From a virus: a stretch of 35,740 nt of DNA. Shown piece by piece: positions 1 to 35,740 of the stretch; position 1 is the stretch's first letter, and every line of letters begins with the position of its first letter. Location: the IMG/VR virus record IMGVR_UViG_3300027749_000280, positions 1 to 35,740 of that record; one strand, written 5' to 3'. Position numbers and translations under genes: made by a program. The notes beneath the pieces are model-generated. The model was not told the DNA's origin and ran no database searches. It saw only the letters and a program-made list of their open reading frames with translations.

Positions 1-127
1 GTCAAATTGTTACTAACAATGCGGCTTTAGCGGCTGGTGCAGAAGTGGCTTTTATAGTCACAAACAGCGCAGTTAGTGCATTAGATATTCCAGTTATTGC
101 TCTTGCATCAGGCGCAACTACTGCTGG
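1..127. repeat. Exact 127-base direct repeat, copy A (copy B at 35192-35318)
   Basis: Bases 1-127 are identical to 35192-35318, and base 128 (T) differs from 35319 (C). Both copies lie in the coding sequence of paralogous beta-rich proteins. The repeat starts exactly at the contig edge but lies internally at the other end. It is therefore neither a simple circularisation overlap nor a physical terminal repeat. The length of 127 equals a common maximum assembler k-mer, which points to a graph break at a shared k-mer. Confidence 0.9.
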
Positions 128-257
128 TACTTATCTATTGAGCATTGCAGCTGTAGCAGCTGGTTCTTTTACGGTTGTAATTTCTAATGCTAGTGGTGGT
201 TCATTGTCTGAAGCCCTAACAATCAATTTTGGCATTATTCACGTTGCACAACTGTGA
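1..257 (+). CDS. Virion-type beta-rich protein, 5' truncated by contig end
   Basis: The reading frame is open from base 3, so the true start lies off the contig. A GTG at 45 is internal. The visible 85 residues align almost residue for residue with the C-terminal part of the complete 146-residue protein at 35008-35448, including the AAGAEVAFIVTNSAV and GSLSEAL segments. The first 127 bases are identical to that gene; after base 127 the DNA diverges with mostly silent changes while the protein stays nearly the same. The Thr/Val/Ala/Ser-rich, charge-poor composition suggests a beta-sandwich virion surface or decoration protein; that role is inference. Its stop overlaps the next start as GTGA. 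Confidence 0.8.
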   Translation, partial: QIVTNNAALAAGAEVAFIVTNSAVSALDIPVIALASGATTAGTYLLSIAAVAAGSFTVVISNASGGSLSEALTINFGIIHVAQL

Positions 258-442
258 ACGTTGAATTACTAAAAAGCCGCATTGAGGTTTTGACCGCCCA
301 AGCTAAACAAATGGAATTAAACCTCCACATGATTAGCGGGGCGATCCAAGACTGCCAATATTGGTTAAACGAATTGGAGAAATCAAATGCCGTTGATCAA
401 GTCAATGACTCCCAAGGCGCTAAAACAGAACATCAAGGCTGA
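254..442 (+). CDS. Small coiled-coil phage protein of unknown function
   Basis: A 62-residue protein whose GTG start overlaps the TGA of the previous gene (GTGA), a classical translational-coupling arrangement. Residues 3-44 form an amphipathic helix with heptad-like Leu/Ile/Met spacing. It contains a short CQYW segment and ends in a hydrophilic tail. Small helical proteins of this kind are common in environmental phage genomes near the packaging genes, with no assigned function. The 3' end overlaps the next small gene (start 387) out of frame. Confidence 0.65.
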   Translation: MNVELLKSRIEVLTAQAKQMELNLHMISGAIQDCQYWLNELEKSNAVDQVNDSQGAKTEHQG

Positions 443-539
443 AATAGAAGCTGGCAAGCCTGTTAAGCAGGCTGTCGCTATTGGCTATTCGGTTAAGCGT
501 GAAGCTGAGAAAGACAAAAAAGCAAAGCCTAAAAAGTGA
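387..539 (+). CDS. Small basic phage protein (50 aa), unknown function
   Basis: An ATG at 387 opens a 50-codon frame ending at TGA 537-539, overlapping the end of the previous gene by 56 bases in another frame. The protein begins MPLIKSMTPKALKQNIKAEI and continues with a GKPVKQAVAIGYSVKR segment and a Lys-rich tail. This matches a pattern often seen in tiny phage proteins (K-S-x-K-A-x-x-x-N, then G-K-P-x-K-Q-A-x-A-I-x-x-S-x-x-R), possibly DUF6496-like. Its stop overlaps the next GTG start (GTGA), and its position in the operon supports reality. Function unknown; DNA binding is conceivable from the charge. Confidence 0.65.
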   Translation: MPLIKSMTPKALKQNIKAEIEAGKPVKQAVAIGYSVKREAEKDKKAKPKK

Positions 540-1306
540 AAATTACCCAAAAGAAAGTCACAGAACTAATCCCTTATGTAAAAAACAGCCGCACCCACAG
601 CGATGAGCAAGTGGCACAAATAGCGGCAAGCATTAAGGAATTTGGCTGGACTAACCCAATACTGGTGGACGGACAGAACGGCATAATTGCTGGTCATGGT
701 CGCTTATTAGCCGCACGCAAGTTAGGTTATGAAAATATACCTACTATCGAACTTGCAAATTTAACAGAAACACAAAAAAAAGCTTACATAATTGCTGACA
801 ATAGACTGGCGCTTAATGCTGGTTGGGACAATGAGATGTTGGCATTAGAGCTTGGTGAACTTGGCGATTTAGGTTTTGATCTTGATTTAACTGGATTTGC
901 AGCTGATGAAATTGCTGAATTACTTTCACCTGAAGATGATGAGGACGATAGCAAATATAGTAAAAAAATTGATGCACCGGTTTATGAGCCAACTGGGGAT
1001 TGTCCACCAATAGTAGAGCTTTACGATAAAGTTAAATACGAAGAACTTACAGCCAAAATTTACCAAGATGACAGCATTGACTCAGAGATAAAAGATTTTT
1101 TGCTTGCGGCGGCGGCAAGGCACATTCGTTTCGACTTTGAACAAATTGCAGAATTTTATGCCCACGCACCACCTGACTTGCAACAACTAATGGAAGACAG
1201 TGCATTGGTAATTGTTGACTTTGATAAAGCAATTGCCAGTGGTTATGTAAAGCTTTCGCAAGCTATAAGTGAAATTTACACTAGTGAAAAAGGTCAAGCA
1301 GAGTGA
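536..1306 (+). CDS. ParB-fold (ParB/Srx nuclease-like) domain protein
   Basis: 256 residues from a GTG start coupled to the previous stop. Residues 1-100 form a ParB/sulfiredoxin-fold domain: NSRTHSDEQVAQIAASI helix, FGWTNPILVD strand, the box-II-like loop GIIAGHGR (residues 49-56) and ADNRLALNAGW near 92-102. In phages this domain is often fused to a DNA methyltransferase, but none follows here. Instead there is an acidic linker (DEDDS) and a helical C-terminal domain of about 110 residues (YEPTGDCPP, LLAAAARHIRF, IAEFYAHA) whose function I do not know. The gene overlaps the glycosyltransferase gene by GTGA. ParB domains recur beside phage base-modification genes, so a DNA-modification role is inferred, not shown. 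Confidence 0.75.
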   Translation: MKITQKKVTELIPYVKNSRTHSDEQVAQIAASIKEFGWTNPILVDGQNGIIAGHGRLLAARKLGYENIPTIELANLTETQKKAYIIADNRLALNAGWDNEMLALELGELGDLGFDLDLTGFAADEIAELLSPEDDEDDSKYSKKIDAPVYEPTGDCPPIVELYDKVKYEELTAKIYQDDSIDSEIKDFLLAAAARHIRFDFEQIAEFYAHAPPDLQQLMEDSALVIVDFDKAIASGYVKLSQAISEIYTSEKGQAE

Positions 1307-2208
1307 GCAAAAGAAATTTTGCGGTGTTCATTTTGACACATGGCAGAGCCGATACGGTATATACATTTAAAACTTTACGGCAACAAGGATACACAGGAAA
1401 AATATACCTTTTATGCGATGACGAAGATAAGCAAATTGCTAAATATAAAAATTTGTATGGCACAGATTCGGTAATAGTATTTAATAAGCAAAAAGCAATT
1501 GATGCCACTGATAGCGGAGATAACTTTAAAAAGCGCAACAGTGTAGTGTATGCAAGAAACATTAATTTTGAAATTGCAGCCGACCTTGGATTGACACATT
1601 TTTGGCAATTAGATGACGATTACACAAGGTTTGACTATTCACTCAATGAGGAAATGCAGTACACAACCTCAAACAACAAAATTGGCAAGCTGGATGACGT
1701 GCTTGCGGTAATGGTAGATTTTTTAGAAACAACACCTTTTCACTCTATTGCATTTGCACAAGGTGGCGACTTTATTGGTGGTGAAGGTTGCACGTTGCTA
1801 AGCAGGATGCGGAAAGATGAAATTTACCGAAAAGTAATGAATTCGTTTTTGTTTAGAGTTGATCGCCCAGTGCAATTTATGGGCAGAATTAATGAAGATG
1901 TAAATTTGTATGTTGAGTGGGGTCGCAGGGGCATATTGTTTATGACTTCACCACAGCTTAGATTGCAACAGGTTGTGACGCAACAAAATGCTGGTGGATT
2001 AACAGAAATTTACCTTGAACTTGGAACATATACAAAGTCTTTTTACACGGTAATGTATGCACCATCATGTGTCAAAATTTCAGAAGTGGGGACAACTGAT
2101 AGGCGCATACATCATCAAGTCATGTGGAAATATGCAGTGCCAAAAATACTAGATGAGTCACACCGTAAGCCAAGAGTATTGTCACGCATTACAAACACAG
2201 TAAAATAA
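1303..2208 (+). CDS. TET-associated glycosyltransferase-like (TAGT) protein, putative DNA base hypermodification
   Basis: 301 residues, GTG start overlapping the ParB stop. The sequence fits a GT-A-like glycosyltransferase of the TAGT type known beside phage TET/JBP dioxygenases: FILTHGRADTV (9-19), GYTGKIYLLCDDED (29-42), VFNK (59-62), YARNINFEIA (83-92), an LDDDY DxD-like metal/nucleotide-sugar motif (103-107), NEDVN (197-201), TQQNAGG (226-232) and GTYTKSFY (241-248). Known members glycosylate 5-hydroxymethyl pyrimidines in phage DNA. No TET enzyme, hydroxymethylase or cytosine methyltransferase is visible here, so the substrate is unknown. A T-rich stretch with a weak hairpin follows before terS. 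Fold and family assigned from motifs recalled, not from a search. Confidence 0.72.
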   Translation: MSKRNFAVFILTHGRADTVYTFKTLRQQGYTGKIYLLCDDEDKQIAKYKNLYGTDSVIVFNKQKAIDATDSGDNFKKRNSVVYARNINFEIAADLGLTHFWQLDDDYTRFDYSLNEEMQYTTSNNKIGKLDDVLAVMVDFLETTPFHSIAFAQGGDFIGGEGCTLLSRMRKDEIYRKVMNSFLFRVDRPVQFMGRINEDVNLYVEWGRRGILFMTSPQLRLQQVVTQQNAGGLTEIYLELGTYTKSFYTVMYAPSCVKISEVGTTDRRIHHQVMWKYAVPKILDESHRKPRVLSRITNTVK

Positions 2209-2237
2209 GGCACAATCACAATTCTTTCAACAAATTA

Positions 2238-2260
2238 GGTATTAAATTACCCTTTTTTTT
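2238..2260 (+). terminator. Weak candidate terminator after the ParB-TAGT operon
   Basis: A 4-bp stem GGTA/TACC (2238-2241 with 2248-2251) with a TTAAAT loop is followed by C and a run of eight T (2253-2260). The U-tract is good, but the stem is short, so termination would be inefficient. Confidence 0.3.
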
Positions 2261-2274
2261 GGTTGTACAACAAA

Positions 2275-2697
2275 ATGAATACTGAAAATTCCACCCGACC
2301 GCCTAAAAAAGAGGCAGATGTAGTTAAACAGAATGGCGGCGCACGTGAAGGGTCGGGTAGAAAGCCGTTTGAAGCTACGGATGTAGAGCGTAGACAAGTT
2401 GAGGCAATGTCAGGTTATGGTGTGCCGTTTGAGCAAATAGCCGCTTTGGTGCGTGATGGTATTGACATTGACACCTTAAGAAAATACTTTGGTTCTGAAC
2501 TTCTTAATGGCAAAGCAAAAGCAAATGCACAGATTGGCAAGGGAATTTTTCAAAAAGCCATGGCTGGTGACACAACAGCACAAATTTGGTGGTCAAAGTG
2601 CCAAATGGGATGGAAAGAAACCCAACGACATGAGTTAACTGGAGCTGAAGGCAAAGAGTTATCAGGTATTCAGGTGACATTTGTGAAGCCTGAGTAA
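2275..2697 (+). CDS. terS: Terminase small subunit-like protein
   Basis: The ATG at 2275 gives 140 residues; an in-frame TTG at 2263 is less likely. Neither has a clear Shine-Dalgarno. After a disordered start comes GGAREGSGRKPF, then a helix-turn-helix-like region (ERRQVEAMSGYGVPFEQIAA, then DGIDIDTLRKYF) and GKAKANAQIGKGIFQKAMAGDTTAQIWWSK. This arrangement is typical of small terminase subunits that recognise phage DNA and hand it to TerL, which follows after the structured intergenic element. The assignment rests on the HTH-like pattern, size and position directly upstream of terL. Confidence 0.7.
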   Translation: MNTENSTRPPKKEADVVKQNGGAREGSGRKPFEATDVERRQVEAMSGYGVPFEQIAALVRDGIDIDTLRKYFGSELLNGKAKANAQIGKGIFQKAMAGDTTAQIWWSKCQMGWKETQRHELTGAEGKELSGIQVTFVKPE

Positions 2698-2834
2698 CAA
2701 CACGCATGGGGATTGGCGAGCCACGAGACGTGGTGGCGACCAAGCAGGCACATTGCCTGAAGTACAGTCCCCAGCCGTGTTGGTGTAACTCAGTTGAGAG
2801 AGTTTAGGATTGATGAGTCCAAGCACCAACAACC
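2698..2834 (+). ncRNA. Structured intergenic RNA element between terS and terL, with tRNA-like half
   Basis: Two adjacent three-way-junction folds can be drawn. Fold A is closed by CAACACG (2698-2704)/CGTGTTG (2776-2782) and, across a 2x2 internal loop, TGGGGA (2707-2712)/TCCCCA (2768-2773). It encloses a hairpin with CCACG-AGA-CGTGG (2721-2733), based on TTGG/CCAA, and a perfect CAGGCA-CAT-TGCCTG hairpin (2745-2759). Fold B is closed by TGTTGGTG (2778-2785)/CACCAACA (2824-2831). It encloses a tRNA-like D arm (TA spacer, ACTC-AGTTGAGA-GAGT, 2788-2803) and a second arm around GGAT-TGATGA-GTCC (2807-2820). There is no T arm and no CCA end. Bases 2778-2782 are used by both closing stems, so the folds may be alternatives. 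The terL Shine-Dalgarno follows five bases after the element. Not matched to a known RNA family. Confidence 0.6.
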
Positions 2835-2848
2835 TTTAAGGAAATGAT

Positions 2849-4123
2849 TTGTCTGAAGTAGCAAGCGCCATAGCCAACGCTGAGTTTCCAATCAAGCTAC
2901 AGGGCTTGTTTCAGCCATCACGCTACAAAGTAGCTTACGGCGGCAGGGGTGGCGCTAAGTCTTGGGGTATAGCTAGGGCGTTGTTGATCAAGGGTGCTAA
3001 ACAAACATTACGAATACTTTGTGCGCGAGAATTCCAAACCAGCATAAGAGATTCAGTACATAAATTACTTTGTGATCAAATTGAAAATCTTGGTTTACAT
3101 GGTTTTTATGAAATAACCCAAAACAGCATCAGAGGCAGAAATGGCACAGAGTTTGCATTTGCCGGCTTAAAAAACAACATTGCCAACATAAAATCATTTG
3201 AGGGTGTAGACATTTGCTGGGTTGAAGAAGCACAAACAACAAGCCGATTAAGCTGGAATATTTTAATTCCCACTATAAGAAAACAAGGCAGCGAGATTTG
3301 GATTTCATTTAATCCTGAATTGGAAACAGATGAAACTTACCAACGTTTTGTAGTTAACCCTCCTGCTGATTGCATACAAATAAGAATTAATTGGTCAGAT
3401 AACCCTTGGTTTCCTGAAACCCTTAAGCTAGAAAAGGATGCGCTTAAGAATCGCGACATGGAAGCATATAACCAAGTTTGGGAGGGTTTATGCCGCCAAT
3501 CAGTGGATGGCGCTATTTTTGCCAAGGAACTACAACAGGCTGAAGTAGAGGGTAGGCTAACCCGTGTTGCTTATGATGCTACAAAGCCCGTCCACGCCAT
3601 CTTTGACCTTGGTTGGTCTGATAGCACCTCCATTTGGTTCTTGCAGTTTGTGGGCATGGAAACCCGCCTTATTCGGTACATTGAGGATAGCCAAAAGACC
3701 ATGACCCATTATTTGGCAACTATGCAAACCTTTGGTTATGTGTACGACACGATATGGCTACCGCATGACGCTGAGAATCAAACATTGGCGGCGGCTGGGC
3801 GGTCAATCAATGACATTGTTAGGGCGGCAGGCTACAAGACTCAAATCCTGCCAAGAGTGCCAATCCTTGATTCAATCAACGCCGCTAGGACAATATTCCC
3901 AAGTTGTTGGTTTGACAGGGAACACGCCGCAGATGGCATAAACTGCCTGCGCCATTATCGGTATGAGGTTGACCAAGCCACAGGGCAGTTCAGCCGCAAC
4001 CCATTACATGATCACTTTTCGCACGGGGCTGACGCATTTCGCTATATTGCCCTGATGATTCAAGACACACCCAAGCGCAAGCCAAAAGCACAGGTTGCAA
4101 TGGCTGGCGGTTGGATGGGATAA
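2849..4123 (+). CDS. terL: Terminase large subunit
   Basis: 424 residues. The start is TTG at 2849: AAGGAAATGAT precedes it with the same spacing as AAGGAAATAAC before the coat-protein ATG, while the ATG at 2844 hits a stop within six codons. The ATPase domain has Walker A GGRGGAKS (31-38), Walker B with catalytic acids VDICWVEEA (120-128) and coupling motif SFNPE near 153. The RNase H-like nuclease domain begins around FDLGWSDSTS, with LPHDAE and HGADAFRY as later acidic motifs. TerL pumps DNA into the prohead and cuts it. The length is normal for the Terminase_3/PBSX-type family. Confidence 0.95.
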   Translation: MSEVASAIANAEFPIKLQGLFQPSRYKVAYGGRGGAKSWGIARALLIKGAKQTLRILCAREFQTSIRDSVHKLLCDQIENLGLHGFYEITQNSIRGRNGTEFAFAGLKNNIANIKSFEGVDICWVEEAQTTSRLSWNILIPTIRKQGSEIWISFNPELETDETYQRFVVNPPADCIQIRINWSDNPWFPETLKLEKDALKNRDMEAYNQVWEGLCRQSVDGAIFAKELQQAEVEGRLTRVAYDATKPVHAIFDLGWSDSTSIWFLQFVGMETRLIRYIEDSQKTMTHYLATMQTFGYVYDTIWLPHDAENQTLAAAGRSINDIVRAAGYKTQILPRVPILDSINAARTIFPSCWFDREHAADGINCLRHYRYEVDQATGQFSRNPLHDHFSHGADAFRYIALMIQDTPKRKPKAQVAMAGGWMG

Positions 4124-4142
4124 TTCCCACAAAGGGGCAAAT

Positions 4143-6341
4143 ATGGCTTATCAAGACGCAGCAGGCAAAGATGACAGAATCAACAAAGCCATAGAGTTTT
4201 GGCGGTTGGTCAATGATGCGGACTCCACTAACCGCGCAGAGGCATTGCAAGACATAAAGTTTGCCGCTGGCGATCAATGGCCTGTTGAGATACAGAACAG
4301 CCGTAACGTTGAGGCTAGACCATGCCTGACCATCAATAAGATTGATTCCTACATCCGACAGGTAACCAACCAGCAACGGATGCAACGCCCGCGCATTAAA
4401 GTACATCCTGTAAATAACTTGGCTGATTACAAAATCGCCCAAGTAATTGAGGGCATGACCCGCCACATTGAGGTCAACTCCAACGCTGACACTGCCTACG
4501 ACACAGCTTTTGATTACGCCGTGCGGATGGGTTGGGGCTACTGGCGCATTAATACCCGCTACACAAGCGAAGATTCATTTGACCAAGAAATCTACATTGA
4601 CACGATTGACAACCCATTTACTGTGTACTTTGACCCTAATTCAATCCTGCCTGATGGGTCTGACGCTGAACGTTGCCTGATCACCACAGTGCTAGACAAG
4701 AAAGTTTTTAAGGATTACTACCCTGACGCTGATGACGGTGCTAACTTTACCCAGCGATCAACAGGGGATGACAGGGCAAGTTGGATCACCAAGGAAGATA
4801 TTCGGATTGCTGAGTTCTTTTACATTGAACGCGAACGTGCCAAGCTGTATCTGTTAAGTGATGGCACACGCCAATTTGCTGATTCAGAAAGGTTCTTTGA
4901 AAGGGTTGAAGCCGCTGGCCTAACCGTGGTTGATGAACGCGAATCGTTCCGCAAGGCGGTGAAGTGGGTCAAGATGACCGCCATAGAAATCTTGGAAGAA
5001 AAGACTTGGGCAGGCAAATACATTCCTGTTGTGCCTTGCTATGGCGCACAAGTAATCGTTGACGATAAGCGCAAGAAATATGGCTTAGTGCGGTTTGCAA
5101 AAGACCCACAGCGTATGTATAACTTTTGGCGCACCAGCATGACCGAATCGGTTGCCCTTGCACCAAAGGCTAAATGGCTGCTGGCAGAGGGTCAAGACGA
5201 GGGACACGAAAACGAATGGGCGTTGGCTAACATCAAGTCAAGCCCTGTTCTGCGTTACAAACAAAAAGACATTGAGGGCGTACCAGCCCCAGTGCCTACC
5301 CGCCTACAACCTGAACCACCACCCGCTGGCATCATGGAAGCCGCCGCCGCCATTTCTGCTGATTTGCAGATGGTGCTTGGCATCATGGACCCCAATCAGC
5401 TACCAAGTGGCAACATATCAGGCAAGGCTTTGCAGGGTCAGCAAAACCAAGTGGATTTGAGCAATTTCCACTTTTACGACAACATGACCCGATCAATTAG
5501 GCATACAGGCAAAATCCTGTTGGACTTGATCCCTAAGATTTACGACACAGCACGGGTAATGCGGATCATTGGTTCAGATGGTCAACCTGACATGACCGAA
5601 ATCAACCAAAAGAATGAGGTTGGCGAGGTGCTAAATGATGTGACGGTGGGTGAATATGATGTGGTGATGGACACAGGACCGGGCTTCCAAAGCAAGCGCC
5701 AGCAGGCAGTTGAAGCCATGATGCCGCTGTTAACAGGTAATGCGGAATTGTTTAACGTTGCAGGCGATTTGGTGTTTAGGAACATGGACTTCCCCGGCGC
5801 TGATGTGATTGCAGACCGCCTAGCTGCAATGAACCCAATGGCTAACATTGATGAGAAATCAGATATACCGCCTGAAGTGCAGATGAGGCTGGCGCAGGCA
5901 CAAAAGCAAGTGCAGGATATGCAACAACAATTGCAAGCCGCCATGTTGGAGATCAACAACCGTGGTCAGGTTGCCCAAATCCGCGAAGAGGGCGCAACCA
6001 AACGCAAACTTATGGAAGTCACTGCCAAGGCGCATAACACTGAAACAATGGCAGAGGTCAAGGTTAATGACCAAAACACCCGCGCCATCACTAGCCAAAA
6101 CAAGACTGAAATTGATGCCATTGTGCAGTTACTGTTGCACCACATGGACACTGGCAGACTTGAAATGGAAATTGCCAAGCGTAATGCGGAACAACAACAA
6201 TACGCTAATGTTGCCGCAGAGGACATTTCTAGCGGTGCTAATCCATTGATTAACTCACAACCAAATCAATCAATGCAACCGCAAGAACAGCAACCAATCC
6301 AACCGCCTGCCCAGCAGACATTTGAACAACCCATGCAATGA
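4143..6341 (+). CDS. Portal protein (P22-like, long form)
   Basis: 732 residues from ATG 4143, preceded by AAAGGGG; an in-frame ATG at 4095 inside terL lacks such a site. Features of P22-type portals include IEFWRLVNDADSTNRAEALQDIKFAAGDQWP-type start, the GGD-like MGWGYWRI region, PSGNISGKALQGQQNQ and FYDNMTRSIRHTGK. The last 160 residues are a long helical, Gln-rich tail (QAQKQVQDMQQQLQAAMLEI and onward) ending in a P/Q-rich segment, as expected for the barrel extension above the crown. The dodecameric portal forms the DNA entry channel and docks TerL and later gp4. Size agrees with P22 gp1. Confidence 0.88.
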   Translation: MAYQDAAGKDDRINKAIEFWRLVNDADSTNRAEALQDIKFAAGDQWPVEIQNSRNVEARPCLTINKIDSYIRQVTNQQRMQRPRIKVHPVNNLADYKIAQVIEGMTRHIEVNSNADTAYDTAFDYAVRMGWGYWRINTRYTSEDSFDQEIYIDTIDNPFTVYFDPNSILPDGSDAERCLITTVLDKKVFKDYYPDADDGANFTQRSTGDDRASWITKEDIRIAEFFYIERERAKLYLLSDGTRQFADSERFFERVEAAGLTVVDERESFRKAVKWVKMTAIEILEEKTWAGKYIPVVPCYGAQVIVDDKRKKYGLVRFAKDPQRMYNFWRTSMTESVALAPKAKWLLAEGQDEGHENEWALANIKSSPVLRYKQKDIEGVPAPVPTRLQPEPPPAGIMEAAAAISADLQMVLGIMDPNQLPSGNISGKALQGQQNQVDLSNFHFYDNMTRSIRHTGKILLDLIPKIYDTARVMRIIGSDGQPDMTEINQKNEVGEVLNDVTVGEYDVVMDTGPGFQSKRQQAVEAMMPLLTGNAELFNVAGDLVFRNMDFPGADVIADRLAAMNPMANIDEKSDIPPEVQMRLAQAQKQVQDMQQQLQAAMLEINNRGQVAQIREEGATKRKLMEVTAKAHNTETMAEVKVNDQNTRAITSQNKTEIDAIVQLLLHHMDTGRLEMEIAKRNAEQQQYANVAAEDISSGANPLINSQPNQSMQPQEQQPIQPPAQQTFEQPMQ

Positions 6342-6370
6342 TTGACAGTGCAATAATTTCGTGGTAAAAA
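6342..6370 (+). promoter_or_regulatory. Candidate sigma70 promoter ahead of the scaffold gene
   Basis: A perfect -35 TTGACA (6342-6347) is separated by 17 bases from TAAAAA (6365-6370, four of six matches to TATAAT). It sits directly after the portal stop and would drive scaffold and coat at extra dosage. The -10 is weak, and a GTGGT-AAAA-ACCAC inverted repeat (6361-6374) overlaps it. Confidence 0.4.
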
Positions 6371-6383
6371 CCACAAAACCTTA

Positions 6384-6400
6384 CCAGTTGGGTCAACTGG
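6384..6400 (+). promoter_or_regulatory. Hairpin in the scaffold leader
   Basis: CCAGTTG-GGT-CAACTGG forms a perfect 7-bp stem with a three-base loop. It lies about a dozen bases before the GAGGAAA Shine-Dalgarno of the scaffold gene. There is no T tract, so it is not a terminator; it may protect or tune the scaffold/coat mRNA. Confidence 0.45.
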
Positions 6401-6422
6401 GTGAATTCTTTGAGGAAACTCA

Positions 6423-7328
6423 ATGTCAGAAGTAGCAGAACGACTTGCCGCCAATGTGGTGACAAGTGAAAATTTAGCTGAATTTAATGCCAAACGAATG
6501 GGTTTAGCTGATCCACTCCCAAGCGAGGCTGTCCAAGAGGCAGAGCCGCAAGAGGTAGAGCAGGAGCAGAGTGAGCCGACAGAGGTAGAGAACGAAGCGA
6601 CAGCAACAGAGGATCGAAAACAAAATCCCAAGCTGGAAAGACGGTTTTCAGAGATAACCAAGCAACGTGAATCAGCGCGGGAAGAAGCCCGTAGGGAACG
6701 CGAAGCTAGGGAAACTTTGGAAGCAAAGGTAAGGGACTTGGAAGCCAAGATTCAGCCTAAAGCTGAACCAGTAGCCGAAACAGAACCACAGCCCGAACAG
6801 TTTAGCGATATGTATGAATACGCCAAGGCGTTAACAGACTATCGTGTTGAACAGCGATTGCAGGAAGAAAAGCAAAAGGAAGTGCAGGCTAAGGTTGCCG
6901 CCGAACACGCCAAGTTAATTGACGCTTGGGGTCAGAGGGTAAGGGAAGCTAAAGCCGAAATGCCAGACTTTGATGACATGATTAGTTCCACAGACGTTAC
7001 TATTAGTAACGAAGTGCGGGATGCAATCTTTGAATCTGAGGTTGGCCCGCGCATCTTGTATCACCTTGCTGAAAATCCTGACTTTGCTGTCAAGCTGCAA
7101 GGTATGACCTTGACCGCCGCCTTGAAAGCAATAGGGAAATTGGAAGGCCAGTACGAAAAGACTGACCCACAAACAAAGACTGTTGTTGGAAGAAGTAAAG
7201 CACCCGCGCCGATCAATCCAATCCGATCAGCAGCTAACGGGCGTGATGTGAACCTAACCAGTGATGGGCAATTTCATGGTTCGTATCAGGCTTGGAGAGC
7301 AGCAAGATTGGCTGGAAAGATTCGCTAA
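6423..7328 (+). CDS. Scaffolding protein
   Basis: 301 residues, ATG with GAGGAAA at a good distance. The protein is strongly acidic and helical: an E/Q-rich N-terminal third (about 30-65), a charged coiled coil (RRFSEITKQRESAREEARRE onward, about 74-110), a second helical block with EEKQKEVQAKVAAEHAKL, and a basic C-terminus (KTVVGRSKAPAPINPIRSA...RAARLAGKIR). Basic C-terminal helices bind coat in P22 scaffolds. The position between portal and coat and the composition support the call; primary sequence is poorly conserved in this class. It would be incorporated into the procapsid and exit before packaging. Confidence 0.75.
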   Translation: MSEVAERLAANVVTSENLAEFNAKRMGLADPLPSEAVQEAEPQEVEQEQSEPTEVENEATATEDRKQNPKLERRFSEITKQRESAREEARREREARETLEAKVRDLEAKIQPKAEPVAETEPQPEQFSDMYEYAKALTDYRVEQRLQEEKQKEVQAKVAAEHAKLIDAWGQRVREAKAEMPDFDDMISSTDVTISNEVRDAIFESEVGPRILYHLAENPDFAVKLQGMTLTAALKAIGKLEGQYEKTDPQTKTVVGRSKAPAPINPIRSAANGRDVNLTSDGQFHGSYQAWRAARLAGKIR

Positions 7329-7351
7329 ACCCATTCTTTTAAGGAAATAAC

Positions 7352-8599
7352 ATGGCAAATAATTTATTGACTATTTCAATGATCACCAATGAAGCATTGA
7401 TGGTCTTGGAAAACGAATTGACTTTTTCAAGCGAAGTCGAACGCAACTATGACGATCAATTCGCCGTTACCGGCGCAAAGATCGGTGCAACTTTGAACGT
7501 CCGCAAACCCGGTCGCTTCATCGGCACAACTGGCCCTGCTTTGAACGTTGAAGATTTCAACGAAACATCAGTGCCTGTAACCTTAAGTACCCAATTTCAC
7601 GTGGATACGCAGTTTACAAGCCAAGATTTAGCACTTTCGTTGGATATGTTCAGTGACCGTGTATTGAAACCCGCTGTCGCCGCTATCGCCAACAAGATTG
7701 ACTTTGACGGTTTGACAATGGCTAAAAACACCACTGCTAACATTGTTGGTACTGCTGGTACACCCCCAACTGGCTTGATCACATACCTGACCGCAGGCGC
7801 GTATCTTGACAGCGAAGGCGCACCCCGTGACGGTCGCCGTTCATGTATCGTTGAGCCTTTTACTGGCGCAACCATTGTTGACAGCTTGAAGGGTTTATTT
7901 GTTCCTTCAGAGAAAATTGCGGCTCAATACAGCAAAGGCATGATGGGCCGAGATTCCGCGGGGATGTCGTGGAAAATGGACCAAAACGTTGTGGCACAAA
8001 CATTCGGTTCTTACAGCACCGCTACTTTGTCATGCGCTACCACTACAGCAACTGGTTTCTTGACCAGCGGCTGGGCATCTACTTCTACCATTGCACTGAC
8101 CGCCGCTACAGCTACTGCTGCCTTGAAACAAGGTGACGTGATTACGATTGCTAACGTTTACGCAGTCAACCCACAGAACCGCCAAGCCTACGGCAGCAAC
8201 CGTTTGCGTAACTTTGTGGTGACCGCACCTGTAACCGTGTCAACTTCAGGCACAACCTCTGTGACTGTTAGCCCTGCCGTGATTACTGCTGGTCAGTTCC
8301 AAAACGTTACCGTGGCAAGCACCAGCGCATCTGCTGTTGTGACCCCATTCAACAACACTGGCACTGTTTCTCCACAGAATATCGTGATGCACAAAAATGC
8401 TTTCACCTTAGCCTGTGCTGATTTGGAATTGCCTGATGGCGTTCACTTTGCTGGTCGCGCAAGCGATAAGGAATTGGGTCTGTCCATGCGTGTGGTTCGC
8501 CAATACACAATCAACAACGATTCAATTCCGACTCGCGTTGATGTGTTGTATGGTTGGGCGCCTTTGTACCCTGAACTTGCCTGCCGCGTTGCAGCCTAA
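7352..8599 (+). CDS. Major capsid protein (P22 coat-like)
   Basis: 415 residues against about 430 in P22. The start has TTTTAAGGAAATAAC in front, the strongest ribosome site type in this genome. The N-terminal MANNLLTISMITNEALMVLE resembles P22 gp5. An HK97-type E-loop region (DDQFAVTGAKIGATLNVRKP, residues 35-54) and TSQDLALSLDMFSDRVLKPAVAAI follow. The middle third (about 210-345) is Thr/Ala/Val-rich and could correspond to the inserted beta domain of P22 coat. Assembles the icosahedral shell with the upstream scaffold. Confidence 0.88.
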   Translation: MANNLLTISMITNEALMVLENELTFSSEVERNYDDQFAVTGAKIGATLNVRKPGRFIGTTGPALNVEDFNETSVPVTLSTQFHVDTQFTSQDLALSLDMFSDRVLKPAVAAIANKIDFDGLTMAKNTTANIVGTAGTPPTGLITYLTAGAYLDSEGAPRDGRRSCIVEPFTGATIVDSLKGLFVPSEKIAAQYSKGMMGRDSAGMSWKMDQNVVAQTFGSYSTATLSCATTTATGFLTSGWASTSTIALTAATATAALKQGDVITIANVYAVNPQNRQAYGSNRLRNFVVTAPVTVSTSGTTSVTVSPAVITAGQFQNVTVASTSASAVVTPFNNTGTVSPQNIVMHKNAFTLACADLELPDGVHFAGRASDKELGLSMRVVRQYTINNDSIPTRVDVLYGWAPLYPELACRVAA

Positions 8600-8627
8600 T
8601 TAACCTCTATTTAAAGGAAAACATATC

Positions 8628-9059
8628 ATGGCAAACCCCGGACCAGCATCAGTACAAACAATTCACCCACAAAACGTATTGTCCAATCAAGCAATTCGTC
8701 TTTTGGCTTACGCAAACAACGTTCCAGTTAGCGCAACAGGTGACGCATCAGTTACCCTCCCAGTGTTTAACACTTCTTCCTACAACGTCCAGTATGTAGC
8801 TATTACCAACGCAAACGTAGACGTTAGCGGCGGCGCATTGGCTATTTGGACAGCGCCAGCAGGAACAGGCACTGAGATCGTGACTAACGCATCATTGACC
8901 AGCAACACAAGTTCAACCTATGTCACCAACGCAACCGTGGTTGCTGGTACTAAGGCAACACGCTTGACAGCACAAACTCTGTATGTCAAGGTTGGCACAG
9001 CAGTCGCTGGCGGCACTGTGGATATTTTTGTGTATGGATACGATTTCTCCGAGTTTTAA
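8628..9059 (+). CDS. Probable head-associated beta protein (decoration or stabilising)
   Basis: 143 residues, ATG at 8628 preceded by TTTAAAGGAAAAC. Composition is Thr/Val/Ala/Asn-rich with few charged residues and alternating hydrophobic positions, for example SVTLPVFNTSSYNVQYVAIT and TLYVKVGTAVAGGTVDIFVY, indicating a beta sandwich. It follows coat directly and is closed by a terminator, so it is likely made in similar amounts. I do not recognise a named family; decoration protein is inferred from position and composition only. Confidence 0.65.
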   Translation: MANPGPASVQTIHPQNVLSNQAIRLLAYANNVPVSATGDASVTLPVFNTSSYNVQYVAITNANVDVSGGALAIWTAPAGTGTEIVTNASLTSNTSSTYVTNATVVAGTKATRLTAQTLYVKVGTAVAGGTVDIFVYGYDFSEF

Positions 9060-9079
9060 TCGGGAATGAGTTAAGAAAG

Positions 9080-9105
9080 GCCATCCTCAAAAGGGGTGGC
9101 TTTTT
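9080..9105 (+). terminator. Rho-independent terminator after the head genes
   Basis: GCCATCCT (9080-9087) pairs with GGGGTGGC (9093-9100) through eight pairs (two G-U), loop CAAAA, followed by TTTTTC. It separates the coat unit from the fibre genes. Confidence 0.75.
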
Positions 9106-9118
9106 CTATTTGTAAGCC

Positions 9119-9124
9119 TATAAT
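9119..9124 (+). promoter_or_regulatory. Possible promoter -10 element for the fibre genes
   Basis: A perfect TATAAT lies just after the terminator and 24 bases before the next start codon. No convincing -35 hexamer is present 16-18 bases upstream, so this is only a candidate. Confidence 0.3.
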
Positions 9125-9148
9125 TCATAAACTTTTGAAGGACTGAAA

Positions 9149-9487
9149 ATGGTCAATGTCTCAGTTATGCGCCTATCAGGTCGCACATACGCCTTAGATT
9201 TAACGTCCACAGCAAGTTCCGCGCTGTTGATTGACTCCACCACAAACGATCAAACCAACTATGTGCATTTGCTCAATACTGGCACTGGTGTGGCGGCGGT
9301 GGAATTAGCTAATTCAAGCACTGTTCCTACCCCTAGCATTGCCACAACTGGCAACAAAGGTTCTTATGTATTGCCTGCCGCAATGAATTATCCTTTGATT
9401 ATCGCAGCGCCTAAAGCGCCGTTTTACATTAGAGCAGTCAGTTCAGGTACAAATACACTTTACATCACAGCCGCACAAGCGGGTTAA
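9149..9487 (+). CDS. Small virion-type beta protein, paralogue of the gene at 35448
   Basis: 112 residues, ATG after GAAGGACTG. It is clearly homologous to the protein starting at 35448: shared ALDLTSTASSALLID-type strand, STTNDQTNY, and the block YVLPAAMNYPLIIAAPKAPFYI, which reads FVLPAAMNLPMIIATPTTPYYL in the paralogue. The fold should be a small beta sandwich. Position after coat and before the fibres suggests a head surface or fibre-anchoring role; this is inference. A tail or head decoration protein would explain two copies with different exposed loops. Confidence 0.65.
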   Translation: MVNVSVMRLSGRTYALDLTSTASSALLIDSTTNDQTNYVHLLNTGTGVAAVELANSSTVPTPSIATTGNKGSYVLPAAMNYPLIIAAPKAPFYIRAVSSGTNTLYITAAQAG

Positions 9488-9499
9488 AAGGGGGTTGGA

Positions 9500-11704
9500 A
9501 TGTCCAACGAAGCCGCCGTTACATCAACGACAAATATTGTTCCTGTACAGGGCATTTTCCAACCAGCCCCAACATTTGACCTAATTTCACTGATTGGCCC
9601 TGCGGGTACGCCGTTTTATGCTTCAATTTCGCCTAATCAATCAGGCTTGAACATAACAAACAGCACGATAAATAGCACCACAATTGGGGCAACAAGCCCA
9701 TCCACAGCGGCTTTTACTTCAGGCACTGTGGCGGCTGCGCCCTCTGCGGCTACTGACCTTGTCAACAAACAATATGTGGACTATTTTGCCGCTGGATTGA
9801 GTTGGAAACAACCAGTTAATGCCGCATCAACTGCAAACATCACTAGTTTGTCAGGATTGCAGACCATTGACACGGTTTCTTTGGTGGCTGGTAACACGGT
9901 TTTGGTAAAAAATCAATCCACAGCATCACAAAACGGCATCTATTTGGTGGCATCAGGCGCATGGACTCGCAGCGTTGGCGCGGATACATGGGATGAGTAT
10001 GTAGGCGCGATTGTGTTTGTGATTTCAGGATCACAGGCTGATTCGGCGTGGTATTCATCGGCACAGCCCGGCGGCACTCTTGGAACAACCGCCATCAATT
10101 GGTACAACTTTTCTGTTGCCTCCACCTACACCGCAGGCACTGGCTTAACTTTAGCAGCCACCCAGTTCAGCATCACAAACACTGGCGTTACCGCCGCTGC
10201 TTATGGTTCAGCAACCCAAGTAGGGACGTTTACAGTCAACGCCCAAGGCCAATTAACTTTGGCTGGAAACACCACCGTAACCCCCGCAGTTGGGTCAATT
10301 ACGGGTTTGGGTACTGGGGTAGCCACTTGGCTTGCAACGCCATCTAGCGCCAATTTAGCGGCGGCTGTAACAGATGAAACAGGCAGTGGGGCATTGGTAT
10401 TTGCCACAAGCCCAACCTTGGTAACTCCCATTTTGGGAACACCTCAATCGGGTAATTTCTCCACTGGAACATTTACTTGGCCTACGTTTAACCAAAACAC
10501 ATCAGGCAATGCGGCTACGGCTACATTGGCAACAACTGCAACTAATCTTGCGGGTGGCGCGGCTGGTTCATTGCCTTACCAAAGCGCGGCTGGCGCTACT
10601 GCAATGCTTGGGGCTGGTTCTAATGGGCAAGTGTTAACTTTGGCGGCTGGCATTCCATCATGGGCAACGCCTACAACTGGAACAGTTACTTCTGTTGCCC
10701 AAACATTTACTGGCGGCATTGTTTCTGTTGGTGGTTCACCTATTACCTCATCAGGCACTTTGGCTTTGACAGTGGCAGGAACATCAGGAGGTATTCCTTA
10801 CTTTTCTAGCGCAACGACATGGGCATCATCTGCGGCTTTAACGCAATATGGTGTTGTTTATGGTGGTGGCGCGGCTGGCGCACCAGTGGCAACTGCCGCA
10901 GGAACGACAGGTCAGGTTTTAGTTGGCAACACAAGCGCAGCGCCATCTTGGGCGGCTTTGTCTAGCACTGCGGTTTCTAGTATCACGTTTGGAACAACTG
11001 GGTTAACCCCAGCCACAGCCACACAAGGTGCGGTTACGGTTGCTGGCACTTTGGTGGTTGGCAATGGCGGCACAGGCGTGGCGACTTTAAGCGGATTGGC
11101 TTATGGAAATGGTACTAGCGCATTTACCGCGGCAACCGCAGCGCAAGTTGTTTCTGTTATTAGCACAACTGCTGTAACAAATGCAACCAACGCAACAAAT
11201 GCCACAAACATAGGAATTACTGACGACACAACTACGGCAAGTGCGGTTTATCCAACATGGGTAACAACCACTACAGGTAATCTGCCAGCAAAAACAGCTT
11301 CCACCAAGTTTTCATTTATTCCATCAACTGGCTATTTGAGTGTTACTGGCTTGACAAGCCCTGTGATCAACAACCCAACAGTTACCAACTACGTTGAATC
11401 TGTTGTTGCAATTGGTAACTCAGGCACAACGCAAACATTGGCTTTGACTAACGGCACGGTGCAAACTGTGACCATGACGGGTAACTGTACTTTCACTATG
11501 CCCACAGCAACGGCAGGCAAGTCTTTCATCCTGATTTGCACACAAGATGCAACAGGTTCGCGCACAGGCGTATTCACTAGTGTGAAGTGGCCTGCTGGAA
11601 CAGCACCAACATTGACCACCACAGCAACCACAGGCGTTGACATACTGACTTTTGTGGCTAATGGTACAAGTTGGTTTGGTACATACGCACAGGCATTTGC
11701 ATAA
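9500..11704 (+). CDS. Large fibre-like protein
   Basis: 734 residues, ATG after AAAAGGGGGTTGGA. The composition is Thr/Ala/Gly/Ser-rich with almost no charge. Motifs typical of phage fibres include DLVNKQYVDYFAAGLSWKQP (about 86-105), VLVKNQSTASQNGIYLVASG, DETGSGALVFATSP-TLVTPILGTP, repeated GNAATAT/GGTGVAT-type turns and several TTGTVTSVAQTF-type repeats. The C-terminal 90 residues form a compact beta domain (TVQTVTMTGNCTFTMPTATA) as in trimeric fibre tips. Expected to form trimers that contact the host surface. Whether it attaches to head or tail cannot be read from sequence; it lies between head and tail genes. Its stop overlaps the next start (TAATG). Confidence 0.75.
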   Translation: MSNEAAVTSTTNIVPVQGIFQPAPTFDLISLIGPAGTPFYASISPNQSGLNITNSTINSTTIGATSPSTAAFTSGTVAAAPSAATDLVNKQYVDYFAAGLSWKQPVNAASTANITSLSGLQTIDTVSLVAGNTVLVKNQSTASQNGIYLVASGAWTRSVGADTWDEYVGAIVFVISGSQADSAWYSSAQPGGTLGTTAINWYNFSVASTYTAGTGLTLAATQFSITNTGVTAAAYGSATQVGTFTVNAQGQLTLAGNTTVTPAVGSITGLGTGVATWLATPSSANLAAAVTDETGSGALVFATSPTLVTPILGTPQSGNFSTGTFTWPTFNQNTSGNAATATLATTATNLAGGAAGSLPYQSAAGATAMLGAGSNGQVLTLAAGIPSWATPTTGTVTSVAQTFTGGIVSVGGSPITSSGTLALTVAGTSGGIPYFSSATTWASSAALTQYGVVYGGGAAGAPVATAAGTTGQVLVGNTSAAPSWAALSSTAVSSITFGTTGLTPATATQGAVTVAGTLVVGNGGTGVATLSGLAYGNGTSAFTAATAAQVVSVISTTAVTNATNATNATNIGITDDTTTASAVYPTWVTTTTGNLPAKTASTKFSFIPSTGYLSVTGLTSPVINNPTVTNYVESVVAIGNSGTTQTLALTNGTVQTVTMTGNCTFTMPTATAGKSFILICTQDATGSRTGVFTSVKWPAGTAPTLTTTATTGVDILTFVANGTSWFGTYAQAFA

Positions 11705-14088
11705 TGTTTGCCGCTAAAAACGAACTCTTTACCCGCCCAAGCGGTAGCTATCAAATTAGCCGCAGTGTGCGTCTGCGTGCAAGTGCAAGTGCTTATTTTG
11801 GTAGAACACCAAGCGTTGCTGGTAATCGTCAAATATGGACTTGGAGTGCATGGGTAAAGCGAGGTTCTTTAGGTTCTGCTCAAACTTTATTTAATGCATC
11901 TGATGGAACAGGCACTAACGAAGCTTTAATTAGTTTTCCAGCAACAGATGTTTTTCGATTTTATTCATATATTGGCAGTATGCAGTTGCAACTTGATACA
12001 ACTCAAGTATTTCGTGACCCCTCTGCTTGGTATCATTTTGTTGTTTCTGTTGATACAACTCAAGCAACGGCATCAAATCGCGCAAAATTATATGTAAATG
12101 GAAGCCAAATAACAGCTTTGGGCGTAGCAACATATCCAGCGCAGAATTACGATACCTACATTAACACTACTCAGCCTCATTCAATTGGTAGAGATGCTTT
12201 TGTTGGTCGTTATTTTGACGGTTATTTAACCGAAATAAACTTCATTAGCGGTCAAGCCCTAACACCATCATCCTTTGGCTCTACCAACGCTGTCACAGGC
12301 GTATGGCAACCTATTAAGTACACAGGCACATACGGCACTAACGGCTTTTATCTGAACTTCAGCGACAACAGTAATAACACGGCTACAACCATTGGCAAGG
12401 ACTACTCAGGCAACGGCAACAACTGGACACCCAACAACATCAGCGTGACTGCTGGTGTGACGTATGACAGCATGGTGGACTCACCTACTGTGGGGGCTAC
12501 GAGTAGTAATTACTGCGTTTTGAATCCTTTGCTTCCATTAAATTCAACTGCAAGCGATGGAAATTTAAAAGGCACATTAAATGCGGCTTCTGTTACCACA
12601 ATCATGCAAGGAACATTAGCTGGAGGTGGCACAGGTAAGTTTTATTGGGAATCTACTTATGTAAGCCGTTCTGGAAACAGCGCCTTAACAATTGGCGGTG
12701 TTCGTTCAGATGTGTTTAATGCTGACCCATCAGGTACTGGTGGTTTTGGATACTATTCAGTAGGCGGTCAAGTGTTTGTAAATGGCTCAACCGTAGCCAC
12801 TTACGCAACTTATGCAACTGGCGATGTAATTGGCGTGGCTTTAGATTTAACAAACAACCAAGTTACTTTTTACAAAAATGGAACTTCTCAAGGAACTGTT
12901 TCAATATCGTCTGGATACTCATGGATGCCAGCGTTTGCAAATGGAACATCTACTGGAAATCAAGTTGTCACAATAAACTGCGGTCAACAACCATTCACCT
13001 ACACACCACCATCAGGCTTTGTTGCACTAAACACGCAGAACCTACCAACGCCAACTATTAGCAATGGTGCTAATTACATGGCGGCAAGTTTGTGGACTGG
13101 TAATGGAAGTACACAAACAATTACAAACACCGTCAATGGCATATCAATGCAACCTGATTGGGTTTGGATTAAGGCTAGAAGTGCGGCTACATACCATAGA
13201 GAATTTGATTCAGTCCGAGGTATTTACAAGGCTCTTCCGCCGAACGACACATTAGCAGAACAAAACTTTTCACCTTATGGTGTAACTGCTTTTAATAGCA
13301 ATGGATTTTCTTTGAATGACGTTGCGTCAAGCGGCTACAACGTCAATGAAAGTGGAACAACATATGTGGGCTGGCAATGGAAAGCATCAGGTTCTACTGT
13401 ATCCAACGCCAACGGCTCTATCACATCAACTGTAAGTGCTGGTGCTACGCAAGGCTTTAGTGTGGTGACATATACAGGCAATGGAACAGCAGGTGCTACT
13501 GTTGGTCATGGCTTGGGTGTTGCGCCTAGCATGATTATTGTTAAATGTAGAAGTAATGCGGCAACAAATTGGGCAACATGGCAAACTACATTACTTGGTT
13601 CAGAATATTTATATTTAAATTCAACAGCCGCAAAAGGAACAGGAAATACATCTTTATGGAACGGAACAGTTCCTAGTAGTACAGTTATAACTGTAGGAAC
13701 TGATAATGATACAAATGCAAATACGAGAACCTATGTTGCCTATGCTTTTTCAGCGGTAGCAGGGTATTCAGCCTTTGGTAGCTACACAGGCAATGCAAGC
13801 ACAGATGGGCCTTTTGTGTATTGCGGATTTAGGCCAAGGTTTGTAATGTTTAAATCATTATCAGGGCCAAGAAATTGGGCTATTTTGGATTCGGGAAGAA
13901 ACACATCCAATGTGGCAAATTTTGACCTTTATCCAAATCTAAGTTTGGCTGAAATTACGCAATCAACAGTAGATTTTTTATCAAACGGTTTTAAATTGCG
14001 GGTTACTGATAGTGACTTCAATGCGGCTGAGACTTACATATACATGGCATTTGCCGAAAACCCTTTCAAACTTTCTCTAGCGAGGTAA
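11704..14088 (+). CDS. Multi-domain adhesin: LamG-like, SPRY-like and DUF7483-like domains
   Basis: 794 residues from ATG 11704, overlapping the previous TAA by one base; a GTG-type start at 11671 would overlap more. Residues about 15-200 form a concanavalin/laminin-G-like domain (WTWSAWVKRG, SAWYHFVVSVD, AKLYVNGSQI, FDGYLTEINFI). Residues about 310-450 look SPRY-like (GKFYWE, GDVIGVALDLTNNQVTFYKNG). The remainder matches the DUF7483 pattern: VTYTGNGTAGATVGHGLG, RTYVAYAFSAVAGYSAFGSY, DGPFVYCGFRPRFVMFK and ending IYMAFAENPFKLSLAR. Carbohydrate- or protein-binding modules on a virion fibre are the natural reading; the host receptor is unknown. Confidence 0.75.
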   Translation: MFAAKNELFTRPSGSYQISRSVRLRASASAYFGRTPSVAGNRQIWTWSAWVKRGSLGSAQTLFNASDGTGTNEALISFPATDVFRFYSYIGSMQLQLDTTQVFRDPSAWYHFVVSVDTTQATASNRAKLYVNGSQITALGVATYPAQNYDTYINTTQPHSIGRDAFVGRYFDGYLTEINFISGQALTPSSFGSTNAVTGVWQPIKYTGTYGTNGFYLNFSDNSNNTATTIGKDYSGNGNNWTPNNISVTAGVTYDSMVDSPTVGATSSNYCVLNPLLPLNSTASDGNLKGTLNAASVTTIMQGTLAGGGTGKFYWESTYVSRSGNSALTIGGVRSDVFNADPSGTGGFGYYSVGGQVFVNGSTVATYATYATGDVIGVALDLTNNQVTFYKNGTSQGTVSISSGYSWMPAFANGTSTGNQVVTINCGQQPFTYTPPSGFVALNTQNLPTPTISNGANYMAASLWTGNGSTQTITNTVNGISMQPDWVWIKARSAATYHREFDSVRGIYKALPPNDTLAEQNFSPYGVTAFNSNGFSLNDVASSGYNVNESGTTYVGWQWKASGSTVSNANGSITSTVSAGATQGFSVVTYTGNGTAGATVGHGLGVAPSMIIVKCRSNAATNWATWQTTLLGSEYLYLNSTAAKGTGNTSLWNGTVPSSTVITVGTDNDTNANTRTYVAYAFSAVAGYSAFGSYTGNASTDGPFVYCGFRPRFVMFKSLSGPRNWAILDSGRNTSNVANFDLYPNLSLAEITQSTVDFLSNGFKLRVTDSDFNAAETYIYMAFAENPFKLSLAR

Positions 14089-14091
14089 CCC

Positions 14092-14577
14092 ATGTTTTTA
14101 CTTAACGGCAACCTACTCCAACTTGACACACCATTTACCATTAATGGCACAAGTTATCCTGCAAACTGGTTGCGTCTAACCTCTATTGAAGAAAAGAATG
14201 CTGTTGGCATCACAGAGGTGGTAGACACTACCGTTCATTACGATGACCGTTTCTATTGGGGCTTAGACAACCCCAAACAACTGAATGACATCACTGTCAC
14301 ACCAGAGGGCGGTACACCATATACACAGTACGGACTTAAGCACCAGTGGACTAATCAAGTAAAAGACACCGCTGGCAAACTGTTGGCACAGTCTGATTGG
14401 ATGGTGATTCGCAAAGTGGAACGTAGTGTAGATATTCCTTTGGCTACTGTGACTTACAGGGCGGCAGTGATTACTGAATGCACAAGGCTTGTAACTGCCA
14501 TTGCTGGCGCTGCTGATGTGCCTGCTTTGATTGCTGTAGTAACTGCTCAAGATTGGCCTAAAAATGACCTCATTTGA
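14092..14577 (+). CDS. Tail/fibre assembly-type protein
   Basis: 161 residues, ATG three bases after the previous stop. It has FTINGTSYPANWLRLTSIEE near the start, YDDRFYWG, and a C-terminal half with SDWMVIRKVERSVDIPLATV followed by YRAAVITECTRLVTAI. The last block resembles the short C-terminal segment of phage tail-fibre assembly chaperones (DUF4376 / tail assembly chaperone type), where a DW motif precedes a YR helix. It follows the adhesin gene, as fibre chaperones usually do. The assignment is by pattern and context, moderate only. Confidence 0.5.
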   Translation: MFLLNGNLLQLDTPFTINGTSYPANWLRLTSIEEKNAVGITEVVDTTVHYDDRFYWGLDNPKQLNDITVTPEGGTPYTQYGLKHQWTNQVKDTAGKLLAQSDWMVIRKVERSVDIPLATVTYRAAVITECTRLVTAIAGAADVPALIAVVTAQDWPKNDLI

Positions 14578-14878
14578 ATGGAAGATTTTGCAAACATCCT
14601 CTATTGGTGAGGAATTGATTAGCGTTCATTATTTGGTTACTGCCAAAGATGAAACCCATGAAGTGCAAAGCCAAGGCCATGCAGACCTTGCAGGAAAAAT
14701 TACCGTTCCTTATGCCGATATTAGGGAAAGCACCATAATTGCTTGCCTTACAGAAATGTATATGCAAGATGAACCAAAGTCCCTAAAATCTCGATTACAA
14801 GAACAATTGGACTACCTAAAAAACGCTGTAAGCACTGATGTTCCTTGGAAAAATCAGATTTTTAGCGTTAAATTTTAA
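14564..14878 (+). CDS. Small phage protein, possibly DUF7936-like
   Basis: 104 residues, overlapping the previous gene by 14 bases in another frame. It starts MTSFEWKILQTSSIGEELIS and has mixed alpha/beta character: strands around VHYLVTAKDETHEVQS and KITVPYADI, then helices TIIACLTEMYMQD and LKSRLQEQLDYLKNAV. Small proteins with an opening F-x-W-K strand and a helical end near fibre genes are frequent in environmental phages (DUF7936-type). No function can be given. Position suggests a virion-assembly role. Confidence 0.55.
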   Translation: MTSFEWKILQTSSIGEELISVHYLVTAKDETHEVQSQGHADLAGKITVPYADIRESTIIACLTEMYMQDEPKSLKSRLQEQLDYLKNAVSTDVPWKNQIFSVKF

Positions 14879-14887
14879 GAAAATGCC

Positions 14888-15862
14888 ATGACAACTCCAT
14901 ACGACATTATTAGCAGATCGTTAAAAGACATTGGGGCTTTGGAGGCTGGCGAATCCCCAACAGCGGACGCATCACAAGACGCATTAGATATGCTGAATGA
15001 TTTGTGCGCCCAATGGTCAAATGAAAACATGATGGTCTTTTATAAGACCGAAATCATCTTCCAAACCGTTCAAAACACTGTGCAATACACACTTGGCCCA
15101 AGTGGGTCAGTAGGTGCATCTTTTACAGGATCAATTTCAGGGACAACCCTAACCGTTCCTGTTGATGGCGTAATTTCAGGCGCAATCACTATTGGCATGA
15201 CCATTAGCGGCACAGGTGTTACAGCAGGAACAACCATTGTGGGCTTTGGCACAGGTGCAGGCGGTAACGTAAATGAGGGCGGCACATACACTGTTAGCCA
15301 AGCCCAAACTGTTGCCAGCACCACAATTTCAGCCTACTATGAACGCCCTTTGTCAATTGATTCGGCGTTTGTAAGGGTAGCTACCATGCAAGGCGGTTCA
15401 AGCGTTGCAGGGGGCTATTTAGACTATCCTGTGGCGGTTTTAGACTTGCAATCTTATGAATCCCTTGGCATCAAGCAATTGAACGGCCCTTGGGCAAAGA
15501 TGGTTTACTACCAACCTAGCGAAACATTGGGTACGCTGTATGTCTTTCCAAATCCTGCAAATGGTGAATTGCATTTGTTCACAAACACCATTTTTAGGCA
15601 ATTCAATACATTAACTGACACAATTACCTTACCCCAAGGCTACAACATGGCTTTGCGGTGGTGTTTGGCTGAACGTTTGATGCCTATGTATGGCAAGGCA
15701 AGCACAACCCAAATCACAATGATCAATGCGTATGCCGCACAAGCCAAGGCGACTATCAAACGCATGAATATGCAACCCCCTCAAGTGGCGCGGTATCCTG
15801 ATGCGTTGATGGTTGGTAAAGCAAAAGATGCTGGCTTTATCATGGATGGGGGCTTTAGATAA
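14888..15862 (+). CDS. Tail accessory/head completion protein (P22 gp4-like) with inserted cassette
   Basis: 324 residues. Helical gp4-type features surround an insert: [20 protein letters not shown] (3-22), [19 protein letters not shown] (31-49), then after the insert [37 protein letters not shown] and a final helix [12 protein letters not shown]22 gp4 binds below the portal and starts the tail. Residues 79-148 are a Gly/Thr-rich block not expected in gp4, homologous to two blocks in the following gene. P22 gp4 is about half this length, and the insert explains part of the difference. The stop overlaps the next start (TAATG). Confidence 0.78.
15122..15331 (+). repeat. Protein cassette copy 1 (in gp4-like gene)
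   Basis: Encodes residues 79-148 of the gp4-like protein. The pattern is [11 protein letters not shown], then [15 protein letters not shown], then [15 protein letters not shown]. It shares this order of motifs with the two cassettes in the next gene. Confidence 0.75.
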
Positions 15863-17724
15863 TGGCTGATTTTGGCTTTGTTGGCCCATCCTACGAAGCG
15901 CCAAGCATTTACCAAGATGCCCAAGAGTGCATCAATTGGTTTCCTGAGATTGATCCGCTAAAGCAACCGGGCGATCGTGGCGTGGTGGCGCTGTACCCCA
16001 CGCCGGGGCTTTCATCTTTAGTGTTGTTCCAAAACCAGCAAGAAGTTCGCGGCATGGTCACCCTGTCAGGCGGTGATGTAATGGTGGCAGTTTGCGGCCC
16101 TTATGTTTACGCAATAAACAGCAGTTTTGTGTCAACAATGGTTGGGCAACTTAACTCCACAACTGGCAGGGTTGGCATTACTGACAATGGCGTAAATGTT
16201 TACATTGTTGATGGGACATATCGTTATACATGGCGTATTTCTAGCCCATCAAGTGCAGTTTTTACTGGAACAACCACTGGAACAACTCTTACAGTGTCAG
16301 TTATTACAAATGGTACGATAGCGGTTGGTCAGGTGTTGTTTGGTGTTGGGGTTAGTCAAGAAACCGTGATAACTGCTTTGGGTAGCGGGTCAGGCGGGGT
16401 GGGTACATATACCATTAACATTTCGCAAAACATTGCTAGCGAACAGATGAATTCAGTAACTGCTGGCGCTGTAGTTACGGGTTCAATAGCTGGCACAACA
16501 TTAACTGTTACGGCAGTGACCAGCGGAACTTTGGCTGCTGGTATGACTATCCAAGGTGCTGGTGTTACAGCAAACACCATCATTACTGCATTAGGTACAG
16601 GAACTGGCGGCGCAGGAACTTACACGGTTAATTTCTCCCAAACCATTGCATCAAGAACGCTTTATGGGTTGAATTGGTCGGTATTGCCTAGCACTGATGG
16701 GGCGTTTACTGGTGGCACAAACGTGGATATTGTTGATAACTTTTTTGTTTACAACAACCCCGGCACACAGCAATTTGGCGCTTCTGCGGTTTTATCGCCA
16801 ATTTCACCCGCATTAAGTTTCGCAAGCAAAGATGGCGCACCTGATGATTTGGTGACGTTAATTGTTGATCACCGTGAAATTTATTTGTTGGGTGAAACTT
16901 CTAGCGAGGTTTGGGTAGATCAGGGTACAAGTCCGTTCCCTTTTCAACGCATCCCCGGCACATCTACCCAGCACGGCATTGCCGCCCCTTTCAGCGTTGC
17001 CCGTCTTGGCAATTCATTTGCTTATCTGTCCAAAAACAACCGTGGCACTGCCCAAATCGTTCAGATGAATGGCTATGTTCCTCAACGTATTTCAACCCAC
17101 GCGGTAGAAAACAGCTTAACAGGGCAAACAATAAATAATGCAATTGCATGGACGTACCAGCTTGAAGGCCATGAAGTTTATGTAATCAGCTTTCCATCAA
17201 TTCAGTTAACTTGGTGCTATGACGTTGCGTCAGGAATGTGGCATAAATGGTTGTATACCAACAATCTAGGTCAATATGAACGTTGCAGGGGCAACTGTGC
17301 GGCTGTTTTTCAGGGGTATGTTTTGGTTGGAGACTATGCCAATGGAAAAATCTACCATTTAGACAAGACCATTTACACAGATGATGGGCAAAATATTAAG
17401 CGGTTACGCCGTGCGCCGCATTTGGTTACTGACTTTCAGAGGCAGTATTTTGAGGAATTGCAGATTCAGTTCCAGCCCGGCGTTGGGTTGGTAACAGGCA
17501 CTGGTGAAAACCCTCAAGCCATGTTGCGCTGGTCAAATGATGGCGGCTCTACTTGGTCAAATGAATATTGGACTTCCATTGGGCGTATTGGTAGATACTT
17601 AAACCGTGCCATTTGGCGGCGTTTAGGTATGGCTAGGGATCGGGTCTTTGAAGTGGTTGTTACCGACCCTGTGAAATGCGTTATTGTGTCTGCTAACCTC
17701 AAGGCATCAGGAGGTGAAAATTAA
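15862..17724 (+). CDS. Packaged-DNA stabilisation / tail hub protein (P22 gp10-like) with two cassettes
   Basis: 620 residues. The gp10-type beginning is [20 protein letters not shown] followed by [11 protein letters not shown] and YPTPGL. Later motifs typical of the family are [55 protein letters not shown] and [16 protein letters not shown]. In P22, gp10 closes the channel after packaging and holds the tailspikes. Residues 134-196 and 205-267 are two copies of the Gly/Thr cassette also present in the gp4-like protein. The protein is about 150 residues longer than P22 gp10, and the cassettes account for most of that. Start overlaps the previous stop; its own stop overlaps the next start. Confidence 0.82.
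16261..16449 (+). repeat. Protein cassette copy 2 (in gp10-like gene)
   Basis: Residues 134-196 of the gp10-like protein: [53 protein letters not shown]. Confidence 0.78.
16474..16662 (+). repeat. Protein cassette copy 3 (in gp10-like gene)
   Basis: Residues 205-267 of the gp10-like protein: [53 protein letters not shown]. Very close in protein to copy 2, eight residues after it. Confidence 0.78.
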
Positions 17725-17951
17725 TGGCGCTACCCAATCCACAATCACAACCATATCCACAATCTGAATTCTTAGATGGCACAACAAAACGCCCAACAAG
17801 GGCATGGCAACAGTTTTTCATTAATCTGCTTAATTTCAGCAGCGCAACAACTGCCACTGCTGGATCAGCAAGTTTGCCAGCTAATCCTGTTGGGTTCATA
17901 AATGTCACAGTGAATGGGGTGGCTTACAAAGTCCCCTATTACAACCAATGA
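17724..17951 (+). CDS. Small tail-module protein, unknown function
   Basis: 75 residues, coupled at both ends: its ATG overlaps the gp10-like stop (TAATG), and the next ATG overlaps its stop (ATGA). It starts with Pro/Gln-rich sequence (ALPNPQSQPYPQSEFLDGTT), has a short helix RAWQQFFINLLNF, and ends in a beta hairpin (GFINVTVNGVAYKVPYYNQ). Tiny proteins of this layout follow gp10-like genes in many podophages and are probably virion or fibre-trunk pieces. No established function. Confidence 0.6.
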   Translation: MALPNPQSQPYPQSEFLDGTTKRPTRAWQQFFINLLNFSSATTATAGSASLPANPVGFINVTVNGVAYKVPYYNQ

Positions 17952-18412
17952 ACGATTTAATCATTGATGGCATTCCTACCCGTGAGCAGATTGAAAGACT
18001 GCAAATGGAAATGTCAAAAATGCCACAGGCTGACTTGCAATTAGCATCAGATGCCATGCAGACAGAGCATTATTTTCATGCTGGTATGTATGCTAGAAAG
18101 TTAAGCCGCCCAGCAGGAACGTTGATTGTTGGTAAGGTTCATAAGCAAGACCACTATTTTTTATGCGCCAAAGGTGAAATAATCGCATGGTCTGAAAAAG
18201 GTATGGTTCACTTGAATGCGGGTGACATTATTGAAAGTAAGCCCGGCACAAAGCGGGTCACGCTGGCAGTAACTGACGCAATTGGTATCACATTTCACAA
18301 GACCGACAAAACCGACTTGGATGAAATAGAAAAAGATTTGATAGAGCCTGATGAACTTTCTTTGTTTGACTCAAACAATAAATTGAAAGTTTTAGAAATA
18401 AAAGGGGAATGA
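17948..18412 (+). CDS. Cupin-like phage protein
   Basis: 154 residues with ATGA coupling to the previous gene. The central part reads as a double-stranded beta helix: LIVGKVHKQDHYFLCAKGEI with a His-x3-His motif, then the turn LNAGDIIESKPGTKRVTLAV. This is the cupin pattern. The C-terminus is acidic (DLDEIEKDLIEPDEL). Such cupin-like proteins sit among tail genes of environmental phages, and no enzyme activity is established. A structural role (beta-helix cap) or a metal-binding role are both possible. Confidence 0.6.
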   Translation: MNDLIIDGIPTREQIERLQMEMSKMPQADLQLASDAMQTEHYFHAGMYARKLSRPAGTLIVGKVHKQDHYFLCAKGEIIAWSEKGMVHLNAGDIIESKPGTKRVTLAVTDAIGITFHKTDKTDLDEIEKDLIEPDELSLFDSNNKLKVLEIKGE

Positions 18413-18413
18413 A

Positions 18414-19196
18414 ATGACTTTTGTAGCAGCATCTTTAATTACTGGTGGGGCGGCAATAGCTGGTGGCTATTTAGCAAGCCGAGGCGCACAAAAAGGCGCA
18501 CAAATACAAGCTGATGCGGCGCAACAATCTGTTAATTTGCAGAGGCAGATGTTTGACACTACAAACACGCAACAAGCACCATACAGAAGCGCAGGATATA
18601 ACGCCCTTAACCAAATTGGTCAGCTTGGCAGTGGCACTTATGGAATGTATGGGCCAAACGGTGAAGATATTGGCACAGGTACAGGCACAGGTTATTTAAC
18701 CCGTCAATTTAGCCCTGAAGATTTTAAAGCTGGCATTGACCCAAGTTACAACTTTAGGTTGCAACAAGGAAATATGGCAACCGCTAATATGGCTAATAGA
18801 GCAGGCGGTTTAATTGGTGGCAACGCATTGACTGGTATAAATGACTATGCCCAAGGTATGGCAAGCACAGAGTATGGAAATGCCTTTAATCGTTTTAACA
18901 CGCAACGAAGCAATATTTACAACAACTTGGCATCAATTGCTGGGTTAGGTCAAACATCCCTTGGTCAAACCACAAACGCATCTGTAGCCGCTGGTTCTAA
19001 TATTGGAAATGCAATTTCTAATGTAGGCACTGCTTTGGGTAGTGGTCAAGTGGCGCAATATAATGCTTTAGGTGGCGGTTTAGCAGGCGCTGGAAGTTCT
19101 TATATGCTTTCTCAGTTGTTAGCGCCTAAAAAACAAGCCCCAGATGGGTATGGAATGAGTGATCCAAATACTCATTTTGGCGGAACATTAATGTAA
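18414..19196 (+). CDS. DNA ejection/transfer protein (P22 gp7-like)
   Basis: 260 residues after an AAGGGGAATGAA ribosome site. The N-terminus VAASLITGGAAIAGGYLASR is Gly/Ala-rich and membrane-seeking. Then come helices with QKGAQIQADAAQQSVNLQRQ, the motif APYRSAGYNALNQIGQL, and DPSYNFRLQQGNMATANMAN, which recur in phage DNA-transfer proteins. The C-terminal half is Asn/Gly/Ala-rich (ASIAGLGQTSLGQTTNASVA). In P22 such proteins are packaged in the virion and ejected into the periplasm to help DNA cross. It is the first of three ejection-type genes. Confidence 0.72.
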   Translation: MTFVAASLITGGAAIAGGYLASRGAQKGAQIQADAAQQSVNLQRQMFDTTNTQQAPYRSAGYNALNQIGQLGSGTYGMYGPNGEDIGTGTGTGYLTRQFSPEDFKAGIDPSYNFRLQQGNMATANMANRAGGLIGGNALTGINDYAQGMASTEYGNAFNRFNTQRSNIYNNLASIAGLGQTSLGQTTNASVAAGSNIGNAISNVGTALGSGQVAQYNALGGGLAGAGSSYMLSQLLAPKKQAPDGYGMSDPNTHFGGTLM

Positions 19197-19206
19197 GGTC
19201 CAAAAA

Positions 19207-20778
19207 ATGGCAGATTTTACACCAGTAGCATCACAATCAAAACCACCACAGCCAATGTCTTTGGCTGATATGGTAAACCTTGCTGGTGGCGTTCAGTCTT
19301 ACCAGCAAGCGCAACAGATGAACCCTTTGGCGGTTCAAGCAGCGCAACAAAATATTGATTTAGCAAAGGAAAGAAATCCTGAATTAATTCAACAAGCAAG
19401 ACAAACATCACGCACAGGTCAAATTGCATTAAGCGTTGAAGAACAAAAAGACATTGAACGCCGAAATATGCAAACGTTTTTTGCTGATCCAAATAATTTT
19501 CAAACAAATGGGCGTATTGATTTAGACAAAATTAATGCGTCTGTGCCAAAAATTGCGCCATTAACTGGCGCGGATTACATCAGCAAATACAGCACATTAG
19601 GAGAAGCCCAAACAACAGCCATTAGTGCTAAACAAAATTTGACCAAAGATATGAGGACAATGGTTGGTCAGCGGTTTGACATTTTAGGCAGAATGGGCGT
19701 TCAAGATAAGAATGCTTACATTGGTGAAATGGATTTGATGAAAAAAGAAAATCCAGACAACCCTGATTTGCATAGGCTTCTTGATTCATACAAAACAATT
19801 TGGGAAACCCAAATGCAGTCTGGCCCTAACTTGCCAAAACAGGCAATAGCTGGCGCACAAACTTTATTGACCCCAGAGCAACAACAAGCCGCATTTGCGC
19901 CACAAACCGCATTAGATGCACAAGGTCGAGTAGTAACAACAACCAAAAGCATTGCTGGCGAAAAGCCAACTGTTGACGTTAGCATTCCACAAGGCTTGCA
20001 AGGTCAAAACCCACAAGGCGGAACTACTTCTGGAACAGCGGGTTCTGAAGTTGCGCCAAACGTGCGATTGCCATTTCCAGTAAGGCGATCAGATCAACCC
20101 TATACGCTTATGCCTACTGAAGAAAAAGACCAAACTGCTGGTTTTGAGTATAGAAATAACTTGGTTAATGCCCAATCAAATTTAGCCCAAGGTCGCCGTA
20201 ATGTTGATGAAGTAATTCAACAAGCTAAAAAAATTGGCGATCAATTGTATTTCGAAAAAGGTGGTTTAGCTGGACAAGCTGAACAAAAAATTCGCATGGC
20301 AATTGGAAGCGATCAGTATGATTTGCTTGCAAAAGATTTAGCACAAATGCACATCACCAATTCAAAAACAATGGGCGCTGTTGGTAACACCGTTGCTGGT
20401 TTAGACATGGCTGCGGTTGCAAATGGAACAATTAAAGTTCCTCCTGATGTTTTGGTAAAAATTGCTAACCGAGTGCAAGCAGATCAAAGAAACCTTGATA
20501 TGCAAGCTAGTGGCGCACAGCAATTTGGTCAAAAATATGGCGACAACAACATGAAAGCGTATCAACAAGCGTGGAATGCAAACGCTAGAGATACAAAAAT
20601 CTTTGAAGCCATGAATATTTTGGAAACCGAATCTGATCCAAATAAATTGCAAAGTAAATTCAAAGAACTTTTTCCATCAGAAAAAAAACGCAAAACCATT
20701 CTCAAGCAATACAAAAATTTAAAAAGCATGGCAGCCACTGGTTTGCCAGTTGAGCCACTTTCTGCCGAGGATTTCTAA
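19207..20778 (+). CDS. Internal virion / ejection protein
   Basis: 523 residues, largely helical and Gln/Asn/Ala-rich: PLAVQAAQQNIDLAKERNPE near 40-60, repeated QQARQTSRTGQIAL-type segments, a Gly/Gln linker around 255-275 (GLQGQNPQGGTTSGTAG) and a helical C-terminal half with IKVPPDVLVKIANRVQADQR and a basic end (FPSEKKRKTILKQYKNL). The gene lies between the gp7-like gene and a larger internal protein, as P22 gp20 and gp16 do. The call rests on order and composition; the sequence itself is not conserved enough for me to name it. Confidence 0.6.
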   Translation: MADFTPVASQSKPPQPMSLADMVNLAGGVQSYQQAQQMNPLAVQAAQQNIDLAKERNPELIQQARQTSRTGQIALSVEEQKDIERRNMQTFFADPNNFQTNGRIDLDKINASVPKIAPLTGADYISKYSTLGEAQTTAISAKQNLTKDMRTMVGQRFDILGRMGVQDKNAYIGEMDLMKKENPDNPDLHRLLDSYKTIWETQMQSGPNLPKQAIAGAQTLLTPEQQQAAFAPQTALDAQGRVVTTTKSIAGEKPTVDVSIPQGLQGQNPQGGTTSGTAGSEVAPNVRLPFPVRRSDQPYTLMPTEEKDQTAGFEYRNNLVNAQSNLAQGRRNVDEVIQQAKKIGDQLYFEKGGLAGQAEQKIRMAIGSDQYDLLAKDLAQMHITNSKTMGAVGNTVAGLDMAAVANGTIKVPPDVLVKIANRVQADQRNLDMQASGAQQFGQKYGDNNMKAYQQAWNANARDTKIFEAMNILETESDPNKLQSKFKELFPSEKKRKTILKQYKNLKSMAATGLPVEPLSAEDF

Positions 20779-23439
20779 ATGGATGACCTTGAAAAATTTC
20801 TAGGCGGTGGTGCGGCAGTAGCAACCCCGCCAAAACCTACTAGCAATCGCATTGCACCTGATGCACAAGCACAACGCGAGCAGCAACGTATTGCAATTCT
20901 TGAAGATGAATTAAAGAAAAAACAAGCATTGGCTGCACAAGGTAACAAAATGGCCCAAGCTGATGCGGCTGCTTTGTTGCAGGAGATTGCTCAAACGTCA
21001 AAGGGTGCAATTGCACCGCAAAAAAGTTCAATGACAGGCATTCGTCCTGATTTGCAACCTGACCAAGTTGCACAAGCCACCAAAGCATCAGGTGATCCAC
21101 TAGAAGCGTTCTTGTCTGGCAAACCTGTTACTGCCGCGCAACCTAACCAACCCAATCAACCCAACCAAATAAGCCAATCACAATCAGCAAGTTCGCAAGA
21201 GGGAACAATGGGCGCTTATGTCCCAAGGCGTGAACCTGTAAACAAGGTGCGTTCAATCATTGGCAATGTATTGCAAAAAGGTTTTGAAGCCAAAAAAGCA
21301 CTTGGGCAGGATTTAGGTGAACGTATAGTTGGTGGTATAGATACGCTTTATGGTGTTGTGCCTGCTACTGTGGGTGCGGCAACGCAAGCCGTGGTTACTC
21401 CATTTGTAACTGAAGGCCCAATATTTTCAGCAAAGACACCAACCGAATTGCAACAAGGCGCAAAAACAGCAGAAGTAATTGGTCAAAAAGTTGCTGGCGC
21501 TATTGATAAACCAGTTGGCAAAGCTTTAGGCATTACAGGAAAAGAAACATATCAGCAACCAATTGGTGGCGTTACGCAACCTGTTGCTGAACAAATTAAT
21601 AAAATGTTTAACGTAATGGGAATGACCCCTGAACAAATATCTGAAAATCTAAAGTCAAAATATAACCTTACTTTACCTCCTGAAACCATTAGAAATATGG
21701 TGGTTATTGGTTCTACTGCATTGCCTCAAGTTGTCAAAGAAGTTGGGCCTGTTTTAAAAAGCGCCACACAACCTTTGCGTGAAATGGCTAATGAATTGGA
21801 AATTGTGCGCCCCGGTGAATTAAGTAAAGCCCAAGCGCAAGCACAGTTTGAAGCCCGTCAAGCACCAGCGGGCAGCGTAGGCGCAGCGGCTGTTGATCAA
21901 AATCCATTTGCTGGAAAAATAACTGGTGAAGAAACAGCTAGGGGTAATGGAGTAGGTGCAGTTTTCCCGCAAGTCAAACTTACAAAAATACCTAAAAATG
22001 TGCCAGTATCAGAACAACAATTGAGGTCACAACTTTTTCAAGAGGTGTTGCCTGATTTGAAACCGCGCCCCGGAGTTGTGACGGGTAATGATAATTTGTT
22101 GCGTAATGAACATGGTTTGGCAAATATGGCTGAACCATCACCATTAGGCTTAAAACTTAAAGAACAAATTGCCAATGAACAAGTTGGATTTTCTAACTAT
22201 GCTCAAGAACGCATAAACGCAACTGGGGCAAGAAAAACTTTTACAAATGATGAACAACGTGGCAATTTTTTAAATGATGTTGCTTATGGTGTAGACCGTG
22301 AAGATATGGGTTCATCAAGTTTGACAGGCTATTTAAATCAATCTAAAAAAGAAATTTACGATTCAGCTTTTAAAAATATGGGCAATAACCGAATCAACAC
22401 TAACCATTCAGATTCATTTTTTAACAATGCACAACAGTTAGCAACTGCCGAAAAAGATGGAACTTTGGGATTTTTAAAAGGCGCACAAAAAGAACTTGAA
22501 TTAGCCAAAACCGTGGGGTTTGAATTACCAAATGGACAAATAGCGCCTGCTGGTTCTGTTGCGGCTTTCGATGCGGTGCGGAAAAGCAACAACGCCCCGG
22601 GCACATGGACTCCCGAAAGAGCCAACACTATTCGCAAAATTAACCAAGCAATTGACAAAGACATTGCAGCGGTGGCTGATCCTGCGTTATATAAACTTGG
22701 CGACAAAATCCATCAAGTTGAAAAAACCATTCTTGGGTCAAATGGTTTTAAAAGATTATTTGGCGAAGTTGGAGAAAATGGCACTGTAACTGCAAAAGTT
22801 GCCCCCGAAAAACTTTTGTCATCATTAAATAATTTGCGTAAAGATGAGTGGCGACACATTCGTGATACTTTTAGCGAATTAGCTAATGGTCGGGTTAGAG
22901 GTGCGCCAGAAGGCTTGCCGCCCGTACCGCCTGAATTGCGCCAAGCCGCCGCCGCTGCTGTTGCTGAAATGGATGGTGCATTAGCCCGTGAAGTGTACAA
23001 GGCAGGCGCTGCAAATGTAGGTGAATGGAATTCAAATGCTGTAAACAATAAATTAACTTCTATTGTTGGCGAAAAGATTTTAGAAACATTTCCCCCTGAA
23101 GAAATTCGCAAATTTAATGCTTTGAATTATGTGGGTCAGTTCACACCGGGGTTGAAATACGAAGGCGCTGGACAACAATCAAGGCGTATTGGGTTGCTTG
23201 AAAAAGGCTTGCCTGCTGCTGGCACTACTATAGGTGGTACTGTTGGGGCATATTTGGGTGAAGAAGCTGGCGCAGGTGCAGGTGCATTTATTGGGCGTGA
23301 AATAGGAACACGAATGCAAGCAAAAAAAGCCATCAAAGAAGAAGCCAAAGCCGTGAAAAAAATGGAAAAAGAAATGGAAAAAGCAAAGGCGCTTGGTCAA
23401 CAATCAGGGCAAAATAAACTTAACGATTTGAACAAATAA
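20779..23439 (+). CDS. Large internal virion / ejection protein (gp16-position)
   Basis: 886 residues, starting immediately after the previous stop. The N-terminal 150 residues are disordered (Gln/Pro-rich, with the short repeat QPNQPNQPNQ near 117-126). A hydrophobic helical stretch follows (GGIDTLYGVVPATVGAATQA). The middle is a long helical region, and near the C-terminus lies a Gly-zipper segment (TTIGGTVGAYLGEEAGAGAG, about 816-835). The protein ends in a Lys/Glu/Ala helix. Gly-zipper and amphipathic segments fit membrane insertion on ejection. No peptidoglycan hydrolase motif was recognised. Assigned by position after the gp7-like and gp20-position genes. Confidence 0.6.
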   Translation: MDDLEKFLGGGAAVATPPKPTSNRIAPDAQAQREQQRIAILEDELKKKQALAAQGNKMAQADAAALLQEIAQTSKGAIAPQKSSMTGIRPDLQPDQVAQATKASGDPLEAFLSGKPVTAAQPNQPNQPNQISQSQSASSQEGTMGAYVPRREPVNKVRSIIGNVLQKGFEAKKALGQDLGERIVGGIDTLYGVVPATVGAATQAVVTPFVTEGPIFSAKTPTELQQGAKTAEVIGQKVAGAIDKPVGKALGITGKETYQQPIGGVTQPVAEQINKMFNVMGMTPEQISENLKSKYNLTLPPETIRNMVVIGSTALPQVVKEVGPVLKSATQPLREMANELEIVRPGELSKAQAQAQFEARQAPAGSVGAAAVDQNPFAGKITGEETARGNGVGAVFPQVKLTKIPKNVPVSEQQLRSQLFQEVLPDLKPRPGVVTGNDNLLRNEHGLANMAEPSPLGLKLKEQIANEQVGFSNYAQERINATGARKTFTNDEQRGNFLNDVAYGVDREDMGSSSLTGYLNQSKKEIYDSAFKNMGNNRINTNHSDSFFNNAQQLATAEKDGTLGFLKGAQKELELAKTVGFELPNGQIAPAGSVAAFDAVRKSNNAPGTWTPERANTIRKINQAIDKDIAAVADPALYKLGDKIHQVEKTILGSNGFKRLFGEVGENGTVTAKVAPEKLLSSLNNLRKDEWRHIRDTFSELANGRVRGAPEGLPPVPPELRQAAAAAVAEMDGALAREVYKAGAANVGEWNSNAVNNKLTSIVGEKILETFPPEEIRKFNALNYVGQFTPGLKYEGAGQQSRRIGLLEKGLPAAGTTIGGTVGAYLGEEAGAGAGAFIGREIGTRMQAKKAIKEEAKAVKKMEKEMEKAKALGQQSGQNKLNDLNK

Positions 23440-23448
23440 GGACGCATC

Positions 23449-24204
23449 ATGGCAGTCAATCTTTCGCCAATTGGCAACGGTCAACAGTTTTTTGACAACA
23501 ACGGAGTTCCTTTGAGTGGTGGTTTGGTCTACACCTACCAAGCTGGATCAAGCACTGCATTAACAACCTACACAGACATTAACGGCACAACAGCCAATGC
23601 CAATCCTATTGTGTTGGATTCATCGGGTCGTTTCCCAAATGAAGTTTGGCTAACCTATGGATTTAATTACAAGTTTGTTGTCAAAACATCCGCTAGTACA
23701 ACTATTGGAACATACGACAATATTTATGGAATCATTGGCGTTCAAGCGGCGGCTGGCACTACTATTCCAGCGGGTTTGATTTCTCTTTGGTACGGTTCTA
23801 TTGGTAGCGTTCCAACGGGGTGGTATTTGTGTGATGGATCAAATGGTACGCCTGATTTGCGTGATCGTTTTATTGTTGGTGCTGGATCAACTTATTCTGT
23901 TTCTTCAGTTGGTGGATCAACAGATGCTATTGTTGTAACGCACAATCACACAGCAACTTCAACTTCAACGGTCACAGACCCCGGTCACCGCCACACGCAA
24001 CAACTTTATTACCAAGGCGCTGGTGGTAGTGGTGGTGGTGACGTTAACGTAAACGGTGGCACATCTTTTCAAAGTTGGCAAACTCTAGTAGCCACAACTG
24101 GCATTACAGTGGCTACCAGCACAACAAACACATCCGCTGGAACATCAGGCACAAATGCAAATCTTCCACCTTATTACGCTTTGGCGTATGTAATGAAAAG
24201 CTGA
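23449..24204 (+). CDS. Tail protein with head-binding-like N-terminus and phage collar domain
   Basis: 251 residues after AAGGACGC. The N-terminal 95 residues (NLSPIGNGQQFFDNNGVPLS, GGLVYTYQAGSSTALTTYTD, RFPNEVWLTYGFNYKFVVKT) resemble the virion-binding domain of podovirus tailspikes. Residues about 105-150 are a phage tail collar domain (PAGLISLWYGSIGSVPTGWY, LCDGSNGTPDLRDRFIVGAG), followed by a His-rich turn region (VTDPGHRHT) and the typical end NLPPYYALAYVMKS. A short receptor-binding or baseplate-like tail tip is likely. Confidence 0.78.
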   Translation: MAVNLSPIGNGQQFFDNNGVPLSGGLVYTYQAGSSTALTTYTDINGTTANANPIVLDSSGRFPNEVWLTYGFNYKFVVKTSASTTIGTYDNIYGIIGVQAAAGTTIPAGLISLWYGSIGSVPTGWYLCDGSNGTPDLRDRFIVGAGSTYSVSSVGGSTDAIVVTHNHTATSTSTVTDPGHRHTQQLYYQGAGGSGGGDVNVNGGTSFQSWQTLVATTGITVATSTTNTSAGTSGTNANLPPYYALAYVMKS

Positions 24205-24206
24205 TC

Positions 24207-24431
24207 ATGGAAATTGATCCTGTGAAATATGGTGTACTTTGGCAAAAGGTTCAGGACTATGAACGCAGATTCGATCAAATGGAAACCAAGATCGACAAGT
24301 TGGAATCTTCCATTGAAAAGCTAGTTGCCCTTGCAAATCAGGGGCGCGGAGGCTTTTGGATGGGTATGGCGTTAGTGTCTGCGTTATCGTCTGCTGTGGG
24401 CTATATAAGCCACTGGGTAGGCAAAAATTGA
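24207..24431 (+). CDS. XhlA-like small membrane protein, lysis cassette
   Basis: 74 residues from ATG 24207; upstream in-frame codons belong to an overlap with the tail gene. Residues 10-43 are a coiled coil (YERRFDQMETKIDKLESSIE) and residues 49-69 one membrane helix (FWMGMALVSALSSAVGYISH). That coil-plus-C-terminal-helix layout is that of XhlA/BhlA-type lysis accessory proteins. The 3TM holin-like gene and M15 peptidase downstream support a lysis role. It could act as a holin component or antiholin. Confidence 0.6.
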   Translation: MEIDPVKYGVLWQKVQDYERRFDQMETKIDKLESSIEKLVALANQGRGGFWMGMALVSALSSAVGYISHWVGKN

Positions 24432-24531
24432 TCCATTCACCGCAGCCCTTGCCGCCATCGCCGCTATTAAGCAGGCCGTATCTTTTTATAAAGATTGCAA
24501 GGCGGCTTCCAAAGATGTCACCAGCATCACA

Positions 24532-24966
24532 ATGGAAATTTCGGGTTACATCGGCAAATTTTTTGATTCCCATGAACAAGTCAAAACCGCAGCCGCAGAG
24601 CAGAAAAAGAATCCACCAAAGGGTAAATCACTAAAAGCCCAAGCCCTTGATAACATCTTTCAAGAAATGGAGTTGGAACGCCAAGCCGTTGAGTTAAGAG
24701 AGTTGTTGATTTACGGTGTTGACCCAGCTTTAGGTGCGGTTTGGACAAGGTTTCAGGATGAGTTTGAAAGGTTGCAAGCTGAACAAGAAAAGGAAAGATT
24801 AGCGCAAGAAGCAAAGGATAGGGTAGCGTTATGGCAACGGCGAAAAATGCTAAACCAGCTTCAAGACAGGGCGCTAATAATCGGGGCAGTAATGATAGTT
24901 ACTATATACCTCCACCTCCTGTTCCTAGCCCTGCGCCAAATGAGGATAGCGAAGTGGGGTTCATAA
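24532..24966 (+). CDS. Lysis-region protein with C-terminal membrane helix; start uncertain
   Basis: 144 residues from ATG 24532, which has no visible Shine-Dalgarno. The same frame is open upstream to 24421 and encodes a plausible N-terminus (DPFTAALAAIAAIKQAVSFY), but the only upstream start candidate is ATT at 24427, overlapping the previous stop. The protein has a basic linker (EQKKNPPKGKSLKAQ), a long amphipathic helix (ELERQAVELRELLIYGVDP; EFERLQAEQEKERLAQEAKD) and a C-terminal membrane helix (ALIIGAVMIVTIYLHLLFLA). Its last 136 bases are also read in another frame by the next gene. Function unknown; may be part of envelope disruption. Confidence 0.6.
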   Translation: MEISGYIGKFFDSHEQVKTAAAEQKKNPPKGKSLKAQALDNIFQEMELERQAVELRELLIYGVDPALGAVWTRFQDEFERLQAEQEKERLAQEAKDRVALWQRRKMLNQLQDRALIIGAVMIVTIYLHLLFLALRQMRIAKWGS

Positions 24967-25118
24967 TTGCATTTTTGAGCATGGTCATTGTTTTTGGGAT
25001 TCTTTTACCTATCATGGGAATGATGTATCTTGACATTTTGGAAGCAAAGCAAGAAACAAAACGACAGCAGGAACAAGTTCAACGCATGATTAACCAAGTT
25101 AAAAAGGAAGATAAATGA
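24831..25118 (+). CDS. Small single-pass membrane protein in the lysis region
   Basis: 95 residues, ATG preceded by AAGGATAGGG. The N-terminal 40 residues are hydrophilic with a poly-Pro stretch (YYIPPPPVPSPAPN). A membrane helix follows (VGFIIAFLSMVIVFGILLPI, then MGMMYL), and a charged coiled coil (EAKQETKRQQEQVQRMINQV) ends it. The first 136 bases overlap the previous gene out of frame. Its stop is coupled to the holin gene (ATGA). An inner-membrane spanin-like or holin-accessory role is possible, but no lipobox partner was found in this cassette. Confidence 0.6.
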   Translation: MATAKNAKPASRQGANNRGSNDSYYIPPPPVPSPAPNEDSEVGFIIAFLSMVIVFGILLPIMGMMYLDILEAKQETKRQQEQVQRMINQVKKEDK

Positions 25119-25624
25119 TCCCCATAGTCGCATCCCTATTAGGGACACTTGCCCAAAACGGGCTAGGTCTGCTGTCTAGCGCCATCCAAGCCAAAGGCAA
25201 GGAAGTAGTTGAAAACACATTGGGCGTGAAAATAGCTGACGCACCAACACCTGAAGATGTTTCTAAACTGCGCCAGCTTCAATTTGAACACGAAGAACGT
25301 TTGTTGGAGTTGGGAATAGAAAAAGCCAAAATGGAATTGGCTGAATTGGACTTGTTGGCAAAAGCTGCTCAAAATGACGCTGACAACATCACAGACCGTT
25401 GGCAAGCGGATATGAACAGTGACTCTTGGCTGTCCAAGAATATACGCCCCATGAGCCTTATAGCCATCTTTTTAGGCTATTTCTTGTTTGCCATGATGAG
25501 TGCTTACGGTTTGAACGCAAATGAATCTTATGTAACCTTGTTAGGCAACTGGGGGATGTTAATCATGGGCGCTTACTTTGGTGGTCGCACGGTTGAAAAG
25601 CTGGCAGAAATGAGGAAAAAATGA
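25115..25624 (+). CDS. Holin of the 3TM / GTA-release type
   Basis: 169 residues, ATG overlapping the previous TGA, with AAAAGGAAG upstream. The order is a hydrophobic N-terminal segment (IPIVASLLGTLAQNGLGLLS), a long helix (HEERLLELGIEKAKMELAEL), the family hallmark ITDRWQADMNSDSWLSKNIR, then hydrophobic helices PMSLIAIFLGYFLFAMMSAY and LLGNWGMLIMGAYFGGRTVE. This matches the 3TM holin family known from gene-transfer-agent release. It would permeabilise the inner membrane at a set time. The next gene encodes the peptidase it would release or activate. Confidence 0.78.
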   Translation: MIPIVASLLGTLAQNGLGLLSSAIQAKGKEVVENTLGVKIADAPTPEDVSKLRQLQFEHEERLLELGIEKAKMELAELDLLAKAAQNDADNITDRWQADMNSDSWLSKNIRPMSLIAIFLGYFLFAMMSAYGLNANESYVTLLGNWGMLIMGAYFGGRTVEKLAEMRKK

Positions 25625-25965
25625 GTCTAAACACCGAACAAGCCGCATTCTTGTTGGATGCCTGCAAACTGATCCAATACGCCACAGAACAAGGGTTTAC
25701 GGTTACTGGTGGAGAATTGGCGCGGACTCCTGAACAGCAAGCCATTTACTTTAAATCAGGTCGGTCAAAGACTATGAATAGCATTCACCTAAAACGCTGT
25801 GCTATTGACTTGAATTTTTTTAAGGGCGGTCAAATTATTTGGGATAAGGCGGTTCTTGCCCCTCTTGGGGCTTATTGGGAAACTCTGCATCCGAAGAATC
25901 GCTGGGGTGGGAACTTCTCCAATCTAGTGGATTGTCCACACTTTGAACGTGTGCCAACAGCATAG
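25621..25965 (+). CDS. Endolysin: M15-family L,D/D,D-peptidase
   Basis: 114 residues, ATG overlapping the holin stop. The zinc site of the M15 (VanY/CwlK-like) family is visible: SIHLKRCAIDL with Ser54, His56 and Asp63, and DCPHFE with Asp104 and His107. The GELARTPEQQAIYFKSGRSK segment before it is typical of phage L-alanyl-D-glutamate or D-Ala-D-Ala peptidases. No signal peptide, so export depends on the holin. It cuts peptidoglycan stem peptides for lysis. The 3' end overlaps the minus-strand gene 25835-26032. Confidence 0.88.
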   Translation: MSLNTEQAAFLLDACKLIQYATEQGFTVTGGELARTPEQQAIYFKSGRSKTMNSIHLKRCAIDLNFFKGGQIIWDKAVLAPLGAYWETLHPKNRWGGNFSNLVDCPHFERVPTA

Positions 25966-26032
25966 CAAAAAGAACCAAAGTACCAATCCCAATAATTGCG
26001 CCTAATGCCAAGGCAAGGACTGTGGCTATCAT
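25835..26032 (-). CDS. Small membrane protein at the end of the early operon
   Basis: 65 residues from ATG at 26032, which overlaps the stop of the upstream minus-strand gene (ATGA); the longer frame to 26065 is unnecessary. One strong membrane helix (TVLALALGAIIGIGTLVLFA) is followed by a hydrophilic tail rich in Pro, Ser and Asp. The last 131 bases are antisense to the endolysin 3' end. Function unknown; small early membrane proteins of phages often act in superinfection exclusion or host takeover, which is speculation here. Confidence 0.55.
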   Translation of the reverse strand: MIATVLALALGAIIGIGTLVLFAMLLAHVQSVDNPLDWRSSHPSDSSDAEFPNKPQEGQEPPYPK

Positions 26033-26331
26033 ATTAATTCCCTCTGCATAGGTACAAACCGCCATTCCCTTTCTGCCCTGCCTGAATTGGATTTTGTGGT
26101 GCGCCCTGTAAGTTCCACCCGCCCATCCTTTTCAAGTTCTTTCATGCGCCTAGCCACTTGGTTGCCATCAAGCCCCACAAGTTCAGCTATGCCATCCTTG
26201 CCCATTGGCCCAAATCGTTGCAGGCAGTCCACAATCTTTTCAAAGTGCTGTTTTGCAAGGTCAATTGATTGATCAGCAGCGGCGTGGCTGGTAAAAGGGT
26301 CAAGCCCCCTTGCTCTAAAAAGGTATGTCAT
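26029..26331 (-). CDS. Winged-helix DNA-binding protein
   Basis: 100 residues starting at MTYLFRARGLDP (ATG 26331), overlapping the SSB-like gene by 17 bases; the longer frame to 26418 would run deep into that gene. The central region is a winged helix: FEKIVDCLQRFGPMGKDGIA, ELVGLDGNQVARRMKELEKD (recognition helix), then the wing GRVELTGRTTKSNSGRAEREW. It would bind DNA, perhaps as an early regulator or accessory to recombination. No closer family is recognised. Confidence 0.65.
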   Translation of the reverse strand: MTYLFRARGLDPFTSHAAADQSIDLAKQHFEKIVDCLQRFGPMGKDGIAELVGLDGNQVARRMKELEKDGRVELTGRTTKSNSGRAEREWRFVPMQRELI

Positions 26332-26545
26332 CTCTAGCCCCTGTATTTGTCTTTTCTTCCAAGTCATAGCAATTTGCCCATCCAGCCCAACCCCCGTCCA
26401 CAATTGGTATTGAATCAATCTTAATTTTTAAATTTTCATTGTCATCCAAAAAGACTGAGCCAATGGTTTGGTAGCGTTTCTTTTCTTGCCCATCGCGGGT
26501 TTTGTATGTGCCAGTAATTACAACAATATTTTTAAATTTTTTCAT
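26315..26545 (-). CDS. SSB-like protein with DDIPF C-terminal tail
   Basis: 76 residues. It opens with strands (FKNIVVITGTYKTRDGQEKK, RYQTIGSVFLDDNENLKIKI) that fit a compact OB-fold-like barrel, and ends ARDDIPF. The DDIPF acidic tip is the hallmark by which single-stranded DNA-binding proteins recruit partner enzymes. It is much shorter than bacterial SSB. It lies directly after the exonuclease gene and near the ERF annealing gene, so a role in protecting ssDNA during recombination or replication is well supported by context. Confidence 0.68.
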   Translation of the reverse strand: MKKFKNIVVITGTYKTRDGQEKKRYQTIGSVFLDDNENLKIKIDSIPIVDGGWAGWANCYDLEEKTNTGARDDIPF

Positions 26546-26546
26546 T

Positions 26547-27158
26547 TCACACTTTCAGTTTGTTAAGTTTTTGAATTTTGTCTTCTACATCCATCAAAAA
26601 GTTGATGACTTCTTTTTCTAGTTGGGCAACATAGATAGGGTCAAACTCAACCCTTTTGATGAATATTTGCAAACCCTCTGCCATGCGTGGGTCAAAACTT
26701 ACAAAGTCACACCATTGGCGCATGGTGGAAGCCATTTGCCATTGCATTTGTGTGTTGTACTTTTCAGGCACTTTTTGATCAAGCAAAGTTTGAATGTGAG
26801 TTGAGGTGTTGGGGCATTTAATCTCTACTAAACCAAAATCCCCAACCAACCCATCAGGTGATGCACCAGCATCTTTGATTAATGGATGGGTAATAAACCC
26901 TACCTCAGATACTAAAACGTCCACCTTTGCCTCATAAGCGGCTCTAGCAAATGGTTCGGTATCAGTTCCCCATTGCATTGCTGAGTTGCTAAATGACTCT
27001 GCTGGTTTTCCTGTCATGCGTTCACACACAAGTTGCGCCATATAATTTTCTCTGCTGGCGCTAAAACCAGTTTTGGTTTTGGCAATAATGTCTGCCACTC
27101 TACTAGCGGTAACTTTGCCGCATCGGGCAGCAAACCATTCAACTGTTCCCTGTTCCAT
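26547..27158 (-). CDS. YqaJ/lambda-Exo-type recombination exonuclease
   Basis: 203 residues. The PD-(D/E)XK core is clear: WFAARCGKVTAS at the start, GTDTEP with Glu68, GASPDG with Asp102, and VEIKCP with Glu112 and Lys114. This is the YqaJ viral recombinase/lambda Exo family, which resects 5' ends of double-stranded DNA to give 3' single strands for an annealing protein. The ERF gene in the same operon is the natural partner. The start overlaps the upstream small gene by 20 bases. Confidence 0.88.
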   Translation of the reverse strand: MEQGTVEWFAARCGKVTASRVADIIAKTKTGFSASRENYMAQLVCERMTGKPAESFSNSAMQWGTDTEPFARAAYEAKVDVLVSEVGFITHPLIKDAGASPDGLVGDFGLVEIKCPNTSTHIQTLLDQKVPEKYNTQMQWQMASTMRQWCDFVSFDPRMAEGLQIFIKRVEFDPIYVAQLEKEVINFLMDVEDKIQKLNKLKV

Positions 27159-27360
27159 CTATAATCTCCAGTTTTTGTTTCAAAAGAATAAATGTTGCCA
27201 AATCAATTTGGCTGGCGGCTTTGTAAGCTCGTTTGCGCATATCGGTAGTCAATCTAAAAACTGTTTCATCTTTTGCAGCAATAGCCATTTGAAACTGCAA
27301 TAATTCCTCTATAGCTTGTTTTGCCATAAGCAAAGTTTCTAAGGATATTTCGTATTTCAT
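27139..27360 (-). CDS. Small helical early protein, unknown
   Basis: 73 residues between the exonuclease gene (20-base overlap) and a small upstream gene (ATGA overlap). It is all-helical with amphipathic stretches (TLLMAKQAIEELLQFQMAIA, then DLATFILLKQKLEIIDG). Early genes of this size next to exonucleases can be exonuclease inhibitors or modulators, but nothing in the sequence proves it. Confidence 0.55.
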   Translation of the reverse strand: MKYEISLETLLMAKQAIEELLQFQMAIAAKDETVFRLTTDMRKRAYKAASQIDLATFILLKQKLEIIDGTGNS

Positions 27361-27569
27361 GCTTCCCTCGCTTTCAACATTGCATCAGCTATGTCGTACG
27401 CCATTTCAGCATACAACGCTAACACCGGAGACAATGGTCTTTCTCCTGAAATAAGGGCTTGCATAGCTTTCGCTGCAAAGTAGTCCCGCAAGGTCATGCC
27501 ATAAGCTACGTTGTAACTGTCACGCTGGCTGTCAGGGAATAAGTAAGGAAATGCTGGCGGGTTGTTCAT
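27357..27569 (-). CDS. Small conserved-type phage protein
   Basis: 70 residues, coupled by ATGA overlaps to both neighbours. The sequence NNPPAFPYLFPDSQRDSYNV, then GMTLRDYFAAKAMQALIS, then AEMAYDIADAMLKARE follows a very common pattern in phage early regions (N-P-x-A-F-P, G-M-T-L-R-D-Y-F-A-A-K-A). No function is assigned to this group. The pattern itself makes it a real gene. Confidence 0.7.
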   Translation of the reverse strand: MNNPPAFPYLFPDSQRDSYNVAYGMTLRDYFAAKAMQALISGERPLSPVLALYAEMAYDIADAMLKAREA

Positions 27570-28132
27570 TTAGCTTCCAATTGTGATTTTTTTGCATCTT
27601 TTTTGGCAATAACTTTTGTTTGCCATGATTGTTCACCATTGGTTGCTTTGTAAGCGGCTTTGTAAGCTTCTTGCAACTCTTTAAGTGTGGTGACTTCATC
27701 CATTGCCGCAATCAAGTCAGTAATTTCATTTTCGTTAACAGTGGACTTAATCTCGGTGCGACGGCTGGCACTGTTGCCATCGTCATCTTCAGGGGCAATA
27801 CCGCAAGCCGACATAAGGGAATACCTACGAGCATAAGTAAGAGCCGAACCATAACCTTGTGGGTCGTGTTTGCTGGCTGGCACAAATAATTGCCCACAAT
27901 TTAATGTTTCGCCTGACTCATGGATGAATACAGTTTCTACAACTACACCATCTGGGTGGGGCTGATTTTGCTGTACTAATGCTATACCGTTGTCGTTTAA
28001 AGCGTCTATAACAGCCTCAACGCAAGCAGAAAGGTCTGCATATCGACTACGAAAATGCGGGTTGGTAGCGGTCTTTAAAGCGGGTCCAAATGCTTTTTGT
28101 GCTTTAACCAATGCGGTTGCAATATTTTTCAT
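27566..28132 (-). CDS. erf: ERF-family single-strand annealing protein
   Basis: 188 residues. The ERF domain is visible in NPHFRSRYADLSACVEAVID (24-43), the NDNGIALVQQ strand, and the signature GSALTYARRYSLMSACGIAP-EDDDGN (about 96-121). The C-terminal region is a helical, Lys-rich tail. ERF of P22 forms rings and anneals complementary single strands, working with a 5'-3' exonuclease. The YqaJ-type enzyme and SSB-like gene lie downstream in the same operon. ATGA couplings at both ends. Confidence 0.88.
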   Translation of the reverse strand: MKNIATALVKAQKAFGPALKTATNPHFRSRYADLSACVEAVIDALNDNGIALVQQNQPHPDGVVVETVFIHESGETLNCGQLFVPASKHDPQGYGSALTYARRYSLMSACGIAPEDDDGNSASRRTEIKSTVNENEITDLIAAMDEVTTLKELQEAYKAAYKATNGEQSWQTKVIAKKDAKKSQLEAK

Positions 28133-28362
28133 GCTTTTTCCTTATCAAGTTGTTCCAGTTTTTTTTCTGCATCAATTTCTGCTTTAATGCGGATGTATTC
28201 ATCTTTATCCATAACTTCGCAGTTAAGCCCAAATAAACTTTCGTCAAAGTCAATAAGGTCGTAAGTAAAATTGCTTTCTAACGTTTCTAAGTTGTAAGCT
28301 TTTTTAATGTATTCAGCAATAAAATGTTTTAAATCATTAATGTCAAGTTCTAGTCGCATCAT
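28129..28362 (-). CDS. Small acidic early protein, unknown
   Basis: 77 residues. Two adjacent ATGs exist; AAGGAAAATAA precedes the first (28362) with the spacing seen elsewhere in this genome, so that one is chosen. The protein is acidic and mixed in structure: LELDINDLKHFIAEYIKKAY, then DLIDFDESLFGLNCEV, then a charged helix. Its end overlaps the ERF start (ATGA). No recognised family. Confidence 0.55.
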   Translation of the reverse strand: MMRLELDINDLKHFIAEYIKKAYNLETLESNFTYDLIDFDESLFGLNCEVMDKDEYIRIKAEIDAEKKLEQLDKEKA

Positions 28363-28371
28363 TTATTTTCC

Positions 28372-28653
28372 TTAGTATGTGTAACGAGGGCCACAAGTAA
28401 CTTCCACAACAGTTTCTACCGTGTAGCCGTTTATCTTGCGTTTTGCGTAAATGGGTATAGCGCGCAGTCCTGATGTTTCGCATTGCTTAACCGCATCAAT
28501 AACTTCATTTCTACCCATAGGCTGAATTTGTTTATCCATTACCAGCTCTTGCATAGTGTTTGGAATTGGTTCAGGTCGTGATGTATATGCAATTGGTGGT
28601 GGTTGCTGGTTTGCGCATCCAACTAGAAGTAAAAGCAAAAGTGCAATTTTCAT
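28372..28653 (-). CDS. Early-operon lipoprotein
   Basis: 93 residues. The first 13 residues are a minimal signal peptide (MKIALLLLLLVGC) with lipobox Leu-Val-Gly-Cys, Cys13 being the lipidated residue. The mature part starts Pro-rich (NQQPPPIAYTSRPEPIP) and ends in a beta-rich segment with two Cys (QCETSGLRAIPIYAKR; VEVTCGPRYTY) that could form a disulphide in the periplasm. A ribosome site AGGA precedes. Lipoproteins expressed early by phages often block secondary infection; a role in lysis is unlikely away from the late cassette. Function not proven. Confidence 0.68.
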   Translation of the reverse strand: MKIALLLLLLVGCANQQPPPIAYTSRPEPIPNTMQELVMDKQIQPMGRNEVIDAVKQCETSGLRAIPIYAKRKINGYTVETVVEVTCGPRYTY

Positions 28654-28660
28654 TTTTATC

Positions 28661-28927
28661 CTAAAAATGGTTGTTTAAAATCAAGCTGTAAACCCGCGTA
28701 CTGCGTTGAGTGTCAACTTGGTAATCTGTGTGTTCTTTGGTGCATTGCAAAAGATAGTTGTATTCAGCTTTTGTTAAGTCGTTGGTAATTTCAATGTTGC
28801 CTTGCATAACAACAAGGTCAAAGAAACCGCTTAATTCCCAATCATCGCCCTCGCACCAAGTCCATTCAACATTAACCTCGCCAAAGCGGTTTAGGTATTC
28901 TTCAAAAGTGCCTGTTTCGTCCATCAT
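28661..28927 (-). CDS. Small acidic early protein, unknown
   Basis: 88 residues from ATG 28927, whose ATGA overlaps the stop of the upstream 38-residue gene; an extension to a TTG at 28936 is not needed. A second ATG at 28924 has better spacing from GGAG and may also be used. The protein is acidic and Trp-rich near the start (VNVEWTWCEGDDWELSGFFD) with strands and a helix (KAEYNYLLQCTKEHTDY) after. No recognised family. Confidence 0.5.
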   Translation of the reverse strand: MMDETGTFEEYLNRFGEVNVEWTWCEGDDWELSGFFDLVVMQGNIEITNDLTKAEYNYLLQCTKEHTDYQVDTQRSTRVYSLILNNHF

Positions 28928-29040
28928 GGTCTCCAAACAAAAATGTCAAGGGCAACCACCACAATAGCAATGATGGCAACAATGTAAACAGCGATTGCTG
29001 TCCAGTCGGTGGGTTTGGTGTATTTTTCTATTTCAAACAT
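28924..29040 (-). CDS. 38-residue single-pass membrane protein
   Basis: ATG at 29040 follows TTTAAGGAACAAGC, one of the strong ribosome sites of this genome. The product starts MFEIEKYTKPTDWT and continues with one membrane helix (AIAVYIVAIIAIVVVALDIF) ending VWRP. Its stop overlaps the next start (ATGA). The ribosome site and coupling support a real gene. Function unknown. Confidence 0.6.
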   Translation of the reverse strand: MFEIEKYTKPTDWTAIAVYIVAIIAIVVVALDIFVWRP

Positions 29041-29049
29041 GCTTGTTCC

Positions 29050-29265
29050 TTAAAGGCTTTTCATTAATTCAATTGCTTCACAACGGTAAACATTTGCAAT
29101 TCCATAATGTTGAATTGCTGAATTTATCCAATATTTATCAGGGTAGCGTTTCCAACTTTCTTCAATTTCAAAACGTTTTTCACAATCGGCGGCTTTAGCT
29201 ATATGCGCCCCTGCAAAACTAAGTTTTTGCAAAACTTCTATTGGTGCTGGTGTATGGTTGTTCAT
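29050..29265 (-). CDS. First gene of the early recombination operon, unknown
   Basis: 71 residues with an excellent AAGGAG Shine-Dalgarno eight bases before ATG 29265. It is the first gene behind the promoter at 29312-29340. Helical, with APIEVLQKLSFAGAHIAKAA, then CEKRFEIEESWKRYPDKYWI and ending in YRCEAIELMKSL. No recognised family. The lead position suggests an abundant early product. Confidence 0.55.
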   Translation of the reverse strand: MNNHTPAPIEVLQKLSFAGAHIAKAADCEKRFEIEESWKRYPDKYWINSAIQHYGIANVYRCEAIELMKSL

Positions 29266-29272
29266 ATTTACT

Positions 29273-29332
29273 CCTTAAAGACCCCTTGCGAAATTGCTAG
29301 GGCATGGTTGAATTGTAAAGGGTTCTTAACAG
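29273..29332 (-). repeat. Regulatory module copy 1 (pairs with 30628-30688)
   Basis: About 55 bases align with 30628-30688 at high identity, with one indel. Shared parts are CCTTAAAG (ribosome site on the minus strand), TGCGAAATTGCT, GG-ATGGTTG and ATTGTAAA-GGTTCTT. An AAGGACTTTC segment also recurs further out (29362 and 30725). Both copies stand in front of minus-strand transcription units. Confidence 0.8.
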
Positions 29333-29340
29333 CTTGTAAA
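29312..29340 (-). promoter_or_regulatory. Sigma70-type promoter for the minus-strand recombination operon
   Basis: On the minus strand, TTTACA (complement of 29335-29340) and TACAAT (complement of 29312-29317) are exactly 17 bases apart, each five of six to consensus. The spacer carries a degraded copy of the operator half-sites seen at 30669-30688. The leader is about 40 bases and holds a CCCT/AGGG-based hairpin (29283-29302). Confidence 0.68.
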
Positions 29341-29380
29341 GAATATTTTTTAGTTTTTATAAGGACTTTCCCTATGTTTG

Positions 29381-29404
29381 TAAAAAACAAGGGGCAAAAG
29401 CCCC
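29381..29404 (-). terminator. Rho-independent terminator of the DUF932 unit
   Basis: On the minus strand GGGGC-TTTT-GCCCC (29404-29391) is followed by TTGTTTTTTA. It lies immediately after the stop of the DUF932 gene and isolates it from the promoter of the next operon. Confidence 0.8.
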
Positions 29405-29409
29405 AAGTT

Positions 29410-30378
29410 TTATGCTAACAAAAGTGATTCGGCTTCGGTTTTAAGTCGATTGCCATTGCCGAACCATGCGTTGTTCATGCGACTGTCAACATTGTGTCCA
29501 CGTTCATGGTCGATGTATTGTGTGACTGCATTCAGTAAACCCCAACGTGTGCCATAAACACCTTGGTTGTTTGCACCAATTCCAGCGCCATCAAATAAAT
29601 CAAGTACTCTTTTAAAGCCTCGTGATTCTTTAAGTGCTTGGGTTTCAGGATCAAAAGATGGTGGAAATAATTGGCTAAAAAAGTCTTTTGCGTATGCCGA
29701 TGAAACATTTTGTCGGGCAAATGATCTGTATTTGTCCATCATTCCATCAAAACCACCAACGATGATGCCCAGCCTTTCACGCATCAGGCTTGAATCAAAG
29801 TCTGTGCCATGGGTCAACATGACACGACTTGGAGTTTTTTCGTTATCAGCCGCAGAAAGTGTGTTGTTACACACAACCCTGATGCTAGTGAATTGACCAA
29901 TTGTTGCGGCAGAGCCATCAAAAGATGTGCTGAGTAAAAGGTAACCCTTAACAGCATCATCGTGTAAAACCACAGCTTCTTTGTTGACATTTGCCAAAGC
30001 CCAAATTCGTTTGCCGCCCTTAATTGCACCAGCAACTTCTAATGTGAATCCAGCTGATTTAACCAAGGTATTGAAAAAGTCAAGAACATCGGCGGGCTGA
30101 TGAATTTTGTACCGATCAGATACCACGCCCAAAGGCATATCGGTGTCGTTGCGGTAAATCACAGTTTTGTTTTTTACTATCATGGGTGCGCCATGACCCT
30201 CAGGCCAAAACATAACAGGAGAGACTTGTGCCTCCCAATCTAGCCCAGCTTCTGTGCGCCACACATCAATAGGTGCATTTACTGTTAACTGTTGACCAAG
30301 GCCATGCCAAGGAGTTTTGTTGGCAAAAGCAATTTCTGCTTTGCCTGTCATTGCGTTGTTTTCAATTAAATGAGCCAT
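29410..30378 (-). CDS. DUF932 / LF-82-type phage-plasmid protein
   Basis: 322 residues, ATG after TTTAAGGAAAAAATC. The family hallmark WHGLGQQL occurs at 24-31, with WEAQVSPV, DRYKIHQPADVLDFFNTLVK, the segment FTSIRVVCNNTLSAA and the end GLLNAVTQYIDHERGH. DUF932 proteins are widespread on phages and plasmids, are usually expressed early, and have no firmly established biochemistry. Full length for the family. It is co-transcribed with the small gene upstream (30420-30620) and ends at a terminator. Confidence 0.85.
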   Translation of the reverse strand: MAHLIENNAMTGKAEIAFANKTPWHGLGQQLTVNAPIDVWRTEAGLDWEAQVSPVMFWPEGHGAPMIVKNKTVIYRNDTDMPLGVVSDRYKIHQPADVLDFFNTLVKSAGFTLEVAGAIKGGKRIWALANVNKEAVVLHDDAVKGYLLLSTSFDGSAATIGQFTSIRVVCNNTLSAADNEKTPSRVMLTHGTDFDSSLMRERLGIIVGGFDGMMDKYRSFARQNVSSAYAKDFFSQLFPPSFDPETQALKESRGFKRVLDLFDGAGIGANNQGVYGTRWGLLNAVTQYIDHERGHNVDSRMNNAWFGNGNRLKTEAESLLLA

Positions 30379-30396
30379 GATTTTTTCCTTAAAGAT

Positions 30397-30410
30397 GGGG
30401 CCGTAGCCCC
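30397..30410 (-). promoter_or_regulatory. Hairpin with UACG tetraloop before the DUF932 start
   Basis: On the minus strand the RNA reads GGGGC-UACG-GCCCC, a UNCG-class exceptionally stable loop. It lies nine bases after the stop of the upstream gene and directly before the DUF932 ribosome site. No T tract follows; it may block 3' decay or tune the ratio of the two products. Confidence 0.55.
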
Positions 30411-30419
30411 GTAATTTGA

Positions 30420-30620
30420 TTAAGCGTTTGCCAGTTGTTGATTGGTGGGTTTTTGTAAAAAACAGGCATCTAAAACGCCTGCATCAACAACCCGACCTGA
30501 AGGTGTGGTGTATTTAAGCGCAACCTTAAATTTGTCGATTGCTTGCACTGTGTAAACAGTAGCATCTACTAAGTCAGTAGCAACCACTTTCATGTTGATG
30601 TGAATTTCTTGAGGTTTCAT
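30420..30620 (-). CDS. Small early protein, unknown
   Basis: 66 residues with a TTTAAGGAAAAATT ribosome site. Beta-rich and compact: KPQEIHINMKVVATDLVDAT, VYTVQAIDKFKVALKYTTPS, GRVVDAGVLDACFLQKP, like a small SH3-type barrel. First gene behind the promoter/operator at 30668-30696 and upstream of DUF932. No recognised family. Confidence 0.55.
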   Translation of the reverse strand: MKPQEIHINMKVVATDLVDATVYTVQAIDKFKVALKYTTPSGRVVDAGVLDACFLQKPTNQQLANA

Positions 30621-30627
30621 AATTTTT

Positions 30628-30688
30628 CCTTAAAGTACCCTATGCGAAATTGCTGGGGAATGGTTGTATTGTAAATGGTTCTTTACAA
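30628..30688 (-). repeat. Regulatory module copy 2 (pairs with 29273-29332)
   Basis: Aligns with copy 1 from the ribosome site through the -10 and operator. Here the inverted repeat is intact, which suggests this is the tighter regulated copy. Confidence 0.8.
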
Positions 30689-30696
30689 ATTTTCAA
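30668..30696 (-). promoter_or_regulatory. Sigma70-type promoter for the 30420-DUF932 unit
   Basis: On the minus strand TTGAAA (complement of 30691-30696) and TACAAT (complement of 30668-30673) are 17 bases apart, five of six matches each. The -10 and spacer are covered by the inverted repeat at 30669-30688. Confidence 0.7.
30669..30688. promoter_or_regulatory. Operator-like inverted repeat
   Basis: TTGTAAA (30669-30675), six-base spacer, TTTACAA (30682-30688): a perfect 7-6-7 palindrome of the size bound by a small helix-turn-helix dimer. It overlaps the -10 of the minus-strand promoter. The DicC/YdaS-like gene transcribed divergently at 30766 is the obvious candidate binder; that link is inferred. 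Further half-sites TTGTAAA occur at 29313, 29334 and 29378. Confidence 0.6.
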
Positions 30697-30707
30697 TGTA
30701 ATTATTT

Positions 30708-30732
30708 AAGTCCTTTTATTTTTGAAGGACTT
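30708..30732. repeat. Inverted repeat in the divergent regulatory region
   Basis: AAGTCCTT (30708-30715) and AAGGACTT (30725-30732) form a perfect 8-bp palindrome with a nine-base loop between the divergent promoters. The right arm with TTC also appears near 29362. Could be a second protein site. Confidence 0.5.
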
Positions 30733-30753
30733 TCATGTTTACCTTGCTTAACA

Positions 30754-30759
30754 TACAAT
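30754..30759 (+). promoter_or_regulatory. -10 element for the Cro-like gene, likely leaderless
   Basis: TACAAT ends six bases before the ATG at 30766, which places the expected transcription start on the start codon. The -35 region is weak, and no Shine-Dalgarno is present before the ATG. Compare 33510-33515. Confidence 0.45.
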
Positions 30760-30765
30760 GCCGGT

Positions 30766-30942
30766 ATGACAAAAGAACAGCTTATTCGATTGGCGGGCTC
30801 ACAGAGTGAGCTTGCACGCATTTTGGGTATTACTAGAGCGGCTGTAAATCAATGGCCACAAATACCTGAAGGCAGACTTTGGCAACTTCGTGTTTTGCGA
30901 CCTGAATGGTTCACAAACAAAGTTACGACTTTTGGGTTATAG
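30766..30942 (+). CDS. DicC/YdaS (Cro-like) helix-turn-helix regulator
   Basis: 58 residues from ATG 30766; an upstream in-frame start at 30664 would run through the operator region and is rejected. The HTH is clear: LIRLAGSQSELARILGITRA, then AVNQWPQIPEGRLWQLRVLRPEWF, which follows the DicC/YdaS pattern (short Cro-type repressors with W-x-x-x-x-PEGR). It is divergent from the minus-strand early unit and next to the operator palindrome, so it probably controls both directions. No CI-size partner repressor is found in the window. Confidence 0.78.
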   Translation: MTKEQLIRLAGSQSELARILGITRAAVNQWPQIPEGRLWQLRVLRPEWFTNKVTTFGL

Positions 30943-31036
30943 TTGAGACACGGCTACCTTTAGCGGGGGAAAAGACGATTCATCACCGTTCTGCCGATGT
31001 TTCTTTTTGTGATGATGACCAATGATGTGAGGTTTT

Positions 31037-31798
31037 ATGCATTACTACCAATTAAATATAGGTGACTACAAGTCACATACAAATCATTTAGATTTAATGG
31101 AAGACTTGGCTTACCGCCGACTTCTTGACCTTTACTATTTACATGAACGACCGTTGAACAATGGTATATCGGTTGTTGCGCGGCAGATAGGAATGCGTGA
31201 ATATGAGGTTCAGGTTCAGACTGTTTTAGAAGAATTTTTTAATTTGACTGAAAATGGGTGGACCAACGCTAGGGCTGACAGAGAAATTCAGCATTACCAA
31301 GGGAAAATTGAACAAGCATCAAGGGCTGGTAAAGCATCTGCTGAACGCAGGCATAACAAGCGTTCAACAGACGTTCAACTAAACAAGAACCAAGAACCAA
31401 TAACCAATAAACAATTAAATAAAGATATATGTCCACCTGACGGTGAACTTGGCAAAATAAAAAAATTACCTGATTGTGAACACAAAGGGGTGATTGAGTT
31501 ATACCACCAGTTTTTGCCAACACTTAGAAAAGTCGAGGTTTGGAACGCAACAAGACAGGGATATTTGCGGCAAAGATGGCGAGAGGTTGCTGAAGAACTT
31601 GCGCAGGAAAAGCCAATAGATACAAACCATGTGCTTAATTGGTGGGGTGAATTTTTTCAACATATCAGCAAATCCAAGTTTTTAATTGGAAAAGTAAACA
31701 GCAAGGATGGTCGTGCATTTACTGCTGACCTCGAATGGATTTTAAAACCCAGTAATTTTGCAAAAATCGTAGAAGGGAAATACCATGGCAATCACTAA
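31037..31798 (+). CDS. DUF1376-domain replication protein
   Basis: 253 residues, ATG after TGTGAGG. The N-terminal domain reads HYYQLNIGDYKSHTNHLDLM, AYRRLLDLYYLHERPL, then NGWTNARADREIQHY, the DUF1376 (YdaU-like) pattern seen in phage replication initiators. A basic linker with AGKASAERRHNKRST follows. The C-terminal 100 residues (ELYHQFLPTLRKVEVWNATR; AFTADLEWILKPSNFAKIVE) form the helical domain usual in phage DnaT/primosome-type proteins. It heads the plus-strand replication operon. Exact role (origin binding or helicase loading) is not determined. Confidence 0.78.
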   Translation: MHYYQLNIGDYKSHTNHLDLMEDLAYRRLLDLYYLHERPLNNGISVVARQIGMREYEVQVQTVLEEFFNLTENGWTNARADREIQHYQGKIEQASRAGKASAERRHNKRSTDVQLNKNQEPITNKQLNKDICPPDGELGKIKKLPDCEHKGVIELYHQFLPTLRKVEVWNATRQGYLRQRWREVAEELAQEKPIDTNHVLNWWGEFFQHISKSKFLIGKVNSKDGRAFTADLEWILKPSNFAKIVEGKYHGNH

Positions 31799-32009
31799 AT
31801 TTAGAAAAGATGAACCGCAAGATAACTTTGATCATTTAATTTGTTCAGTTGCTGGATGCCAAAATCGCTGGTCAGTGCTGATGGAAGGTGAAAGACCTAT
31901 GTGTTCAAAACATAAATGGTCTGAACATAAACCGGCAACAGCAAAAGATATTGCTGCTTTTTTATCTAATAAGCCTGTAAAGCACTGGCAAGATGATGAG
32001 GTGTTTTGA
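31785..32009 (+). CDS. Small zinc-binding-type protein
   Basis: 74 residues, overlapping the DUF1376 gene by 14 bases. A putative zinc site is formed by Cys20, Cys25, Cys40 and His43 (CSVAGC, then MCSKH). The remainder is hydrophilic and ends with Asp/Glu. Its stop overlaps the next start (TGATG). Small zinc-binding proteins are common in phage replication operons. Function unknown. Confidence 0.65.
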   Translation: MAITKFRKDEPQDNFDHLICSVAGCQNRWSVLMEGERPMCSKHKWSEHKPATAKDIAAFLSNKPVKHWQDDEVF

Positions 32010-32275
32010 TGTATGACTACAAAACTTTACTTGACAAAAGACGGGAAGGCCAAGAATTTAGCCTTGCTGACATCAACAGAGCTCTTAAAGATTCAGGAGA
32101 CCTTGCGCAAAACGGAAGCAAAAGAGTGGATTCGCCGATACCGCTTGAAAGTCAAAGAAACAGGGAAACAGCAAGCACAAGCATGGTGGTTGGGAGTGAA
32201 AGAAGCAATAGAAAAGAAGCGTGGGCAGGATGGTCTAAATACCTTGATTGCAGAGATGCAGAGGCAACGACATGA
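32009..32275 (+). CDS. Small replication-operon protein, frame A of a two-frame locus
   Basis: 88 residues from ATG 32009. Its start overlaps the upstream stop (TGATG) and its stop overlaps the RusA start (ATGA), so both ends are coupled. The first 35 residues (MYDYKTLLDKRREGQEFSLA, then DINRALKDSGDL) look like a genuine phage protein start. The remainder is Ser/Arg-rich and looks less protein-like than frame B. The gene may be intact, or the locus may be one protein split by a frameshift near 32100. Function unknown. Confidence 0.5.
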   Translation: MYDYKTLLDKRREGQEFSLADINRALKDSGDLAQNGSKRVDSPIPLESQRNRETASTSMVVGSERSNRKEAWAGWSKYLDCRDAEATT

Positions 32276-32291
32276 TGACAATAGTCTTTGA
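32013..32291 (+). CDS. Small replication-operon protein, frame B of a two-frame locus
   Basis: 92 residues if started at ATG 32013; an alternative TTG start at 32103 has AGGAG close before it. The second half (EAKEWIRRYRLKVKETGKQQ, AQAWWLGVKEAIEKKRG, then GLNTLIAEM) is a helical pattern frequently seen in phage early proteins (RRY-x-x-x-VKE-G, A-x-x-WW, E-x-KRG-x-x-x-L). The first 30 residues in this frame look unconstrained. So frame A seems to be selected at the start and frame B at the end. It overlaps frame A almost completely and RusA by 20 bases. Confidence 0.5.
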   Translation: MTTKLYLTKDGKAKNLALLTSTELLKIQETLRKTEAKEWIRRYRLKVKETGKQQAQAWWLGVKEAIEKKRGQDGLNTLIAEMQRQRHDDNSL

Positions 32292-32694
32292 TGTGCCACT
32301 TGAACCCAAAGGTAAAGGCAGACCAAGATTTTCCCGACATGGAAAATTTACTAAGGTTTACACCGATAAAGCAACTTTAGACTACGAAACAGCAATTCAA
32401 TTGTGTGCCAGTAAAGCAATGGGGATTCAAAAGCCGCTAGAACAGCCTGTAAGCGTTTATTTATACATTAGGGTATCAATTCCTAAGTCGTATTCCAAAA
32501 AACGCTTAGAGGCGTGTTTAAGCGGGGCTGAACGACCAACAAAAAAGCCTGACATTGACAATATTGCAAAATCATTTTTGGATGCAATGAATGGCACGGT
32601 TTATCTTGACGATACGCAAGTGGTTGAACTGAACTTAAAAAAGATTTATTCGGCTGTGGCTGGAGTAAATGTAGCAATCATGGAGGCAAAATGA
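32272..32694 (+). CDS. rusA: RusA-family Holliday junction resolvase
   Basis: 140 residues from ATG 32272, ATGA-coupled to frame A; a GTG-type start at 32248 is not needed. RusA features: FDVPLEPKGKGRPRFSRHGK near the start, the acidic catalytic motif KPDIDNIAKSFLDAMNG, and LDDTQVVELNLKKIY. RusA cuts four-way junctions arising in phage recombination and replication, consistent with the ERF/exonuclease genes on the other strand. Normal length for the family. Confidence 0.88.
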   Translation: MMTIVFDVPLEPKGKGRPRFSRHGKFTKVYTDKATLDYETAIQLCASKAMGIQKPLEQPVSVYLYIRVSIPKSYSKKRLEACLSGAERPTKKPDIDNIAKSFLDAMNGTVYLDDTQVVELNLKKIYSAVAGVNVAIMEAK

Positions 32695-33020
32695 GACCAG
32701 AAGATGCGGCACAAACGATTAGAGACAAAGCTGCGGCGTATGGAGAATTTAAAGCGCAAAGGGTTTACCTTGATGAATTTAGAAAATCCAAAAAAGCTTT
32801 GCTTATGAAAAATGCGCTTGAAATGGGTTACGAGGCGGCAAATGCTCAAGAGCGGGAAGCGTATGCCGACCCTACATATTTGCAATTACTAAAAGGTTTA
32901 GCAGCAGCAATTGAAAAAGAAGAAACTTTGCGTTGGGAAATTGAAGCGGCAAGGTTGGACATTGAAATTTGGCGAACAAGGGAAGCAACAAACAGGATGC
33001 AAGACAAGGCGCACCAATGA
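32691..33020 (+). CDS. Helical phage protein, unknown function
   Basis: 109 residues, ATGA-coupled on both sides. Almost entirely helical and charged: MRPEDAAQTIRDKAAAYGEF, QRVYLDEFRKSKKALLMKNA, then ERAYAD-like EREAYADPTYLQLLKGLAAA and a coiled-coil end (EIEAARLDIEIWRTREATNR). Proteins of this pattern lie beside RusA or HNH genes in many phages, with no assigned role. Confidence 0.65.
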   Translation: MRPEDAAQTIRDKAAAYGEFKAQRVYLDEFRKSKKALLMKNALEMGYEAANAQEREAYADPTYLQLLKGLAAAIEKEETLRWEIEAARLDIEIWRTREATNRMQDKAHQ

Positions 33021-33202
33021 AATGTCCAGTATGTGGAACATGGACAATAGTAAAAGAAACACGAACAAGCACAGGCAACAGCCGCCGCCGCAGGCTGGAA
33101 TGCGCGAATAAACACAGATTTACCACACTGGAGACAATAGTTGTACCAAAAACACCAATACATCCGAAGCAAAAAATTATTAAAACTGGTGGCGGGGCTT
33201 GA
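33017..33202 (+). CDS. NrdR-like zinc-ribbon protein
   Basis: 61 residues from ATG 33017 (ATGA overlap with the previous stop); the upstream start at 32969 is rejected. MKCPVCG with Cys3/Cys6, then SRRRRLECANKHRFTTLETI mirrors the N-terminal zinc ribbon of the NrdR repressor (RRRREC...RFTTFE). The second metal pair appears as Cys29 and His33, not Cys-x2-Cys, and the ATP-cone domain of NrdR is absent. It could bind DNA, and control of host nucleotide-reductase genes is a speculation from the family resemblance. The last 62 bases overlap the HNH gene out of frame. Confidence 0.68.
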   Translation: MKCPVCGTWTIVKETRTSTGNSRRRRLECANKHRFTTLETIVVPKTPIHPKQKIIKTGGGA

Positions 33203-33479
33203 CTGCCAAGCCTGCGGGTCAGGCAATATGGTGCAAGCAGCACACACGAACTGGGGTGGTGGCAAGGGTCGCGGGATCAAGGCTGATGACAACCTAGTGG
33301 CGGCGTTGTGCTTGAAATGCCATTTTGAGATTGACCAAGGCAAAGACTTAACCAAAGAAGAACGACAGGAAAAGTGGCATCTTGCCCATGTTGCAACGGT
33401 TGCCAAATTGTGTGATCAAGGGGCATGGCCTGTTGACTTACCAATTCCCACGTTTACAATGGATGTGCAGTTGTCTTAA
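33141..33479 (+). CDS. HNH-type nuclease-like protein
   Basis: 112 residues from TTG 33141, with GGAG seven bases before it. The N-terminus YIRSKKLLKLVAGLDCQACG seems authentic, so the 62-base overlap with the preceding gene is accepted. Metal ligands Cys22/Cys25 and Cys57/Cys60 with His61, His35 in AAHTNWGGGKGRGIKADD, and LCLKCHFEID match phage HNH / DUF1364-like proteins of the recombination region. It probably nicks or resolves DNA. It is the last gene of the operon, before a strong terminator. Confidence 0.72.
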   Translation: MYQKHQYIRSKKLLKLVAGLDCQACGSGNMVQAAHTNWGGGKGRGIKADDNLVAALCLKCHFEIDQGKDLTKEERQEKWHLAHVATVAKLCDQGAWPVDLPIPTFTMDVQLS

Positions 33480-33481
33480 CA

Positions 33482-33507
33482 GGGGGTATTGTTTCCCCCT
33501 TTTTTTT
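33482..33507 (+). terminator. Strong rho-independent terminator of the replication operon
   Basis: GGGGG (33482-33486), eight-base loop, CCCCC (33495-33499), then eight T (33500-33507). Confidence 0.88.
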
Positions 33508-33509
33508 GA

Positions 33510-33515
33510 TATAGT
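33510..33515 (+). promoter_or_regulatory. -10 element for the DUF5856-like gene, likely leaderless
   Basis: TATAGT (five of six to consensus) ends six bases before ATG 33522, with no Shine-Dalgarno between. The -35 is poor and would fall in the terminator loop. The spacing equals that at 30754-30759. Confidence 0.45.
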
Positions 33516-33521
33516 GGCAAT

Positions 33522-33881
33522 ATGAACGAAGAAGTAGCCGAATTTGTAGCGCACTTGTTGCATAGCAGCACGGTGACGCATTTCATGCACTGGTCAAGCA
33601 CCAGCTTTGCAAAACATAAAGCGTTAGGGAAATATTATGCAAAAATTATTGAACTGGTTGACAGATTTGCAGAAGCGTACATGGGCAAATATGATCAGCT
33701 TAAAAAGTTTCCTGATGAGTTTCATACAGAAAAAGACCCTGTAAAATATTTGGAAAACATGAAAGAATTTGTGGAAGAATCCCGCAAGGAACTGCCACAA
33801 GACACAGAATTGCAAAATTTGGTGGATGAAATCGCCGACTTGATCAATTCAACTTTGTTTAAACTGCGTTATCTTGACTAA
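33522..33881 (+). CDS. DUF5856-like (ferritin/Dps-like helical) protein
   Basis: 119 residues, helical. The sequence STVTHFMHWSSTSFAKHKAL, then YYAKIIELVDRFAEAYMGKY, and PQDTELQNLVDEIADLINST follows the DUF5856 phage family, whose helix layout recalls Dps/ferritin-like proteins (H-x-x-H-W near the start). No ferroxidase function is proven for the phage proteins. It begins a new transcription unit behind the strong terminator. Confidence 0.75.
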   Translation: MNEEVAEFVAHLLHSSTVTHFMHWSSTSFAKHKALGKYYAKIIELVDRFAEAYMGKYDQLKKFPDEFHTEKDPVKYLENMKEFVEESRKELPQDTELQNLVDEIADLINSTLFKLRYLD

Positions 33882-33890
33882 GGAAAAATC

Positions 33891-34103
33891 ATGGCAAATT
33901 TGATGAAAAGAGAACCCAAGAACTACGGTGTAACTGCCTCAATCAAAGGCGATTCAACCGCATCTGATTCAACAGGTGAAAAAATGAGTTCAAAAATGAA
34001 CATTCCTGCCGCCAAAACTAACATGACTGGCGCAGACAAAAAATTTGATGGTGGACGTTCTAACGGCGTTTGCTATTCACACGATCGCAAATCTAGCCAG
34101 TAA
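33891..34103 (+). CDS. Small basic phage protein, unknown
   Basis: 70 residues, ATG after AAGGAAAAATC. Hydrophilic and likely disordered: MANLMKREPKNYGVTASIKG, Lys/Ser/Thr/Gly-rich, then GGRSNGVCYSHDRKSSQ. Its stop overlaps the next start (TAATG). The role is unknown; it stands with other small basic proteins that may bind DNA or virion components. Confidence 0.6.
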   Translation: MANLMKREPKNYGVTASIKGDSTASDSTGEKMSSKMNIPAAKTNMTGADKKFDGGRSNGVCYSHDRKSSQ

Positions 34104-34327
34104 TGGCTAGTTGCGCTGACTGTAAATTCTTTTTGAATGCCCAGATCATGGGCAGTTGCCGCCGTTATCCACAGACTATTAACAGGCACATGAACGATTG
34201 GTGTGGTGAACACGCATTAATTGAACAAGTAATGGTTAATTTACCTGTGTATGACATTATGACTGACACTATTTCTGAGCCTAAAAAGCGCGGAAGAAAG
34301 CCAAAAAATGATCAAGCCATTGCATGA
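34103..34327 (+). CDS. Small Cys-rich protein with AT-hook-like tail
   Basis: 74 residues. Potential zinc ligands occur in CADCKFF (Cys4, Cys7), GSCRRYP (Cys19) and DWCGEH (Cys34, His37). The C-terminus has KKRGRKPKN, close to the AT-hook RGRP core, so minor-groove DNA binding is plausible. Overlaps the GroES-like gene by 20 bases. The Cys-rich pattern occurs in many small phage proteins of unknown function. Confidence 0.62.
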   Translation: MASCADCKFFLNAQIMGSCRRYPQTINRHMNDWCGEHALIEQVMVNLPVYDIMTDTISEPKKRGRKPKNDQAIA

Positions 34328-34565
34328 CCGTGTAGTTGTTCGCCCAAATGTTCGCAAGTTGTCAGACATTATTTATGTCAACAACAAGGAATCATTTAAC
34401 GAGGGAACAGTTGTTGCGGTTGGCCCAAAGGTTGATCAGACTCAGGTTGGTGACTTCATTAAGTATGGCAACGGAGATTATTTAAATTGGCCTGTTCAGC
34501 ACATTGATGGGCAGGATTATCAAATCATTCAAGAAGCCGACATTTGTGCGGTAGTGGAGGCGTAA
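34308..34565 (+). CDS. groES: GroES-like co-chaperonin
   Basis: 85 residues, slightly shorter than bacterial GroES (about 97). The Cpn10 start IKPLHDRVVVRPNVRKLSD, then the mobile-loop region with DIIYVN in place of the usual GGIVL-type tripeptide, GTVVAVGP, VGDFIKYGNG and the end IQEADICAVVE. Phage co-chaperonins (gp31, CocO types) replace or adapt host GroES for folding the coat protein. Mobile-loop changes are typical of phage versions. It lies in a block of small genes close to virion-type genes. Confidence 0.88.
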   Translation: MIKPLHDRVVVRPNVRKLSDIIYVNNKESFNEGTVVAVGPKVDQTQVGDFIKYGNGDYLNWPVQHIDGQDYQIIQEADICAVVEA

Positions 34566-34726
34566 TGGCAAAAGCTGGACTTTATGCAAATATTCATGCC
34601 AAGCAAGAACGTATTAAAGCGGAAAAAGCTGCTGGTAAAACGCCTGAACGTATGAGAACGCCCGGCACAAAGGGCGCACCCACTGCGGCAGCATTTAAAC
34701 AATCTGCCAAGACTGCCAAAAAATGA
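34565..34726 (+). CDS. Small basic phage protein (53 aa)
   Basis: ATG 34565 overlaps the GroES-like stop (TAATG). The product, MAKAGLYANIHAKQERIKAE, continues with a GTKGAPTAAAFKQSAKTAKK tail and an MRTPGTKGAPT segment. This pattern (GLYANIHAK...RMR-PG-KGAPT...F) recurs in small basic phage proteins next to DUF6321-type genes. Function unknown; its charge suggests DNA or virion association. Confidence 0.68.
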   Translation: MAKAGLYANIHAKQERIKAEKAAGKTPERMRTPGTKGAPTAAAFKQSAKTAKK

Positions 34727-34995
34727 AAAAGCACGACAAGCCCATTTCGCACACCATTACGGGTAAAGGTAAAACCTACAACCCAACAGACAAAGGTGCT
34801 GGAATGACCGCTAAAGGTCGTGCTGAATACAACGCAAAGAATAATTCAAATCTCAAACCGCCTGCCCCCAACCCCAAGACTAAAGCAGATGCTGGTCGAA
34901 AAGCCAGTTTTTGTGCAAGAATGGAGGGAGTAGTTAAAAACGCCAAAGGCCCAGCGGAAAGGGCAAAGGCATCCCTTAAAAATTGGAACTGTTAA
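34723..34995 (+). CDS. DUF6321-like small basic protein
   Basis: 90 residues, ATGA-coupled to the previous gene. MTAKGRAEYNAKNNSNLKPP, a long Lys-rich middle, then KASFCARMEGVVKNAKGPAE and the end RAKASLKNWNC. The R-K-S-F-C-A-R-M and C-terminal W-N-C blocks fit DUF6321, a phage protein family of unknown function. Basic charge suggests nucleic acid binding. Confidence 0.72.
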   Translation: MKKHDKPISHTITGKGKTYNPTDKGAGMTAKGRAEYNAKNNSNLKPPAPNPKTKADAGRKASFCARMEGVVKNAKGPAERAKASLKNWNC

Positions 34996-35007
34996 AAGGA
35001 ACACATC

Positions 35008-35448
35008 ATGTCAAACTCACAAGCAATTGGCGCGGCATATCTTGACCAAGATATTATTGATGCCAATTATTCCCTAGTGAACAATATCACAGGGCAATTA
35101 GGTTACACAACTGGCAGCCCAACAACTTCTGGCGTTTCTGTTACTCAGGCAACCAGTAAATCAACAGGCGTTACGCTTAATGCCGCGGCTGGTCAAATTG
35201 TTACTAACAATGCGGCTTTAGCGGCTGGTGCAGAAGTGGCTTTTATAGTCACAAACAGCGCAGTTAGTGCATTAGATATTCCAGTTATTGCTCTTGCATC
35301 AGGCGCAACTACTGCTGGCACTTATCTATTGAGCATTGCAACTGTGGCGGCTGGCACTTTTACTGTTGTAATTTCAAACGCAAGCGCAGGCTCTCTTTCT
35401 GAGGCTTTAACGCTTAATTTTGGAATTCTTCATGTGGCGCAACTGTAA
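35008..35448 (+). CDS. Virion-type beta protein, full-length paralogue of the gene at 1-257
   Basis: 146 residues, ATG after AAAGGAACACATC. Begins MSNSQAIGAAYLDQDIIDAN, then a beta-rich low-charge domain: GVTLNAAAGQIVTNNAALAA, GAEVAFIVTNSAVSALDIPV, GTYLLSIATVAAGTFTVVIS and SLSEALTLNFGILHVAQL. It resembles the GVTLN-x-x-x-GQI type of small phage proteins found near capsid genes. Decoration or adhesion is inferred. Bases 35192-35318 are identical to 1-127. Its stop overlaps the next start (TAATG). Confidence 0.78.
   Translation: MSNSQAIGAAYLDQDIIDANYSLVNNITGQLGYTTGSPTTSGVSVTQATSKSTGVTLNAAAGQIVTNNAALAAGAEVAFIVTNSAVSALDIPVIALASGATTAGTYLLSIATVAAGTFTVVISNASAGSLSEALTLNFGILHVAQL
35192..35318. repeat. 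Exact 127-base direct repeat, copy B (copy A at 1-127)
   Basis: See copy A. Beyond 35319 the paralogues differ at many third positions while protein identity stays high. Confidence 0.9.
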
Positions 35449-35740
35449 TGGCTAGTTCATCTGTACAAAGAAATGCTGGCGCAACAGTAGCGTTATCAGT
35501 CACTTCTACCGCTCACTCGGCAGTTTTGATTGATGATTCTACAAATGACCAGATTAACTACACTTCATTTATCAATACGGGCGCAAGTCCTATTGCGGTG
35601 AAGTGGGGTACAACAGACCCAGGCGCACCAGTATTCCCTACTGACGGCACTAATGGTGACTTTGTTTTGCCCGCAGCGATGAATCTGCCAATGATTATTG
35701 CTACACCAACTACACCATACTATTTAACAGCAAAGTCCAA
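35448..35740 (+). CDS. Virion-type beta protein, 3' truncated; paralogue of the gene at 9149
   Basis: ATG 35448 overlaps the previous stop by one base; 97 codons are visible with no stop before the contig end. The product MASSSVQRNAGATVALSVTS, with STNDQINYTSFINTGASPIA and DFVLPAAMNLPMIIATPTTP, aligns throughout with the 112-residue protein at 9149-9487, which suggests only about 10-15 residues are missing. A small beta-sandwich virion protein is the likely role, perhaps pairing with the preceding gene product. Confidence 0.75.
   Translation, partial: MASSSVQRNAGATVALSVTSTAHSAVLIDDSTNDQINYTSFINTGASPIAVKWGTTDPGAPVFPTDGTNGDFVLPAAMNLPMIIATPTTPYYLTAKS

Follow-up and report, generated by a model that had tools for sequence, protein, structure and literature searches.

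The DNA analysed here (the window, a viral contig of 35,740 nucleotides, IMG/VR record IMGVR_UViG_3300027749_000280) carries on its plus strand two coupled genes, read in the sequence exactly where an earlier note on this stretch had placed them. The first (536–1306) encodes a 256-residue protein consisting of an N-terminal ParB/sulfiredoxin-fold domain, ParB_N (residues ~1–130, 536–925), and an acidic, all-helical C-terminal domain, CTD (residues ~138–256, ~119 amino acids, 947–1303), and the second (1303–2208) a 301-residue GT-A glycosyltransferase of the TAGT family. On the same strand a 50-residue open reading frame (387–539) precedes the pair, and the genes for the terminase small subunit (terS, 2263–2697, recognised by its position and its conservation before terL in relatives) and large subunit (terL, 2849–4123) follow it. 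The stop of the short reading frame overlaps the ParB start at 536 by four base pairs (GTGA), and an identical overlap at 1303 joins the ParB stop to the GTG start of the TAGT gene, so that the three are probably co-translated. Both genes of the pair are under strong purifying selection, with dN/dS values against the related locus L010 of ~0.03 for TAGT and ~0.11 for ParB-CTD. Elsewhere in the window are a phage-encoded chaperonin 10 (GroES) homologue (34308–34565) and two similar small-protein genes, one at each contig end (45–257 and 35008–35448), which are either tandem paralogues or a near-terminal duplication.

The glycosyltransferase and its constant partner

The 301-residue protein scores 121.5 bits (E=6e-35) in a profile search against the Pfam TAGT family PF20691, far above the cut-off of 27.5, in agreement with the earlier assignment to this group, and every one of the motifs then listed (THGRAD, YARN, LDDDY, NEDVN, TQ-NAGG, GTY-KSFY) is found in it. 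Its AlphaFold2 model is confident (pLDDT 92.1, pTM 0.89) and adopts a GT-A fold with a conserved acidic metal-binding motif (D104-D106); Foldseek matches it to GT-A enzymes resembling GT2 and GT25, with E-values down to 4.8e-6. A PDB sequence search retrieved phage gp54 matches only, judged to be due to chance. At several loci in bacterial genomes the gene occurs in tandem arrays of two or three copies, which could build short glycans. The family was reportedly named by Iyer et al. in 2013, and its name derives from a genomic association with TET/JBP dioxygenases.

Its companion is a ParB protein in its N-terminal part alone. The 256-residue protein passes the Pfam ParB_N model narrowly (27.5 bits against a cut-off of 26.3, residues 18–81) and fails the NCBI ParB family model TIGR00180 (30.1 bits against 58.45), the C-terminal part of a ParB partition protein being replaced by the TAGT-linked CTD. 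In the AlphaFold2 model (mean pLDDT 87) the N-terminal part, matched by Foldseek to ParB, Noc and sulfiredoxin, is followed by a low-confidence linker (residues ~131–150) and the separate helical CTD, for which pLDDT is 92–97 over most of residues 151–210 and lower toward the C-terminal end. Pfam returned no match above cut-off for the CTD, and PHROGs gave nothing beyond the ParB-like PHROG 620, which covers residues 1–242; weak matches from a PDB sequence search were unrelated. Conservation within the domain is high, with Y141, P148, Y150, R195, H196, A205, Y208, Q216, E220, L224 and D228 invariant or nearly so; Y150 and Y208 are invariant in 57 sequences, R195, Q216, E220 and D228 also count as invariant, and H196 is retained in 98%.

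The linkage between CTD and TAGT is obligate in both directions. When relatives were gathered from viral contigs, phage records and bacterial genomes by TAGT sequence alone, a CTD lay within 3 kb of all 131 TAGT reading frames of this type (those at contig edges being left out), in most cases overlapping; conversely, an independent scan by CTD patterns alone, pooled with other loci, gave 229 CTD reading frames, 228 of them followed by a TAGT and the remaining one cut by a contig end, although the counts of 131 and 228 include some overlapping loci. After clustering of the TAGTs at 70% identity, 96 of 99 clusters had a CTD upstream, and of the other three, one lies at a contig edge and two are additional members of a tandem array. 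Free-standing CTDs, <165 residues long and lacking ParB_N, number at least 25; one is encoded by pv27, a T4-like Vibrio phage of 191 kb. ParB_N is thus optional and the CTD obligate. Thus the true partner is the CTD and not ParB, which bears out the earlier suggestion that the C-terminal domain is an unrecognised partner and makes the label ‘orphan’, applied to the pair at the time, a misnomer. A natural CTD-TAGT fusion, sought for structure prediction, was not found.

The two partners differ in charge. The CTD is uniformly very acidic (mean charge -11.4, pI 4.5; per residue more acidic than ~98% of background phage reading frames from the same loci), while TAGT is basic (mean charge +7.0, pI 9.05), if only moderately so, its charge per residue lying near the 75th percentile of that background. 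This would make DNA binding by the CTD unlikely and binding to TAGT, as an adaptor, more likely, an argument that is no more than suggestive because the charges of the two proteins do not covary across pairs. Such acidity, together with translation just ahead of TAGT, would also suit a decoy or inhibitor that, instead of activating TAGT, keeps it away from host DNA until packaging; this we consider highly improbable, given that the invariant R195, Y150, Q216, E220 and D228 and the nearly invariant H196 exceed what a decoy would need, and that fusion to ParB_N suggests targeting.

The ParB_N slot before terS

The window and phages such as L111, L113, L114 and L136 share the flanks of the cassette and differ in its middle. 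The DNA of ParB_N and terL is ~70–84% identical between the window and these phages (76–84% for ParB_N in relatives with other cassettes, 70–80% for terL). A census of loci picked by ParB_N similarity found an N6/N4 methyltransferase, either fused or adjacent, in 37, the CTD in 24, Mom in six (five from the seed search, and L159), a C5 methyltransferase in three, another methyltransferase in three, a different glycosyltransferase with TET in one and a TAGT of another kind, the PSKGR type, in one. Pfam confirmed representative occupants as N6_N4_Mtase (L111, L120), C5 methylase (L115), TAGT (L152), Mom (L127, L159) and Tet_JBP (L113). Judging from the sequences compared, the ParB_N locus ahead of terS is a slot whose DNA-modification genes are interchangeable. 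That ParBc proteins lie near DNA-modifying enzymes had already been noted, their function being given as unknown (PMC12783734). Mom-family (PF25680) genes lie in the slot of two relatives, at L127:7853-8572 and L159:7838-8632, and in a third relative one follows a CTD-TAGT pair at L077:3648-4106.

This exchange with DNA-modifying enzymes is the chief reason for thinking that CTD-TAGT, too, modifies DNA, although the argument does not extend to pairs with a standalone CTD, which lie outside the ParB_N/terminase slot. A serious rival is a protein acceptor, either the CTD itself (at the invariant Tyr150 or Tyr208, for example) or another phage protein that the CTD presents. The CTD is, besides TAGT, the sole constant product across haloarchaeal, Nocardia, Lactobacillus, E. 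coli and T4-like Vibrio phages, and several of the top Foldseek matches of TAGT are protein glycosyltransferases, collagen galactosyltransferase and SunS being among the matches; these weigh against a DNA acceptor, yet GT-A folds are promiscuous. Homology to GREB1 points the same way, the NCBI product name of TAGT in many E. coli genomes being ‘GREB1-related protein’; GREB1, a homologue of the TAGT family, is reported to glycosylate a protein. Against this stand the slot exchange itself, the basic character of TAGT and the precedent of the T6 TAGT, which works on DNA-bound glucose (PMC13216743), and on balance we regard a protein acceptor as unlikely.

Neighbouring genes offer some indication of the sugars involved. 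In other phages the pair is accompanied by genes for cytidylyltransferase-like proteins (in some cases fused to a histidine phosphatase), for NDP-sugar epimerases (one a GalE above the NCBIfam cut-off) and for UDP-galactopyranose mutase, as well as by radical SAM genes and genes for small SAM methyltransferases. Sugar-nucleotide genes are neighbours of 23 of 180 distinct CTD-TAGT loci, a count biased upward because the seed proteins were drawn from this group, as compared with 0/58 TET, 2/55 PSKGR-type TAGT and 0/46 other ParB_N loci. Donor sugars probably vary between these phages, and as no sugar-nucleotide gene was seen in the window, a host sugar nucleotide would be its donor. Sugar-nucleotide genes of these kinds are likewise found in the surface-glycan clusters of phages (PMC7824862), so that the cassette might instead use phage-supplied nucleotide sugars to alter a host surface glycan, causing seroconversion or superinfection exclusion. 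We hold this to be very unlikely, since neither TAGT nor ParB-CTD has a membrane segment, no membrane partner gene was seen, and both the ParB_N fusion and the slot exchange with DNA methyltransferases count against it. The radical SAM genes adjoin TAGT at L007:10868-11830 and L016:896-1852, and at L260, L264, L265, L269, L271, L274, L275 and L282, most of these loci belonging to gut-anaerobe genomes and one to a near relative of the window; they may possibly provide an oxygen-free route to a handle or to a change in the sugar.

Absence of a known source of hydroxymethylated bases

The earlier note had reported no TET/JBP dioxygenase, hydroxymethylase or C5-methyltransferase in what it took for a nearly complete genome. 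The absence holds: profile searches of the window found no TET, C5-methyltransferase or thymidylate-synthase-family enzyme, nor was any methyltransferase present among the non-structural proteins scanned. The near-completeness is less certain, as the contig is not closed and its ends show no overlap, but this is compensated by the agreement of five complete relatives. Indeed, the complete genomes of NTR1, HHTV-2, jlb1, c5 and pv27 contain no TET, C5-methyltransferase or hydroxymethylase, and hence no known source of hydroxymethylated bases. The TET profile PF12851, which may miss divergent dioxygenases, matched neither the window and 47 further TAGT-bearing records (0/48) nor 17 whole host genomes carrying the cassette; it did match the record of L113, the positive control, and gave no match in 398 Pseudomonadota genomes tried as a control. 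A C5-methyltransferase occurs in 3/48 records; among these three, L152 does not belong to the CTD loci. The thymidylate-synthase profile PF00303 is absent from the window and 46 other records, its sole match being a pv27 protein encoded beside a DHFR gene; this protein carries what we take to be the Asn motif of thymidylate synthases rather than the Asp of hydroxymethylases, and looks like a true thymidylate synthase.

The same picture emerges from the side of TET. Among 82 loci related to the L113 TET, 61 of them with ParB_N, none contains the CTD or this TAGT, and none of 227 CTD loci contains a TET (one has a C5-methyltransferase relative). By gene content, TET and CTD-TAGT are mutually exclusive in the loci sampled. 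The premise that TAGT enzymes as a family act only after a TET/JBP dioxygenase finds no support on two counts, as this clade is never found with TET in the sample and the pathway of the T6 TAGT is itself TET-free, being based on a dCMP hydroxymethylase (PMC13216743).

These results bear on the conventional alternative, a DNA glycosyltransferase acting on 5-hydroxymethyl-pyrimidines or other handles provided by the host or by phage genes that are unsequenced or unrecognised. It accords with the best-characterised DNA glycosyltransferases, which use 5-hydroxymethylcytosine or 5-hydroxycytosine (PMC13390438), and the open ends of the window leave room for such genes. Complete relatives of up to 191 kb without TET, C5-methyltransferase or hydroxymethylase, and the mutual exclusion of TET and CTD, argue otherwise, and the 17 host genomes without a TET match disfavour a host-made 5-hydroxymethyl base, which the note had entertained. 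We judge this conventional route to be quite improbable.

Proposed mechanism and relation to known systems

Taken together, the evidence makes it probable that CTD and TAGT constitute a two-part, TET-independent glycosylation module acting on the phage's own DNA. TAGT would move a sugar from a nucleotide sugar to this DNA, in the window phage probably late, just before packaging. The acidic helical CTD would probably serve as a dedicated adaptor that binds the basic TAGT and activates or positions it, while ParB_N, where fused, would probably bring the pair to DNA, as it presumably does for the methyltransferases, Mom and TET of sister phages. The acceptor would not be 5-hydroxymethylcytosine or -uracil from any TET or hydroxymethylase findable here, and may be an unmodified base, or a handle formed by an unrecognised activity, possibly that of the CTD-TAGT pair itself; the benefit to the phage would presumably lie in evading restriction. 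A more far-reaching proposal, which we put forward tentatively, is that CTD and TAGT suffice for DNA glycosylation on a base that bears no hydroxymethyl handle. The CTD would then be a new adaptor, or a new domain that makes the handle, and the system would be common among phages of bacteria and archaea as well as among E. coli prophages. If DNA is indeed glycosylated without a hydroxymethyl base, this would be a new route to modified DNA, with uses in biotechnology and anti-restriction.

The pair is widespread, occurring in phages or prophages of Lactobacillus, Nocardia, Vibrio, Haloarcula, Escherichia, Salmonella, Porphyromonas, Bacteroides, Veillonella, Desulfovibrio, Spirosoma and others. 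Among 5,426 complete E. coli genomes, 867 (~16%) contain 80% or more of the TAGT gene, and 887 contain that share of the whole cassette. In the Rac prophage of K-12, ynaK (L450:13878-14141, corresponding to NC_000913.3 1425377-1425640) is what is left of this ParB_N gene, truncated and adjacent to trkG, with an identity of 99.3% over 2,431 bp, trkG included; K-12 has lost CTD and TAGT by deletion, in contrast to hundreds of other E. coli genomes in which they are intact. Presence in so many complete genomes and loss from K-12 bring a clean test within reach of an ordinary laboratory. The literature searched, to which Iyer et al. 2013 and Pyle et al. 2024 did not belong, yielded no description of the CTD, of its obligate linkage with TAGT or of the way TET is excluded, and no data on DNA modification in HHTV-2 or L. 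delbrueckii phages. Of 753 phage genomes in a 2026 study, 288 had solitary TAGT homologues, which were termed potential novel transferases (PMC13216743); the present analysis gives one large TAGT clade a constant partner, shows that it excludes TET and places it in a slot otherwise occupied by DNA-modifying enzymes.

Comparison with known systems places this clade among, and apart from, several relatives. The T6 TAGT, a beta-glucosyl-HMC alpha-glucosyltransferase that adds a second glucose to glucosylated hydroxymethylcytosine in DNA (PMC13216743, PMC13390438), likewise scores above the PF20691 cut-off and shares the GT-A fold and the R..DD..ED..GG motifs, yet it works after a dCMP hydroxymethylase and an alpha-glucosyltransferase and has no CTD, whereas the present clade has the CTD and neither enzyme, and hhalign detects no profile-level similarity between the two. 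The ParB_N-GT-TET cassette of L113, a relative of the window (L113:8527-10627), occupies the same slot between ParB_N and terS and includes a dioxygenase that passes PF12851; it lacks the CTD, and its 237-residue glycosyltransferase-like protein is a different one, matching neither PF20691 nor any other Pfam glycosyltransferase family. TAGTs of the PSKGR type (Aeromonas phages 65 and Aeh1, Vibrio phage Kuja, L152) also match PF20691 and have a small linked or fused domain of their own, but this domain is unrelated in sequence, and none of 36 non-edge genes has a CTD; ending in ITxKT..WFP, it is found at the ParB C-terminus (L152:7288-7417) or fused to the TAGT N-terminus (P0004 residues 1–100, P0005 residues 1–95). 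Finally, the ParB-methyltransferase fusions of PHROG 498 have a nearly identical ParB_N in the same position before terS, and differ in their effector, an N6/N4 DNA methyltransferase in place of CTD and TAGT.
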